From positions 1 to 64,000 of the forward strand of contig JAIXMR010000080.1 of assembly GCA_025677835.1 (NCBI GenBank): a stretch of DNA of 64,000 bases. The letters run 5' to 3'. This DNA is from Sporodiniella umbellata. Lineage: Eukaryota > Mucoromycota > Mucoromycetes > Mucorales > Rhizopodaceae. The notes under the pieces are model-generated. The model was not told the DNA's origin and did not search any database. It worked only from the letters and a program-made list of their open reading frames with translations. The translations under genes and the position numbers were made by a program. The stretch's first letter is position 1; the number at the start of each line of letters is the position of its first letter. Positions 1 to 64,000 of the stretch are shown here, piece after piece.

Positions 1-1435
1 AACACTACCCCGATCCCAGGGAGGTTTAGGGCTCTGGACCCTCTAATGCAAATGAAAGCCCTTCAGTGGAGATGGCTGGTTCCGACTATGCTCGAATATG
101 ATGGGCTACAGAACATATCAAACAATATGATCCTTTGCTTTACCCAGCGTAAAATACTCCCAGTATTTACTTCAATCTACTTCGGTACCATGCCCGGCTT
201 GCCCCTCTAAAACCGGTTTGCGCGCCTTACTCTTCCCTTCCTTCCGATCTCACCGCTTTTCAGAACATTCATTACACTGTTTCTCCTCTCTGTTCTCCGC
301 ATTGAAAACTGTTTTGCCCTCGCTGCCCCAGCACTGCTCGATCAATCCCAACACCACCCTCTCCACTCCATTGAGTACACTGATTCATCCTGGTAAGAAG
401 CTGGCAATTTTCCCTCCACAGATAGACTACACACTCTCTCTCCCCTCTGTGTATTTACAAAAAGCCTTTCATCGCCTGACAGGTGATCACATCTTGATCC
501 TCGATCAATCTACATTTTCATTACGTCTTAGGACCTTCTCTTCGACCGAGATACGCTACCACACCAAGACTAATAAAACTATTATTAACCTCCTCCGGGA
601 AGGGCGCATAAGTCTCTCTCCACTAGTCAATCTCCACAAGACATACCCAGACTCTTCAACTGCACAAGTAGATTTTCTACCGATATTTCTATCCATTTGG
701 AAAGTCAACTCTGTTCGGTTACTAACGGCTGAGATGATTAAACCTACCCCTAGGACATTTAGACTTTTCATAAGCCAACGAAAGACACTCGAGGTATCAC
801 TGAAATCTACTGCAAGTGTCCAGTCCAACATGGATCTTGCAGCTAAGCAAATCCCTTGGTCACTATTTTGGTCACAAAAAATTCCACTAAAAGCCAGAAC
901 AATTTGGTATAAAATCCTTCATCGTTCTATTCCTCATACTGGTCTGCTACACAAATTTCTATCGACCAAATTCCAATCCGACTTGTGCCCTCTTTGTGAG
1001 AAAGAAAAAGACTCTTTGATTCATTTCCTATACACCTGCCCAAAAATAGTCCCCGTTTGGCAACAGACCGCACACACCTACTTCGATGACAACTGGTCAC
1101 CCTGTATATGGTTCTTCCTTTCAGACTTACACATAGCTGTCACACACCTAACCGCCTTTCCTCCTAGGCATCCGAAAACTACGTCTGTGATCCAACTGTC
1201 CTCAGCCCAAATAATAGCTTGTACATTACAAGCAATATGGTCTGCTCGTTGGCTTCACATTTTTCACCAGATCCCTTTCACAACCTCCACAGTTTTCGCT
1301 CAAATGCAAAAGCTCATTCTCCAGCTCCACTCTGAACTCCAGCTGTGTCACGACATATGATAAATGATTTTGGATTCCTTGTTGCCAAGAACTGAATCGT
1401 TTAATGTCGACCCCACAAAAAAAAAAAAAAAAAAA
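1..1435 (+). mobile_element. 3' end of a LINE-type non-LTR retrotransposon (frameshifted, poly-A tail)
   Basis: The open frame at 218-1360 encodes the C-terminal tail of a LINE reverse-transcriptase polyprotein. It carries a zf-RVT zinc-binding motif around 980-1060: C-P-L-C, then a histidine, then a cysteine four residues later (H-F-L-Y-T-C). Upstream, frame 1 (1-210) also reads as retroelement protein and ends in TAA at 208-210, while the downstream frame is +1, so the copy has at least one frameshift and is probably dead. The frame has no good ATG of its own, since the first codon usable as a start is TTG at 218. The protein stop at 1358-1360 is followed by a short 3' UTR and an A-tract at 1418-1435, as expected for target-primed insertion. 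The element continues left of the window, so the reverse transcriptase core is not visible. Confidence 0.8.
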
Positions 1436-1773
1436 TTATTATTATTACTATATTTATTCTTTAATAGTCTATTGGACTTTAAATAAACCAGGATTTCTCT
1501 GAAATCCCCTAAAAAAAAAAAAAAGAAGGCATTCTAGGTTACACAAACAATCTGAAAAGAAACAAAAAACCAAAGGGATTGTAGTGACTGGATAGGTCTA
1601 TATATTATAAAAGAGAAGAAGTACTAGTAAGAATCTATCTATTATTAAAGTTGGGTCGTCTCTCATTACGTGGTAACTTTCTGCAACTTTGATAATATTA
1701 AATCGATTGCGGAAATCAAATGTCTGTAAAAAACTATTTTTTTTTTTTTTTTTTCAAAAGAAAACTACGTAAA
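1436..1773. other. AT-rich spacer between LINE tail and next gene
   Basis: A TTA-repeat stretch follows the LINE poly-A tail directly (1436-1450) and a second A-run lies at 1511-1524. A T-tract at 1738-1754 sits just upstream of the next gene. No coding region is supported. Confidence 0.5.
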
Positions 1774-3641
1774 ATGCATAAAGAGATTGTCAAAAACTAT
1801 TTAGAGTCTACAGAAATCCCAAACTTTGTTCACTTTGGCAAAAAATGTAAAAGCGAAATTGGCAACAGCTTCTACAAAAAAAAGTTGGATACATCCCTAA
1901 GTTTCCAAGAATACTGGAGAAACTGCTATAATCAAGGCATAATTACTACGCGACCCAAAGAAAACATTGCTTCAAAGCGGAAAGGAATAATTTCTCCTTT
2001 CAAGGCTGCTTTTGAAGTCTATAGTAACAATAACGCCAGTTTTGAAAACTTTGAGTACCAATCGATGAGAACGCTATCTGCCTTTTCAGAAAGTAGTTCA
2101 CTTATTTTAACAAACATGCTAAAGCAAAAGCAAAAGGAGCAGGGCGACAGTTCTGAGCGAGAAACTGAGCAAGAGCTTAGCCCAACTGAAACGGAAGTCG
2201 AACAGGAAGAGGAGCAAGGGCGAGAGGCTGATCCAGAAATAGAATATGAGGGCAAAAAAAAAGATAAAGAGGAATTTTATTGGCTCAACGAGAGGACCAT
2301 ATTAAGAGCTATAAAGATTCAAGTAGAGAGGCTTATATGTAAGAAAAAAGTCAATGTTGGAACTATAGACAGTCTAGATTGGAAAGCTTTGGATGGCAAT
2401 AAGCTGTCAGTTCAGTTGTTAAAAGCAGCTAAATCCATTCTAAGACAATCCAATATTAGTGCAACGGAAACAGAGTATCTGAAGTAAGTTGAGCGCATTT
2501 TTCATTTGCCAGCAGTGTTTTAATGGTCGTGAATAGGCTATGTGTATCCAACATAATTAGTTTTGTTGTTCCTGGGTTTACGACTCTCAACAAAAAATAC
2601 ATTGACAACGATTTGCTTTCAGAAATTCAAAATGTAAAATACACGGACCATTTTTGTTTGGAAAGTAGTTGCGAATCCGCTATCAATGAAGTTTTTACGA
2701 GTATTGAAGGTTTTAGATTTGAGTAAGTTGTTCAAGTTTGATAGAAAGAGAACTTTAACTTTTTCCTAGTAAAAATAGAAAAAGAGCTGTAAAACATCTC
2801 GACAAGTTACAATATGAGGAAGGAAACATTGAGAGTACAAAATACCAAGTTGCTCGAATATTAAAAGATGTGTAAACTGATCGTCAATTTGCTTTGAAAA
2901 AAAAAAAAAAAAAGACTTACCTATTGCTTTTATTTCAGGATTTTTAACATGAACGTCTTTGGCGGTGACGAAAAAGACTTATCAGAGTTTACGTATATAC
3001 GAAAGTTTGAACAGATCCTCGATGTAATCTTCGAAGACAGCAATATAGTGATGAAGGAGTAAGCGAACTACAATATGTTTATAGCAAGTGTTAAATATGA
3101 TATAGTGGAGAATCTGGTTGTCAGGCCACTAAAAACAACAAAATTCTTGACTTGGATTTAAACGATTGTGAAATTTCAAGAAAAGTTGACTTAATTTTTA
3201 TCCACAAAAGAGATCAAGTAAATTTAGAACTATCGAATGTCGAGTTCAAAAAAAGTGGAGCGTCAAAACAGACAAAGATGTGCCAGCACTCAAAAAATGC
3301 AAGAATCAATGCCTGTATTTTTAACGACCTCATGGTCCTACGGTTGAGCCAAAACACCAAATTAATAACAATTGATTGGAATGGTAAATTAAGCGACAAG
3401 ATTATAGCATTATTGAGGTACTAACTCTTATCTTGCGTTAAAAGGAAGATATGGATATCTTTATGAGCTTTGCAAGATTAAAGACTGTATAATTGCAAGG
3501 GCAGCCTCCCCTCTATTCATACCTAAGCGTCTCGATGAAATAATTGAGTTTAAAGAAACATTATTAAGTCTGTATAAATGGAAGGTAGGAAAACCTCATA
3601 CACATGTGCCAACGATTCTGACAAGTATTAGGCACATATGA
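1774..3641 (+). CDS. unknown-family protein with a PD-(D/E)XK nuclease-like core, six exons
   Basis: My model joins 1774-2483, 2513-2722, 2770-2871, 2939-3058, 3106-3417 and 3449-3641, and gives exactly 548 codons plus TGA. The five introns are 29, 47, 67, 47 and 31 nt. I start at the ATG at 1774 because the upstream in-frame ATG at 1720 would force a poly-phenylalanine run encoded by a T-tract. Residues about 110-170 are an acidic low-complexity linker rich in E and Q. Exon 5 has the order D409, then E427-F428-K429, then a Q/H-S-K-N-x-R-I-N segment, which is the D...ExK arrangement of PD-(D/E)XK nucleases; this is a pattern match, not a family identification. The C-terminus (G-Y-L-Y-E-L ... 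F-I-P-K) looks globular. I recognise no named family. It could be a mobile-element-associated or Crinkler-like nuclease, given the LINE next door, but that is inference. Confidence 0.6.
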
Positions 3642-4263
3642 TTTCTTTAAAAAACAGCGCCTTACAAACCGTCATAAAACAAAAAAGGAAATACTCTTGT
3701 ATAGAAACAGTGAATATACGACTTTCGAGCCCTGAAGAAGAAGAAACAGAGTACAATTGCTCTATATTTCTTACTCCTGAAAGCAGAAGAACAAGAACAG
3801 CCAATGAATAGAAAGCCACTTTGTACAGCGTTTGGGGTTAACCTTTGTCTTTGGGAAAGTTTGCTGACTTGATGCAGCCTTACATCTGATTTGAGTCTGC
3901 AATAAATATGTATACTTGCTTTAAGAAACAGTATCATTTTTTGTTGCGTTTGCACTTATTACTATTTTGGTATTCGCTATAGACTATATCTTGCCTTCCA
4001 CCTGAGCGGTTTAAAGCCATTACTGTTTGACTATGGAAAGTATGTCAAGGTTCGTAATGTACTCGCAAAGATAAGGTTGATTCTCAGTTTATAAAGCGAT
4101 CCACACAAAAAGTTATACAAAAATTGTATAAAATGGCTTTTTTTTTCTTTTTATGGACGAACATGCTATAAAAAGAAATTACGTCGGGTAGCTGGATTTT
4201 GTTTAGCATAGTTTGTGTAAATCAAAAGAGAGCAAATTCCTTCTGTCATGTATATTTTTAGTT
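3642..4263. other. intergenic, no gene seen
   Basis: Both flanking genes end here (convergent 3' ends). Several short open frames on the minus strand have no homology that I recognise and no splice context. I see only AT-rich 3'-flank sequence. Confidence 0.5.
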
Positions 4264-7200
4264 TTATTTATAAAGCCCTGAGCCAGTGGCTAACAATTTG
4301 TTGAGTCTATAGGGTTCAGTTCTCTCTACAAATCTAATGCCTTTTGTTTCCAATTGCTCTAATATAGGGGAGTAGACATGAGGCTGAGTGGGTACCTGCA
4401 CACCTCTTTCAGGAATCTTGTTATCCAATATCAAATCTACAGTCATAGCAGCGGGAAGACCAACTGTTTCAGCCATGGCTGTGTGTTCGTCATTACCATA
4501 TTTAATCAAAGTAGATGTGAGAGTTTCCTAAATTCCTCCTGTATAAGTCTAAAGCTAAAAGACAAAAGCTGAATAGCCAAGTATGTGTATTTACCTTTTT
4601 GCCAGAGCGATGTTCTATACCAAACTCGTGGTGCATTCCTACCAAGTCTCGCTCGCCATCATTGTATTTTAACTGTTTAGCCAAGATCTGAGAGAAGTGG
4701 TCCAAAACGCTTGCTCCCTTCAAATGGTCTGGGAAGGTATCGTTTCCTGAGATCAAAAAGTCAATAGCAGACCATACTTTTTCGGCCATAGGATGATCTT
4801 TAGATACTCCCAATCTTTGAACAATTGTATCTTTAGAAACATCAGACAAAACTTTTTTAAAATAGCTTGTCTATTTGTAAAAATAAGTAATCTATTATAA
4901 TCAACCTTTTTTTTTTTTTTACCCAGTTCGTACAGTTTCCAAGGGTTGCTCCAGCATCTAAAAAGCCCAGTTGACGGAACCCATAGAGCAAGTCAGAATA
5001 TCCCTAAACTATGTATAAGTACCTTTTTTTTTTTTTTTTTTTTTTCGTGCCTATATATATATATATATGTCTATACCTGATATCTGAGCGTTCCTCTGAA
5101 CATAGTGTCCATATCGGACAAAGGACCTAAGCCGTAGACTTCAGAATATCCAAGTGAGTTACGGTTTGCTAGTCCTTCAAACACCAGCCCGGCGTAGGGT
5201 GTGCTGACTGTTGGAAAGTGTTCTTTTAACAAGTTGGCGCCAGATATGGTGTGTTTCTATTCACTTTAAATAAGTATACTTGATTTCCCCCTTTATCTTA
5301 CCTTTCCGTTATTCCAATAGGTAGCATCATTTCCGCTAGCAGTCAAGACACCACGAGGAGACCAACTGAATTTGTAGCCAAAAGGAACATTAGAAGCTTC
5401 AGGCGCTGGCAAACCGCCACACCAAGAAATGAAAGAGCGTATCTAGTAAATAGTGTGAGTGACGATTTATGTATACAAAAAATATGTCGGCGCTTACCTT
5501 GCTTCCGTTTCTCTTGGCTTCGTCAATGATTTTCATAGCAGACATATGATCAATACCAGGATCAAGGCCTACTTCGTTCATGATCAAGATACCTGCCTTC
5601 TGTGCTCTATTATTTGTTGAGTCAACATGCGAAAAAACGACTATTGTTTACCTTTGATTGAGCTCTTTCATTTCGTCTGAAACATAACTGGCAGTGACCA
5701 TGTCTTTTCTTTGTTCAATACACACATTGGCTACTTTGGTGTGTAAAAATGCGGGTACAAAACTAAAGGTGGTTTCTTTTTAGTCAATCTCCCTCTGTAG
5801 GATATATCCATGTTACCTAACAACCACATCTGCGTTACTGACAAGGCCAGATAACTGTTGATGGTCTGAAATATCTAAGCCTACAGATTGAGCATTGGGA
5901 TATTGCGACACCAAAGCTTCGGCTTCTTTTGTCACATTGCTTGCTATATATTTATATATAAAGTATAAGAGTAAAATACATAATGTATTTCTTTTTATCG
6001 TACCAACAACTATATTGACATCCGATCGCCTAGAGAGATGATTTACCAAGGGTCCAGATACCATGCCAGAACCAAGAAGCAACACAGTCTTTTTCTTCAA
6101 GTGACCTTGCTTAGAAGCAGACAAAAGACTTTGAAGACCTTCATGGGCTTTGGTAAGTTTTCCTTTGTCAGCAATAGTGCAGTGACGCAGAAGAGGAGGA
6201 AGCTTCTCGAGAGGTACATCAGCAGGTTGAACGACCATTTGCTCAATAAGAGGGTAGAGCTTTTTGCTGAAATACTGACTGCTCTCTACAGGCAATTCTG
6301 CAGGCAATATATCTATCCCCATCACCTGCATACCACTTTTCTCGACGCTATAGAGCAAAATCGGAATCTTAGCTTAAAAAAAAAAAAAAAAAAAAGATCG
6401 AGTATATAATTACTTTTTGTGTTCCAGATTTTGTATAGCATCATAGTAAAAGAAGCCATCGTCTACAGGAGTATTGTGCGAAAGACATTCAAAAGCACCT
6501 CTTACATCGCAGACAACATCACCCAAGCTCATCATTTTTCCTGGTTTGATGGCACCACTGATCTTTTGTCTTTCGATTTCTTCCAGTTGTTTGTTGGTGA
6601 GCGTTCTAGGATATTTTTTATCCCAGTAAGCGCCTGTCATTACACAGTTAACATAGGGAGCGACCTAAATAGTTTTGTGGGTAAGTAAAGGCTGATGATG
6701 ATGATGATGATGGTTATTATTATTTTGGTATATATGGATTACAGATTGATGAAAGTTTGATTTGTATCTGTTAGGGTTTGTAAAGTAGTCATCAGCTACT
6801 TCCAAAGGTTTGTTTCCATCCTTGGTAACAATATAGTCCTCCACGCCCAGCTGAGTAGCGTAAAGCTTTCTTAGGTTAGGATCTAAACAAACAGCTAAGC
6901 TCATCTGTTCAAAAGTATATTTAGCTTACTCTTGTCGTTTACGATTTTTTCCAAATCTTTAGCAGGAACAAATTCGTGGGGCAATTCTCTAAAGATTTCC
7001 ATAGCACCCTTATTAAAGACGTATTTAGACCCTACTCTAATTGCTATCGTTCTGTTTTACCTGAGCTACATTTCCATAGCCTGTGAAGGCAAAAATGAGA
7101 GGGCCAAAGTCTTTGGGAGTTCCGTTTTGCATAATCATGTTACCTACGCCATGCAAAGCTAATTTAGCTTGAGACAAAGTAGGGTAGTTGTGTGCCATAG

Positions 7201-7897
7201 ACATGTACTAGGGAAGAAGGGATCAACACATCAGTCTGTGAATTTTGGTTTTTACCATAAGAGGCGTGCTGTAGCCCATACCCAGAAAGCGATGGCCCAT
7301 ACCATGGAGTGTATCAATCATGCCTGCATTTCCAGCAAATTTGCCAAAAGCAACCAGTCGTTTGCCCGTTTCGTCTGTCATAAGTTCGTAGTCCATCAGA
7401 CGAATATTCTACATTTTCCCACGGAGTCTATGTTAATGGGCAAAAGGAACTGGGGGAAGGTGGTACATACCTTGTCAAGTATGGATTGAAGCATCGGCAT
7501 ATTTTTTTCATTCCCTTTATGGGTGTGGGAAAAAAACAGATAGGTTTTGTCTGGCAGGAGAGACTGCTCAGGCACCTCTTTAATTCCAAGAATAATATCA
7601 GCCTTCGAGAGATCCTCGCTAACGATGGCTCCAGCCTATTTGTTTTCTCTAAGTCTCTTTTTCTCTTTGTTTCTTCCGTACCCTTTCATAAGTTTCGGTT
7701 GGAAAAATTCGCTTTGTGCTTGGCTGAATATAGACTTTGGTTCCAGTGTCTTTAATCAGCAGTTTGACATGATCTGGAGAAAGAGGGGCTCGACGTTCCC
7801 ATCGACTCTTATCTTCTCTTCGAATGCCAATTGTAGCGTAGTAGTGTCTTTGCACAAGCAATTGTTTCTTGCCACGCTTGACAAGATTGGATAGCAT
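4264..7897 (-). CDS. AASS: alpha-aminoadipic semialdehyde synthase (bifunctional lysine-ketoglutarate reductase / saccharopine dehydrogenase)
   Basis: Sixteen exons give 927 residues in frame, close to the roughly 926 of animal AASS. Exons on the minus strand: 7897-7682, 7635-7471, 7408-7256, 7207-7061, 7008-6930, 6882-6743, 6664-6414, 6347-6004, 5943-5817, 5762-5652, 5606-5498, 5442-5302, 5256-5077, 5003-4923, 4870-4595 and 4527-4264. The N-terminus is basic and hydroxylated like a mitochondrial presequence, followed by [15 protein letters not shown]. The LKR half shows F-F-S-H-T-H-K and [11 protein letters not shown]. The SDH half shows [19 protein letters not shown] and [12 protein letters not shown] joins lysine and 2-oxoglutarate to saccharopine; SDH splits this to glutamate and aminoadipate semialdehyde. 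Yeast-type fungi carry these as separate biosynthetic enzymes (LYS1, LYS9), so the fusion points to a catabolic, probably mitochondrial enzyme. Confidence 0.95.
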
Positions 7898-8604
7898 TTC
7901 ACCTTTTGTTTTTCTAGTAGAAAAAAATGTAAAGAAAAGACAAAAACAAAAAAAAAAAAAGAAAGCTAAAAACCAAGCTACTCTTTATTCAATTCACTAT
8001 TTAATAACCAAAAAAAAAAAAAAAAAAAAAAAAAAATCTCACGATCAAGCTCACGGGATGAAGGCATTGTTATCCTTAAGCTTTAAGTTACACAAGCCCG
8101 TCAAAGAAATAAACTTTTAAAGAGGGTTACATTGTTAATCTTGTTTTTTTTTTTTTTTCTGTAGCCAGATGATAGATCATATCTAGTCCGAGATGCAGAT
8201 ATGAATAAATCGTGTTGGTTGTAGAGTAGGCTAGAAATACCCGTGCATTCTGCAATCAGGGGAAGGGTGTGTTATTGCAGTTGAACTATGATCCGATAGG
8301 AATAGGAGTGTGAAAAATAAAAACAAAAACAAAAGGGCAACATTTTGTTTCTAGGAAAATGGCAAATCCCAAACCCCCCCCTTTTTTTTTTCAACCCACG
8401 TAGCGGCAGCTGGCCTCACTCTACAAAAAATCCAAATGGATTTACTAAAGGTTCTGCGTTTCTTAAACATACATGCAATCGCTCTTTAGTGTCTCAAAGC
8501 AGTCTTGTTGACTAGATTTTAAGCTAATGCACATACAGGTTACATAGGACTATTGTATGGATCCAAAACGTAAAGTAGAAGAAAAGAGAGAGAGCTTTAT
8601 GTTC
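7898..8604. other. upstream region of AASS, homopolymer-rich
   Basis: This stretch holds the AASS promoter and the 3' flank of the glutaredoxin-like gene. It contains A-runs at about 7950-7962 and 8010-8036, a T-run at about 8145-8158 and a C-run followed by T at about 8375-8390. Short frames across the A-runs give lysine homopolymers and are not believable genes. Confidence 0.5.
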
Positions 8605-9130
8605 TCAATCCATAGGTACGTTTATCTTATATGTCTTTTTGATTAACTTTGCAAAATCTGTATATCCGCCTACAGCTTCCATCTGGTTACTATCGCACCC
8701 TTGATAAATAAAAGGGGATGTCTTGTGAGTCGTATTAAATTCCTATCAACCCAACTTAGTAGACTTACATTGACGCTTTCTTTTCTCTTTTTTTTTTTTT
8801 TTTTTTTTTTAAAAAAAATAAAAAATTAGACAAAAACCTTTTGCAACTCTTTTGATCGCTCCGCCCACTGGTCTTTTATGTAAGCACTGACGTCCATTTT
8901 GACATTAGGGTGTTTGGCTGTCAGACGTTCACCAGCCTCTACTGCGGTTGTGAAATAAGAACAGGTTAAAAACCCTTCCTTTTAAAGAAAAAGGTTAAAC
9001 CACTTGAGCTATGTTAAAAGATGGCTATTTTTGTACTTACAATGTGATAGCATTGCGTTTTTTGAGGAATCTCATCCAGTCCTTGATTACTAGAGACAGA
9101 ATCTTTCTCAAACCAAGAAAATAGTCCCAT
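8605..9130 (-). CDS. small glutaredoxin-like (thioredoxin-fold) protein
   Basis: Four exons (9130-9041, 8978-8838, 8786-8769, 8742-8605) give 128 residues in frame. Exon 3 is only 18 nt and the last intron only 26 nt (8743-8768). The order of features matches a glutaredoxin: C-S-Y-F in the active-site position, a T-S-P segment as the cis-proline loop, then G-G-Y-T-D-F before the last helix. A single cysteine in the C-x-x-F motif would make it monothiol-like. Overall identity to known glutaredoxins is low in my reading, so the fold is better supported than a specific reaction. The micro-exon acceptor was chosen because only an 18-nt exon keeps the frame. It is divergent from METTL4, with 81 bp between the two start codons. 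Confidence 0.55.
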
Positions 9131-9211
9131 AGTGTCAAAGTGAAAGAAAAAACAACAAGGGGCAGTGTAATTTTTTTTTTTTTCTTATTTTTTTTTTTTT
9201 TTTTTTTTGAC

Positions 9212-10482
9212 ATGACGCTAGACGTGGTGGATGCTGAGGAATGCTTTTCTAGAAGTTTGGCTCCTTATAGGTTGATCCAAGGAGAATTCAACGTGACCAA
9301 GCCGTATTTTCATAGTAATCCAAACCACCCAAAGAAGAAAAGAAAGAAGAGTGTGACCAATGAGGGTACTGCAGAGCGACATGAGGAACTGAGACCTTTA
9401 TTGACAGAATGTTTAACTGATCTCAAAACGATCTGGAAAACAAAGGAGCCTTTTGAAGCAGAAAAAAAGGAAGGGAAGAATGAGATTGATTTTCCTTCAA
9501 TACAGTCCATGGTAGAAGCTGCTCATGTAAGATTCACACAAGAGCAGACACTTGAATTAGTAGATCTGTCTTTGCAAAATTACAATCTAGATATATTTTC
9601 TATTTTCAACAAATTGTACATAAATCCTACCGCAGAGCTAAAGCAGTTGGAGATCACACCTACTGCAACCTACCTGATACCTCCTCTTTCATCTTTTATC
9701 ATGGGATCCATGACAGATGATAGTCTACAACACTTGAGCGAGTATGGTATGTAAAGAGAGCCAGCCTATACTTGTTTCTTTGCCAATTTGCCTTTTTTTT
9801 CCCTTCATTCTCTAGTCTCTTCATCAGGCAAAGCAGATCTGATTGTAATGGACCCTCCTTGGCCAAATAAGAGTGGTAATGCGATAGCAAGATTTTTTTT
9901 TTTTTTTTTTAAAAAAGTGTTATTAGTTCACAGATCTTCAAAGTACGAAACACAGGATATATACGATTTGTTTGGTTTACCTATCAAAGACATGATCCAA
10001 GACGACACCCTAGTGGCTGTCTGGGTCACCAACAAACCAAAATTCAGGGCGTTTATTATCAATAAACTGTTTCCCTCGTGGCAGCTGGAATGTGTCAGTG
10101 AATGGGTTTGGCTAAAACTAACCACCCAAGGTGAATGTATCTTTCCTTTGGATTCAGAGCATAAAAAGCCCTATGAACAGCTAATCATTGGCCAACGTCA
10201 GAAGAAGAATGCTTTACCAGAAAAACATGTCATTGCCAGCGTACCTAGTCTTCGTCATTCGAGAAAGCCCCCTCTCGGTGGTAATATTCAACTGGCTAAA
10301 GTACTATCTCACGTTTCTTTTTTTTTTTTTTTTTAGATGTACTGGCTCCTTTTCTAGCCAAAAAAGAAAGGCATTTATGCTTGGAGTTGTTTGCTCGGTG
10401 CTTAACTCCTGGTTGGATTAGTTGGGGCAATGAATGCTTAAAGTTTCAACATGTTGAATACTTTGAAAAGGAAGCCTTGTAA
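9212..10482 (+). CDS. METTL4: METTL4-type adenine-N6 methyltransferase (MT-A70 family)
   Basis: Exons 9212-9746, 9816-9875, 9927-10280 and 10337-10482 give 364 residues in frame. The MT-A70 catalytic tetrad D-P-P-W is at residues 191-194, followed by N-K-S-V. Further blocks match METTL4: a W-V-T-N segment, F-P-L-D-S-x-H-K-K-P-Y-E, S-V-P-S-L-R-H-S-x-K-P-P-L, and the end P-G-W-I-S-W-G-N-E plus F-Q-H-V-E-Y-F. Known METTL4 proteins methylate adenine N6 in DNA or in snRNA/cap-adjacent adenosine. The ATG at 9212 follows a T-tract that would otherwise be read as polyphenylalanine. Exon 2 is only 60 nt and holds the catalytic motif, flanked by a T-rich 51-nt intron. The stop lies 55 bp from the stop of the convergent next gene, so the 3' UTRs must overlap. 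Confidence 0.93.
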
Positions 10483-10537
10483 TCCAAGGTGTTTTTATTA
10501 TGCTTGTTATTATTTGTAATGGGATGTTATGTACACT

Positions 10538-12387
10538 TTATGATTCAGCTTTGTGATTTCTTCCAACAATAAATGAAATTCTTCCCCAGACTCGCTGGAT
10601 CATTTCATTTGCCAGTGTCTTTTTCATGACACCAATTTTCGCACCTAGCAAAAACGATGATCAGAAATATATATATATATATATATATATAATCAAAGCA
10701 GCCTTTCTCTCTATTTACCTATCTGTTGGCCGATCAACCTGAGTTCATCCGATATAATATAAACAGTTTCCTAAAATACAAGTAACTATCACGGTTTTTG
10801 GCAACCCTACAAACCTTTTCCAAAAGTATTTCATTGTCATCCGTGCCAATGGCAGCATCTAGCATAGCAATGCGTATCCAACACTCTTCGTAGTCTAAAT
10901 CACGTTTTTGCGAAAAGAAACCTCCTGGGTAACGAAAGATGGCAGCTGCTTGTTGTATAAGGCCTTTGTCTGTTGGAATCGTGTCAATACTCCCAGGTAT
11001 TTCTTCCTCCAGACATCGCTCTAGGCAGGTCACGCCAATGACTCTACGAAGCTGTCGGGATCTTTTGTAGATTGTTTTGACCGTATCCAAGAGATGGACT
11101 TGTTGTTTTGTAGATACTAATAGGTCGCATATGTCATTGGCAATGTTTTTGATATCGATTTCCCAGCTGGTGTCTTTCAGAGCTGATAGACAGTTATCGA
11201 TACTGGTCTGAATCTCCTGAAGAATTAACCGACCGGCTTTGTCGAGTGATAGCTGTAACAAAAGGCGAATCGTGTAACGTATTTCCCATGGCTTGTAGGC
11301 ATTTTTCCATAGTCGAACAGAAAAGCCAAAAGCCTTCACCATCAATCCAAGCTGAGAGAGTGGTATGTGTCTAGACTGATGATGACCTCCTTCATCCACA
11401 ACCTCTTCTATACAAGAACTCTGTGCACCAACGCTGGGTGCGCGATGGATACTATCCACAAGCTCAGAAGAAAAAGCGTGATAAGCTGACAAGACGGATT
11501 TGAATGTGTCTAGCTGTATATAACGTTTCTGATAGACTTCTAGACTTTCGGCTTGTGCTCTCTCACCTGGTAAAGCCCATAAAGCAAGCAAAGTAGACAG
11601 TGCGTTTCTGGCAGTGGTTTTATCAGGCTCCAACGCCACTTGGGTTGATATCAATAAAGGTGTCTCCTTCCCCTCCCTCCCCCCCCTTTTTTTTTTATTT
11701 ACCAACTTCAAAAAGCCATTGATATATATAATGTGGGCATTTCCAAGCCGAGTTGTGCCAATCCTTCATACACCCTGATGCAAGCAAAAATGCTCTTCCT
11801 TCTGAAGCTAGAAAGAGAGGGTGAGTGATTTTTCTTTTTCTTTTTTTTTTTTTTTTTTTCTTACTCGCTGACAGTTCCGACAGATGTATTTCTTTTTCTC
11901 CTGGGGTTGATTCTTTCGATATCAGACAAGGCTGTCGGATATGTTTGGTACCAGACTTAAAGAATGGGCGCTTCCAACCTGTTTCTGACCTGTGTACTTC
12001 CTTTTCTTGCTTTGTCTCTTGAAAAGCTTGCTCGAGGCTGTGTTGTGCTTCAGGCTCAAGATAATGCTTGGCAGTTTCCTTGAGCTTGACTTCCTCCAGC
12101 ACATCTTCCTCATCGCTTTCTAACAAGAACTCGTCATCAAACAGGATCTTTGTTTCCAAGACAACTTTGGCTGGATCTTGCTCAGAACAAGCAGGATCCC
12201 AATCCTCTTGGTTTTTTTCTTGTTCAAGTTCTTGAAATAAAGATTCTAATGTCTTTTCTCTCTCTATACGTGATTTTTTCCTTGTTAAAAGATCCTCTAC
12301 TGAAGTAATCTCAGGTTCTGGCTCATCTTTTTTTCCGGATGTTAATCTTTTTGTTCTTTTGGTGGGTCTTTTAAAAGTGGAAGACAT
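10538..12387 (-). CDS. possible SLF2/Nse6-like (FAM178-type) SMC5/6 accessory protein
   Basis: The ATG at 12385-12387 starts a charged, low-complexity N-terminus (M-S-S-T-F-K-R) of about 190 residues with nuclear-localisation-like basic patches. After an intron with a long A-run (11830-11873 region) comes a helical region: W-L-F-E, then T-P-L-L-I-S-T-Q, then a long alpha-helical repeat-like domain (11700 down to about 10812). Two short C-terminal exons end at TAA 10538-10540. The layout of a disordered acidic N-terminus plus a helical domain after a W-L-F motif resembles SLF2/FAM178 and fungal Nse6, which recruit SMC5/6 to damage, but this is a weak fold-level resemblance. The exon join near 11670-11705 lies in a G-rich run where two phase-0 solutions exist, so that boundary is uncertain. 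Confidence 0.4.
10667..10691. repeat. (AT)n in the last intron of the helical-protein gene
   Basis: A TA dinucleotide run inside the final intron before the last exon ending at 10538. Confidence 0.8.
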
Positions 12388-12890
12388 TAATGAAATATAT
12401 ATAAAAAAAAAAAAAAAAAAAAAAGTGACGTACAAAAGAATGACACACGCTTAGATTTCAAAGTCTTGCATTGTACTTTTTTCTAATTTTGATGACTGTA
12501 TGTTAAAGTGCTGTGGGTGTGTGTTCTAATAACACGTTTGACTGAAACGGTTTTTGTAAGTAAAACGCAGAGTTGAATTTTCCACCGACAGGTCTCTCAC
12601 GTTTGTCTAAGGGAGATGACAAGAGAAAGCTACCCGTGTTGATAACTCATACACTAGAAATAGACAGTCGATTGTCTATTAGGCTTTTATTTTTGTTGAC
12701 CTTTGAAAAAAGGGCGGCGTGATCTTTACGAGTCTTGCTAACGCATTGTAATACGCACTCTAAACCAATCAGAGTACAAAACGAGGTTGGCCAAGTGTAT
12801 TTCGATCTCCGAATAAGCTCATTTAAGTTTTTTTTTTTTTTAAAGGGATGGACGCGCTATCTGTTGTTTTTATTGATTGATTGAACAGAG
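12388..12890. promoter_or_regulatory. divergent promoter region with a CCAAT box
   Basis: This is the shared upstream region of the minus-strand helical-protein gene and the plus-strand OST48 gene. A CCAAT pentamer sits at 12765-12769, about 125 bp before the OST48 start, followed by a T-tract at about 12829-12840. An A-tract at 12403-12424 lies directly upstream of the minus-strand ATG. No ORF is supported. Confidence 0.4.
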
Positions 12891-14371
12891 ATGAGAAACT
12901 TTTGTTCTTTGGTTTCTCTTTTTGTTATAGGCCTATTGGCTACGGTAGCCAGTACGAGCGCAGTGGGTGAGAATCGTGTTTTGGTTTTGTTGGATGCTTT
13001 GGCTGACATGGAGCGTTATTCACAGTTTTGGGATCAATTGCGAGGTATAGAGCTTTCTGTCGACTGAGTGTTTCGGGTTACTGATGCATCTAGTATAGAA
13101 CGAGGATTGGAACCTGTCATCAAGGAAGTGAGTGATGAAACGACCAGTCTTTATTATTTTGGTGAAAGCATGTTCTCTCATATCATTCACTTTGCGCCTC
13201 AATCTACCCGTGAGTTCATTTCTCCCCCCGTAGTTTGACTGACCTATCACTAGAAACTAGCTCCCACCTGAGTCCTATGCAACTGGTTGAGTTTGTAAAG
13301 GGGGGCGGTAATATGTTGGTTGCCGCCGGTGTTGAAGTCAGCGACAATGTACGCGCTTTGGCAGCCGAATTTGATATTGAATTCGAGTCCGAAAAGGTTT
13401 TTGACCATCAACAGTTTATCGGTCAGGACCCTAGCTTGATCTCTACTTTGAACGTGGTTGGCCCAGCCGCTGTTATCGACCGAAAGCAATTGACAGCACC
13501 TGTTCTTTTCTCTGGTATTGGCTTGACCGTAGGCAAGAATCCTTTTTCCCATGCTATCCTGAACGCCGAATCAAGCGCGTTTGTTTCTGACGTGTATGAA
13601 AAGAAAGCCGGTACTGAAAAGCCAGTGACTTTGGTCGGTGCTTTGCAAGCGCGTAACTCGGCTCGTGTGGCCATCACAGGCTCTCTTGACCTTTTTTCTA
13701 ACCAGTTGATGGACTCTAAGGCATCGTAAGAAGCAGCGAGAGAAAGGGATGTTTACTCAGATGTTTCTATTTAGAAAATCAGGCAACGTAGCGTTTATTG
13801 ATCAGTTGTGTCAATGGGTTTTTCAAGAAAAGGGAGTTTTGAAAGTGGTGGATCATAAGCATCATAAGGAAGGTGAAGAGGAACAACGCGACTGGTACCG
13901 AGTGAAGGATGAGATTGTAAGAGAGTTTCTGTGTGAAGCTATATTTTTTTATTCAACCTTTTTGGTTCTTAGGTTTATAGCGTGGACATTGCCGAATTGA
14001 AAGACGGCCACTGGGTCCCTTTTCACGCCAACGATGTACAACTTGAAATTATCATGCTTGACCCCTATATTCGCACCACCCTAAAGCAGGTATCCAGTCA
14101 AACACAGTCTGGAAAGTTTGAAGCACGTATCAAACTTCCTGATGTGTATGGTATCTTTACCTTCAAAATCAACTACAAACGTGCTGGCTTGACCTATTTG
14201 ACGGTAGAGGATCAAGTATCTATTCGGCCTTTTAGACACAACGAATACCCACGTTTCTTGACGGCAGCTTACCCTTACTACGCTGCTACTGGATCTATGG
14301 TGGTTGGCTTTATTCTCTTTAGTGCTGTCTGGTTAGCTACCTTTGGAAAAGATGGCAAAAAGACAAAGTAA
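12891..14371 (+). CDS. WBP1: oligosaccharyltransferase 48-kDa subunit (OST48/Wbp1)
   Basis: Exons 12891-13044, 13069-13209, 13254-13725, 13775-13916 and 13973-14371 give 435 residues in frame. The protein starts with a signal peptide (about residues 1-24), then V-L-V-L-L-D-A-L as in all OST48 proteins. It has the conserved K-G-G-G-N-M-L-V-A-A segment, I-T-G-S-L-D-L-F-S-N-Q, L-P-D-V-Y-G-I-F-T-F, and a C-terminal TM helix after A-Y-P-Y-Y-A-A-T-G-S. The tail ends K-K-T-K, a dilysine (KKxx) ER-retrieval signal like that of yeast Wbp1. OST48 is a structural subunit of the ER oligosaccharyltransferase that transfers the N-glycan to Asn-X-Ser/Thr. Intron 1 (13045-13068) is only 24 nt. Without it the frame hits TGA at once, and its removal restores the conserved sequence. 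Confidence 0.95.
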
Positions 14372-14399
14372 AATGGGGGTGGTCTATACAAAAATAAAA

Positions 14400-14432
<33 letters not shown>

Positions 14433-14582
14433 GGCAGTGACAAAGTGAGTCATGCACCCTTATGTAATTTACTATCGTAAGGAATGAATGGGATAAAAGA
14501 GTTTGAAATATATATATATTAAGTTTATTAGATGGTTAAGATTATATGATACAAATAAGTAAATAGAGATTAGAGGATAAGC

Positions 14583-15349
14583 TTAGGCCTTTTCTTCCGA
14601 TCGGATTCGGCCAGGACCACAGATGCATGCAAAGCAGTAAGAGATAGAAGAGAACAATAGGGCTACAAAAGCGCCGAGGGTCATCCAAGTAGCCGGGCCT
14701 AAACTACCGCTGACGGAATTACTTGCACCTTTGGCCATATTGACGCCTCGAATAGAAATAATCAACACGATCACAAAGACGACCAACATGACGACAAAGG
14801 CAAAAAAGGTAGCAATGGCAGCACAAAAATCTGGGCCTCGTCTGAAATGACTCATGATGGTAATCACCAGCGCAATCAATGTCAGGCCGAGCGCGATCCA
14901 ATATAATATAAAGTTGGCAAGAAATAATTTCTCATAGTTGTGCATGTCACCAATCAGGTTTTTAACACCATCCGCTTGACCTTGAAAAAGAAGAGATCAA
15001 TGCTATGTTTTTTTTTTTTTTTTTTTTTTTTTATGGAAAGGGGGACTAGACTTACTCCAGTCAAACGCAGGGATTGGATGAGAACAAGTGGAGACGCTAG
15101 TGCCTGATCCGGAACAAAAGGACCTAAAAAAAAAAAAAAGAGAGTGAGATTGATACAGACACCTTTGAGAATGGCAGAGTCTTTTGTTTACCATAGACCA
15201 AAAGTAGTAAACTGGCTTCCTATACTGAGTCTTGCGAGATACAAAGAGTGTAAAAATGCTCGATTGTAGGTATTGCCAAGTAAGGTGAATACTTGTAAAA
15301 CAAGTGCAGCAAATGTAAAAAAAGAGGCCAAGTGTCCAAAAAAAGCCAT
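14583..15349 (-). CDS. SUR7/PalI-family four-TM plasma-membrane protein
   Basis: Three exons (15349-15192, 15123-15056, 14980-14583) give 207 residues in frame. A hydrophobic N-terminal segment is followed by an extracellular loop with the family-style G-L-W-S-F-C-S-G and a second cysteine pair, then W at the loop end. Three further TM segments follow (F-I-L-Y-W-I-A-L-G-L-T region, a valine/isoleucine-rich helix and a last helix before C-I-C-G-P-G). SUR7/PalI proteins act at eisosomes or in ambient pH sensing and cell-wall integrity; I cannot say which. The C-terminus is short (R-I-R-S-E-E-K-A), so this is more like a minimal SUR7-type protein than a long-tailed PalI. Confidence 0.7.
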
Positions 15350-15682
15350 GTTTTGAAAACAAAAGAAAAGAGAATAACCAAAGCAACGATTTTATACTTG
15401 TTCTAAAAAAGAATTGACGTAGCTATTTTTTATATATAAAAATAGCTCCTTGGCAACGTCTTTTGCTTTAGGTTCCACACACTGTTCCAGCCACACTCTA
15501 CGTCATATGTAACTTGCTGGATTGAAAGAGCTATTGTTTTTGATTAAGGTTTTTGTTATTTTTTTTTTGGTCATTCCTACTTTTTCTGAAGCCATGGCGG
15601 ATACAGCTTGCTAGATTAAAAGACGGTCAAAGAAGTAGATGAAAATAAGAAGGATTTCATTCTTTCTAGGGTTGCTCAAGAG

Positions 15683-15908
15683 ATGATGAAATCTTTGTTT
15701 CGTTTGTTCAATGCTAATTGTTACTCAGATGATGTGAGAGGTTTTCTAGTCACCCTCCTTCACAGACTCTACCATGACATCAATCGATGACATGCTTTCT
15801 ACTCAGGAACGCTCTTCTTATTCACAAAGTATTGTCTCTGACATGGATCGAATCCTTTCTTACATTTTGAAATATCAGAGCTTTTTCGAACCGGTCTTTT
15901 CTTTTTAA
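15683..15908 (+). CDS. candidate very small protein gene with a 16-nt GT-AG gap
   Basis: An ATG-ATG pair at 15683 opens 17 codons; the frame then needs the 16-nt segment 15734-15749 (GT...AG) removed to continue for 52 more codons to TAA at 15906-15908 (69 residues in all). The product is serine- and acid-rich in the middle and ends with an amphipathic helix (S-D-M-D-R-I-L-S-Y-I-L-K-Y). If 16 nt is too short to splice, the second part may instead start at the ATG at 15774 (about 45 residues). A proper acceptor at 15669 (TTTCTAG) just upstream suggests a transcribed, spliced 5' UTR. I recognise no family. Confidence 0.3.
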
Positions 15909-16099
15909 GAAACATTTCGAAATAGAAAGGCCATGTAGAACACACATTTCATGAATGTATTTCTAAACCATTTTTTAATTTACAAGCCCTGACTCGAACT
16001 GACTTTTTCAATGCATAAATTTTTAAGGGGGAAATAGCGCTATGTCAAAACAATCCCCTTTCTCTCTTTTCTTTTCTTTTGTTTTTTTTTAAAAAAACA

Positions 16100-17489
16100 A
16101 TGGTTGAAAACCTACAACAGAGCCAGTTGGAAAAACGTTATTTTACAGGTATTTTGGCCTTGTCCGTGGTGGTGTGCATTTGGGTGGGCTCTTCATTTGT
16201 GTTGAATGTAACGAGAGAGGAGGCAACTTTCTTCTTTGATTGAATTTTCTATGAATAGAATGTTTTTTCTGATCTCAACTACGATAAACCTTTCATGATC
16301 ACGTACATCAATACGGCCACTTTTTCCCTTTATCTTTTGCCTTACCAACTCCGAAGGCTCAGGCACACTCAGCGCGTCAAGAAAAAGTAAACCAAACGAG
16401 GGTTAAGGAAAGTATTGATGTTTTTGATTAGTTGGATGGTAGAAATGCGTTTGTTGGATAAGGTAGCTAGCTAGCTAATGGACATAGAAAGGCGTATTAA
16501 GATCTTGTCTAGTGTTCGGAGGATGGTTTAGAAAGAGGGAAAGAAGTACCCAAGCTCGATCAGATCGAGACAATCAAATTAAGCGTACAGTTTTGCCTTC
16601 TTTGGTTTCTGGCAAATTATGTGACCAACGCCAGTCTTTCTTATACAAGTGTCACTAGCTCTACCATACTCTCTTCTACTTCAGGTAAAACAAAAGGCCT
16701 AGCGTTGGGTTGATCTTCTCTCTAGGTCTGTTCACATTGATCGTTGGCGCGTTATGTAAAGTAGAACGTTTTCACTGGACAAAGGCTTTTGCTGTTCTTC
16801 TGAGGTAGATAAGCCCCCTCAAAAAAAAAAAAAAATGGGGGAAACGACTGATCCCTTCTCCCTCTTAGTTTGGTTGGCGTGATGCTCGTTACTTATTCAG
16901 ATAACGTAAGCCCATCGATGTCATTGGCATCCCCCTTGACAGGCGATCTATTGGCTTTCGGTGGGGCTGTGTTGTATGGATGCTATACTATCTTTTTGAA
17001 ACAAAAGATTGGGGACGAATCAAGGATTGAGATGCCTTTGTTTTTTGGTTGGGTTGGGATCTTTAACCTTGTCTTGATGTGGCCCTTCTTTTGGATTCTG
17101 AACTCTACCGGAACCGAACCGTTTGAACTTCCCTACACACACACCCTCGGCTGGATCCTGTTGGCCAATGCTTTCATCGGTACTTTTCTGTAAGTCGTTC
17201 AGGAGATTCTTTGCTTCTCACTTGTACTTTAGATCCGATTACCTGTGGTTGTTGGCCATGCTGATGACATCCCCTCTCTTGGTCACCCTTGGTATCTCTC
17301 TGACCGTAATCGTGCCTACACTCTGGATCCGATACTGACTTGATCTTTTAGATACCCTTGGCCATCTTAGGGGACGCTTGTTTCGAAAACGCTACGCCTA
17401 CCTTGCCATGTTTACTGGGTGCTGGCTTGATTGTCGCCGGTTTTTTTCTAGTGAATGCCATCACTCAACCGAAAAAAGAAGTCAAATAA
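16100..17489 (+). CDS. SLC35F/EamA-type membrane transporter (SLC35F5-like)
   Basis: Exons 16100-16207, 16259-16386, 16536-16684, 16726-16804, 16869-17189, 17233-17305 and 17352-17489 give 331 residues in frame, about ten TM helices. The start (I-L-A-L-S-V-V-V-C-I-W-V-G-S-S-F) and first loop match the fungal SLC35F5/YML018C group. An N-Y-V-T-N-A-S-L-x-Y-T-S-V-T-S-S-T motif, G-V-M-L-V-T-Y-S-D, and the S-L-T-I-P-L-A-I-L-G-D block near the end are family hallmarks. The substrate is unknown; yeast relatives sit in the vacuole membrane. The exon 2/3 junction uses an acceptor ending AAAG (16535) because the nearer TTTAG breaks the frame, so that intron (149 nt) is the least certain. Confidence 0.88.
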
Positions 17490-17503
17490 ACAAAGTCCTA
17501 TAC

Positions 17504-17535
<32 letters not shown>

Positions 17536-17568
17536 GAATCGTGTAACCTGGTTGCGGTTCTTTAGCTG

Positions 17569-17573
17569 ATTGG
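17569..17573 (-). promoter_or_regulatory. CCAAT box (as ATTGG) upstream of the SLX4-like gene
   Basis: An ATTGG pentamer lies 135 bp upstream of the start codon at 17708 and before a 31-nt T-tract at 17655-17685. The position fits a HAP/NF-Y site, but the pentamer is common by chance. Confidence 0.3.
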
Positions 17574-17652
17574 TTATTTTCGTATGGTTAAAAAAGGCGT
17601 GACTGCCAAAATTGGCATCCATCCAAATGCTATTTTATTTTATTTTATTTTT

Positions 17653-17685
<33 letters not shown>

Positions 17686-17707
17686 CATAGAGAAAGGGAG
17701 CGATGCG

Positions 17708-18679
17708 ATGGCTGACGATGGGTCTGTTTCTGGTTGTTCTTTTGACAAGGGGAGAGCGGTAAAGAAAACCAAGATTATGTCACTCTCCAAAACTCGACAG
17801 GGTTCTTTTGACCGTAAGGGGGGGATAGAAGCGCAGCCAGCCAGTCAAGCGGTCATGATGGACTATGCGTGTCCTGTGTGCTCTGAGGATCTCTCAGGGG
17901 TTTCTTCTAGTGAGAGTCGGCAGAGACATGTCGAAGGCTGTTTGGACCGAGACAACCAGCAGGAAGAGGAGTGTATGTTGTGTGGAAAGTGTTTAAGGTC
18001 TTTGAACCTCGACACGCGTAGGGTGCACCTTAACCGTTGCCTGGACCAACAGACCGGCCTATCGTCTTTAGATGACGGTCCTATCTACCCTACGGCGCTG
18101 GAGAAACAGAAGCCCGCCAATCTAAAACCGTGTCAGAAACAACATGGCGTATCGATCGAACCAAAACAGCGTTGGCTAAGCTGCGGCCATGTCTTGAAGC
18201 CCTGCTCAACAACGAGCCCAGAAACTATGCCAAAAGCAAGACCTGCGACGTCACATCACGACGTAAGTAGGGAGGACGACACTGACTTTTGTCCGCAGGT
18301 GACGATCAGCCGCATGAACCGATCACTCCAGCCCAAACAAGTCATGGATGAAGCGCTTCAAATAAGCCTGGCGCTTTCCAAGTCGATGGTATCTCACGAA
18401 GCCTCCAGACGACGCGCCTTGAAACGTGTCACGCAAAGAGACTACAACTCGGCCAATGTCTGGTCAATCGAAGAATCCAGACAGAAGGCGATCGAGAAGT
18501 TAGAGACAATCTTGTTTCCCCAAGAAGAGAACCAAGACCGTCCATGGCCACGTACGTTAGGGCCCACTCGATTTTCAACCTCACCCAAACTCTTTTGGAA
18601 TCTCGCAGGCAATAAGGATCTCAACTGGGATCATTATCGCTTCACCTCTCTGTTCCTACAGCCTTTAGAAAGAAAATAA
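17708..18679 (+). CDS. SLX4-like protein with two UBZ4-type zinc fingers
   Basis: The open frame reads straight through 323 residues. I start at the ATG at 17708 because upstream codons are a T-tract. Two zinc fingers of UBZ4 style lie at about residues 56-82 (C-P-V-C ... H-V-E-G-C) and 96-121 (C-M-L-C ... H-L-N-R-C), each C-x2-C then H-x3-C. A helix with A-L-Q-I-S-L-A-L-S-K-S follows, like the region after the fingers of SLX4, the scaffold for structure-specific nucleases at recombination junctions. Two perfect GT-AG introns lie inside the frame, 18263-18298 (36 nt) and 18552-18608 (57 nt). Both are multiples of three without stops, so spliced and unspliced forms both code (292 and 323 residues). 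The C-terminal SLX1-binding domain is not clearly recognised; another UBZ4 repair protein is possible. Confidence 0.6.
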   Translation: MADDGSVSGCSFDKGRAVKKTKIMSLSKTRQGSFDRKGGIEAQPASQAVMMDYACPVCSEDLSGVSSSESRQRHVEGCLDRDNQQEEECMLCGKCLRSLNLDTRRVHLNRCLDQQTGLSSLDDGPIYPTALEKQKPANLKPCQKQHGVSIEPKQRWLSCGHVLKPCSTTSPETMPKARPATSHHDVSREDDTDFCPQVTISRMNRSLQPKQVMDEALQISLALSKSMVSHEASRRRALKRVTQRDYNSANVWSIEESRQKAIEKLETILFPQEENQDRPWPRTLGPTRFSTSPKLFWNLAGNKDLNWDHYRFTSLFLQPLERK

Positions 18680-18974
18680 AGAGCCAGTACTATTTGGCAG
18701 TCAGCGGTTTGCTGATCGGACATCTAACCTTGATGTGTGTGTCTATTTGGCATGACAAAGATTTTTTTATTTTTTAAAAAATCACTTTTCACACAACCTT
18801 TCCCCCATTCGCTTTGGACTTCCGCTATCCTATTTGAGGACAGTTTAGCTTATGTCACATCCCCCACATTTTCATGTGAAAGTTTGGTTTCCCTTATAAT
18901 TTTTTTTATTCTTATTTTTATTATTTTTATTATTTTTGTTATTTTTCTTTTTCTTTTTCTTTTATTCATTCAAG
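18680..18974. promoter_or_regulatory. FOX2 upstream region
   Basis: A strongly T-rich stretch (18895-18970, TTATT and TTTTC repeats) precedes the FOX2 start. No fatty-acid response element was identified with confidence. Confidence 0.3.
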
Positions 18975-21865
18975 ATGACTAAAGATATCCGCTTTGATGG
19001 ACGTGTGGCGATTGTTACCGGTGCCGGTGGAGGTAAAGAGACGAAAAGAAAGGGACTGTACACTGACTTTGGTTAGGACTTGGTAAACAATACGCTCTCT
19101 TTTTCTCCAGTCGTGGTGCAAGCGTTGTCGTCAATGACCTCGGCGTTTCTCATACAGGCAGTGGCAGCAGCTCCAAGGCCGCTGATATCGTCGTAGACGA
19201 AATCATCAAGGCTGGCGGTCAAGCCGTGGCTAATTACAATTCGGTGGAAGATGGTGCCAAGATTGTAGAGACTGCCATGAAGGCCTTTGGACGTGTGGAC
19301 ATTGTCATTAACAATGCAGGCATTCTTCGTGACAAGTCATTTGCTCGCATGACAGACGCTGACTGGGATCTCATTCACGCTGTGCACGTCAAAGGTTCTT
19401 ATGCAGTCACACGGGCTGCCTGGCCTATCATGAAAAAACAAAAGTACGGCCGAATTATCATGACTGCCTCAGCTGCAGGTTTGTACGGTAACTTTGGTCA
19501 AGCCAACTACAGCGCTGGTAAGTGGCAATGATAAAAGAGAAAAGCGTCTCTTGCTCACTTTTCTTTAGCCAAACTTGCTCTGGCCAGTTTCAGCAACTCG
19601 TTAGCCAAAGAAGGTGCCAAAGATAACATTCATGCCAACACCATTGCCCCCATGGCCGCTTCTCGCATGTAACCAAATCATACTTTAAGACTTTATCGAT
19701 CACTGACCTTTTCCCCTTTATTATTTGTTAGGACCGAGACTGTGATGCCCCCAGAAGTGCTTGCTTCGCTTAAACCTGAATTTGTCACACCCGTGGTAGG
19801 TTATCTTTGCCATGAAGCGACAGAAGAAACCGGAGGTGTGTACGAAGCGGGCGGTGGGTTTGTTTCCAAATTGAGATGGGAACGATCCCCTGGTGCAGTG
19901 TTTAAGACAGACAGCAGCTTTGATCCTAGCGCAGTGGGCGCTAAATGGGGTGAGATTACCGATTTCGAACATACCAACGAATACCCTACCTCGGTCATGG
20001 ACACAGACTTTTTGGCTCTTCTGGAACGCGCCAAAGCTGCCCCTGCTAACCCCAAGGCAGATCCCCTACGTTTCGATGGCCAAGTGGCGATTGTGACCGG
20101 TGCCGGTGGCGGCTTGGGCAAGGCGTACGCTTTACTCCTGGCCAAACTGGGGGCCTCGGTGGTCGTCAACGATTTGGGAGGCTCAACCCACGGCCAAGGG
20201 GCCGATAACCGCGCAGCTGACGTGGTAGTGGAAGAAATCCGTCAGGCAGGCGGAAAGGCCGTAGCCAACTACGACTCGGTGGAAGAGGGAGACAAGGTGG
20301 TCGAAACCGCCCTCAAGGCCTTTGGTCGGATCGATATTCTTGTTAATAACGCCGGCATCTTGCGTGACAAGTCTTTTGCCCGTATGACCGATGCCGATTG
20401 GGATCTTGTCCACCGCGTGCACTTGCGTGGTACTTACAAAGTCATCAAGGCTGCCTGGCCTCACTTTGTCAAGCAATCGTACGGTCGTATCATCAATACT
20501 GCTTCGGCTGTGGGTCTCTACGGTAACTTTGGTCAGACCAACTACAGTGCCGCAAAGTTGGGCACCGTTGGCTTGACTCGCACCTTGGCCCTCGAAGGTC
20601 AACGCAAGAACATTCTCTGTAACGTCATTGCACCCAACGCTGGCACACGTATGACGGCCACTGTCATGCCACCTGAAATGGTCGAGGCCTTCAAGCCTGA
20701 GTATGTTGCTCCCCTGATAGCCTTCTTGGCCCACAGCAGTAACGAAGAGACAGGCGGTATCTTTGAGGTCGGCAGCGGTTGGATCGCCCAGGTCCGCTGG
20801 CAACGTACCGGCGGTGTCGGCTTCCCTTCTAACCGTGAACTCACCCCAGAACAGGTGGCGGAGGCTTGGGGTCGTATCACCGACTTTGAAGACGGCCGCA
20901 GCACACATCCCAACAGCACCCAAGATTCCTTCCAGGGATTTATGGAAAACTTTGGTAACGTCGCGGAAGAAGAAGACAAAGGCTTTAGTCTGGCCAAGGC
21001 TCAAGAAGCGGTCCACGAAACGCTCGAGTTCAGTTACGGTGAACGTGAAGCGATTCTCTATGCTTTGGGCGTAGGCTGCAAGCGTACCGATCTCCCGTTT
21101 GTTTACGAAAACAACCAAGACTTTGCTGTCCTGCCCACCTTTGGCGTGGTCCCCTCTTTCAGCGCCATGAACAGCGTGCCTTTCGGTGACTTTTTAGAGA
21201 ACTTTAACCCCATGATGCTCCTGCACGGAGAGCAGTTCTTATCACTCCACAAACCCATTCCTACCAGTGGCACGCTCCGATCCACCTCTCGCCTGATCGA
21301 GGTCTTGGACAAGGGCAAAGGCGCTTCTGTCGTGGTCGGCGTCACCACCGTAGATGAGACGGGCGAAGTCGTATTCGAAAACGAATTCACCCTCTTCATT
21401 CGTGGTAGTGGTGGCTTCAACGGACCCAAGAAAGGTCAAGACCGTGGCCCTGCTAGCGCTACCAACAAGATCCCCAACCGCGCACCCGATGCTGTCGTCA
21501 CCGAAAAGACCAGCGAAGATCAAGCTGCCCTTTACCGCTTAAGTGGTGACTATAACCCTCTACACATTGACCCTGAAATGTCGGCCATGGGTGGCTTCGA
21601 CGTCCCTATCCTTCACGGTCTTTGCTCCTTTGGTATCTCTGGAAAACATGTACTCAAGACCTTTGCCAATAACGATCCTTCCCACTTTAAAAATATCAAG
21701 GCGCGTTTTGCTAAGCATGTCTTCCCTGGCGAGACCTTGGAAACCTCCATGTGGAAAGAAGCCAACAAAATTATCTTTCAAACCCGTGTCGTTGAACGTG
21801 ATGTCATTGCTATCTCGAACGCAGCGGTTGAACTCTCCCCTTCTGCTCGTGAAAGCAAGTTATAA
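18975..21865 (+). CDS. FOX2: peroxisomal multifunctional enzyme type 2 (hydratase/3-hydroxyacyl-CoA dehydrogenase)
   Basis: Exons 18975-19032, 19077-19517, 19569-19668 and 19732-21865 give 910 residues in frame. Two short-chain dehydrogenase domains are in tandem (about 1-300 and 315-600), each with [20 protein letters not shown] and an N-Y-S-A-A-K catalytic site. A hot-dog (MaoC) 2-enoyl-CoA hydratase 2 domain follows, with [11 protein letters not shown] and [11 protein letters not shown]. The protein ends S-K-L, a canonical PTS1. It catalyses the second and third steps of peroxisomal beta-oxidation through the D-3-hydroxyacyl route. Codon third positions are strongly C/G biased, unlike the flanking genes, suggesting high expression. 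All three introns lie in the first SDR domain. Confidence 0.97.
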
Positions 21866-22084
21866 ACCAAGCCTTTCTTTTTTTTTCTCTCTCTCATTTT
21901 TTTTGTCATTAAAAAGACTTTTTGATCTCTCGTTTTTTTTTATTTATTTATTTATGCATACACACTGGATATGATTGGGTCTGAGAAAAATTCGATTTGA
22001 CCGGCCGCCTCTTTTTTTTTTTTTTTTTTATATATATTTCATCTTTCTTTCTTTTTTATTTATTTATTTATTATTGATCGACCT

Positions 22085-22580
22085 ATGGCAGCCATGAGCA
22101 AGTTAGATGATCAAAAAGAGTTACCGCAACCTCAGAATAGCAATCATCCAAGCACGACTGCTTTGAAAGATAAACTGTTGGTGAATTCAACCTATTTAGC
22201 AGCAGAGATTCCATCAAAACTAGGACATTTTGTACAGAACCTTTGGCAGTCTACAGGTTTAAAGAGTCATGAAACGATCTGGTTATTAGGTCAACCTTAT
22301 CGGATGGTGCCTGAAGGAGAGCTTGAACGAGCTTTGTTTGAAGCGCAAAAGGAACACCAAGAAGTCCCTTGGCCTGCGGATTTCTATGAGGATTTTACCT
22401 CCCGACTCTGGATGACCTACCGTCACCACTATCCACCCATTCGACCCTCCAGTCATCAGACCGATATCGGCTGGGGATGTATGCTTAGAAGTGGTCAGAG
22501 TCTTTTGGCAAATACCTTTTTACTTCATTTCTTAGGCAGAGGCAAGTAAGCGCCCTCTCTCTCTTTCTTTCTTTCTCCAA

Positions 22581-22611
<31 letters not shown>

Positions 22612-22692
22612 CGTAGACTGGCGAAGATCAGATACTCTTCAATGGAAAGAATATAGTCGAGTAAGATGAAAAGGAATTAGGGAGAGGGGGAA

Positions 22693-22724
<32 letters not shown>

Positions 22725-23666
22725 GAAAAGTAAGATAGCCCATTGGTTTTTAGATGAACTCTCACCACGGGCACCGTTTTCAATCCATCGTATTGCTCTG
22801 TTAGGAAAACAACTGGGCAAGAACATTGGTGAATGGTTTGGACCGAGTACGATTAGCCAAGTGATTCAGTAAGTAAAAAAAAAAAAAAAGTCTAGAGACA
22901 GGATAACTTATAGGGTGTAGGGCTTTAGTGTCTGATTATGCACCTGCTCAGCTCTCGGTGTATGTAGCGCCAGACGGTGTGATTTATCAAGAGGAGGTGA
23001 TCAAGATAGCGCACGGTCAAAAACCCACACTGTATTTCTCACAAGATCGAGAGGCCCAAGCGATTTACGATGCCCACCGTCTTCCCAGTGGCAAGTCACC
23101 GACCCAAGGCAGCTTCCAGCCTACCCTGATCCTGGTCGCTCTCCGACTCGGCATCGACTCACTCCACCCAAGCTACCATGCGGCTCTGAAAGCATGTTTT
23201 CGTATGCCTCACTGTGTCGGCATCGCAGGTGGAAGACCCAACTCGTCCCTTTACTTTATGGGCACCGTGGGTGAGGAAGATTTGATCTATCTCGATCCTC
23301 ATTACTCTCGACCTGCCCTAGAAACCAAAAGTCTGGCCGAGTACACTCCAGAAGACTTTGCAACCTATCATTGTCCCCTGCCTCGCAAAATCCCTCTCGC
23401 TCAGATCGATCCTTCTATGCTCATCGGCTTTTATTGTAGAAATCAACAGGCATTCGATGAGTTCTGTTGGACGATGACCAAGGTGGGATATAAAAAAAAT
23501 CATTATTCTTTTCTCACTCTCCACCCCCCCCCCCCCCATCTAGGTCTCGAAAGAAAATAGCGCCATCATCACCATTCAAACACAAGCGCCTGCTTACGAT
23601 GAAGACGTTCGTAGTGAAAACGATTTTGGTGTGCTGAGTGATGAACAAGACGAATTTGGTGAATAA
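22085..23666 (+). CDS. ATG4: autophagy cysteine protease ATG4 (peptidase C54)
   Basis: Exons 22085-22541, 22617-22660, 22735-22868, 22921-23482 and 23544-23666 give 439 residues in frame. The catalytic Cys132 lies in D-I-G-W-G-C-M-L-R-S-G; Asp337 and His339 lie in L-D-P-H after G-I-A-G-G-R-P-N-S-S. ATG4 processes and delipidates ATG8. The first intron starts GC (22542-22543, GCAAGT) and ends AG; only this GC donor yields the conserved L-G-R-D-W-R, while the nearby GT donor breaks the frame. The C-terminus holds an acidic F-G-V-L motif before the stop, in the same place as the LIR of mammalian ATG4B, so it probably binds ATG8. A T-tract precedes the start and two more sit in introns. Confidence 0.95.
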
Positions 23667-23723
23667 TAAAATAACCAAAAAAAAAAAAAAAAAAAAAAAA
23701 AAACATGGGTTGCATACACAATG

Positions 23724-24020
23724 TTATTCTTGTTTTAAGGATGGCTGAAAAGGTGGCAAGTTCAAATAGGTATCGAGTTGTTGTTTTTTGTCTTGCAAGA
23801 GGTCAAGCTCTTGTTGATACAGTCTTTCTTGTTCTTCTTTAGTATAGTGAAGACCCGGAAGTTCTTCCAATACTTGCTTGGCAAACATAATCCGATCTTC
23901 CAGTTGAGTCACAGCCTTTCCAATCCCATCTTGATTGCTGCCATTCAGCACAAGTTCAATAATCTGATGGAAATCTTGAATAAACGAAAAGTCCGTTTTT
24001 TTAAATTTGCAATCAGCCAT
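23724..24020 (-). CDS. MED9: Mediator complex subunit 9
   Basis: This single-exon gene encodes 98 residues. An N-terminal F-S-F-I-Q-D-F-H-Q-I-I segment and a central E-L-P-G-L-H-Y-T-K-E-E-Q motif match the MED9/Cse2 pattern (F-S-F-L-P-x-x-H and M-P-G-I-H-x-S-x-E-Q-Q). A C-terminal coiled coil rich in L, Q, E and K follows. MED9 sits in the Mediator middle module. I chose the ATG at 24018-24020 because the longer frame upstream reads through a T-run as polylysine or polyphenylalanine. It converges on ATG4, with 57 bp (a 31-nt A-run) between the stops. Confidence 0.8.
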   Translation of the reverse strand: MADCKFKKTDFSFIQDFHQIIELVLNGSNQDGIGKAVTQLEDRIMFAKQVLEELPGLHYTKEEQERLYQQELDLLQDKKQQLDTYLNLPPFQPSLKQE

Positions 24021-24387
24021 CACAAGCAAGAACAAAGAAAAAAAAAAAAAAAAAAAAAGTCTCACTTTGGGTAGAATTTTATTATGATTTTTGTTTTTAT
24101 TTTTTATTTTTCTTTTTTTTTTTTTTTTTTTTTTGGGTGCCAAAATCTATCCCCTCCCCCTTTTTGGCTTGATCCAGAATCGTCATTGTTTCATCAGTCA
24201 CTCAAAAAGGCTTCTGCCCAAAAACTACCCATCAGAAAAAAAAAAAAAAAAAAAAAAAAAAAACTGTCAATAAAAAGCTTTCTAGTCTGTGCGACAGGCC
24301 CGCGTCATCCAATGGCTTGGGAAAAGCCAAAGTGGAGCGACTTTTCTCGCCTATCCAACATGTAGAGCATAGAGCGAATGGATCTTC
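24021..24387. other. MED9 upstream region and 3' flank of next gene
   Basis: Contains an A-run at about 24039-24058, a T-run at about 24113-24134 and an A-run at about 24237-24262. No reliable coding sequence was seen. Confidence 0.4.
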
Positions 24388-24968
24388 TTAAACAAGATCT
24401 ACCCTTGAGTGTAGAATTAGATAAAGCAATACGATAAGCATGAGAACACAAAGGGTAATGGAGACAAGATCGATTGGAAACACTAGCTGTTGATGGATGT
24501 GAACAATGACTTTTATTTTCAAGGCGTCGTCCTTTTTGACTGCTTGTACTACTGTGATACGCCAAAGTCCATGCGTTTTCTGTGTGACAAGAGGAGTCTT
24601 GCTAACAAGTCAAAGAACGTCATGGTTGGCATAAGGAGAGAGTGAGAGAAACCACTTGGTTTCTAAAAAAAGATCGACACACCCATTGTACATGACATGA
24701 AAAATACCTTGTTCATTCCTCCCTTACTTTCTTTTTGGGAGATGAGCTGATATTTATGATTCTTAAAAAGAACAGTCAAGGGGAATTCACCCAAAAATGT
24801 AGATGTTTTTTTTAAATCCGTTGGCTCGCCTTGGATAATCTACCAATGTCGGTTTCCAAAATAGGATGTCCCTTGGTTGCCTTTTTGAGTTACAAGAAAA
24901 ACAAAAGAATGACTTCTTCATACGAGGGTAGATAGTAAAGAAGTTATTTTTTTTTTAAAGGCGTACAT
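24388..24968 (-). CDS. unresolved gene, probable C-terminal single-pass membrane protein
   Basis: An ATG at 24966-24968 opens 15 codons (M-Y-A-F-K-K-K-I-T-S) to a GT donor at 24923. Coding-like segments follow: one with K-T-S-T-F-L-G-E-F-P-L-T-V-L-F-K-N-H, one with W-F-L-S-L-S-P-Y-A-N-H-D, and one with G-L-W-R-I-T-V-V-Q that ends in a strong TM helix (L-V-S-I-T-L-C-V-L-M-L-I-V-L-L-Y) and a short tail before TAA 24388-24390. The last two lie in one frame with a single TGA, removable as a 21-nt GT-AG segment (24598-24618). A rival reading ends earlier, after a 45-nt intron. I cannot choose from sequence alone, and a decayed gene is also possible. No family is recognised. Confidence 0.35.
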
Positions 24969-25009
24969 CTGTCTAGGCAGAAAGAGAGAGTGTCTCAAGT
25001 ATGTTTTTA

Positions 25010-25012
<3 letters not shown>

Positions 25013-25049
<37 letters not shown>
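25013..25049. repeat. poly-T tract, 37 nt
   Basis: An uninterrupted T-run directly upstream of the minus-strand gene starting at 24968. Confidence 0.9.
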
Positions 25050-25050
<1 letters not shown>

Positions 25051-25365
25051 GTATCAACAAAAGAGGGCTAGTTTGGCTGTTACTGCTGTTATCTAGGTTG
25101 AGATTTAAAAAAGAAGTTGCCTTTTCTTAAAGATGCACTTTATAAAAGTGATTCACCGTAACTTGATTAGTCAACGCAAATGATGATAGAAAAGAGTCTA
25201 GCGTGTATAGAATGACAGCATTCAAAGTCGTAAATGGACTTTAAGCTTTGATTTGGGAATGAAATAATTTCATTTAAACACATCTGTAAAAGATATGAAT
25301 GACCTTAATTAGTTTGTGTACCCTTTCGCCTAGGTTCTATCAAACTGACATACCTTGTAAGGGGA

Positions 25366-25367
<2 letters not shown>

Positions 25368-25410
<43 letters not shown>
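25368..25410. repeat. (TG)n microsatellite
   Basis: About twenty TG units with one C interruption near the 3' end. Confidence 0.9.
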
Positions 25411-25412
<2 letters not shown>

Positions 25413-25563
25413 TTTCTGATTGGGATAATAGCCAAAAAGGATTCTTTTTGTAAAATTTAATTTAAAAAATGGGTTGCATATTCTACTTTACGCTTATTTC
25501 ACTATCAGGAGAGTATGTGTTGTTTCATTGTTCCCCTTGAAATATTCTGTACTACACCTATAC

Positions 25564-25571
<8 letters not shown>

Positions 25572-25600
<29 letters not shown>
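25572..25600. repeat. (CA)n-(TA)n microsatellite
   Basis: CA units pass into TA units about 100 bp before the next start codon. Confidence 0.85.
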
Positions 25601-25602
<2 letters not shown>

Positions 25603-25693
25603 CAGAGAAAAGACAACATAGCCATCAAGACATACCTTAAGAATCATTGCTCAAAATCTATCTTTTCTTTTTTCTTTATAACCTTTTATTTAA

Positions 25694-26035
25694 ATGACTT
25701 TAGACAAGCTTGAGAGTGACACAAGAAATTCAGTACCTCTTCCTGAAACTGCTTATACTCAATCATCTGACTCTATTTACAAACCGACTCGTCAATTATC
25801 TACCAATTCTCTATCGACGTTAGGTTTAGGGATTCACACATTTCATCCACGCATCAAATCTTCTATTATCTGGATAGACGATGAATATAAGGAACTCAAT
25901 ACCCTTAAAGAAGTTGTTCCCCAAGTCAAAAAATCTCAAATGTTTAGCCTCAAAGGCTTCTGTAATCTAGTCACCATCTGTTTCGTTCTTTCCCTCATCC
26001 TTTTCTTAATCATTTTTCCATTTATTAATAAATAA
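25694..26035 (+). CDS. small tail-anchored orphan protein
   Basis: A single exon of 113 residues begins at ATG 25694. The first 90 residues are polar with many S, T and P. The last 25 form one hydrophobic helix (V-T-I-C-F-V-L-S-L-I-L-F-L-I-I) followed by only a few residues, the arrangement of a tail-anchored protein. No family is recognised. The TAA is followed at once by 3'-flank sequence with T-runs, so the short C-terminus appears genuine. Confidence 0.55.
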   Translation: MTLDKLESDTRNSVPLPETAYTQSSDSIYKPTRQLSTNSLSTLGLGIHTFHPRIKSSIIWIDDEYKELNTLKEVVPQVKKSQMFSLKGFCNLVTICFVLSLILFLIIFPFINK

Positions 26036-26441
26036 ACTTTGCATCTTCGGCGGGCTTAGCCTTTTTTTTTTTTTCTATTGTAAAACTTCCCGCGATCTGC
26101 TTTGATCCTTAAACAAAAAAAAAAAAAAAAAAGGGCTTTAAACTAGTCTCTTTTTACTAGGATTGCTTTGTGGCGTGATTTCATAATGAAGACAAAAAAA
26201 AAAAAAAAAAATTAGTTTATTGTTTCAATAGTCTTTTTTTTTTTTTTTTTTTTTAGACTGTGATTTTCTCAGAATAGTGAAATGGCAGCAAAGTCCCGCT
26301 GGTGCAACTATCAATTTGATTCTCCTTAAAGCAAGGTTTTGAAGTGTTATATAAAAACCCAACTTATTGAGTCTTGTTCTTTTATTCTTTTTTTTTTTTT
26401 TTTTTTTTTATATATACTTTTTTTTCTCTCTTACAAAGAAG
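26036..26441. other. intergenic, homopolymer-rich
   Basis: A-runs at about 26115-26132 and 26193-26210 and T-runs at 26233-26254 and 26390-26409 alternate. A TATAAAAA-like string at 26350 and the last T-run precede the next ATG and may form its promoter. Confidence 0.4.
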
Positions 26442-26888
26442 ATGGACTGTGAATTTGATACAACAAGCGATATTCTTTTTCCAACCGATTTACCCAAGTT
26501 GTCTTCCCCTTTGGACAGCAAGGTGCCTGAGGCATACGATTGGGCCACACAAGATTTTATGTATAACTACACTATGCAGCCTTTTCTAGCCATTCAACCA
26601 CTCAGGCCAGTGTTTGAAGAGACCCAAGAAGAAAAACAAGTGGTCGACCAAATCAACCGCCAACTGATACGCGAGCCTACTGAACTCAACGATATGCTTC
26701 ACCATCTCTCTTTACTCGTTCAAGAAAAAATGAAGCCCTTGTCAGACATTGAAGACAACTTGAGTATCGCTGGCTCAGATCAAACACGCGTAGAAAAAGG
26801 CTCGAAACAACTGAAATCAAAAGCTTCCTTTATTCACAAATTCAAGTCTACGACTCGCAAAGTCTTTTCAAAACTACTCGTTATTTAA
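26442..26888 (+). CDS. hypothetical protein, 148 residues
   Basis: The ATG at 26442 follows a T-tract and TATATA string. The product is hydrophilic, with a predicted helical middle (E-E-K-Q-V-V-D-Q-I-N-R-Q-L) and a basic C-terminus (K-F-K-S-T-T-R-K-V-F-S-K-L). No domain is recognised. Codon use is C-rich at third positions like the neighbouring real genes, which favours a genuine gene over chance. Confidence 0.5.
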   Translation: MDCEFDTTSDILFPTDLPKLSSPLDSKVPEAYDWATQDFMYNYTMQPFLAIQPLRPVFEETQEEKQVVDQINRQLIREPTELNDMLHHLSLLVQEKMKPLSDIEDNLSIAGSDQTRVEKGSKQLKSKASFIHKFKSTTRKVFSKLLVI

Positions 26889-27176
26889 ACCATCCATACC
26901 CCTCAAGACATCACAAGGGCCGGTTCCTTTTCTTGTTTTTTTTTTTTTTTTTTTTTCTCTCTCTATCTTTTAGAACATTCAATAAAAAATCTTGCCTATA
27001 AACATACTGAGTTTTCCCCCCCCCCCCAAAAAAAAAAAAAAAGCATGTGGGTTTGCCCAAAGGAATACCTTAAAGAGTATTTTGGGTACTACATAAATAG
27101 TTGTATTCAACAGATGACTTTATGAAACACATATGAAAATCAACAATAGAAACACAATAGTCTATATTACACATTT
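26889..27176. other. convergent 3' flanks
   Basis: Holds a T-run at about 26937-26956 and a C-run followed by an A-run near 27017-27042. No gene seen. Confidence 0.4.
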
Positions 27177-27825
27177 TCATACCCTACGTTGTACTTTACC
27201 ACATGCGGATAGATGTTCACCACGATATTTAATCAGATAGTCACCGTTTTCTTTTGCAGTCACTGTTTTATTGACAGGACAACCCTAAAAAAAAAAGTGA
27301 GGAGGCAGAAACAAGAATAGGCTTGTTTACTTTGGTACTATTGGAACATTTATAATAGATACTTTTGTAGCCCGTCTTTTTCTGGACTGTGTTTCCATTA
27401 TTTTTCCAAAAGAAGCCGTCGTTGTAAGGAGAATCGCGCGTCTGTACGATTTTGGTGATTGCCTGCATCTCTCGTCTTCTTCGGCTTTTGAGCAACTGTG
27501 CCTGGGTCAAGTCTGCCATTGCTTTGTTCCCCTTGTTCTTTTTCCTTGGGGTAGGTTTTAGGCTGTGATTTATCTCAAGCCAAGTAGAGGGGTCATGGGT
27601 CATCATTCGATCCAACAGGATCAAATCGAGTTCCTTGGCTCTCATCCGGGCCTCTTCTCCTTTCCGTCTATCTTCTTGCACTTTGCTTTCCAGGATCAGC
27701 TTTAATAGTTCTGGCTCAGTTTGGTAATAGACAATCACATCCCGAAGGTCGCATATCGTTGGATCGTTCCATTCTTGCTGGAAATCAAATTCGGTTGGAA
27801 ACAAAACGGCCTCTTTTTCAATCAT
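27177..27825 (-). CDS. WRKY/GCM-like zinc-finger protein
   Basis: Two exons (27825-27331, 27284-27177) give 200 residues in frame. After an acidic helical N-terminus and a basic patch (P-R-K-K-N-K-G), residues 136-145 read D-G-F-F-W-K-N-N-G-N. Then come Y-Y-K-C (Cys160), G-C-P-V-N-K (Cys167), a hydrophobic strand, R-G-E-H (His189) and L-S-A-C (Cys193). This is the order of a WRKY-GCM1 superfamily domain: D-G-x-x-W-R-K-Y-G, then Y-Y-x-C, C-P-V-x-K, and an H-x-C/H ligand. The classical W-R-K-Y-G-Q-K heptad is replaced by W-K-N-N-G-N, so DNA specificity would differ from plant WRKY factors. The intron falls between the first two ligands. FLYWCH or a domesticated MULE-transposase zinc finger are alternatives within the same superfamily. 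Confidence 0.6.
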
Positions 27826-28167
27826 CTCTCTTAGAGCATACGTTCAATGAAAATTAGAGGCAAAACAATACAATAGTTAAAAATATTAAAAAATAAACTA
27901 TAGAAAAGAAAAAGAAGAGAGGGAAAAAAAAAAAAAAAAAGGGTATGAAATCACAGTGTGAAACGTAAACCAAAAACGGAGATAGACATCTGTTCTAGTC
28001 CATCCTTATATAAAAAATGACCTAGAAAAAAAAAAAAAAAAAAAAAAAGCAAGCTTAAGAACAGTTTCCATTCAAGTCTTTACTAGGATCATGACGACTG
28101 TGCCCACTTACACATCTCTCAGGACCGAATCGAAAACCTGTTTTCTATACACTTTGTTGAATCAATA

Positions 28168-28204
<37 letters not shown>

Positions 28205-28306
28205 CCAACCCATGTATCACATAGATGGTGTCATTCCCACCCACACCTTGCATTCAAAGTGTCATCCTGAAAAGTTAAAAGACGTCCACTGAATACAAAG
28301 AAAGCG
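27826..28306. other. upstream of the WRKY-like gene
   Basis: Contains an A-run at about 27927-27941, an A-run at 28025-28048 and a T-run at 28171-28202. No other gene is supported on either strand. Confidence 0.4.
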
Positions 28307-28476
28307 TCAGTCAATCACAGACAGATCGACCGTGGGCGTGACTTGGATGTGACGACCTTTTTGTCTGTCCTCCAAGAGAAAACAGCCACCAGGCTCAAGC
28401 ATCCACTCTAACAAACAGACAAGACAACAATTTGTTTACTTTTCTTTGGATCAATCGCTCTCTCTCTCTCTCTCTC
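28307..28476 (-). CDS. possible 3' exons of an unidentified gene
   Basis: Two segments, 28476-28440 and 28407-28307, join in frame across a 32-nt GT-AG intron and end at TGA 28307-28309. The last exon reads W-M-L-E-P-G-G-C-F-L-L-E-D-R-Q-K and then V-T-P-T-V-D-L-S-V-I-D, which looks like real protein. The first segment is a GA-repeat-encoded R/E run and no start codon was found upstream before the poly-A/poly-T block at 28527-28615. It may be an incomplete or chance model. Confidence 0.25.
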
Positions 28477-28582
28477 CTATAAAAAGGGAATGTAGGATTA
28501 TCCTTGGATTGTCTATTGCGCGGAAACCCAAAAAAAAAAAAAAAAAAAAAAAAAAAACTACCCTAGATTTTTGACCCCCTTT

Positions 28583-28614
<32 letters not shown>

Positions 28615-28640
28615 CGACATTTTTTTGAAATCCAAAGAAA

Positions 28641-30373
28641 ATGAATCGAGCGTTGTTGTCTAGAACAGCTTTGATTAGCAAAACATGGGTTAGACAGTCG
28701 GGTAAGTAGCGCTTGAAAAAAAAAAAAAGAGGGGGCTATGATTTTATGCTCAACTATTTTCTTAGTTCGTTTTTATGAAAATGGACAAAAGACAGTATTT
28801 CATAATCACCCCACGAGTTCGTTGACATTCTACAACACAAGACTTGCAGATCTTGCTCGTAATCGGTCTAGTGCACCGGAAAAGATATCCCAGAGATTGA
28901 AACAGATCTTTGAACAGATGGAAGCCAAAAGCATGCGTTATGATATTCATACTTACAACGCTCTCTTGTCCATCTATTCAAGAACCAAGGACAATGAAAA
29001 GATTCGCGAGACTTTGGAAGAAATGGAAAAGAATGGGTTTGTACCCGGTATTAATAGTTACAATCGAATGCTTGAGGTAAAATGATCAGGCGTTGTGGCA
29101 GTGATGATCGGGGGATGACTTACTTGTTTTTTTTTTTTTTATCAAGGGCTACGGTCATCCAAGAGATCTAACCGAACAACTCCAATGGAAACAAGAGATT
29201 GTTGATAAAGGATTGGTCTTGAACAGCTCGAGCTATTATCATTTGCTGAGAGGACAACAGGCCAATCTCGCGATGGCGCTGTCAACGTTTGAAGACATGA
29301 AGAAACAAGGGATCACGCCTACCTTGGCCTTCTATCCTCTCTTGATTCACGCCTGTCGTTCGAAAGAATGTGAGACCGCGTTTGGTCTTTTGAAGGAGGC
29401 AGAGAACAGTGGACTGTCATTGAATGGTGAGCCTCGTGTTTATTTTGATGTGATGCGTCTCTGTGCAGACATGGATAAGGTAATCGATAGCTATGATACA
29501 CACAGAGAGAGAGAGAGACTGATGCTGTTGCCATAGATTGATTTGGTCAGCGAATGTTGGGGCAAGGCTATCGAGACCCTCAAGTTACGTCCGGATGAAG
29601 GCGTTTGTCTTCAAGTCCTGCGTGTGGCAGCCAAGGTGGGAGATACCAAGTTGGCAACGGATGTGATTCGTCAATTGAGTACGACCGGATACCCTTACAA
29701 GGAACACTACTTTACGCCCTTGATGGAAGCCTTCTTGGTCAAGGATGATCTGAAGAGTGCCTTCAACGTGTTGGACATCATGCGTATCTCGGGTATCCCA
29801 CCCACATTAAGAGCCGTCCAAGCGTTTCGTGAAAAGATTAGCGAGAGCATGGAAACCGTAGACAAAGCCTATTATATTCTAGAAGAACTCCACAAGGAAA
29901 ACAAGCCGGTGGATGTCGCAGCCTTTAACGTGGTCTTGGCTGCCTGTGCTGATGCAGGTGATGTTGACCGTACCATCTCCACCTACCGAGAAGCTGTCAA
30001 CCTCGGTGTTCAGCCCAACGTGGATACTTACAACTCCATTCTGGATGTATGTATCAAGGGTCGCGTACATGACATGGATAGCGTCGTGATCTCTGAAATG
30101 AAGAAGGCCAACGTGAGTCCTAATGTGGATACTTACGTCAAGATGATTGAACTTTCATGTTACCGTGTGGATCTGGACAGCGCCTTCAAATACTTGGAAA
30201 CCATGAAAGAATATGGTATCCTTCCTCCCCATCGATGCTATATCATCCTTGCCAACAAACTGTCCTATCTTAAAGACCCCAGATTCCATTTGGTTATAGA
30301 AGAAATGGAAACCTATGGTTATAAAGTCAGTAATGCTGTTCGTCTCTCTTGGAAAAATAGTACTCAATCATAG
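28641..30373 (+). CDS. mitochondrial pentatricopeptide-repeat (PPR) protein
   Basis: Exons 28641-28701, 28766-29076, 29147-29479 and 29537-30373 give 513 residues in frame. The N-terminus (M-N-R-A-L-L-S-R-T-A-L-I-S-K) is a good mitochondrial presequence. At least six PPR-type repeats are visible, each with a start like D-I-H-T-Y-N-A-L-L and a helix-B pattern such as L-E-E-M-E-K-N-G-F-V-P. Clear copies are V-A-A-F-N-V-V-L-A-A-C-A-D-A-G-D and V-D-T-Y-N-S-I-L-D-V-C. PPR proteins bind organelle RNA in a sequence-specific way. The closest named fungal protein cannot be decided from motifs. A 28-nt T-tract (28587-28614) lies just upstream of the start. Confidence 0.88.
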
Positions 30374-30551
30374 ACTCTCTTTCTCTCCCTTTCTCTCCCT
30401 CTTTCATAATTGCACATACACACACACGCACTTTTTGTTATTTCAAGAAAAAATATATACATTTCTTTGGGTTGTACAATACAAAACCATCGTTTTAAAA
30501 GGGGAGGGGGGGGGAAAAAAAAAATTTTTTTTTTTTTTTTTTTTTTTCGTC

Positions 30552-31067
30552 ATGCAATTTTTTCTTTTATTTGTATTCTTGATTAGTTTTGCAAGTTCAC
30601 AACGGCTTTTGTATGAAGAGAGTGAACCAAACTATCAAGCGAGAGTATCTAGTGTGTCGTTATTTGATCGACTTGCGCCAGATGCGTCCTTGTCTACGTT
30701 TATGGATGTCTTGACGCAGGTAGAAGATATATTTGACCTTTTGAACCATACGGATAGCGAGAGCCGTCAACAGATCACAGTATTTTGCCCTGTGAATCAA
30801 GCATTTCGTCAAGAGATGGACATCCAGGCCAAAAAGGACCTTGCTGCCTTCTTGAAGAACCATGTAGTCTGGGGCAAACTGGATCCCAAAGCATTGACAC
30901 ACGTTCGTTCGGTCGATAGTCTCTTACCAGGCCAAAAGATTCAAATCAAACATCACTTTTTCTCCCAAAGGACGGTTCTCAATGGCCATGCAGTCATTCA
31001 AGGACAACCGGTAGAAGCCATCAACGGTATCGCTTATAAAATCAATCATTTGTTAAGACCCACTTAG
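30552..31067 (+). CDS. secreted fasciclin (FAS1) domain protein
   Basis: A single exon of 171 residues begins with a signal peptide (M-Q-F-F-L-L-F-V-F-L-I-S-F-A-S-S-Q). One FAS1 domain follows, recognisable by T-V-F-C-P-V-N-Q-A-F near residue 95, L-K-N-H-V-V-W-G in the middle and an I-N-G-I-A-Y-K-I-N-H-L-L end. FAS1 proteins are cell-surface adhesion or matrix proteins. No GPI-attachment tail or TM segment follows the domain, so it is probably secreted or wall-associated. The start codon follows a G/A/T homopolymer block at 30503-30547. Confidence 0.85.
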   Translation: MQFFLLFVFLISFASSQRLLYEESEPNYQARVSSVSLFDRLAPDASLSTFMDVLTQVEDIFDLLNHTDSESRQQITVFCPVNQAFRQEMDIQAKKDLAAFLKNHVVWGKLDPKALTHVRSVDSLLPGQKIQIKHHFFSQRTVLNGHAVIQGQPVEAINGIAYKINHLLRPT

Positions 31068-31112
31068 AAAAATAGTATTAAAAAAAAAAAAAAAAAAAGT
31101 CTTTTATATGGT

Positions 31113-31147
<35 letters not shown>

Positions 31148-31158
31148 GATTTGAGTAG
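31068..31158. repeat. A-run and (AT)n between convergent genes
   Basis: An A-run (31080-31098) and a TA microsatellite (31119-31144) fill the 91 bp between the FAS1 and SWIB stop codons. Confidence 0.7.
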
Positions 31159-31780
31159 CTAAGATTGTTCTTCTAACGGTGGGTCCTTTTTGGTCAAATG
31201 GGCTGATAAATCTTTGTTCATTCCAAAACTATTGACTCTATCTTGAAGAAAGATCTTTTTGAGTTTAGCATCGCACAAAATGAATCTTCTATCAGCAGGA
31301 TCCTGGAGGTCGTTTTCTTTAATGTATTTCCAAAGTTTTTGCACCAATTCGGGTCTTGAGAGCTTGAATAAAGAGAGCGTAAGGCTTTTTTTTTTTTTTT
31401 TTAAGAAAAGATCCGTTATTATTTACCTCTTTTGCTTCCATTAGCTCTGATAAAACAGTACTCAAAATAAGTGGTTTATTTAGCCCTGTTTTTCTTTTTG
31501 GTTTGGGTGGAGCATTGGGATCTACGATCGGTTTGGGTCTTCTTTTTTTCGATTTGGCTTTTTTACCAACCACTTGAAAATCCGGTAATCTGGGTTGTGG
31601 TGGTGGCGGCGGCAGATGTTCGTATTGAGTAAGGTAGTTTTGATAATTTTCAAAAGAAAAGATCGGTGGATGCTGTTGGATAGAAGAGGGAGTGAGTGAG
31701 GGGTGAAAGGATTGAAAAGAAGGATTTAATGGAAGTGAATTAAAGTCGATGGTGTCCAAAGTTAAAGGGCAATTGTTCAT
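31159..31780 (-). CDS. SWIB/MDM2-domain protein (UAF30/Tri1-like)
   Basis: Two exons (31780-31427, 31362-31159) give 185 residues in frame. The N-terminal half is disordered with a P-P-P-P-P-Q run and a basic K-K-A-K-S-K-K-R-R-P-K linker. The SWIB domain follows: G-L-N-K-P-L-I-L-S, then L-S-R-P-E-L-V-Q-K-L-W-K-Y-I-K, D-R-R-F-I-L-C-D and F-G-M-N-K-D-L-S-A-H. SWIB domains occur in chromatin remodelers and in the yeast rDNA factor Uaf30; without the DEK-C domain of Uaf30 or Tri1 the exact role stays open. Confidence 0.88.
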
Positions 31781-31946
31781 GTCGTTTAATTCTATTTGTT
31801 TTCTGTGTCAATAGACTTTCTTTTCATGCTGACTTTACCTTGTAAAAAGGATATTCTTTCCATCTTATCCTTTCATAGAAATTTTCAACTCTTTGAGAAA
31901 GAAGGGGGGGAAAAGAAGAAAAAAGAAAAAGAGATCTATTTTGTTT

Positions 31947-31981
<35 letters not shown>

Positions 31982-32286
31982 TTATTTATTTATTTTTATA
32001 TTTTCATTTTGTTTTTATTTTTACTATCACTCCTTTTCTCTCCCAAAAACCGTAAGGGAGATCATTATGTTTTTCTTTTAATAAACTTTTATTAGAAAAG
32101 AGATTTTGTTTTGTTTATTTCTCGTTTGTCGATCAAGACAAATACAAACAGTTTTCTTTTTTTCTACTTGTCTTTTTGAAAGACTCCTGAAAGCTTTTGT
32201 TTACGGTAGGACTACATTACGATTGGCACAAGTTCTTTATGTTACGTAATTAGATCTTGGGAGACGGCTCATCAAGGAGGCTCTGT
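31781..32286. other. intergenic, T-rich
   Basis: A T-run at about 31950-31979 and TTTA repeats around 31980-32000 follow an A/G-rich stretch (31895-31935). It serves as SWIB upstream region and the 3' flank of the potassium-transporter gene. No gene seen. Confidence 0.4.
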
Positions 32287-33152
32287 TTAAATAAATCGAT
32301 AAATTGTATTTCTGTCTTTCTTTCCTTCTGGCCTTTTTCTCCCTAAAAAAACAATAGACTTGGTGGTGGGTTGTCGATGAGAAGAGGACCTGGGAAAGAC
32401 TTGATGGACAGGCCATGGCAAGAGTCGTTCGATCTGTTTATTGGCTTTGTGACAAATGTATTCTTTTAGATTGCCTCGAATACGAAAGATCAAGAAGAGA
32501 TAGAGCACAACGGCCGCACAGACCATCGCAAATGAAACGGTAAACACAAGCACAGAAAATGCCATGGTGACCGTCAATAGACGTTGTAGCAGATCGTGCC
32601 CTAGCACTTCATTATGAACCCTGAACCGTCCATGCCCAAGTTCGAGCCATTGGGGTACCAACGCCTGTAAAGTAACCGTGTTAATCACCTGACGGGGGGC
32701 TTCCGCTAGCAGTAACCGCTTCCATCCTTTCAACGTACAAAACACAAAATAAGCATGTCCGTCGATCCCCTCCAGAATCTTTTAAAACAAACAATGGCAG
32801 CGATAGTCACTCAGCGAAAGATAATTGTTGGCCATACCGCATGTAAAATTATAGGAGATATCTTTTGTCTTTAGAATCCGATAGGCTTTCACTGTATCCC
32901 ATCCAAGCAATAAAAACGAAACCGTAATACAGCCAAAGAAGATCCATTTCGATACCTCGGTAGGAATAGCAGGAGTGACCGTTGTCTGTCCTATCACTAG
33001 TAGCGACACTATTTCCCAAATGTCTCGTTTCAGTAACACACACACACACACACACCTTACTCTCTATCTCTACCTGCTGTCCATAGATCTGCAAGATATA
33101 CAGCCAACGATGTCAATACACTCAGCAGGATAAACGCAAATCGAATCCGCAT
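32287..33152 (-). pseudogene. KCH1/PRM6-type potassium transporter, interrupted by one in-frame stop
   Basis: Exon 1 (33152-33074) encodes a first TM helix; a 50-nt intron containing a (GT)n repeat leads to exon 2 at 33023. The protein then shows K-W-I-F-F-G-C-I, D-I-S-Y-N-F-T, M-A-N-N-Y-L-S-L and, after TAA at 32782-32784, L-K-G-W-K-R-L-L-L-A-E-A-P-R-Q-V-I-N, all hallmarks of the fungal KCH low-affinity potassium channel family. The reading frame is the same on both sides of the TAA and conserved residues flank it closely, so it is a nonsense codon, not a frameshift. No GT-AG intron removing it keeps the frame. It may be a recent pseudogene, a sequencing error or a polymorphism. The tail after the last TM helix is basic. 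Confidence 0.65.
33036..33055. repeat. (CA)n inside an intron of the KCH-type gene
   Basis: On the minus (gene) strand this is a (GT)n run near the middle of a 50-nt intron, whose acceptor lies at 33024-33025. Confidence 0.85.
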
Positions 33153-33960
33153 TTTACATGACGATTGATAAAAATCATTCAGTTGGATATCATCAAACAC
33201 ATGCTCAGATATCATCTCACTCTTCCATCTTGGCTCATTTCTTCTACTGCAGCATCCCTTTAAACAGTATATTTGTTTTTTTTTGGTTTTTTCAACTTTA
33301 TTTTCAACGTATTCTTTCTATAAACCCCATACCATCACAATCCAAAAGAGACAAAGAGTAATAAAAAATTTTTTTTTTCTTTTTTTTTTTTTTTTTTTTT
33401 TTTGGCTGGTTTTCTAATCATGACAACCATGGTAATGATCAGTGCTCTTTAAGAACAAAACCAATCAACAACTTGTTTCCATTGAAATCTTTCTTGCCCC
33501 TTATTTTCTACATTGCTTTGGAAAATCCTTGTGCAACACTGCCATTCCGGAGCTGTAAAAAGTCCGGATCGGACTGCCAGCCCACGATGAGCCAAAGAAA
33601 CCCAAGGGAGTAAGAAGAGAGAAGGATAGAGAATAGGCGAGAAAGGGAATCAAAGACCAGGAACGAATGTCATCTTTCTCTTTTTTTCCCCTTTGCTAAA
33701 GCACCCGGTAGGTTGATTTGTTTTATTTTGAAAAACGAGATGGATTGTTGTTTTTATTCTTAAAAAAAAATAAAGAATGTATTTTTCAATGGATGGATTC
33801 GTTTCTAGAGGTCAACCCGATCAATAAAAAGTAGATCCGTCCGAGTGAATGATTGGAAACGAAACATTTTGATTGATTGAAAATGCATTAGGACCGAGTG
33901 TTTGTGAATGGGCTTATTAACATTGTTGGTTGTTTATTGTTTCCAGGATTTATATAAGCC
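33153..33960. promoter_or_regulatory. divergent upstream region of KCH-like gene and RPL9
   Basis: A T-run at about 33381-33403 is followed by a GC-richer patch with short inverted repeats (33545-33600). A TTTCCAG just before the RPL9 start (33938-33944) looks like an acceptor of a 5'-UTR intron, as is common in ribosomal protein genes. No ORF is supported. Confidence 0.35.
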
Positions 33961-34521
33961 ATGAAGGATATCTACAAGCAAGACGAACTCGCCATTCCCG
34001 AAGGTGTCAAGGTCAGCATCAAGTCTCGTCAAGTGACGGTTGAAGGTCCTCGCGGTGTTCTTACCAAGAACTTGCGTCATTTGGCTATTGAAATCACTGT
34101 GCTTGAGAACAAGATCCGCTTTGTTGTTCACCACGGTCTCCGTAAGCACGTTGCCTGTATCCGTACTGTCCGTTCCTTGATCAACAACATGATTGTTGGT
34201 GTTACCAAGGGTTTCCAATACAAGATGCGTTATGTTTACGCTCACTTTCCCATCAACGTTATCATTAACGATGCTGGAGACGCTGTTGAGATCCGTAACT
34301 TCTTGGGTCAAAAGGTCGTCTTCCATGTCAAGATGCACGAAGGCGTCAAGGTCGAAGCCTCCAAGGCTCAAAAGGATGAACTCCTCTTGACTGGTAACTC
34401 TTTGGAAAACGTCTCCCAATCCGCTGCTGATATCCAACAATCTTGCCTCGTCAAGAACAAGGATATCCGTAAGTTCTTGGATGGTGTCTATGTCTCTGAA
34501 CGCAACATCTTGGAAGCTTAA
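33961..34521 (+). CDS. RPL9: 60S ribosomal protein uL6 (L9)
   Basis: A single coding exon of 186 residues. It aligns along its whole length with eukaryotic L9: [10 protein letters not shown] near the N-terminus, [23 protein letters not shown] and [12 protein letters not shown]. The codon bias toward C at third positions and the AAG/GGT preference mark high expression. uL6 sits near the sarcin-ricin loop and stalk base of the large subunit. Confidence 0.97.
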
Positions 34522-34843
34522 GAAAACTCTTTATTTTTTTTTTTTATATATGGAATCACAATAAAAACAGAAAATCGTGTTTAAAAAAAGCCATCCAGTC
34601 GTTGATATTCTGAATTGCCTTGATGAAAGTGTAGATCACACCAAGAAAAAAAAAAAAAAAAAAAAAAAAGGCTATATAAATCAATGGATTCCATAGTCAA
34701 AAAAATTTTCTAGTCTATTATTTCACTCTTCTTTCCCTATAAAAATTTTTTTTTTTTTTTTTTTTTTTTTTATATATCTGAATTATTCATTGATCCTCTT
34801 TTCAAAAGAGAGAGAGAGAAAGAGAGAGGTGGCAAATCAAAGC
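34522..34843. other. RPL9 3' flank and kinase promoter
   Basis: Contains an A-run at about 34647-34669 and a T-run at 34747-34770, a TATATA string at 34771-34776, and a GA-repeat before the kinase start. No gene seen. Confidence 0.4.
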
Positions 34844-35872
34844 ATGGTGAGCCTCAGTTCTTTTTTTCACTCGAAAGCTTCAAGCGGATTGAAAAGTGGC
34901 CAGAGTAGTCGACAGAGCAGCCGACAGAGCAGTCGCCGGAATTCGGTAGAGTCGATGGAACGACCCAAGTTGCATCGGATGAACACGACGAGTTTGAACG
35001 AGTACGGAGAATGTTACCGGCGTCTGGGGCAAGGCTCGAGCGCAGTGATTTCAGTTTGTAAGAAAAATGCGCATGAAAGCAAATTGTATGCGATCAAACA
35101 GTTTCGAAAGCGGAACAAGACAGAAAGCGAGAAGGAATACATGAAAAAGCTAACGAGCGAGTTCTGCATCTCATCTACCTTTGATCATCCCAATCTGATT
35201 GAGACCATCGACCTCGTTCTGGACAATGCGACGCGCTACTGTACTGTGATGGAGTATTGCGCGGGCGGCGACCTTTTCTCTGCCATCATGGCTGGTCACA
35301 TGACGGAGGTCGAAAAGGGCTGTTGCTTTAAGCAAATGATCCAAGGCCTGGCCTACATGCACTCGGTCGGTGTGGCTCATCGGGACATCAAGCCTGAGAA
35401 TCTGCTGCTGACGGCTGATGGCCGGCTGAAGATCACAGACTTTGGCGTGTCCGACGTCTATCGCTGTGCTTGGGAGCACACCAGCCACCGCTGTCACGGA
35501 CTGGTTGGCTCCGAGCCCTACATTGCGCCGGAAGCGTTCGAGAAAGAACCCTATTGGGGCTCGTGTGCTGACGTCTGGTCCGCCGGCATTGTGCTCTATT
35601 CGATTTGGCAAGGCGGTCATGGCTGGGCACGCGCTCACAAAGACCGCGAATTTGCAGGCTTTCTTCGTCACTATCCGACACGCACTTACCCCAACTTTAA
35701 ACATTTTCCTCTCTCCATGCAGGACTTGCTCTATCAAATGCTTCATCCAGACCCTCCCCAACGTCCCACAGCTGCCCAGGTACTCCAACACCCTTGGCTA
35801 CAACCCATCTTGGTATGCGAACAAGGCATCGACTTGCTGCAGCGTAGCCATCGTCATACAAAACGCTCTTAG
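34844..35872 (+). CDS. HAL/SAT4-type serine/threonine protein kinase
   Basis: A single exon of 342 residues, started at the first in-frame ATG (34844); the frame opens earlier only through a TTG. A serine/arginine N-terminus contains three tandem S-S-R-Q-type units encoded by a short repeat (34905-34940). The kinase domain has G-Q-G-S-S-A-V, Y-A-I-K-Q-F-R-K-R, S-E-F-C-I-S-S-T, V-M-E-Y-C-A-G-G-D-L-F, H-R-D-I-K-P-E-N, I-T-D-F-G-V-S and G-S-E-P-Y-I-A-P-E, so all catalytic residues are present. The E-F-C-I and G-S-x-P-Y-x-A-P-E blocks are typical of the fungal HAL4/SAT4/HAL5 group that regulates potassium uptake and nutrient permeases. The KCH-type gene lies 1.7 kb to the left. Confidence 0.9.
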   Translation: MVSLSSFFHSKASSGLKSGQSSRQSSRQSSRRNSVESMERPKLHRMNTTSLNEYGECYRRLGQGSSAVISVCKKNAHESKLYAIKQFRKRNKTESEKEYMKKLTSEFCISSTFDHPNLIETIDLVLDNATRYCTVMEYCAGGDLFSAIMAGHMTEVEKGCCFKQMIQGLAYMHSVGVAHRDIKPENLLLTADGRLKITDFGVSDVYRCAWEHTSHRCHGLVGSEPYIAPEAFEKEPYWGSCADVWSAGIVLYSIWQGGHGWARAHKDREFAGFLRHYPTRTYPNFKHFPLSMQDLLYQMLHPDPPQRPTAAQVLQHPWLQPILVCEQGIDLLQRSHRHTKRS

Positions 35873-36018
35873 ATTGTAAATAAATAGAATAAAAGAACCA
35901 AAAAAAAAAAAAAAAAAGGAAAATAGATCACACACTGGGTTTATTGGTTGATAAGTTTTTATGCATGGCGTTTGGTTTGTTTGTTTGTTTTATTCTGGAT
36001 GGGTTATGCTGGATGCGT

Positions 36019-36273
36019 TTAGAGAGTCGAGCGACGGTCTTGATAGCCTGTCATCGAATCCCAAGTGCCTAAAGAAAAGTCTTGGGCAGAGTCCTGACTT
36101 GACTCAGAGATGGTACTATTGGATTCAGAAATACGACGTTTCAGCAGCTGAGAGAGTTCAGACCAAGGTCGCTCCAGAAAGCTCGAGTTCTTGGGAGTAG
36201 TGATGCTTGGGTCTTCATTGATCAGGTTAGGCACCGTCTTGATATGTTGGAGAAGTGTGTAGCCAGGATCCAT
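36019..36273 (-). CDS. small orphan protein, 84 residues
   Basis: A single exon from ATG 36271-36273. The product is hydrophilic and serine-rich (S-E-S-N-S-T-I-S-E-S-S) after a segment R-P-W-S-E-L-S-Q-L-L-K-R-R. The plus-strand frame over the same bases is shorter and has worse codon use. It converges with the kinase gene, with 146 bp between the stops. No family recognised. Confidence 0.4.
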   Translation of the reverse strand: MDPGYTLLQHIKTVPNLINEDPSITTPKNSSFLERPWSELSQLLKRRISESNSTISESSQDSAQDFSLGTWDSMTGYQDRRSTL

Positions 36274-36835
36274 GATAAAAGGTCGTCTATACGTATTGAA
36301 AAAGATGGAAAGCCTTTCTGTTTAAATACCCTTTCTAGCCGTGAGACAGTTTAGTCCAAATACGGTCTAGTCTACCGCATTCTCCGCTATGGCCTCTAGA
36401 CTCTCTTTATTTTTTTTTTTAAACCCTGCAAATAGCCTTGTGTTCATTCACCTTGTGTTTTCCTTGTTTTGGAAGGTGCCGACTCAAAGAAGTACAGTCT
36501 GTTTGATAATTAAAAAAAAAAAAAAAAGAAAAACAGTGGCTTACCCAGACTTTTTCAGAAGCCTTTGGTTAACGCTCTGTTCTAGCGTCAGATAAAGAAC
36601 CCGTCACACGCTTAGCCAACGCAAATCGCTTGATTTGAGTCATCGAGTAACTCTTTGTGTAAAACGAGCGGTAAGAACACGAACGATGACCCGCTTGAAG
36701 CACAGGACGGTGATGACTCGAGCTAGCTTAGAAAGTATCATATGTGTATGTGTGTGTGTGTAGGTGTATGTGTGTGTTTGTGTGTGTTTGTGTATGTGTG
36801 TGGAAAAAGAATTTTTATTGGTTGAATCGATTTAT
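36274..36835. other. intergenic with a TG-rich repeat
   Basis: T-run at about 36410-36420, A-run at 36512-36526 and an imperfect TG repeat (36742-36803). Minus-strand frames of 24-33 codons (for example from 36640) exist but lack support. Confidence 0.4.
36742..36803. repeat. imperfect (TG)n repeat
   Basis: TG units mixed with TA and TT near the 3' end of the trihelix gene. Confidence 0.8.
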
Positions 36836-37939
36836 TTACAGTTTTCTTGCTTTGTCTGCGAATTCAGTCAAGAGGCTCACAAATTCCTGATGTTGTGCTC
36901 TTCTTTGGTATTGGGATTGTCTCTCGAGCTCAGACTGTTCTCGAACGACGCTGATCAATTCTTCTTGCTTCAACAAGATCGTCTCCAGTAACTCTTCTGT
37001 CGTTCGCTTTCGTTTCGGTGGTGACCGTTCTTCCTTTTGTGGATGGACATGAATAAAGGTGTTGCTTGATCGCTTTTTGTGCGTCGCACGAGCATCTGAA
37101 GAGGATTCGCTGTCCTGTTGTGTCGTTGCGCGAGACTGTCTTTTCTTTTTCTCGCCCATATTCAGGCTTGCGTTGGGCGCTTGAACAGAAGCGGGAGGTG
37201 CCACTGAGCCATGGTGAGGGTGATGATACATGATATATTGAGATTGGGGTAATGGAACGTACGGTGGCGCTGCTAGGGCTGCGGGTGCCATCAACGTCGG
37301 TGGTGAGATGGGTGGATAGATAGACCCATGCGCTGACTGGATCACTGCTGGCTCGGCTGTTGCCTGTCTCGTCTGTACCTGGCTTCGTTCAGCCGCTCCT
37401 CTGGCCTGCTCAGAATGCTTGACCGGAGGACTGGCTCTTTCGACGCGTTCATCCAGCAGAGGCTGTAGCTCGCGGAAAAATACAAACTCTGTCTTTCCTT
37501 GATGCTTTAAACTAGCCACTGCCTCTTGGTATTGCTGCACAAGCGAATGCCACTTATCCTGACAGGCTTTCTTGCTACGCTGAAATGATTTGTCCATGTT
37601 AAACTGTTTCAACACGTCTTCCCAGGCTGCGGCCGGCAAACTGTCTTTGGGTACAGCGAGGGGAAGTCGCTGAATAGCTTTGATTAACGATTGTGTTTCT
37701 TCGCTAGACCATTGAGGGAGAATCGTCTTGGGTAGATGCGCGTGAGGCTCTTCTTTTTCTGAACAAGTCACACCATCTTGGCTTAAACCCTTTTTTTCCA
37801 ATGTTGGATCGCTTTTGGACGCCGTCGGTTGAACAACATCTGCCCCTGAACTTGCAGCATTGGGATGGCTCAATTGCTCTTTGGCTTTGGCATGCGACGG
37901 AAACGCATTACGGAAAACAAACGTACGTTGTTCAGCCAT
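36836..37939 (-). CDS. trihelix/MADF-like Myb-type DNA-binding protein
   Basis: A single exon of 367 residues. Residues about 74-150 form a trihelix/SANT-like domain: P-Q-W-S-S-E-E-T-Q-S-L, then A-A-A-W-E-D-V-L-K-Q-F, then K-K-A-C-Q-D-K-W-H-S-L-V-Q-Q-Y. A proline/alanine/histidine-rich middle follows, then a nuclear-localisation-like P-P-K-R-K-R-T and a C-terminal coiled coil (L-L-E-T-I-L-L-K-Q-E-E-L to the end). This layout (one trihelix, disordered middle, C-terminal oligomerisation helix) is typical of a transcription factor. The target genes are unknown. Confidence 0.75.
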   Translation of the reverse strand: MAEQRTFVFRNAFPSHAKAKEQLSHPNAASSGADVVQPTASKSDPTLEKKGLSQDGVTCSEKEEPHAHLPKTILPQWSSEETQSLIKAIQRLPLAVPKDSLPAAAWEDVLKQFNMDKSFQRSKKACQDKWHSLVQQYQEAVASLKHQGKTEFVFFRELQPLLDERVERASPPVKHSEQARGAAERSQVQTRQATAEPAVIQSAHGSIYPPISPPTLMAPAALAAPPYVPLPQSQYIMYHHPHHGSVAPPASVQAPNASLNMGEKKKRQSRATTQQDSESSSDARATHKKRSSNTFIHVHPQKEERSPPKRKRTTEELLETILLKQEELISVVREQSELERQSQYQRRAQHQEFVSLLTEFADKARKL

Positions 37940-38452
37940 TTCTTTTTATTTTCTTTTTTCTCTTTTTCTTTTTGCTATTCTTATTGCTTTTCAGTATGCT
38001 GCCTTGAAAAAAAAAAAAAAAAAAGATTTCTGTTTCTTTTGGCTCTTGTTTTTTTTTTTTTTTTTGTTTCTTTTTTTTTTTTTGCTGTTATCTTTGTTGG
38101 CCGAACAACAACAACAACAACAACAAAAAAAAAGAAGGGGAGAGGAGAAGGAGAATATTCATCTCTTGAAACCAAAACCCAAAATAAGTAATTTTATTTA
38201 TCGGCACCTCATTGGTTGATTAAAAATATGAATAGTGCGAAAAGGGTGATTTTACACTCAAGAAAATTTTCTATTTTAGACCAAACCAAACACACAAAAA
38301 CAAAGAAATAATAAAGAAACTAAAATAAAGAAGCAAAAAAGGTAATTTCGTTTTTGTCAGAAAAAAAAAAAAAAAAAAAAACTATAAAAGGCACTACAGA
38401 GAACATTACAAAAAGAGTAGCTTTTTATTTTTATGATATGCTTTCCTTTGGG
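37940..38452. promoter_or_regulatory. upstream region of the trihelix gene with a CCAAT box
   Basis: A T-rich block at 37945-38090 with a CAA triplet repeat (38104-38125) follows the minus-strand start. A CCAAT box in the ATTGG orientation lies at 38211-38215. The right part (38240-38450) is the 3' flank of the LIM gene, with an A-run at 38361-38380. Confidence 0.4.
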
Positions 38453-40329
38453 TTAACGAACAAACTTTGGTTTGGGCGTATCGTCCAGACATTCTCGGCA
38501 ATGTACCAAACATAGGCCAGAGCTTTCATTGACTGTCATATGAGCGTCTGAATCCATCTGTTTGTTACATCCTGAACATCTCAAGCATTTCTTATGCCAA
38601 CGCGTGGCATTTGGGCCTGGGTGTGTATCTAGAATAGGCATACTCTCACTGCAACGAGCACAGGTACGCACACCTCCCAAACGCGGTAGGTTTTTGGTGC
38701 GTGACTTGAAAATATCAGACGGTTTGGTATTCAGCATGCTCTTTAGATCAAAGTGAAGATGATCCGCATTCTTCTGGAGCGAGCAGCTATCACAGTAGAG
38801 TTTGTCTTCATACACTGAGAGTTTGGTGTCCGTAGGCACGGTCTTTTCGCATCCTGTACATAAAAGACACTATGTAAACCAAACTGGTTAGCCCTTGTTG
38901 TTGTTCTGACTCCCTTATATACCTCCTTATGGTAATAACGATTAGCCAATTCTAAAAAGGCATCTGTCACAGGCTTTGTACAAGCGTGACAGCTAATTGT
39001 TTTGGGCGCTTGCGTAGCGTCTGGTATAAGACTAAGAGCTGTGGGCGAAGATGACAACACGTTAAAGTCAACATGAGGTAATGTGGTGGGTGTCTGAGGA
39101 AATGGCTCTTCTTCTTCGCTTTGAGGACTGGCATTGTCTAACCTTCTGTTTCCTGGACACTGGATAAAAAGAGAGCTGTCAGTGAATAATCTGTTGTATG
39201 CCTGGCTATACATACCTCGATATGATAGAATGCTTTGCCGTCTGTACGATATTCCAACTCATCAAACGACTGGTGGCACTTTGCACAGAACAGACAAAAC
39301 ACATGATAGCATAAAAGATCCCCTGCCATCGTCCGAAGACCACGGTAATCCTTTTTGGAAACATGCTGCTCACATGCCTTGCAAGGTCTTTTTATCGCTT
39401 TTTTGCGACGCTGGGTCTTCTTGGGCTCGACTGGGATGTTGGCTGTTTCGCTGGGCGTACTCAATGTTTTGACAGCATCCGGTTTGCACACTTCCGTAGG
39501 CATCTTGGGCTCTTCAATAGCATTGTTCACCAAAACGCTTAGCGGCCGTCCTCTTCTGCTGAAATAGGCCGACGTGAGGGCAGATGTGGAGCTTGTCAAA
39601 ACAGGTGTCGATGTACTTGAATTGTCAGGAGAAGGTGGCAGTCTTTGTCGGATATGGCATGAACGGCAGCAAAGATTGCCCTCGTGGTCTTGAACCGCAA
39701 GTGATTCTTTTAATGTATTCGAACAATATGTACATTGGAAGCAAGAGGCATGCCAGATATGATTGTTTCGGTCGATTTGAGATTCAGAGGATTTGACCTT
39801 AATCTGGCATTTGGGGCTATTCAGAGCAAATAAATACATTTACTGGCTTTTCAATAGCACAGAACTTACCACTTTAGTTTTTCTTCTAAACACGACTTAC
39901 AGTAATATACGGATTTGTAGATGGTGAAATTATTAAAATCAGACCAAGAGTGCTGCTTTTTGCTACAATAAGCGCACGATTTTAATTGGCTGCTCTCTTT
40001 CGCTTCCTTTTTGTCATTTGAGAAACTAGGCATAGCAGATCTCTGAACTGACTGTCTCGGTCTCGGTGTAGATGTTGACGTCGTTGGGCTGTGGTTGAAA
40101 ATCCCTTTGCGACTGTAGCTATAAAACATAGAATGTCAGTGGTCGGTGCCAAATAAACCGTGAATACTTACGTATCCTGCCATTTGTCGACGTGATTTTT
40201 ACTTGCTTCTCGGCGGCTAGCAAATATAGATGTGATTCCTGACGAACCATTTGGAGATGGGGTTTGGTGACACTTGGGACAGGCCGAGTTGCTATAGATA
40301 TTTTGGTTACAGTGTGTGCAATAGCCCAT
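38453..40329 (-). CDS. multi-LIM-domain protein (paxillin/zyxin-like layout)
   Basis: Five exons (40329-40172, 40118-39870, 39816-39216, 39159-38923, 38869-38453) give 553 residues in frame. The N-terminus carries short cysteine pairs (Y-C-T-H-C and A-C-P-K-C; C-A-Y-C). LIM-type zinc fingers follow: C-P-K-C ... W-H-A-S-C-F-Q-C-T-Y-C; C-K-A-C ... Y-H-V-F-C-L-F-C-A-K-C; C-H-A-C ... Y-Y-H-K-E-C-L-L-C-T-G-C; and C-A-R-C ... W-H-K-K-C-L-R-C-S-G-C. Disordered serine/proline linkers separate them. Fungal LIM proteins of this kind (paxillin-like Pxl1, Lrg1 relatives) act in polarity, septation and Rho signalling. No RhoGAP or other enzymatic domain is present in this gene. Confidence 0.85.
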
Positions 40330-41418
40330 CTTTGTTTGTGCGGATATATATAGGAGTATGTATTTGGCTGTTGATAAAATAAAGAGAAACGTAAACAGAC
40401 GTCTTTTTTTTTTCTTTTACTTCTTGTATTTAAAAGAGAAACCCTTTCCTTTTTTTTTTTTTTTTAATTCTCTCCTTTTTATTCCTCAACAAATAAAAAC
40501 ATTACCCTTCTACGATTACTAAATCTGGACAAACATAAACAACCATTTTCGATTATTTACTTCCCGCAGCATTTTGTATCACGCTGTTGTCAATTACTTT
40601 GCTTTTTTTTGTTCATTGTTTTCTCTAAAATCATGTGCTTTGCTTGAAACATAGAGTGAAATTTCTAATTATGAAGTTTTGTTATTCCTGAGGGGGTCTT
40701 TTTTTTTTTTTTTTTGCCTTCTCAAGTCTATGGGCCTGCTGAGCAAACAAAACTCTTATTGTTCAGAGAGTTTACATACAAAAAAGGGAAATATGTTTCA
40801 AATCTATAGGCGAGATAGAACTTACACTTGTTTTCTTATACTCAAATATCAGAAACTGTAGCTTTAAAAAACTAGTTTTTTTTTCACTCGTTTAGATTTT
40901 TAAACTGCCGAGTATAGAAACAATTGTCATTAAACGATCAGGGATTAACTGTAATTTCGTGCTTTCGATCTTCTGTAAGGGAACAAAAATGTACATTGGC
41001 TAAGCAGCTCTATACATAGCTACCAATATATGTGAAAGTCATGTTTGTTTTCTGAAAAAAAAAAAGAGTTTGAATAGACATCTTTACCCCCAATACATAT
41101 AAGCATCATCATAAAACACAGGCTTTTAGAAATACTGTGTCTCAAAGTACAAAAAAAAGCCTCAGCTATACATGACCACATGATAGTCAAAATCAGCTAC
41201 TTTTCAAATAGAAAACCAAAAGAAACTGGCCTTTACAGCGCGCTGTATTCGGATCACGAATAGCAATTTAAAGCAAAAAAAAAAAAGAAAAAAGAATAAT
41301 AGAAATTAGTTTATTTTGTACTTTGAATAAACCACACTATACAAACGGCCAAGGTGTTTTCTTGCTCCTAAATGGCCAAATCGAAAAAAAAAAGGGAGTG
41401 TGTAGCCTTCACAGACTT
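40330..41418. other. LIM gene upstream region and 3' flank of methyltransferase A
   Basis: T-runs at about 40402-40411 and 40451-40465 lie in the LIM-gene promoter. The part at 40745-40850 resembles 44395-44470, the corresponding 3' flank of the second methyltransferase, and belongs to the segmental duplication. No gene is supported. Confidence 0.5.
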
Positions 41419-42753
41419 TTAACAAGTGTTTTTTTTCACAACAGTAGATGTAATACCAAGAAGACAGTCTGTATGAGACAAAGTCGTCTCGATGTTTTTG
41501 ATAAAAGTTACTACTTCTTCATCGCTACTGATACTCAGTATAGGTTTGATCTCTTGTATCAACTCTTTGGCCAAACTAATATAGTTCTTTGAAAAAGCTC
41601 TTGAAAGAGGTGTATCGCAGGCTATTGAAATGTTTGGTTATTAACCACAGGTTTGAGTATTGATTGTTTATGTTTTTACTTGCCAAAATTGAAGCGTATA
41701 TGACTGATCTGGAAGATACTAACGCTCTTGGTCTCTACAAAAAGTTTTTCCAAGTCGTGTGCAATACGAGGATTCTGTCCTCTCTTTATACACAAAGTTT
41801 CGACTATGTATTAACGAACAAATATAGATTGTAAATAGAGGCAGCTTTTTGTGTTGTTTCTTTTTCAAAACCTTACTGGCATTAAAGAGTTTTCGAATAG
41901 GGTGTTCCTTTCCCTCAGATACCTAAAACATGTATAAAAAGTAAGTAGGTAAAGACAAGGTCCCTTATTCCTTGGTAAGCTATTTTTCCTACCTTGAGAT
42001 CGACCTCAACACAATGAATAAGACCCCCTGGTTTTGTGACACGAATCAGCTCTTTTACAGCCTTTGGCCAGTCATTTGTTGAAATACCACACACCAATAA
42101 TCGCGTGTGAACAAAACTAAAGGTGTTATCATCAAAGGGAAGTCTCTCAGTCACATTGCCTTCTGTGAAGGTAAAGTTCCCTGATTTAATGTTCTTGCTA
42201 GCAGCATCTACAATATCGCAACCATGGTATGTTCCCGCTGGATATTCTTTAATCATATCCTGAGTTTATCGTTAATAAAGATACCAATAGGGAAAACAGA
42301 AAAGAGTTAATTTGTAGTCATACCATAATCCATGATCCAGGCCCACAGCCAACATCAAGTACTGAAACTCCTTTTTCGAAATCTAAAGAGTCTCTAATGT
42401 TCAAAGGTAAAGGCCTATTTTTTTTTTTGAAAAAAAAAAAAAAAAGATATATAGCATTATTCAATAATTTTAAACATTGTTGTTACCCTCCAAACAATTT
42501 TCGATAGCATTCCTGTTGCTATTAGTAAAGTTCATTAAAGACAAACAAAAGTCATTTTAGTTCCTTTTTTTTTTTGAGAACAAAGAAAAATCAAGTGTTT
42601 ACCAAAACTAATCTATCTTGCTCGTCTCTATCTTTTGGTAACCAATAGTTTGATTTTTCGTTTTTGTACCCTTCATTGTATTTCGTTAAAATAATATGTT
42701 TGACTATCTGTAAACAACTGTAATAACAAACCATCAGTTTCGCCATTCGTCAT
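41419..42753 (-). CDS. class I SAM-dependent methyltransferase, tandem copy A
   Basis: Eight exons (42753-42732, 42703-42603, 42518-42487, 42414-42324, 42259-41993, 41922-41877, 41803-41684, 41621-41419) give 293 residues in frame. The SAM-binding motif V-L-D-V-G-C-G-P-G is at residues 70-78; H-G-C-D-I-V-D is the motif II acidic loop, F-S-F-V-H-T-R is motif post-II, and V-T-K-P-G-G-L-I-H follows. The substrate is unknown; such enzymes in fungi often act on small molecules. Intron 1 is only 28 nt. Intron 7 begins with GC (GCAAGT), whereas copy B has GTAAGT there. It shares 238 identical bases with copy B over exons 4-5 and the intron between them. Confidence 0.85.
42197..42434 (-). repeat. gene-conversion tract, copy A half
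   Basis: All 238 bases match 45438-45675 exactly, including a complete 64-nt intron and part of the next intron, while exon sequence on either side differs at many sites. Confidence 0.9.
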
Positions 42754-44637
42754 GATTCAGAGTTCTTTAACCAAAAAAAAAAAGTTTTTGAAGATATCAA
42801 ATAGAAGAACCTAAAAGTATTTATACTATTTCTTTTAAAGTGATACTGGTATTCGTGCTTTAAGTTCACCGCATTTTGTCACTGTTATAACATTTCGTCA
42901 TCATATTTTTTTCTTCTAATAATGCTGGGCATTCGATAAGTATAGAACAAAGCTTATAATCCTTCATACTTTAAATTCATACCGAGCCTTTGAATCCTAA
43001 CAGTTTTTTTTTTTTTTTATATTTATTTTGCTATTGTTATTGGATAGTGTTGTTCAAAATCAGTACTTGAGACGCTTTTTGATAGAATTGTAGATGATGT
43101 AAGAGTAGACATGAATTGGATATGGCGGTAGTATTTTGAGTTTACAATTATACCTTCCACTTTTGGAGACTGTTTCTCAAGAGTGTATATTTGCTTCCAT
43201 TCTAGAATGAGCTTTCCCAGCACATGCGTCAAAAAAAGACACCTTAGTTACTGTTTGTGAGCACAAATTCATGCGCGCCTATTAAGGTTTATTCGTAACT
43301 CTACTGCATTTGCAGTTGTAATACATGCTTTACAAGTTAGATTCCAAAATAATAATTATGATGATAGTAAAGGTCTCTCAAAGTTAAAAATCACTAAAAG
43401 ATTTTATCAATCGTATGTTCTCAGCTTTTTTTCTCAATAATCAAGACACTTTTAATCAGATTCTATTTCAACGATGAACATATTGATTCATGAAAATTCA
43501 TTTAAATACTGGATTGCATATACATGTATAGATGCGTTGACCAAAATGCGTCTAATATGTTTGGTTTATAAGGCTGAGTTTGATCTGCTTTTTTTTTTCT
43601 TGATGTAGTTGTGTCAAGAGATGGTGAAGCGTTTTTGAAATCAAAGTGTCGATTTGACTAATCGTTTCGTGCTTCAGAGACCATCAGAATAAAAACACTG
43701 CAATATCAAAGTTTCTTTAACAGCTGTTGCAACTGTTATCCTAAAACTGCTCCAAACGAAACGTAGACAGGCACCTAGGCTTCTGTGTATCTGACTTGGT
43801 AAAACTTGACCTAAGGTTACAATCTGAAGTATCCCCTGAAGCTCTACACGGTCTAACCAGATATCGCTAGAGACTCACCAAAACAATCTTTGCTTTGCAA
43901 AATAAAACTAAACATCTCAAAACTATATAAAGCAGCTTATTCTCGTTTTAACTATGTCATCAAATGATGTAGTATGGTAAAGTAACATTGATTGTGTCAC
44001 CAACATGCTAACCGTCAAATTTGGAAGGTCTCTTCGTTTTTACACAAGAAAAAAGTATACGATAAAATATATATGTTTAAACTTAATTTTTCTTGTACAT
44101 GACAATGTACATACATACACAAAAAAAAGTTATATATAAAAAAAGCGAAAGATACAGAAGTAGATTTATCGAACCCGAGGTTTCTTTTTTTTTTTGTTGC
44201 GGTATACTCCACGTTGAGTCTCACTCTTATACCTTGGTTTTATCAGTAGCTTTTGCTGTTCTGAATTTCAATTGTAAGCGCTTAATACTGCACCTTTTCT
44301 CTTGAAAAACAGTCGATAACCCTCTAGTTTTTGGGTGCATATAGCAGCTGAAGGCTGTCTGTTTTCTCCAGTGCATGTTCCTAGCGAGTAAACAATTCTA
44401 TTATTATTCAGAGAGCCTACACATGCATAAAAGGATGGTAAATTTGTCACAAATCTGTAAATGAGGTACAGCTTATGATTATTCATTTTTCATGACCTAT
44501 CTTTTTGATTGACGATATCATATAAGCGTAGTAAATCTATAATTTTTATTTTTGTTTTTTTTAAAAATAAAAAAAAAGAAAAGAAAGCGTTCAACCGAAA
44601 TCAATAATCTCCTCTATCTCTCTGCGCAAAGACCCTT
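42754..44637. other. spacer between the two methyltransferase copies
   Basis: AT-rich with few stops-free stretches and no believable gene. The part near 43260-43320 resembles 46470-46535 upstream of copy B, so the duplicated unit includes at least 550 bp of upstream sequence. The part near 44395-44470 is the copy B 3' flank. Confidence 0.5.
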
Positions 44638-46019
44638 CTACAACTTCTTCACAATAATTGATGTATTACCAAGAAGGCAGTCTGTATGAGGAAAAGTATT
44701 TCCAAGCTCGCTGATAAATTCTGATGCTTCCTTATCACTATTGATGCCTAATACAGGCTTGAGGTTTTGGATCATACTCTTTGCCAAGTCAATGTAAAGT
44801 CGTATAAATACTCTTGAAAGAGGCGTATCACTAGCTATTAAAGTTTCTTCACATTGGCTATATGTTTAAAGTTTTTTTGGTATTTTATACTTACCAAAGT
44901 TAAACCGTAAATGGTCTAATTGAGAGACACTGACGCCCTTGGTTTTTAAAAATAGTTTTTCCAAGTCATGTGCGATGTAGGGATTTTGACCTTTCTTTTT
45001 ACACATGGCCTCAACTGTACATAAAAAACCATGTATAGCAAATATAATGAAAAAAAAGGTGCAAACAAAATTCGTTGTGAGAATGCGCAGTCTCCTTATT
45101 GTTACTTCCTCTATGTTATCTTACTAGCATTAAAAAACCTACGGAAAAAATGGTCTTTTCCCTCGGGTACCTAAAATATCAAATCTTTTTTTTTAAAAAA
45201 AAAACAAAAAGCTTGAAAAGTTATGATTCCTACTTTGAGATCGACTTCAACGCATTGAATAAGCCCACCTGGTTTTGTGACACGGATAAGCTCCTGTAAA
45301 GCTTTTGGCCATTCGTTTTCTAAGATTCCACATATTACCAGTCGCATGTGAACGAAATCGAAGGTGTTGTCTTCGTAAGGAAGTTTCTCAGTCACATCAC
45401 CTTCTGTAAAAGTAAAATTGTTTGAAGCAGCATTCTCGCTAGCAGCATCTACAATATCGCAACCATGGTATGTTCCCGCTGGATATTCTTTAATCATATC
45501 CTGAGTTTATCGTTAATAAAGATACCAATAGGGAAAACAGAAAAGAGTTAATTTGTAGTCATACCATAATCCATGATCCAGGCCCACAGCCAACATCAAG
45601 TACTGAAACTCCTTTTTCGAAATCTAAAGAGTCTCTAATGTTCAAAGGTAAAGGCCTATTTTTTTTTTTGAAAAATAAAATAAAATAAAAACAAACAAAG
45701 AAAAGGAAAAAAGAGGGTATTAACATTATCTAGTAGTTATGCACTTTGGTATTACCCTCCGAACAAGGTTCTATAGGCTTCTTGTTGCTATTAAAATACA
45801 TATGTATATATATTGGAAATAGATAAAGCCTTTTCTATTGCCTTTTTTTTTAAAAAAAAATCGCTTACTACAACTAATCTGTCCTGCTCAGCCTTATCTT
45901 TTGGTAGCCAGTAGCTTGAGTTTCCGCCATGATATTCTCTTTCATAATTTGCTAAAGTAGAAGGTCTAAGTAGCTACTGCTTATTACAATGATAAACCTT
46001 TAGTTTGCTCGATCCTCAT
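44638..46019 (-). CDS. class I SAM-dependent methyltransferase, tandem copy B
   Basis: Eight exons (46019-45998, 45951-45869, 45787-45756, 45655-45565, 45500-45234, 45170-45125, 45014-44895, 44834-44638) give 285 residues in frame, with the same intron positions and phases as copy A. The SAM motif V-L-D-V-G-C-G-P-G-S-W is identical; the N-terminus (N-Y-E-R-E-Y-H-G-G-N-S-S-Y-W-L-P-K-D) and C-terminus differ clearly from copy A. Intron 7 has the regular GTAAGT donor. Both copies are intact, which suggests both are under selection, possibly with different substrates. Confidence 0.85.
45438..45675 (-). repeat. gene-conversion tract, copy B half
   Basis: Identical to 42197-42434 at a constant offset of 3241 bp. 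Identity ends in the A-run after the T11 tract on the right and at a T/C difference on the left. Confidence 0.9.
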
Positions 46020-47706
46020 TTTTCGAAAATTTTCAATAAAGTAATGGGATCAAATGCAGCTTCAAATGAAAAAAAATCCAAGGTTGCTTACAAATTTATA
46101 GTCCAAGATATGCTACAACCCATATCATTATTAACCACATGTGACGGGTATTGCTTCATTTTGTATTATGCTTGATTCATCTGCTTATGTAAATAATAAT
46201 ACCGCTTAAAGATTGTGTCATGCACCCTGTGTCTGAAAAGTACAAAATCATTGTGCATAATCAATAAGAAATCTAAATATGCAACAAGTTCTTATTTTCT
46301 CCCAACTTTTTTTTACCAGACAGAAGTCTTAAAACCTGAGCTTGATAAGGACCAAAAAAGTGCCCCCTGTCTGGAGTTCGGGGTGTTTTTGCCTACTTTT
46401 GAAGGCTGTTTGTTTTCGCTTTAGTACGATCTTACCTAGAAAAAAGAAAAAAATTTAACAAGGTGTTCATAAACACAAATGTACGAATGTTTTTTAAGGT
46501 TTAATTGCAATTCTTCCATATTTGCAGCCGCGCTGTGTAGTACAAAAGTACTTCCTGGCTATTAAACATTTAAAACTTCCTCAATTACAGACTTCAGGTC
46601 TTTTTAATTTTTTTTTCTTTTTTTATATGCTCAATGAAATCATTTTCCAGTAATAATTATACTAGTCTGTTGAATGACGTTTTATGGCTTGAGTCCTCAT
46701 ATATGATTTAGTATACGCGAACCAAACGTGAACACACAATGTTCGAATTGTTGACTGAAGAAAAAACAGTATAAGCGTAGTTTAAAGACAGGAGTATGCA
46801 AAGTATTCTAGCTCCATGGCTTTGGGTTTAGCTAGCCGCTTTTTTCGATATTAAAAATACGCAAGACTTTGAAATAATTAGCTACTGTGTTTATCTCTTG
46901 ATAAGATATCTACTTCATGCTATACGGTGCAACAAATGAAGCAATGTGTAACGCAAGTGGCATCAACAATCGTAAAACAGTAGAAAGTGAGACGCCGGTT
47001 TGGTATTTTTTTTTAAAAAAAAAAAACTCACGAAAAGCCCCAAAGAAAAGTAAGATAGACAACTGCATATGAGATGGCGACTGTGTTGAAGAATTCCCGA
47101 TTTAGATGCGGTTTCTATTTGGAGCAAGGTACTTTAAAGTTTCTTTTTATCTGTAAACATCGATAGCTTTGAAATTAATCTGAACAAATACACCTTTGAA
47201 AGAAGAACCTTACTCTAGTAAATAACGATGATGTAGACAATCCCTAGCTTTTGATATCTTCTTTCAGATAAACAAATCTACTCGTTCATAAAGCAAAACT
47301 TGATCATATGAAGGGAACAAAGGCACAACCATTAAATAATAGGACCAACAACCATCTTTCTTAAAAATAGATAAATAGGTCATGAGAAATGGATTTGGTA
47401 ACATACCATCTTGGGCGGGCTTTTTCAAAAGGCCTCGAGAAAATGCACAGCCCAGAATAAGCAAATCGAGCTCATTAAATCTCCCATTTTTATAAGAAAC
47501 GCCCCCTAAAAAATTAATCAGTATTTATACAGATTTAGCAAACGAGGTTCGATATATGTAGACTGCAGTCTAGGACCTAAAGGGTCAGCACTATAGAAAC
47601 TCAGTTGAGGTATCTCATAATGAGCAAAATGCATGACTACAAGCCACATGTACACATATAGTTGCTTGCTTTTCCTATTTAGCAATTTTTTAAAAACTGA
47701 AGTACA
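46020..47706. other. intergenic, no supported gene
   Basis: The left part is the duplicated upstream region of methyltransferase B. On the minus strand, 47264-47505 holds a coding-like stretch (after a TTTTTAG at 47506: G-V-S-Y-K-N-G-R-F-N-E-L-D-L-L-I-L) with a plausible internal intron but no start or further exons; it may be a gene relic. Confidence 0.4.
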
Positions 47707-49189
47707 ATGTCTGAAAACAAACCGAAGGCTTTGGAATTAAAAGACAACATTTTCCAGCTGGATGTTCATCCTAATCGAGACATCTTGGTAACAGGCATGG
47801 TTAATGGTCGTGTTCAATGGTAAGTATTTCTCTTTTTCTTTCTTTTTTATTCACTACGTCCTTTTTTTGAATTTTTATTTAACAAAGCAAAACAAAATAG
47901 CTATCAATACGGAACAGAAGAACACCAAAATCTGTGGACATCAAAAACTTTCAAAAAGTCGTGTCGAGATGTTTCTTTTACAGTGGACGGCTCTAGTAAA
48001 TAACAATAATAAGACAGCAAACAACCAAAAATTGTTTTATTCATGCGAAAACAGACATTATGGCAATTTCAAGAGACAGATCCATTCAAACGATAGATAC
48101 GGAAACTGGAAAAACAATTTCTTCTAGAGAAACAACACATGAGTAAAGCATACAAAAATTTACCATAGAGCAATACTGACAGGCACATGTACAAAGTTGC
48201 CCTCTAAATTCTTTGTTGATTATTGATAATAATATGTCATCAACCGGAGACGACCAAGGTATCATCAAGGTAAGAAATGAAAAAAGGAAAAAAAAAACTT
48301 TAACCTTTGTTGCAGATTTGGGATAGTCGTAAGAAGGAGGCCGTTATGACATACAGCGAGCATGAGGACTATATATCTCAGATGACATACAGTAAAGGCA
48401 AGAGGACTTTAGTTGCTGTGGGAGGAGATGGGTACCTATCTACATGGGATATTAGAAAGCCTAACGTAGTAGCTATGTCAGACCAAATCGAAGATGAGTT
48501 GTTATCTATCGCTTTGATGAAAGTAAATTGCTGTAAAAAACTTTAAATATATCTTAATTACTCATATGGACTTTAGAACGACAAAAAGGCTGTGGTAGGT
48601 ACCCAGGAGGGCATACTGAGCTTATGGACATGGGGAGATTGGGGGGACTACAAAGACAGAATCGTTGGACATCCTAACTCTATAGATGCTATTTGTAAAC
48701 TGGACGAAGATACCATTTGTACAGGAAGTAGTGACGGCATCATTCGGTAAGGATGGACAAAGAGAAGAAAAGAAGGCTTACAATTATAGTTTGGTGGGCA
48801 TTTTGCCTAACCAATTCCATGGCGTATTGGGCGATCATGGCGAAGATATGCCTATTGAGAACCTAAAATTAACACACGACAAAAAATACCTGATATCCAG
48901 CGGTCACGACGATAAGTTGCAATTTTGGGACGTTGCTCATCTATTCCAGGAAGAAGAGGAAAAAGTAAGCATCAAAAATGAAGAGGAAGATGAGGGGGGA
49001 GAAAAAGAAAAAGAACCAGAGCCAGAAGCAGTTAAAGATGACTCCGACAAAGATAGTTGGGCAACAGATTCAGATGAAGAGAGAAAGTCCAAAAAGAAAG
49101 ACAAAAAACGTAAAAAGACACAAAGAAAAGAGGCCATGAAATCCGCTAAAAAGGATAAAAATAATGCAGCATTTTTTGCTGATATGTAA
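47707..49189 (+). CDS. JIP5: WD40 protein WDR55/Jip5 (ribosome biogenesis)
   Basis: Exons begin at 47707-47819, 47901-47995 and 48055-48142, and continue in the WDR55 order to TAA 49187-49189. Matching blocks are Q-L-D-V-H-P, I-S-R-D-R-S-I-Q-T-I-D, N-S-L-L-I-I-D, S-S-T-G-D-D-Q-G-I-I-K-I-W-D, G-D-G-Y-L-S-T-W-D-I, C-T-G-S-S-D-G-I-I-R, V-G-I-L-P-N-Q and S-S-G-H-D-D-K-L-Q-F-W-D. A long acidic then basic C-terminus (residues with E-E-D-E-G-G and K-K-D-K-K-R-K-K) is typical. WDR55/Jip5 acts in pre-60S and rRNA processing in the nucleolus. The junction between 48142 and about 48187 could not be joined in frame: canonical sites leave a one-base mismatch, so a sequence error or unusual splice is possible there. 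Confidence 0.85.
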
Positions 49190-49252
49190 AAATGAAGAGA
49201 TGAATAATGTTTAATAGTTTACAGAAAAAAAAGCAATAAATAAATAAATAGA

Positions 49253-52063
49253 TTAAAATAGATCAGCTGTATGTAACAATAGGTATTCTACTGCTGCGTT
49301 TTTGTAACTCATGTCCAAAAAGTCCCTGGAAGGGTCTTGATGTCTCATAAGGGTAGGCGCAAAAATCATCGACATGTTCTTTATGGTCATTCTGTTTTGT
49401 GAACTCAGTTGGCATACTTTGTTTAAGTGTCTTAACAAAAAGTAGAGTGTGCTACTGTGTGCCTTCGGTAGTTGAGATATGGTTCTGCGTACCATATTTA
49501 ATCTTTCTTTTTCGTCAACTAGTGCTATTGTAATTTCAGCTTCAGAAAACAAAACATGCGAAAAAAGGTATAATTTGTCTTACCTGAGGCATCAATCAGC
49601 TCTTGATAGGATCGATACGTTAAAAGAGGTTCAGGGAGGTCTCTAAAGTATTGCTTTAACGCACTCGTAATTGCACATACATCATTATATTCGTCCTCGT
49701 TACAAAGATCTGTGGTGTATCCTTGTTCGAAAGCAAGCTGAATGGCTCGTGTTTGTGCAGCTCCTCCCGACTTTCGATATATTCCTTCGTAATCAAGTCC
49801 TCTTCTATCAATCGCTCTAATGCACTCTTCCACTAAAAAAGGAACATTGCGCCCCTCTTGCTCCACACGCTCTATCAGCGAAAAGCCAAAAAGACCCTTG
49901 GCTAATAAAAATGTAAGTAAAAACAAAGAATAGATATCTATATGCATAGCTACAGAGATGAGCTTTGACTTACGCGATATTTTGCTTTCCGTTTGCATAT
50001 TAGCATCTGCATGAAGATCAAAGCTACTTGCGCTGCGAGATGGATAAGTTGAAAGACAAGACTGAGGTACATGACTGAGACATCTTGAATGGGCTAAAAA
50101 CCCACATCCCTCACAGCGGTATTCGGATCTTCCCCAGATTTTATCGTTACATACACCACATTTTACCGGCCGAATAAAAGGAGTGTGCATAAATGCATGG
50201 TTTCCATGTAAAGACATATTGGAGTCTGTAAACCCTGCCTTTTTAGACAGGTTTTGTAAACTCCCTGTAGCAAATTTTGAAGAAAGGCCATAGATTGAAG
50301 AGGAAGAGGAGTTTGTAGTTGAAGAAGTAGAGAGAGAAGGCTCTGGCTTGGGCTTAGGAGGTGGGATGGGCGCTATTTTATTGAACATAGTGCTTCCTTT
50401 TTTCTTGATGCGAAACAAAGTGGGCGTTTGATCTCCTAAGAAGCTATTCCTTGAAGAGACTTTACAGATGACTGACTCAGCATCTGATAGTTTACGAGCT
50501 GGTGCTGTGGTGGAACTAGATGAATGGGAGGGCGATAGTGTGGTGGGTAGTGGTGCTGTTTCCTGTTTCCTGCTGTTATTATTTCCAGGATTGTTAAGGC
50601 TAATAAGATCGTGAACTAGCTCATCTCGTGTCTGCTTCAAGTCCCTTGTTTCTGAATGCAATATGTCTCTATGCTGAGCAATTGATTTGGCCTGTGCTTT
50701 TAAACTTTTTTGATAATTGGCATAGTAGGCGCTAAGAGTTTGTTTATCTGCTGCTTGGTCTATTTCAACAGATAAAACGTCACGGTATCGAACAAGTTCC
50801 ATACATGCAGCTTCCAAGTGGGTTCTATACAAAGCTAATTTTTCTAGCTCTTTTTTAGAAAGCATGCCTGAGTCTGTCCTTAAAAGAGCAGTGATAATGT
50901 ATTCCTGTTGTTGCTTAATCATTGCCTCTTTGGCGTATTCCTCTTTTATCTTTGTAAATTCATCCAATGCTTGCTGACTTGCTTCCTATGGAAACAGGGT
51001 TATTTTTTCTCTCTCCCCTAATATAAACCAAGTCCGCAAATTACCTGTAGCGCCTTATTATCAGCTTCCAAGCACTTTAAGTTTGTTCTGGCCTCAAATA
51101 GTTCTTTTTTCAGAATATCGATATCAGAATGACTAGTATCCGCATTTTGTGACTCTGCTGTCTGTTTGAGTGAAGAGCTTCTTAGTGAAGACTGCAGGAT
51201 TTCAGAAGCTCTGTTGATTCGAGACTGAGTAGCACTTGTAGCATCGGGGAAGTTCAGACTCAGGTTGGCGCCTAGTGAGTTGGAAAGATTGTCAAGTACC
51301 TCGCTTGAACTATTGTCAAAGAAAGAAAGTGTGACTGGAGAGAGAACAGATAAAAGGGACTCATTTTTGAGATGCGAATTAGCGATGTGTGCATTATTTG
51401 AGTTGCTACGTGATCGAACAGGTGTGGGTGGATCTTTAAGTGGTAGTTCTGATAGTGAACCAGGCTACATAAAAAAGATAAGTAATCTAACAATAAGCAT
51501 AAGAAACTTACCTTGACTTTGTTTTTCCTTGAAGCTTTCCTTAGTTCATAGCATTTGGTGCAGTATATACCCTTTATTTTTGAAGAAAAAAAAGTGAGCA
51601 TAGAAATCTTTAGTATGTTTGCTTTTTGTTTGTGTACCTTTTTTGTTTGTGTAAAGATTAGATCCTCAATTCGGTTTTTGCACGATATGCATTTGAAGCA
51701 GTCTGAATGGTAAGCTCTGTCGCCTAATTGTGTCAACAAAAACTATTTTTGCGTAAATTCTACCTGTCATAATAGCTTCGTTACGAATTACTCCATTACA
51801 AGCGGTACAATTGTACGAACAGTCGTCACATACAGGCTTGCCATTATCCAATAGCAATAAGTTTGTTTTATTTTCTACGCATTCTTTACATTTATCGCAT
51901 ACAAAGCTTTTTATTTTTAGTCAGAAAAAATAGAAATAGTAAGTTGATGATCTTGTTACCATTTGATATGGAATAAAGCATCTCCAAAGGCAACAACGGC
52001 GCCTTCTTCAATTGGGTATTCACATCCCTGACAGTTGGGAGGAATCACTTCTTCAGATGACAT
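49253..52063 (-). CDS. LIM-C1-RhoGAP protein (Rga1-type Rho GTPase activator)
   Basis: The ATG is at 52061-52063 and the stop at 49253-49255; I set the outer limits and most but not all splice sites. The order is two LIM domains (C-Q-G-C ... C-D-K-C; C-T-A-C ... Y-H-S-D-C-F-K-C-I-S-C ... C-T-K-C), a serine-rich linker, a coiled coil, and a C1 domain (H-T-P-F-I-R-P-V-K-C-G-V-C ... G-C-G-F-L-A-H-S-R-C). A RhoGAP domain follows with Y-E-G-I-Y-R-K-S-G-G, where the arginine is the catalytic finger, then L-P-E-P-L-L-T-Y and N-M-S-M-I-F-A-P-T-L-M. This combination stimulates GTP hydrolysis by Cdc42 or Rho1 at sites of polarised growth. It converges with WDR55, with only 63 bp between stops. Confidence 0.92.
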
Positions 52064-53265
52064 TTTTATTTTTTGTTTTAAAAGCAAAAAAGAGTAGAAT
52101 AAAGAGGAAAGAAAAAATGCTTGAAGTAAATCAAACGAGTATAAAAGTTATATTAGTGGTGTAACATTAATAAAATTTAAAGCACCTTTTATAGTATTGC
52201 GCATTACAATAAGAAGTAAAGTCCCATATGACTCATTTGTCTATAAAAAAGATAGTAACAATGTTTGTTTAACAAGGTGAAAAGAAAAAAAATGCAAGCC
52301 TGGCTTACTTTTTTTTCTTAAAGTATGGAAAAGTTTTTCTGTTACTTTTCATCCATTGCTTCGTATTTCGCTGCTTTTTAAATCTACAAGTATCCTTAAA
52401 AGACAAATGAGGAACGTGAAAAGTGTGAACTTATTAATAAGTAGCATTATAACCACATATGAAAAGCAATCCGTTACTTGAGTTATGTATTGAGGCGGTG
52501 TTTGGGTTCTATAGCTGTCTCAAATGCCATATAAGCCAAGTGTATTATCAACTTCTCTAAAAACTAACAAACAAGCAAACAGAACTAAAGCTTTTTGATC
52601 CGCTTTCTAATTTTGCGCCTACAAAGCGGGTTCTGTAGACTAAGAAGCTATTTTTATATTCCAAGAGGAGTGCAACATAAAGGTCCCATTTAAGAACAAA
52701 TGTACTTTTCCCTGAAAAAGGCGTATTTTTCTTACGTTAGAGAGGCAGCGATCTTTTTTAATAAAAAAAAGAAAAGTTAGACTTAAATTAAAAAAATTAA
52801 TCTGTTTTATTGATCGGGCCTTCACAAGTTAAAATAGAAAAAGAGCAAATATTTGTCCCTCGACGCCACATCAAGTCAATGAGGCGCTTCCATATACTCT
52901 ATTTAAACTCGGCCGCTAAACAGAAATCCATTGGCTTTGTTCCGACGTCAATGTTTATCAAGGGTATACATGAATGTTTTGATCATACTCTCTCTTTCTT
53001 GCCCAACCAACAAAAGGGTTTATAGTTAAATCTCCTTAGTTAAACTATTATAATCAATTGAAATATGGTTTGCGTGCACCTACTTTTCTAAATACTAAAG
53101 AAACGTGATTTGTATTCATTCATTATTTTTGGGGATCTCTTACTGGCTAGGGAATGTTTAATCCGGCCTTTTCTGTCTAATACAAAAGTTACCATTTTTA
53201 TATTTTAAAAACCTGGGGTTTCAATTGGTATATACAGATACAAAATAATAGAAACAACGTGCCCT

Positions 53266-53300
<35 letters not shown>

Positions 53301-54835
53301 GAGAAAAGTGGTTCTCTGAAACGCTGCTCAACAATCTGTAATAGCAGGATCAGTAAATTTAAATATTATGTAAATTCAAAGTTGATGGCTCAGTCCGAAG
53401 TGTTTTCTAAAGAAGAGGAGCTATCTTTATGAGTAGAAATCTGTGTCAATCTACTCCTTTTAAAATAGAGTTTGGGATAGTATCAATGTGTCATAGTGCT
53501 ACCTTAAAAGGTTATATTCATACAATCAAAAGAGCCTCCTAGAAAGGAAGATGAACAGAGTATTTACGCTGACAAGGATGGATAAAAAATTATCTACTTG
53601 AAATGCGAAAGTTTGAAATAGTGTTTTATCAAAAACAGGAATTTCCTTAAACTTGTAAAGACAGCCTAATCTTCGTTACCAGAGCCGAGGCTATAGTATA
53701 TAGAAGAGCTTTTCCCAGTTGTGGCGATTACACTATTACAATAAAATGTTGAAATCAGAATCTTGCTCTTCTTTTTCTTTTTCTTTTTTTTTTTTTCACA
53801 TGACAAGTATGTACAAATAGCAAGAGTGCAAGAGCGCAAGAGTGGGAGGGTTTAAAAAAAAAAAGAATTGAGGCCACACTTCTTATTCTTCAATAACCTA
53901 AAGACATATCTCTCCTACAGTTTTCTTGGTGGCAGCCAAATTTTTGAAAGAAAAAGTAGTGGTATTGACAGTGACGGATTTTTTTTTACTTTTATTTTTA
54001 CTATTTTATCTTTTTTCTGGTTATAGAATAACCACTCCAAACTGTAAATAGATAGATCAGCTTTCAAAAACTAAGTTAACAAAAAGTATATTCAGCTTTT
54101 GTAAAATGCAAGAAAGTTTTTGTCTTTTTCTTGAAACGGAAACTGAAGACACTTCTAACAGATTAGCAAGTGATTGAAAAATATAGGTCTGGTTGGTCGC
54201 TCTTTAGTCGGTATACATTTAACGTATTTTAGCCTTTTTTGAGGTTTTTGTGCTTTCTTCAAATCTCTAGGTACTCTTTTGTTGTATCGTAAGACTCTAG
54301 CTATATAAAGCAATGCCATATACAAGGATATAATAGCTCTGTAATTAATTTATAATTACATAGTACTTAGTGGGTCGCCATCAACTTTGTTACGTATAGC
54401 TATCTGTTCTTGTATAGCTTCTAAAAAGGGCTTTAATAATTTAATATTTGTGTGTATATTAAGAATTAGAAAAAACACCATCTTCATTGCAACAAAAAGA
54501 GAGGACCCAATACTTCTGACACTTGACAGGGTTTGTATAACCCATTCTTGGTGTGTAACTAACATGCATACTATACATGAGATCGATAGTTGGGACTGTT
54601 TCAGTGTCAATCACGACATTAAGCCTTTATTGTTTTAAAGAACAATCATTTATCCAAAAGCAAAGCTGCTTGTGTAAGGTGACAATATGTCAAAACCAAC
54701 CACGTGACAGAGCTCTTAAAAATCAGCTGTTACGTAACAGGTTGAATTTCCGCAAATTTCAGTATGTAATTTTAGACTTATTTGCAGTTTTAAAACCAAT
54801 CAAAAAAAGATGTACAGCGGAGACATCAGTGTACA
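52064..54835. other. 2.8-kb gene desert
   Basis: No supported gene on either strand. Open frames of 60-90 codons (52640-52825 minus, 52810-53025 plus, 54356-54610 minus) lack recognisable motifs, splice context and coding-like codon use. A T-run lies at about 53267-53297, and T- and A-runs at 53775-53795 and 53852-53862. It may carry regulatory sequence for the RhoGAP and lipase genes, which diverge from it. Confidence 0.5.
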
Positions 54836-56117
54836 ATGTATAACACAAAGAGGGTGTTCAACATAAAAAGCTCGCATAAATTCTTACATTTTTCTTCTTC
54901 ATTTCTTAACTCTTTAGCATACATGAATACTCTTAACATATATAACATTTCTCAGCATATACAAAAACTTCTAAGCGTCAATAGCTCCTCGTTTACAGCC
55001 CTAATCGACAGAACACAGCACAAACTCAACATTTTTCACGCCAAGAAAAAAGAGCCATCTCTCTCTATTTTATACCCTTCAAGAACAGCCACTGATATGA
55101 CATTCGATACCTTTTTCTCTACAGTTCAAAAAACAACCTATGATCATACAATAGAGACACTTAAGAGACAATCATACACTGGGTCTCTATGCCCACATTA
55201 TATTGCCCCTAGAGAGCCTATTGTACTATGTCATGGTTTGTTTGGATTTGATGTGAGGGGACCAGAATACTTTCCGATTCTGCAGCGTCATTATTGGGAT
55301 GGAATAGAAGACTCTCTGGCTAAACTAGGTGCAAAGGTCATTGTCACTAAAGTGCCTCACGCAGGCAGCATTTCAGAAAGATCTCAGGCTTTACATCGTA
55401 TGTTGAGTTATATTTTGACTGGGAAAAATGTGAATTTTGTGGCACATTCAATGGTAAGTCTTTTTGTCAGCCAAAAGAGATCTAAAGCAAAATCAATTAG
55501 GGGGGCTTAGACTGCAGACACTTACTGGCTAATTACCGTAGCCGCCCATACAACGTCCAGTCTCTTACTACTATATCTACACCTCACAGGGGATCTCCGG
55601 TAATGGACTGGTTTAAAGATCATCTTGGGTTAGGTTCAGACCCAACATGGTCTATGAGCACAAACACAAAGAAACAATTAGCCAGATGGGAAAAATGGTT
55701 TTTACACTACTTTGATACACCAGCATATAGCCAACTGACCACAGACTTCTGCCTGAATCACTTTAATCCTAATACACCTGATGATACCTCTGTCGAATAC
55801 TATTCATATGGCGCTTCAGTTAAAATGTCAAATACGTCATTGTTGAGTTTTCCTGGAAAACTGGTTTATCATAAGGAAGGGGAGAATGACGGCATTGTAA
55901 GCGTCAAGAGCGCCCAATGGGGTAACTACATAAAGACAGTCGAAGCCGATCATTGGGATTTGAGTGGGAAGAGTTGTTTTCCGTAAGTACTTTTTTAAGA
56001 ATTGCTGCGCGCTCACTCTTTATTTTAAGTTATCGCTTGGACAGCAGCAACCGTGACTTTGATCGAATAGGATTTTATGCAGAGCTGGCAACACACCTAT
56101 ACCATCAAGGTCACTGA
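54836..56117 (+). CDS. TGL2-like triacylglycerol/diacylglycerol lipase
   Basis: Exons 54836-55453, 55501-55982 and 56030-56117 give 395 residues in frame. The basic, serine-rich N-terminus (K-R-V-F-N-I-K-S-S-H-K-F) could be a mitochondrial presequence, as in yeast Tgl2. The alpha/beta-hydrolase core shows V-L-C-H-G-L-F-G-F (oxyanion region), A-H-S-M-G-G-L-D-C-R with nucleophile Ser205, an acid in E-N-D-G-I-V-S-V (Asp336) and His357 in D-H-W-D-L. The first intron lies exactly between the M and the G-G of the nucleophile elbow. It hydrolyses acylglycerol esters by analogy with the family; the site of action is inferred. Confidence 0.85.
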
Positions 56118-56500
56118 TTGAGTAAAAACAAGTACCACAATCTGAATGGAGGGTGGTTGTATATAAAACAAATCACGTTTTTTTTTTTAAAAAAAAGCAA
56201 GAGAATCGCCTCTTTTTACTATAGTCTGTCAATAAAACAGCGGAATTGATTTTTTAAGGTCAATCCTGCAGTATCCAAAACAAACATACAGAAAAAAGCA
56301 AGTTCAATCAGACAACTGATCTTCATTTATCGTTCTCTTTGGCGTTCTTCTGATTCTATCGTCATTGTATTGTGACCTCGAACTTATTGTAACTAGAATA
56401 CGAGAAAAGTGTTCATGCAATTTAACGTGTGACCATTTTTACTACCGAAAATAATAAAAATAAAAAACACAAAAAATCTTTTCTCTTTTTTCTTTCTAAA
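56118..56500. promoter_or_regulatory. AMP deaminase upstream region
   Basis: Contains a T-run followed by an A-run (56179-56197), a possible small hairpin, and AT-rich sequence before the start. No ORF is supported. Confidence 0.35.
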
Positions 56501-58821
56501 ATGGCTCACAACGCTGATCTTGATAGTCCCAACGAAGAGGGCGTACATGACTTTGAACACTCTCCTTATTTTGACTATCACCAATTAAAGGCTATTGAAA
56601 GCGTAAGATAACCACAATGAAGCTCACAATAAGTCACTCTAAGTTTCTTTTGCTTCTCTTAATAACAGCAAGATGGCAAGTATTTATCCCAAAGCATGTC
56701 AGTGTCGCCTTCCGGGGTAAATCAGTATTTGTCAGAAATGCACTTGAACGATACTAAGGGCAAAAACGGTCTGTTGGCTGAAAATACCACGGTTGGACCA
56801 CAAATTGCTGTCGATATAGAAGGTATAAAAGATAACAAACAAAAAATAAAGCTTTTTTCTTTTTTTCTTTTTCTTTTTCTTTTTTTGTAATAATCTGATT
56901 TGTACTCTCCCGCTTTTTTCAATATTTACCAGAGGATGTGCTTACAGCTGAGCTCAAAGAGCTATACAACAACCTTCAGGACTGCTTAGACTTGCGAGAA
57001 AAATATATTACAGAGTCTTTGCAAACTCTGAAAGACGATCCCCGTAACCAGGACGACTGGGAAATTTATCCTCCCGCCCCGCCAAAGTCTTGGCCTTTGC
57101 CTTCTCCTGAGGAGCTCGAAAGACGTTATCAGCAGAAACAGGCACGTGAGTTAGATCCTGTGGCTGCCGTTGGATCTGATTTTGATTATAATCATTGTGA
57201 AATTCCTAAGGCTCATGACTACGATTTCGAAATGGGCCCTCATGGCTATTTTATTGTAACAGACAATAAGGAACCTGTTCATACTGTAGCCTCGCCTAAG
57301 CAGTACTACGAGGACCTTGAGCACCTCTTAGCTATTATTAGTGACGGACCCGCTAAGAGTTTTGCCTTTAGACGTCTTCGTTATTTGGACTCAAAATGGC
57401 AGATGTATATCTTATTAAACGAGTTCCAAGAACTCGCAGACTCTAAGCGTGTACCTCATCGTGATTTTTACAACGTAAGAAAAGTAGATACGCATATTCA
57501 CCATTCAAGCAGCATGAACCAAAAGCACTTGTTACGCTTCATCAAATCTAAAATGAAGAAATCACCCGACGATGTAGTTATCTACAGAGACGAACATTAC
57601 CTAACTTTGAAAGGTGTATTTGAAAGTTTGGGGTTGACAGCATACGATTTGAGCATTGACACTTTAGACATGCATGCTCACAAGGACTCTTTCCATCGCT
57701 TTGATAAATTCAACTTAAAGTATAACCCCATTGGAGAAAGCAGATTGAGAGAAATTTTCATGAAAACAGACAATTACATTGAGGGTCGATACCTTGCTGA
57801 AATCACCAGAGAAGTAGTGTCCGATCTCGAATCTTCCAAATATCAGATGGTTGAATATCGTGTATCAATCTATGGTAGGTCGCTAGATGAATGGGATAAA
57901 CTAGCTAAGTGGATTGTAAACAACAAGCTGCTTTCCCCTAACGTGCGTTGGCTGATTCAAATCCCTCGTCTTTACAACATATACAAATCCTCCAATGCTA
58001 TTTCTAGCTTCCGCGATATTATTGTCAACGTCTTCCAGCCTTTGTTCGAAGTTACTAAAAATCCTGAATCACACCCGGAATTACACATCTTCCTTCAACG
58101 TGTGATTGGTTTTGACACTGTAGACGATGAATCCAAGCATGAAAAGCAGTTTTATAAAGATTGTCCTTTACCTCATGAATGGGTTTCGACTCACAACCCA
58201 CCCTATAGCTACTACATTTACTATATGTATGCTAATATTGCGACCCTCAACCACTGGAGAAAACAGCGTCGATTCACTACGTTCGTACTTAGACCACATT
58301 GCGGTGAAGCTGGCGACACAGCGCACTTGGCATCGGCCTTTTTAACTTCATACGGTATCAGTCATGGTATTTTGCTACGTAAAGTACCTGCCCTTCAGTA
58401 TCTTTACTATCTTGCCCAGATCGGTATAGCTATGTCACCACTCTCTAACAACGCCCTTTTTTTGACGTATGAGCGTAACCCTCTTCCTCAATTCTTCCAA
58501 CGTGGGCTCAACATTTCTCTGTCTACTGACGATCCTCTTCAGTTCCATTTCACTAAGGAGCCTCTAATCGAAGAATACAGTGTAGCTGCTCAGATTTGGA
58601 AAATGTCCTCTACAGACATGTGCGAATTAGCTCGTAACTCTGTCATTCAATCCGGTTGGGAAAATCAAATCAAGTCCCACTGGATTGGTGAAAACTGGTC
58701 TGAGCCAGGCGTAAAAGGAAATGACGTTCAAAAGACCAATGTGCCCGATATTCGTGTTGGACACCGTTACGAAACATTGAAAGAAGAATTGAATCTTCTT
58801 AAACAAGCTCGTAAAAACTAG
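56501..58821 (+). CDS. AMD1: AMP deaminase
   Basis: Exons 56501-56602, 56669-56822 and 56933-58821 give 714 residues in frame. The large catalytic exon shows [10 protein letters not shown] (zinc-binding histidines), a [14 protein letters not shown] segment, [18 protein letters not shown] and the signature [17 protein letters not shown]. The enzyme converts AMP to IMP in the cytosol and sets adenylate balance. The N-terminal exons encode a poorly conserved regulatory segment. It converges with CENP-K, with 83 bp between the stops. Confidence 0.97.
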
Positions 58822-58904
58822 TCCTAATAAAAGTTCAAGGGCATTCTCTGCTTTGCTTTTTTGTTTACTCTTTAGTTTTTATTTACAAGAAAAAATATAT
58901 ACAT

Positions 58905-59936
58905 TTACACGCTAAAATCCTCCAAACATATCTCATTAGCGTTTTCAGGGTTGTATCGAATAATTCCAGCTTTAGCTAATGTCTGAATATAGGGCTTCCA
59001 ATAAGTGCCAGGCTCTAGCGAGAGGTAAGGGTTTTCAGGGCTGGCGTAGGACTGGTTCATAATATGCTAAAGAAAATTGTAAAGACACAAGCATTTATAC
59101 ACACAAGATACCTCTAGCATTTTTTTTAGTTCGCATTCTTCTCCAAGAGGATCATTCTCATCAATGGCATGAGGTGGGTAATACTCATCAAGAAAACCAA
59201 TCAAATGTTTTGTATCTCGCTTAAGCATCGACTGTATAACCGTAAGGTGGTCATTCATCTTGCTAAAAATAAAATAAAATAAGCAAAGTACAGTAATCGA
59301 ATGTATAACGAACTCTGCAATCAGTCCTGGGTTCATCCCAATTAATACTTCTTTTCTTTGTAGCAATCTTTCGTTTAGTTTTTTGGTTTCGGATAAAGCT
59401 AGCTCTTCCCTACACAAAACGCAAAAGCATAAACAAACAAAGGCTTACGGACTAGCATAGATTTGTGTATCTTACTCGAAAAAAGTTAGTCTTGCTTTTT
59501 CTGTTTCTGCCTTTAAGAAATCAATTGTTTGATCATATTCTTTTATTTCACGCTCCAACTGTTCTTTATGAAGAATCTCTGCTACAATGCCGTTTACTGA
59601 AGTGATCTCTTCCTCATCTTTCTGCTCTCTCTCAATCAACTTTTCTAGCTCAAAGCTCTCAAACATGGCTGTCAATAGGCGTTTTTCAGCTGCTGTAGTG
59701 GGTGCTTCTTGAAAAGCTTTGTTCTTTCCACTTCTGATGCGCTGCTTTTCAAGCTTGTAAAGTTTACTCCAAAGCTTTTTTTTTTCTGTATGTTGTTGCT
59801 GGATCACCTCGTCAAGTAGATGCCCTCTGTCCGTACCATCCTCTTTGCTGCTAATGATAGGCTCTGATGTAGCTATTCTATCGTATTCATTAGTCGCCTT
59901 TGCAATAAGGGCTTCTAATTGATTGACAAAAGACAT
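58905..59936 (-). CDS. CENPK: centromere protein K (CENP-K, CCAN subunit)
   Basis: Four exons (59936-59476, 59409-59314, 59262-59112, 59066-58905) give 289 residues in frame. Most of the protein is coiled coil. The C-terminal block L-G-E-E-C-E-L-K-K-M-L-E-H-I-M-N followed by E-N-P-Y and then Y-W-K-P-Y-I-Q-T-L-A-K-A-G-I matches the CENP-K signature (L-x-x-L-L-E-x-L-x-N, then D-P-Y, then W-P-P-Y-I-E-x-L-L-R-x-G-I). CENP-K works with CENP-H and CENP-I in the inner kinetochore. The second donor (GTTCGT at 59313) is weak and was accepted because it is the only phase-compatible site. It shares a 112-bp promoter with TAF7. Confidence 0.75.
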
Positions 59937-60048
59937 TTGTTTATTTCTACAGGAAAAAAAAAAAAAAAAACACAAGAATAAAGCTCCTTCATATTTTTAT
60001 TTTTTTATTTTGTCATTCATTTTATTTTCTTTGTCCTGCAGAAACATT
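59937..60048. promoter_or_regulatory. bidirectional promoter between CENP-K and TAF7
   Basis: Only 112 bp separates the two start codons. An A-run at about 59953-59969 and T-rich sequence around 59997-60010 occupy it. A CCTGCAG just before the TAF7 start (60035-60041) resembles a splice acceptor. Confidence 0.6.
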
Positions 60049-61408
60049 ATGGATTCCTCAGCATCAGCAGTCGTTAAGGGGCCTTCCAAAATAATCAAAA
60101 TTAGAAAGCCCAAAGATCCAAAGTTAGAGAAGAAAGAAAAGACCATAAAGATCAAACTCACAGCTAAAGAGAAGAGCTATGAGAGACAAGGATCAGACGA
60201 CGATGAAGAACCTGAAGCCGCTGTTGAAGAACAAATGATTTTCAGAGTACCTAAGGGTACCATGTGCGACAAACTTCATGAGCTAGTCAAAAAAAGAGAG
60301 ATCCCTCCAGACGTGAAACTAAATTTCAAAGGTTTTTATTATTATCGCTTCGTCTGTTGTTGTTACAGCTATTGATACGTTTTTTTTTATAGATAATAGA
60401 AAAGGAACTTTTACTTTTGAAGGTCGCGATTATGAAGCTTTGCTAGTTGATTTACCCACAATTATTGAATCTCAAAAAACGCTAGACAAAAAACAATTTT
60501 ACAAAGTAGCGGATATTTCACAAGTAAAGATGGCTGCTTATTGATTATATATATACACATAGCTAATACTAAATTTAGATGCTTTTAGTGGATCCCAGCT
60601 CAGGCAGCGAACCCTACATATCACAAGTCAACGGAAGGCATGAAACAGAGCCTTATAGTTATCCACATGGACTCACTCCACCATTAAAACATGTCAGAAA
60701 GCGACGTTTTAGAAAGAAGCTGTCCAAAAGAGCAATAGAAGAAGTGGAAAGGGAAGTTGAAAGGTTACTAGAAATAGATGCAACAGCCGAAGACGTTCAA
60801 TATGGTACGTTTCTAAGTATACATGTGTATAGAGGGAAAGTTTACTAATTTCAGACAAAAATAGAGGTGGTTGATGATAGAGAAATAGAAATGGAACATG
60901 AGTCAGATACGGCAATACAAGAAATTGATATTGATGATAGCGCGGATGAAAGCGAGAGTGACGAGGACTTGGCTGCTGCTATTGATCGCGATTTAGAAGA
61001 AATGGAAGACGAAGACGACGATGATGATGACGACGAAGAAGAAGATGGAGACGAATCGGAGGAAGAAGATGAAGAAGATCCTAGTCAGACAGGAGAAATC
61101 GGTAAGGCAGTTTATTTTCCTATAATGATCTCTAAACTTTTTTAAAAGAACAAAAACGACAAGAGATAGCTGAAATCAAACAAGCCATTCAACGAAAAAC
61201 TAGAGATTTATTAACAGCCCCCAACGCAATGCTAAAGGTAATATAAAAAAACATATCGCTTTGGTTTTCTGAATAGTAATTGATACTTTTAATATAGAAT
61301 CGATTTGAAACCGATATAAACAACTTGAAAAAATCACTAACTCTAAAAGAAGCCCATTTGGCTGAGATGAACGAAAAAGAAAAACAAAACGAAAACTCGC
61401 TGCAGTAA
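60049..61408 (+). CDS. TAF7: TFIID subunit TAF7
   Basis: Exons 60049-60331, 60393-60523, 60579-60804, 60865-61101, 61149-61237 and 61298-61408 give 358 residues in frame. The TAF7 domain is clear: [39 protein letters not shown] and [10 protein letters not shown]. The H-G-L-T-P-P-L ... R-R-F-R segment follows, then an acidic run of D and E (about 61008-61080) and a C-terminal coiled coil. TAF7 binds and inhibits TAF1 within TFIID. The fourth exon uses an acceptor ending ATAG (60864) rather than the nearer TTTCAG, which breaks the frame. Confidence 0.93.
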
Positions 61409-62151
61409 TATCTATTTTTTTTTTTTAAAAAAAAAGATTGATAAAATACACCAGCTTTCTTTTGTCGAAATAATTTTTTAACTGTAGTACGTTCATTCAA
61501 CGTATAAGAACAGCATCGTTACACAAATGACTCGTATTTATAAAAGTCACAATTCTCGAGAATAATTTCTTTCTTTGTATGTGGGTTGCTGCGCATCACT
61601 GCCCATCACTATTTGCTTTAACACTTTAAAAAGAAAAATGGTCTTTGTATCTTTCTGTTGGATTGCAGATTCTTCTCCTGTACCTCCCTTTTTATATCTC
61701 TGGCCGTAACTCCCGCCAATCACGTAATCACTTTCGAAATCTCATTTATCGGACATTAAATGTAAAAAGTATAAAAAGAGCTCAAAAACTTGAAATCTCT
61801 TTTTTCCTCATTCTTGTGCTAGGGCAAAACCATGAAAGTGAGGTTTCTACTGATTCTGGTTTATTGCTGGTTGAAAACTACTACCAATACCCGTCTGCGG
61901 TGCTCTTCGGGGCGCAGTAGCAATTTTTTGAAAGCTCAAAAGAGCTTTGTAATCTTAAACAAAATCAAATGAAAAATTTTTCTTTTTTTTGCTCAGAGGT
62001 CGTGATCATTGACCGCTGGCTTTTATTGACCAATCACATTTTTACACCGCATATGCCTTGGTCTTTCGGGACTGCATTTAGTTGATGCTTTAGTCTTTAA
62101 GGGATGAATGTATGCTTTTATTTAAAGGATATGAATAATAATGGATATGTT
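61409..62151. other. convergent 3' flanks, no gene seen
   Basis: Open frames at 61645-61920 (plus) and 61189-61500 (minus) have no ATG in a good position or recognisable motif; the latter overlaps TAF7 exons. A CCAAT sequence at about 62022-62026 is the only motif noticed. Confidence 0.45.
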
Positions 62152-64000
62152 TTATGAAAGTGATAAAGCTGACTCTTTAATTTTCTTGAGCCATTTCTTG
62201 TCTATGTTCAATGACTGGTACATCGCAGGCGAGATGGTTTCGGCTAAGCCATTTTCCTTAGTCAGGCAAGCTATTGCGTCAGACTTGATGCGTCTTAGAG
62301 CGTTGAATGCCACAACATAAGGAAATTTTGTATACTTCCTTGATGCAACACAGGCCTTGTAAGCACAGCTTGCCTTAAGAGTTTGCAATAGTTGGCCGTT
62401 ATTTGTCTGGAGATCGTATTCAATCAACTTGGAACGATATAGGCTTCGTAGGGGTTCTTCCATAAAGTCTTTCGCTGTGTACTCTTCCAGTTCAAAAAAA
62501 GAAGTAAACGAAGCATATAGCTCAAGTACCTCCCCCTCTACATACTTTTGAGGATTATAGACGTTGTCCAACAAATGCTGTCGTTGTGAATAATATTGTG
62601 TGCTTTGTTTGAAAAAGCTTTTAAGAGAAGCTTCTATCGTTTTCTCAATTAAATCCAAATCATGTTCTAAATCTTTATCATTGCGTTGAGTAGCGTACTG
62701 GTAGGTTTTAAACCAAGGCGAAATCAAATCTGGGTCTTTAACGTGTACATCTTCTTCAGAGAAAAGGCTTTTAGAGTACTTTGTAAAGCGTTTGGTTTCT
62801 TTTATCAACGTCTTGTAAAGACAATCCATTGTTGTAACGCATGGCGACTTCTCCAATAAAATATATACATCATTAACCTCTTTGTAAGCACGCCTATGGC
62901 TTTCTCGCTGCTTGTTTTTTTTATCCATAAACCATATAGGATGGGGTATATGGCTGTATTTTTCACGATCAAGTACCACAATCTCTTGTTTGAGGCGTAA
63001 GCCTTGTTTGGCTGCATCTACCAGCCGAGCACACATCTGAGCCAAGTAGGAGACATTTGGATCGTCAACTGAGGTCCTCTCGGCTTGGACAGTTCTCCAG
63101 TTTTCGTACATGCCTAGTGAGCCATCTGGCATTTGCACACTGATGAAACTTTCTTGCAAAGCTTTTTCCGTATTAGCAGATACACCAACTAATTGGCCTA
63201 CAGTGGCTGTATCTTGCTCAAAAGCGTTTTTTACTTGATCCAACTCTGCAATGACTGGGCAGGGCTCAAACGGCTGTACTATACTCTGGTCCCAGCAGCA
63301 AAAAATCTATTGTCGACATAATATAAGTTTTTTTTCCACAAACAAGAGTCTTACAAGATCACCGTCATAGTCACCACCACTAAGTTTGCTCGCCAAAGAA
63401 AAATCCCCTTTTACTGGGAATACAATAACGTCTGTATACATTCTCAGTGCAGGGCAATCAATAGCCTTTACTTTTTGAATGTCGCTTTTAAGTCCACAGG
63501 GATTACGAGTAACAATAACATCGCCAGTGATCAAGCCGGCACTCACACCAGTGATTTCGTCCACACGGCGCGAAGACAGCTGCAAGAACACTTCGCCGGG
63601 TTCTAGAGTATTTGTAGGGTCAGGTATACATGTTATTGTACAGGATTGTGCCACTTCAATTTTGTACTTTGTGGTGATTGACTTCATAACTTGGCGAAAA
63701 ATGGCAGTAACACGAGCAGCTATAAACGCATTAGACAAGTCGAATCCGCTGTCAAGTAAACGAATCACAGACTCAAAGATACTTCCAGGAAATCCTGAAT
63801 ATTTGTTGACCTGGTCGAATGTTCTAGCAGAATTCAGGGTGTTTGCGTATTCTTGGGGTTCATCTTCATGATCCCCGTCATGTCCTTCATTATCTGCGCT
63901 AGTCATATCAAACTCCATATCATTTTCTGCAGTCAGGTTCTTCCAAATACCCTTCTCTCCATGCTCTTCATTTTCCCAGCGCCGGCCCATGACATTGCCG
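62152..64000 (-). CDS. RNA-dependent RNA polymerase of the RNAi pathway (3' part)
   Basis: Two exons are visible: one from beyond the right edge down to 63355, and 63306-62152, joined in phase 0 across a 48-nt intron. The catalytic loop G-G-D-Y-D-G-D lies just before the intron, with F-P-V-K-G-D-F-S-L-A-S-K-L upstream; this is the D-x-D-G-D motif of cellular QDE-1/Rdp1-type polymerases. Other family blocks are V-T-R-N-P-C-G-L, D-C-P-A-L-R-M-Y-T-D and, downstream, A-E-L-D-Q-V-K-N. Such enzymes make double-stranded RNA for Dicer; in Mucorales they drive RNAi and epimutation. The N-terminal part and start codon lie outside the window. Confidence 0.95.

Follow-up and report, generated by a model that had tools for sequence, protein, structure and literature searches.

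The window gene and its neighbours

The window, which is the whole 64-kb stretch of Sporodiniella umbellata DNA (Rhizopodaceae, Mucorales) analysed here, lies on contig C178 and carries a seven-exon gene on the plus strand at positions 1774–3811. The 3′ end of a LINE occupies the contig start (1–1524), and near-identical copies in the same orientation also start contigs C181 and C36; these positions may reflect a repeat-broken assembly or a subtelomeric location. The annotated part (131–1524, plus strand) consists of a zf-RVT ORF (131–1360; PF13966, E = 5.4e-9) followed by an A-rich tail, and the element has 49 genome matches, itself and distant kin included. The first-pass annotation had placed the gene beside a LINE, and this zf-RVT-bearing 3′ end does lie directly upstream, outside the gene. 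A LINE gene or LINE cargo can be dismissed, because the LINE is a repeat whose tail stops near 1524, and the gene has a start and introns of its own as well as relatives elsewhere; the adjacency looks incidental. Between the two is a dispersed repeat of unknown kind (1546–1667, no strand assigned) with matches on C162 (81%), C130 (74%), C116, C165 and C104. Rfam gave no match at E ≤ 0.1 for positions 1–8000, this repeat included, and there are no tandem repeats in 1–6000. A saccharopine dehydrogenase gene follows downstream on the minus strand.

Rebuilt from its splice sites, the gene has six GT…AG introns of 47–67 nt and encodes 571 aa, a translation identical at every letter to the deposited S. 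umbellata hypothetical protein BY458DRAFT_520062. Exon 1 (1774–2483) encodes the N-terminal domain (about residues 1–65), the acidic linker and the beginning of the helical region, which continues as the helical domain through exons 2 (2537–2722) and 3 (2770–2871). Exon 4 (2939–3058) completes that domain, opens the nuclease core with its first helix and strand, and ends within the codon of D373, part of a conserved DGE. The residues D401, E419, K421 and Q433 of the core are all encoded by exon 5 (3106–3383). Exon 6 (3445–3584) supplies the last strands and the beginning of the final helix, and exon 7 (3632–3811) the remainder of that helix, a C-terminal tail with TPESRRTR and the stop.

The earlier annotation had correctly recognized a multi-exon gene from 1774 with a D…E-x-K motif, a Q-H-S-K-N-x-R-I-N segment, an acidic linker and a structured C-terminal half; its six exons and 548 codons have to be replaced. 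A 548-aa variant is reproduced exactly with an intron 1 of 29 nt, stopping at 2512, an intron 5 of 31 nt (3418–3448) and read-through of the last intron, and this is presumably the model that had been built. Introns of 29 and 31 nt are unlikely in this gene because its others are at least 47 nt long, and the deposited last exon is credible because its C-terminal tail (TP..R.R) recurs in several paralogues. Under the seven-exon model, therefore, the gene ends at 3811 rather than 3641, and the trio previously numbered D409, E427 and K429 comprises the same residues as D401, E419 and K421. A pseudogene reading was rejected, as the seven exons stay open, the introns are GT…AG and the motif residues are present. 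A genome-wide search for an intron-like pattern yielded nothing informative.

Predicted fold and conservation

The PD-(D/E)XK superfamily is defined by a bipartite (P)D…(D/E)XK motif and metal-dependent phosphodiester cleavage, according to PMC1189080. In the window protein the motif is present as D401 (codon 3188–3190) and E419-F420-K421 (3242–3250), positions that follow from the alignment and the splice model. The segment Q433-H-S-K-N-A-R-I-N441 (3284–3310) forms the helix after the ExK strand in the alignment and the model. AlphaFold models of the window protein and of a Benjaminiella relative, representing two subfamilies, have a common confident core with a central sheet, in which D401 and E419/K421 are predicted to sit on adjacent strands of one hairpin. 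VIA-align, run against superfamily members, groups this core (residues 349–537; 2985–3706 with introns included, plus strand) with DrdV, BpuSI, EcoRI and further PD-(D/E)XK enzymes. On its own, Foldseek returned nothing at E ≤ 0.001 for either of the two models, and the fold assignment therefore depends on VIA-align, topology and motif. It is very probable that the gene product has a PD-(D/E)XK fold with an intact predicted active site, as the first-pass annotation had proposed. For the modelled residues 230–517, covering the helical domain and core, the VIA-align Z for mitoribosomal chains 5/s, which we take to be mL37/mL65, is higher than for any listed restriction enzyme.

Outside the core, model confidence is mostly low over the N-terminal 200 residues, the C-terminal half is structured, and the protein ends 34 residues past the last core helix. 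The acidic linker spans residues 119–168 (20 D/E against 8 K/R). The window protein has no match in the PDB by sequence, none in the viral fold library at E ≤ 0.001, none to any Pfam family at E ≤ 10 and no named family in NCBIfam or PADLOC, in keeping with the earlier statement that no named family fits. Simple hydropathy finds no signal-like hydrophobic stretch at its N-terminus (maximum 12-residue value 0.11), and on that measure the earlier suggestion of an effector, read as a secreted one, is unsupported. The corresponding maxima are 0.81 for the C194 copy, 0.22 for the C135 copy and 2.18 for an N-domain relative on C165.

Initial protein searches returned only the window protein itself and one relative. 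A search with a core alignment of S. umbellata copies and that relative found 56 proteins at E ≤ 10, 54 of them at E ≤ 5.4e-11, and the protein can no longer be called an orphan. Twenty-four of the 54 are named, from 12 genera: Benjaminiella, Mucor, Backusella, Sporodiniella, Circinella, Spinellus, Rhizopus, Cokeromyces, Apophysomyces, Gilbertella, Thamnidium and Helicostylum. Apart from Sporodiniella, whose entries here are two other copies from the same genome, we assume that these genera belong to the Mucorales. The named entries are annotated as hypothetical, uncharacterized or unnamed proteins, and no precomputed Pfam domain is attached to any of the 56. A Pfam scan of 50 members gave scattered matches: the best among the families listed is Lge1 (one member, E = 4.7e-4), and among 25 of the 27 families listed, judged by E-value only, PDDEXK_4 (E = 0.026) and MmcB-like (E = 0.031) appear once each.

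Conservation was counted in 50 of 57 proteins (P0049, P0051–P0054, P0056 and P0057 were left out), using at each position only the rows that carry a letter. The predicted catalytic residues are kept in nearly all: D401 in 41/45 (N in two), and E419 and K421 each in 46/47. E414 is kept in 44/47. In the following helix Q433 (47/47), K436 (49/49) and N441 (48/48) are invariant, and N437 (44/49) and R439 (45/48) nearly so; farther on, D463 is kept in 43/48 and G466 in 45/46. The earlier expectation that paralogues would keep D, E and K is thus borne out, with the exception of a stop-containing copy on C35 that has K in place of E419. Judged from the alignment, the putative Q/H-S-K-N-x-R-I-N helix is a family hallmark, and the motif is above chance and near-invariant across the 50 aligned proteins. 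An IMG/VR scan produced 85 pattern matches, none of them confirmed. Searches of the open-licence PMC literature, at the level of titles and summaries, turned up no description of this nuclease family or of its link to Tc1/mariner ends. The PD-(D/E)XK superfamily is old; the Mucorales family is unnamed, multigene and present in many Mucorales moulds. What makes it worth attention is that it spans 12 named genera and its predicted nuclease site is complete, and that the member tested at full length matches nothing in Pfam or NCBIfam.

Genomic copies, inverted repeats and possible movement between genera

Six S. umbellata copies have a core that is open across the match (C194, C152, C135, C87, C112 and the window copy on C178), and in four others (C188, C143, C35 and C150) stops interrupt the matched frame, possibly within introns. 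A 562-aa frame on C165 matches the family weakly (E = 0.02); by eye its ExK lysine reads S, and nearby is an array (L055:5756–8903) of about ten tandem units of ~314 bp that are ~98–99% identical. Also on C165, a frame at 14492–15199 has the family's N-terminal domain and linker, with no core match listed beside it; next to it lie a fragment of an IS1595-type transposase (PF12762) and a transposon end of the C143 type.

The flanks of eight loci were tested for inverted repeats, which are strong at three, at or below the shuffle maximum at four (the window, C135, C87 and C112 copies) and just above it at C188 (18.0 against 16.6). The window copy lacks terminal inverted repeats by this measure, its flank score of 13.6 being equal to the shuffle maximum, and the 64-kb window contains no ungapped inverted repeat of at least 100 bp within 8 kb. 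The C194 gene lies between arms of 404 and 407 bp that are 97.5% identical and begin GTACAGTCAAACCTATGG. Over their first 135 bp the arms match, at ~87%, the ends of larger inverted pairs found on C14 and C125, and their TACAGT start, shared with transposase-bearing elements, marks them as Tc1/mariner-type; by eye, no DDE transposase of the element's own is apparent among ORFs of at least 50 aa. The C143 copy lies within identical arms of 196 bp, of which the left begins TACAGTGAGAACGG and the right lacks these first 12 bases. The left-arm region has 19 matches. Two are self-matches of the locus, and the end is included in 15 of the remaining 17. At C152 (81134–85543) the copy has inverted arms of 1.3 kb (98.5% identical), but these contain the gene's own 3′ end and are therefore better read as an inverted duplication of local origin than as a clear terminal inverted repeat. 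An arm of this pair has a 74% relative on C114.

The C188 copy is 0.7 kb from a lone C194-type end, and C87 has a weak match to a C143-type end ~3 kb away (70% over 129 bp). When C194 and C143, the sources of the repeat queries, are set aside, one of nine family loci is no more than 4 kb from a listed end, against an expected 0.10, and the enrichment is not significant (Poisson P = 0.098). This count is based on 37 of the 38 listed end matches, with C195:670 treated as one site with C195:537. The link to transposon ends holds copy by copy, for single copies, and is not proven for the family as a whole. The earlier idea of a mobile-element-linked protein is supported for some other copies, by way of Tc1/mariner-type inverted repeats, and not by way of the LINE.

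The transposase-bearing elements are represented by a 5.5-kb element at C14:44834–50301 with arms of 2,090 bp (99.86% identical). An ORF in its left arm matches DDE_3, and near-identical ORFs that read inward are listed for its right arm and for the ends on C125. Two Tc1/mariner-type elements on C125 (117539–124441 and 145432–152112) have transposase ORFs in inward-facing arms. The C14 spacer contains an unnamed 321-aa ORF with 27 genome matches including itself, two good ones being within the C125 pairs. After merging of the 27 matches into 20 loci, this ORF type is strongly tied to the ends (7 of the 19 other loci, expected 0.22, P = 3.7e-9). Two of these seven loci lie on C125 and closely copy the C14 element, so they do not count as independent. 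By eye this spacer ORF (L073:452–1414) resembled a D…ExQ nuclease, an idea to which hhalign (E = 0.18, probability 0.3%), Pfam, NCBIfam and the PDB (best E = 0.27) lend no support. Tc1/mariner elements are reported, in PMC7928374, as the largest group of transposable elements in Mucorales.

Relationships between genera were examined in a tree of 39 of the 57 proteins and three typed S. umbellata cores, in which 20 of 38 inner branches are well supported and long-branch warnings apply. The C87, C112, C135 and C194 copies cluster with proteins from other named genera, and C152 and the window gene with unnamed ones only; the window gene forms a separate branch with its relative P0002 (60% identity over 161 residues). 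The C87 copy is 92% identical to a Mucor mucedo protein (162 residues), 78% to Circinella minor and 75% to Gilbertella, and the C135 copy 88% to M. mucedo and 81% to Circinella umbellata. For C194 the closest named relative is from Rhizopus (82%, 111 residues), followed by Benjaminiella and Mucor saturninus (79% each) and Spinellus (77.5%), in line with taxonomy. The C112 copy shares 89% identity with Backusella (128 residues), 71% with two Rhizopus proteins, 66% with Thamnidium and 48% with Apophysomyces. These last values run counter to taxonomy, because Rhizopus, which we take to belong to the same family as Sporodiniella, is less similar than Backusella. Horizontal movement could explain the pattern, as could hidden paralogy or uneven constraint. 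That the family is a mobile, selfish lineage is a serious proposition to which we give a little less than even weight, lowered by the agreement of the C194 subfamily with taxonomy; any particular biological role is less probable still.

Proposed mechanism, alternatives and known systems

The best overall explanation, and a probable one, is that the gene encodes an intracellular, metal-dependent PD-(D/E)XK endonuclease of a multigene Mucorales family. The gene structure, family, conservation and predicted fold are computed; catalysis, and DNA rather than RNA as the substrate, we infer. In the proposed arrangement a small N-terminal domain and acidic linker would lead into an all-helical domain that binds substrate or a partner, and from there into the nuclease core that makes the metal-dependent cut. 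D401 and E419 would hold Mg2+, K421 would activate water, and the Q433-K436-N437-R439-N441 helix would lie close to the phosphates or to the metal. With less weight, we suggest that the family behaves as a mobile gene lineage: some copies would travel within inverted-repeat elements of the Tc1/mariner type, could pass from genus to genus, and decay. On this view the window copy would be a stranded yet intact member beside the saccharopine dehydrogenase gene.

It is also possible, though we think it somewhat unlikely, that this is a host nuclease family acting in repair, RNA processing or genome defence, inherited vertically in Mucorales, with the inverted repeats at some copies reflecting chance capture by transposons. 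The strongly conserved core would fit such a role, as would the clustering of the C87, C112, C135 and C194 subfamilies, four of the six in S. umbellata, with other named genera, the Rhizopus affinity of C194 and the location of the window, C135, C87 and C112 copies in no visible element. It sits less easily with the stops in the matched frames of C188, C143, C35 and C150, where introns are possible, with the C112 identities and with the two copies (C194 and C143) between transposon-type inverted repeats. Going beyond the endonuclease reading, Mucorales selfish PD-(D/E)XK nucleases could be Tc1/mariner cargo, for which the elements provide ends and transposase and the nuclease aids persistence by cutting empty sites or rivals or by killing non-carriers. 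The unit would cross genera, the window copy would have become fixed outside an element, and the nuclease stock could be related to the mL37/mL65 ancestor; we consider this elaboration unlikely as a whole.

A killer- or toxin-type nuclease, toxic by nucleic-acid cleavage and either spreading selfishly or acting on other organisms, has parallels. In PMC6660238, SPOK proteins are described as joining an N-terminal domain of unknown kind and unstructured regions to a PD-(D/E)XK domain required for killing, and as thought to spread across species; according to PMC5289972, REase domains are often placed at Crinkler C-termini. The window protein shares an N-terminal domain, an unstructured stretch and a PD-(D/E)XK domain with SPOK of Podospora, and an REase-superfamily domain behind a different N-terminus with the Crinkler/RHS-type proteins. 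It differs from SPOK in having no Pfam match to the C-terminal kinase-like domain and in not being known to kill, and from the Crinkler/RHS type in having, at full length, no NTPase, kinase or family match in Pfam. With no signal-like hydrophobic stretch by simple hydropathy and no antidote candidate identified, a toxin function appears decidedly unlikely. A catalytically dead fold repurposed for nucleic-acid binding is highly improbable, because a dead enzyme has no need of the D, E, K and Q residues that are near-invariant in the family. The comparison for that reading is with mL37/mL65, animal ribosomal proteins described in PMC8998825 as repurposed endonucleases of the mitoribosome.

The nuclease reading can also be compared with other systems. 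The N-terminal nuclease domains of DrdV and BpuSI are 10–14% identical to the window protein, which is, unlike those enzymes, an intron-bearing eukaryotic protein of 571 aa with no methyltransferase or specificity part. TnsA of Tn7, the PD-(D/E)XK partner of a DDE transposase, is a weak structural match, and no nuclease–transposase pair was seen in one element for the Mucorales family; if copies do travel with Tc1/mariner elements, they would offer a testable case of a second nuclease partnering a DDE transposon in a eukaryote. Neither the S. umbellata genome nor the control genomes contain a match to the family PF07147 (mL37/mL65, PDCD9), which makes this comparison uninformative. At 8% identity to mL37/mL65, the window protein belongs to a family that retains the full predicted catalytic set, and the structural likeness bears on the origin of those ribosomal proteins.
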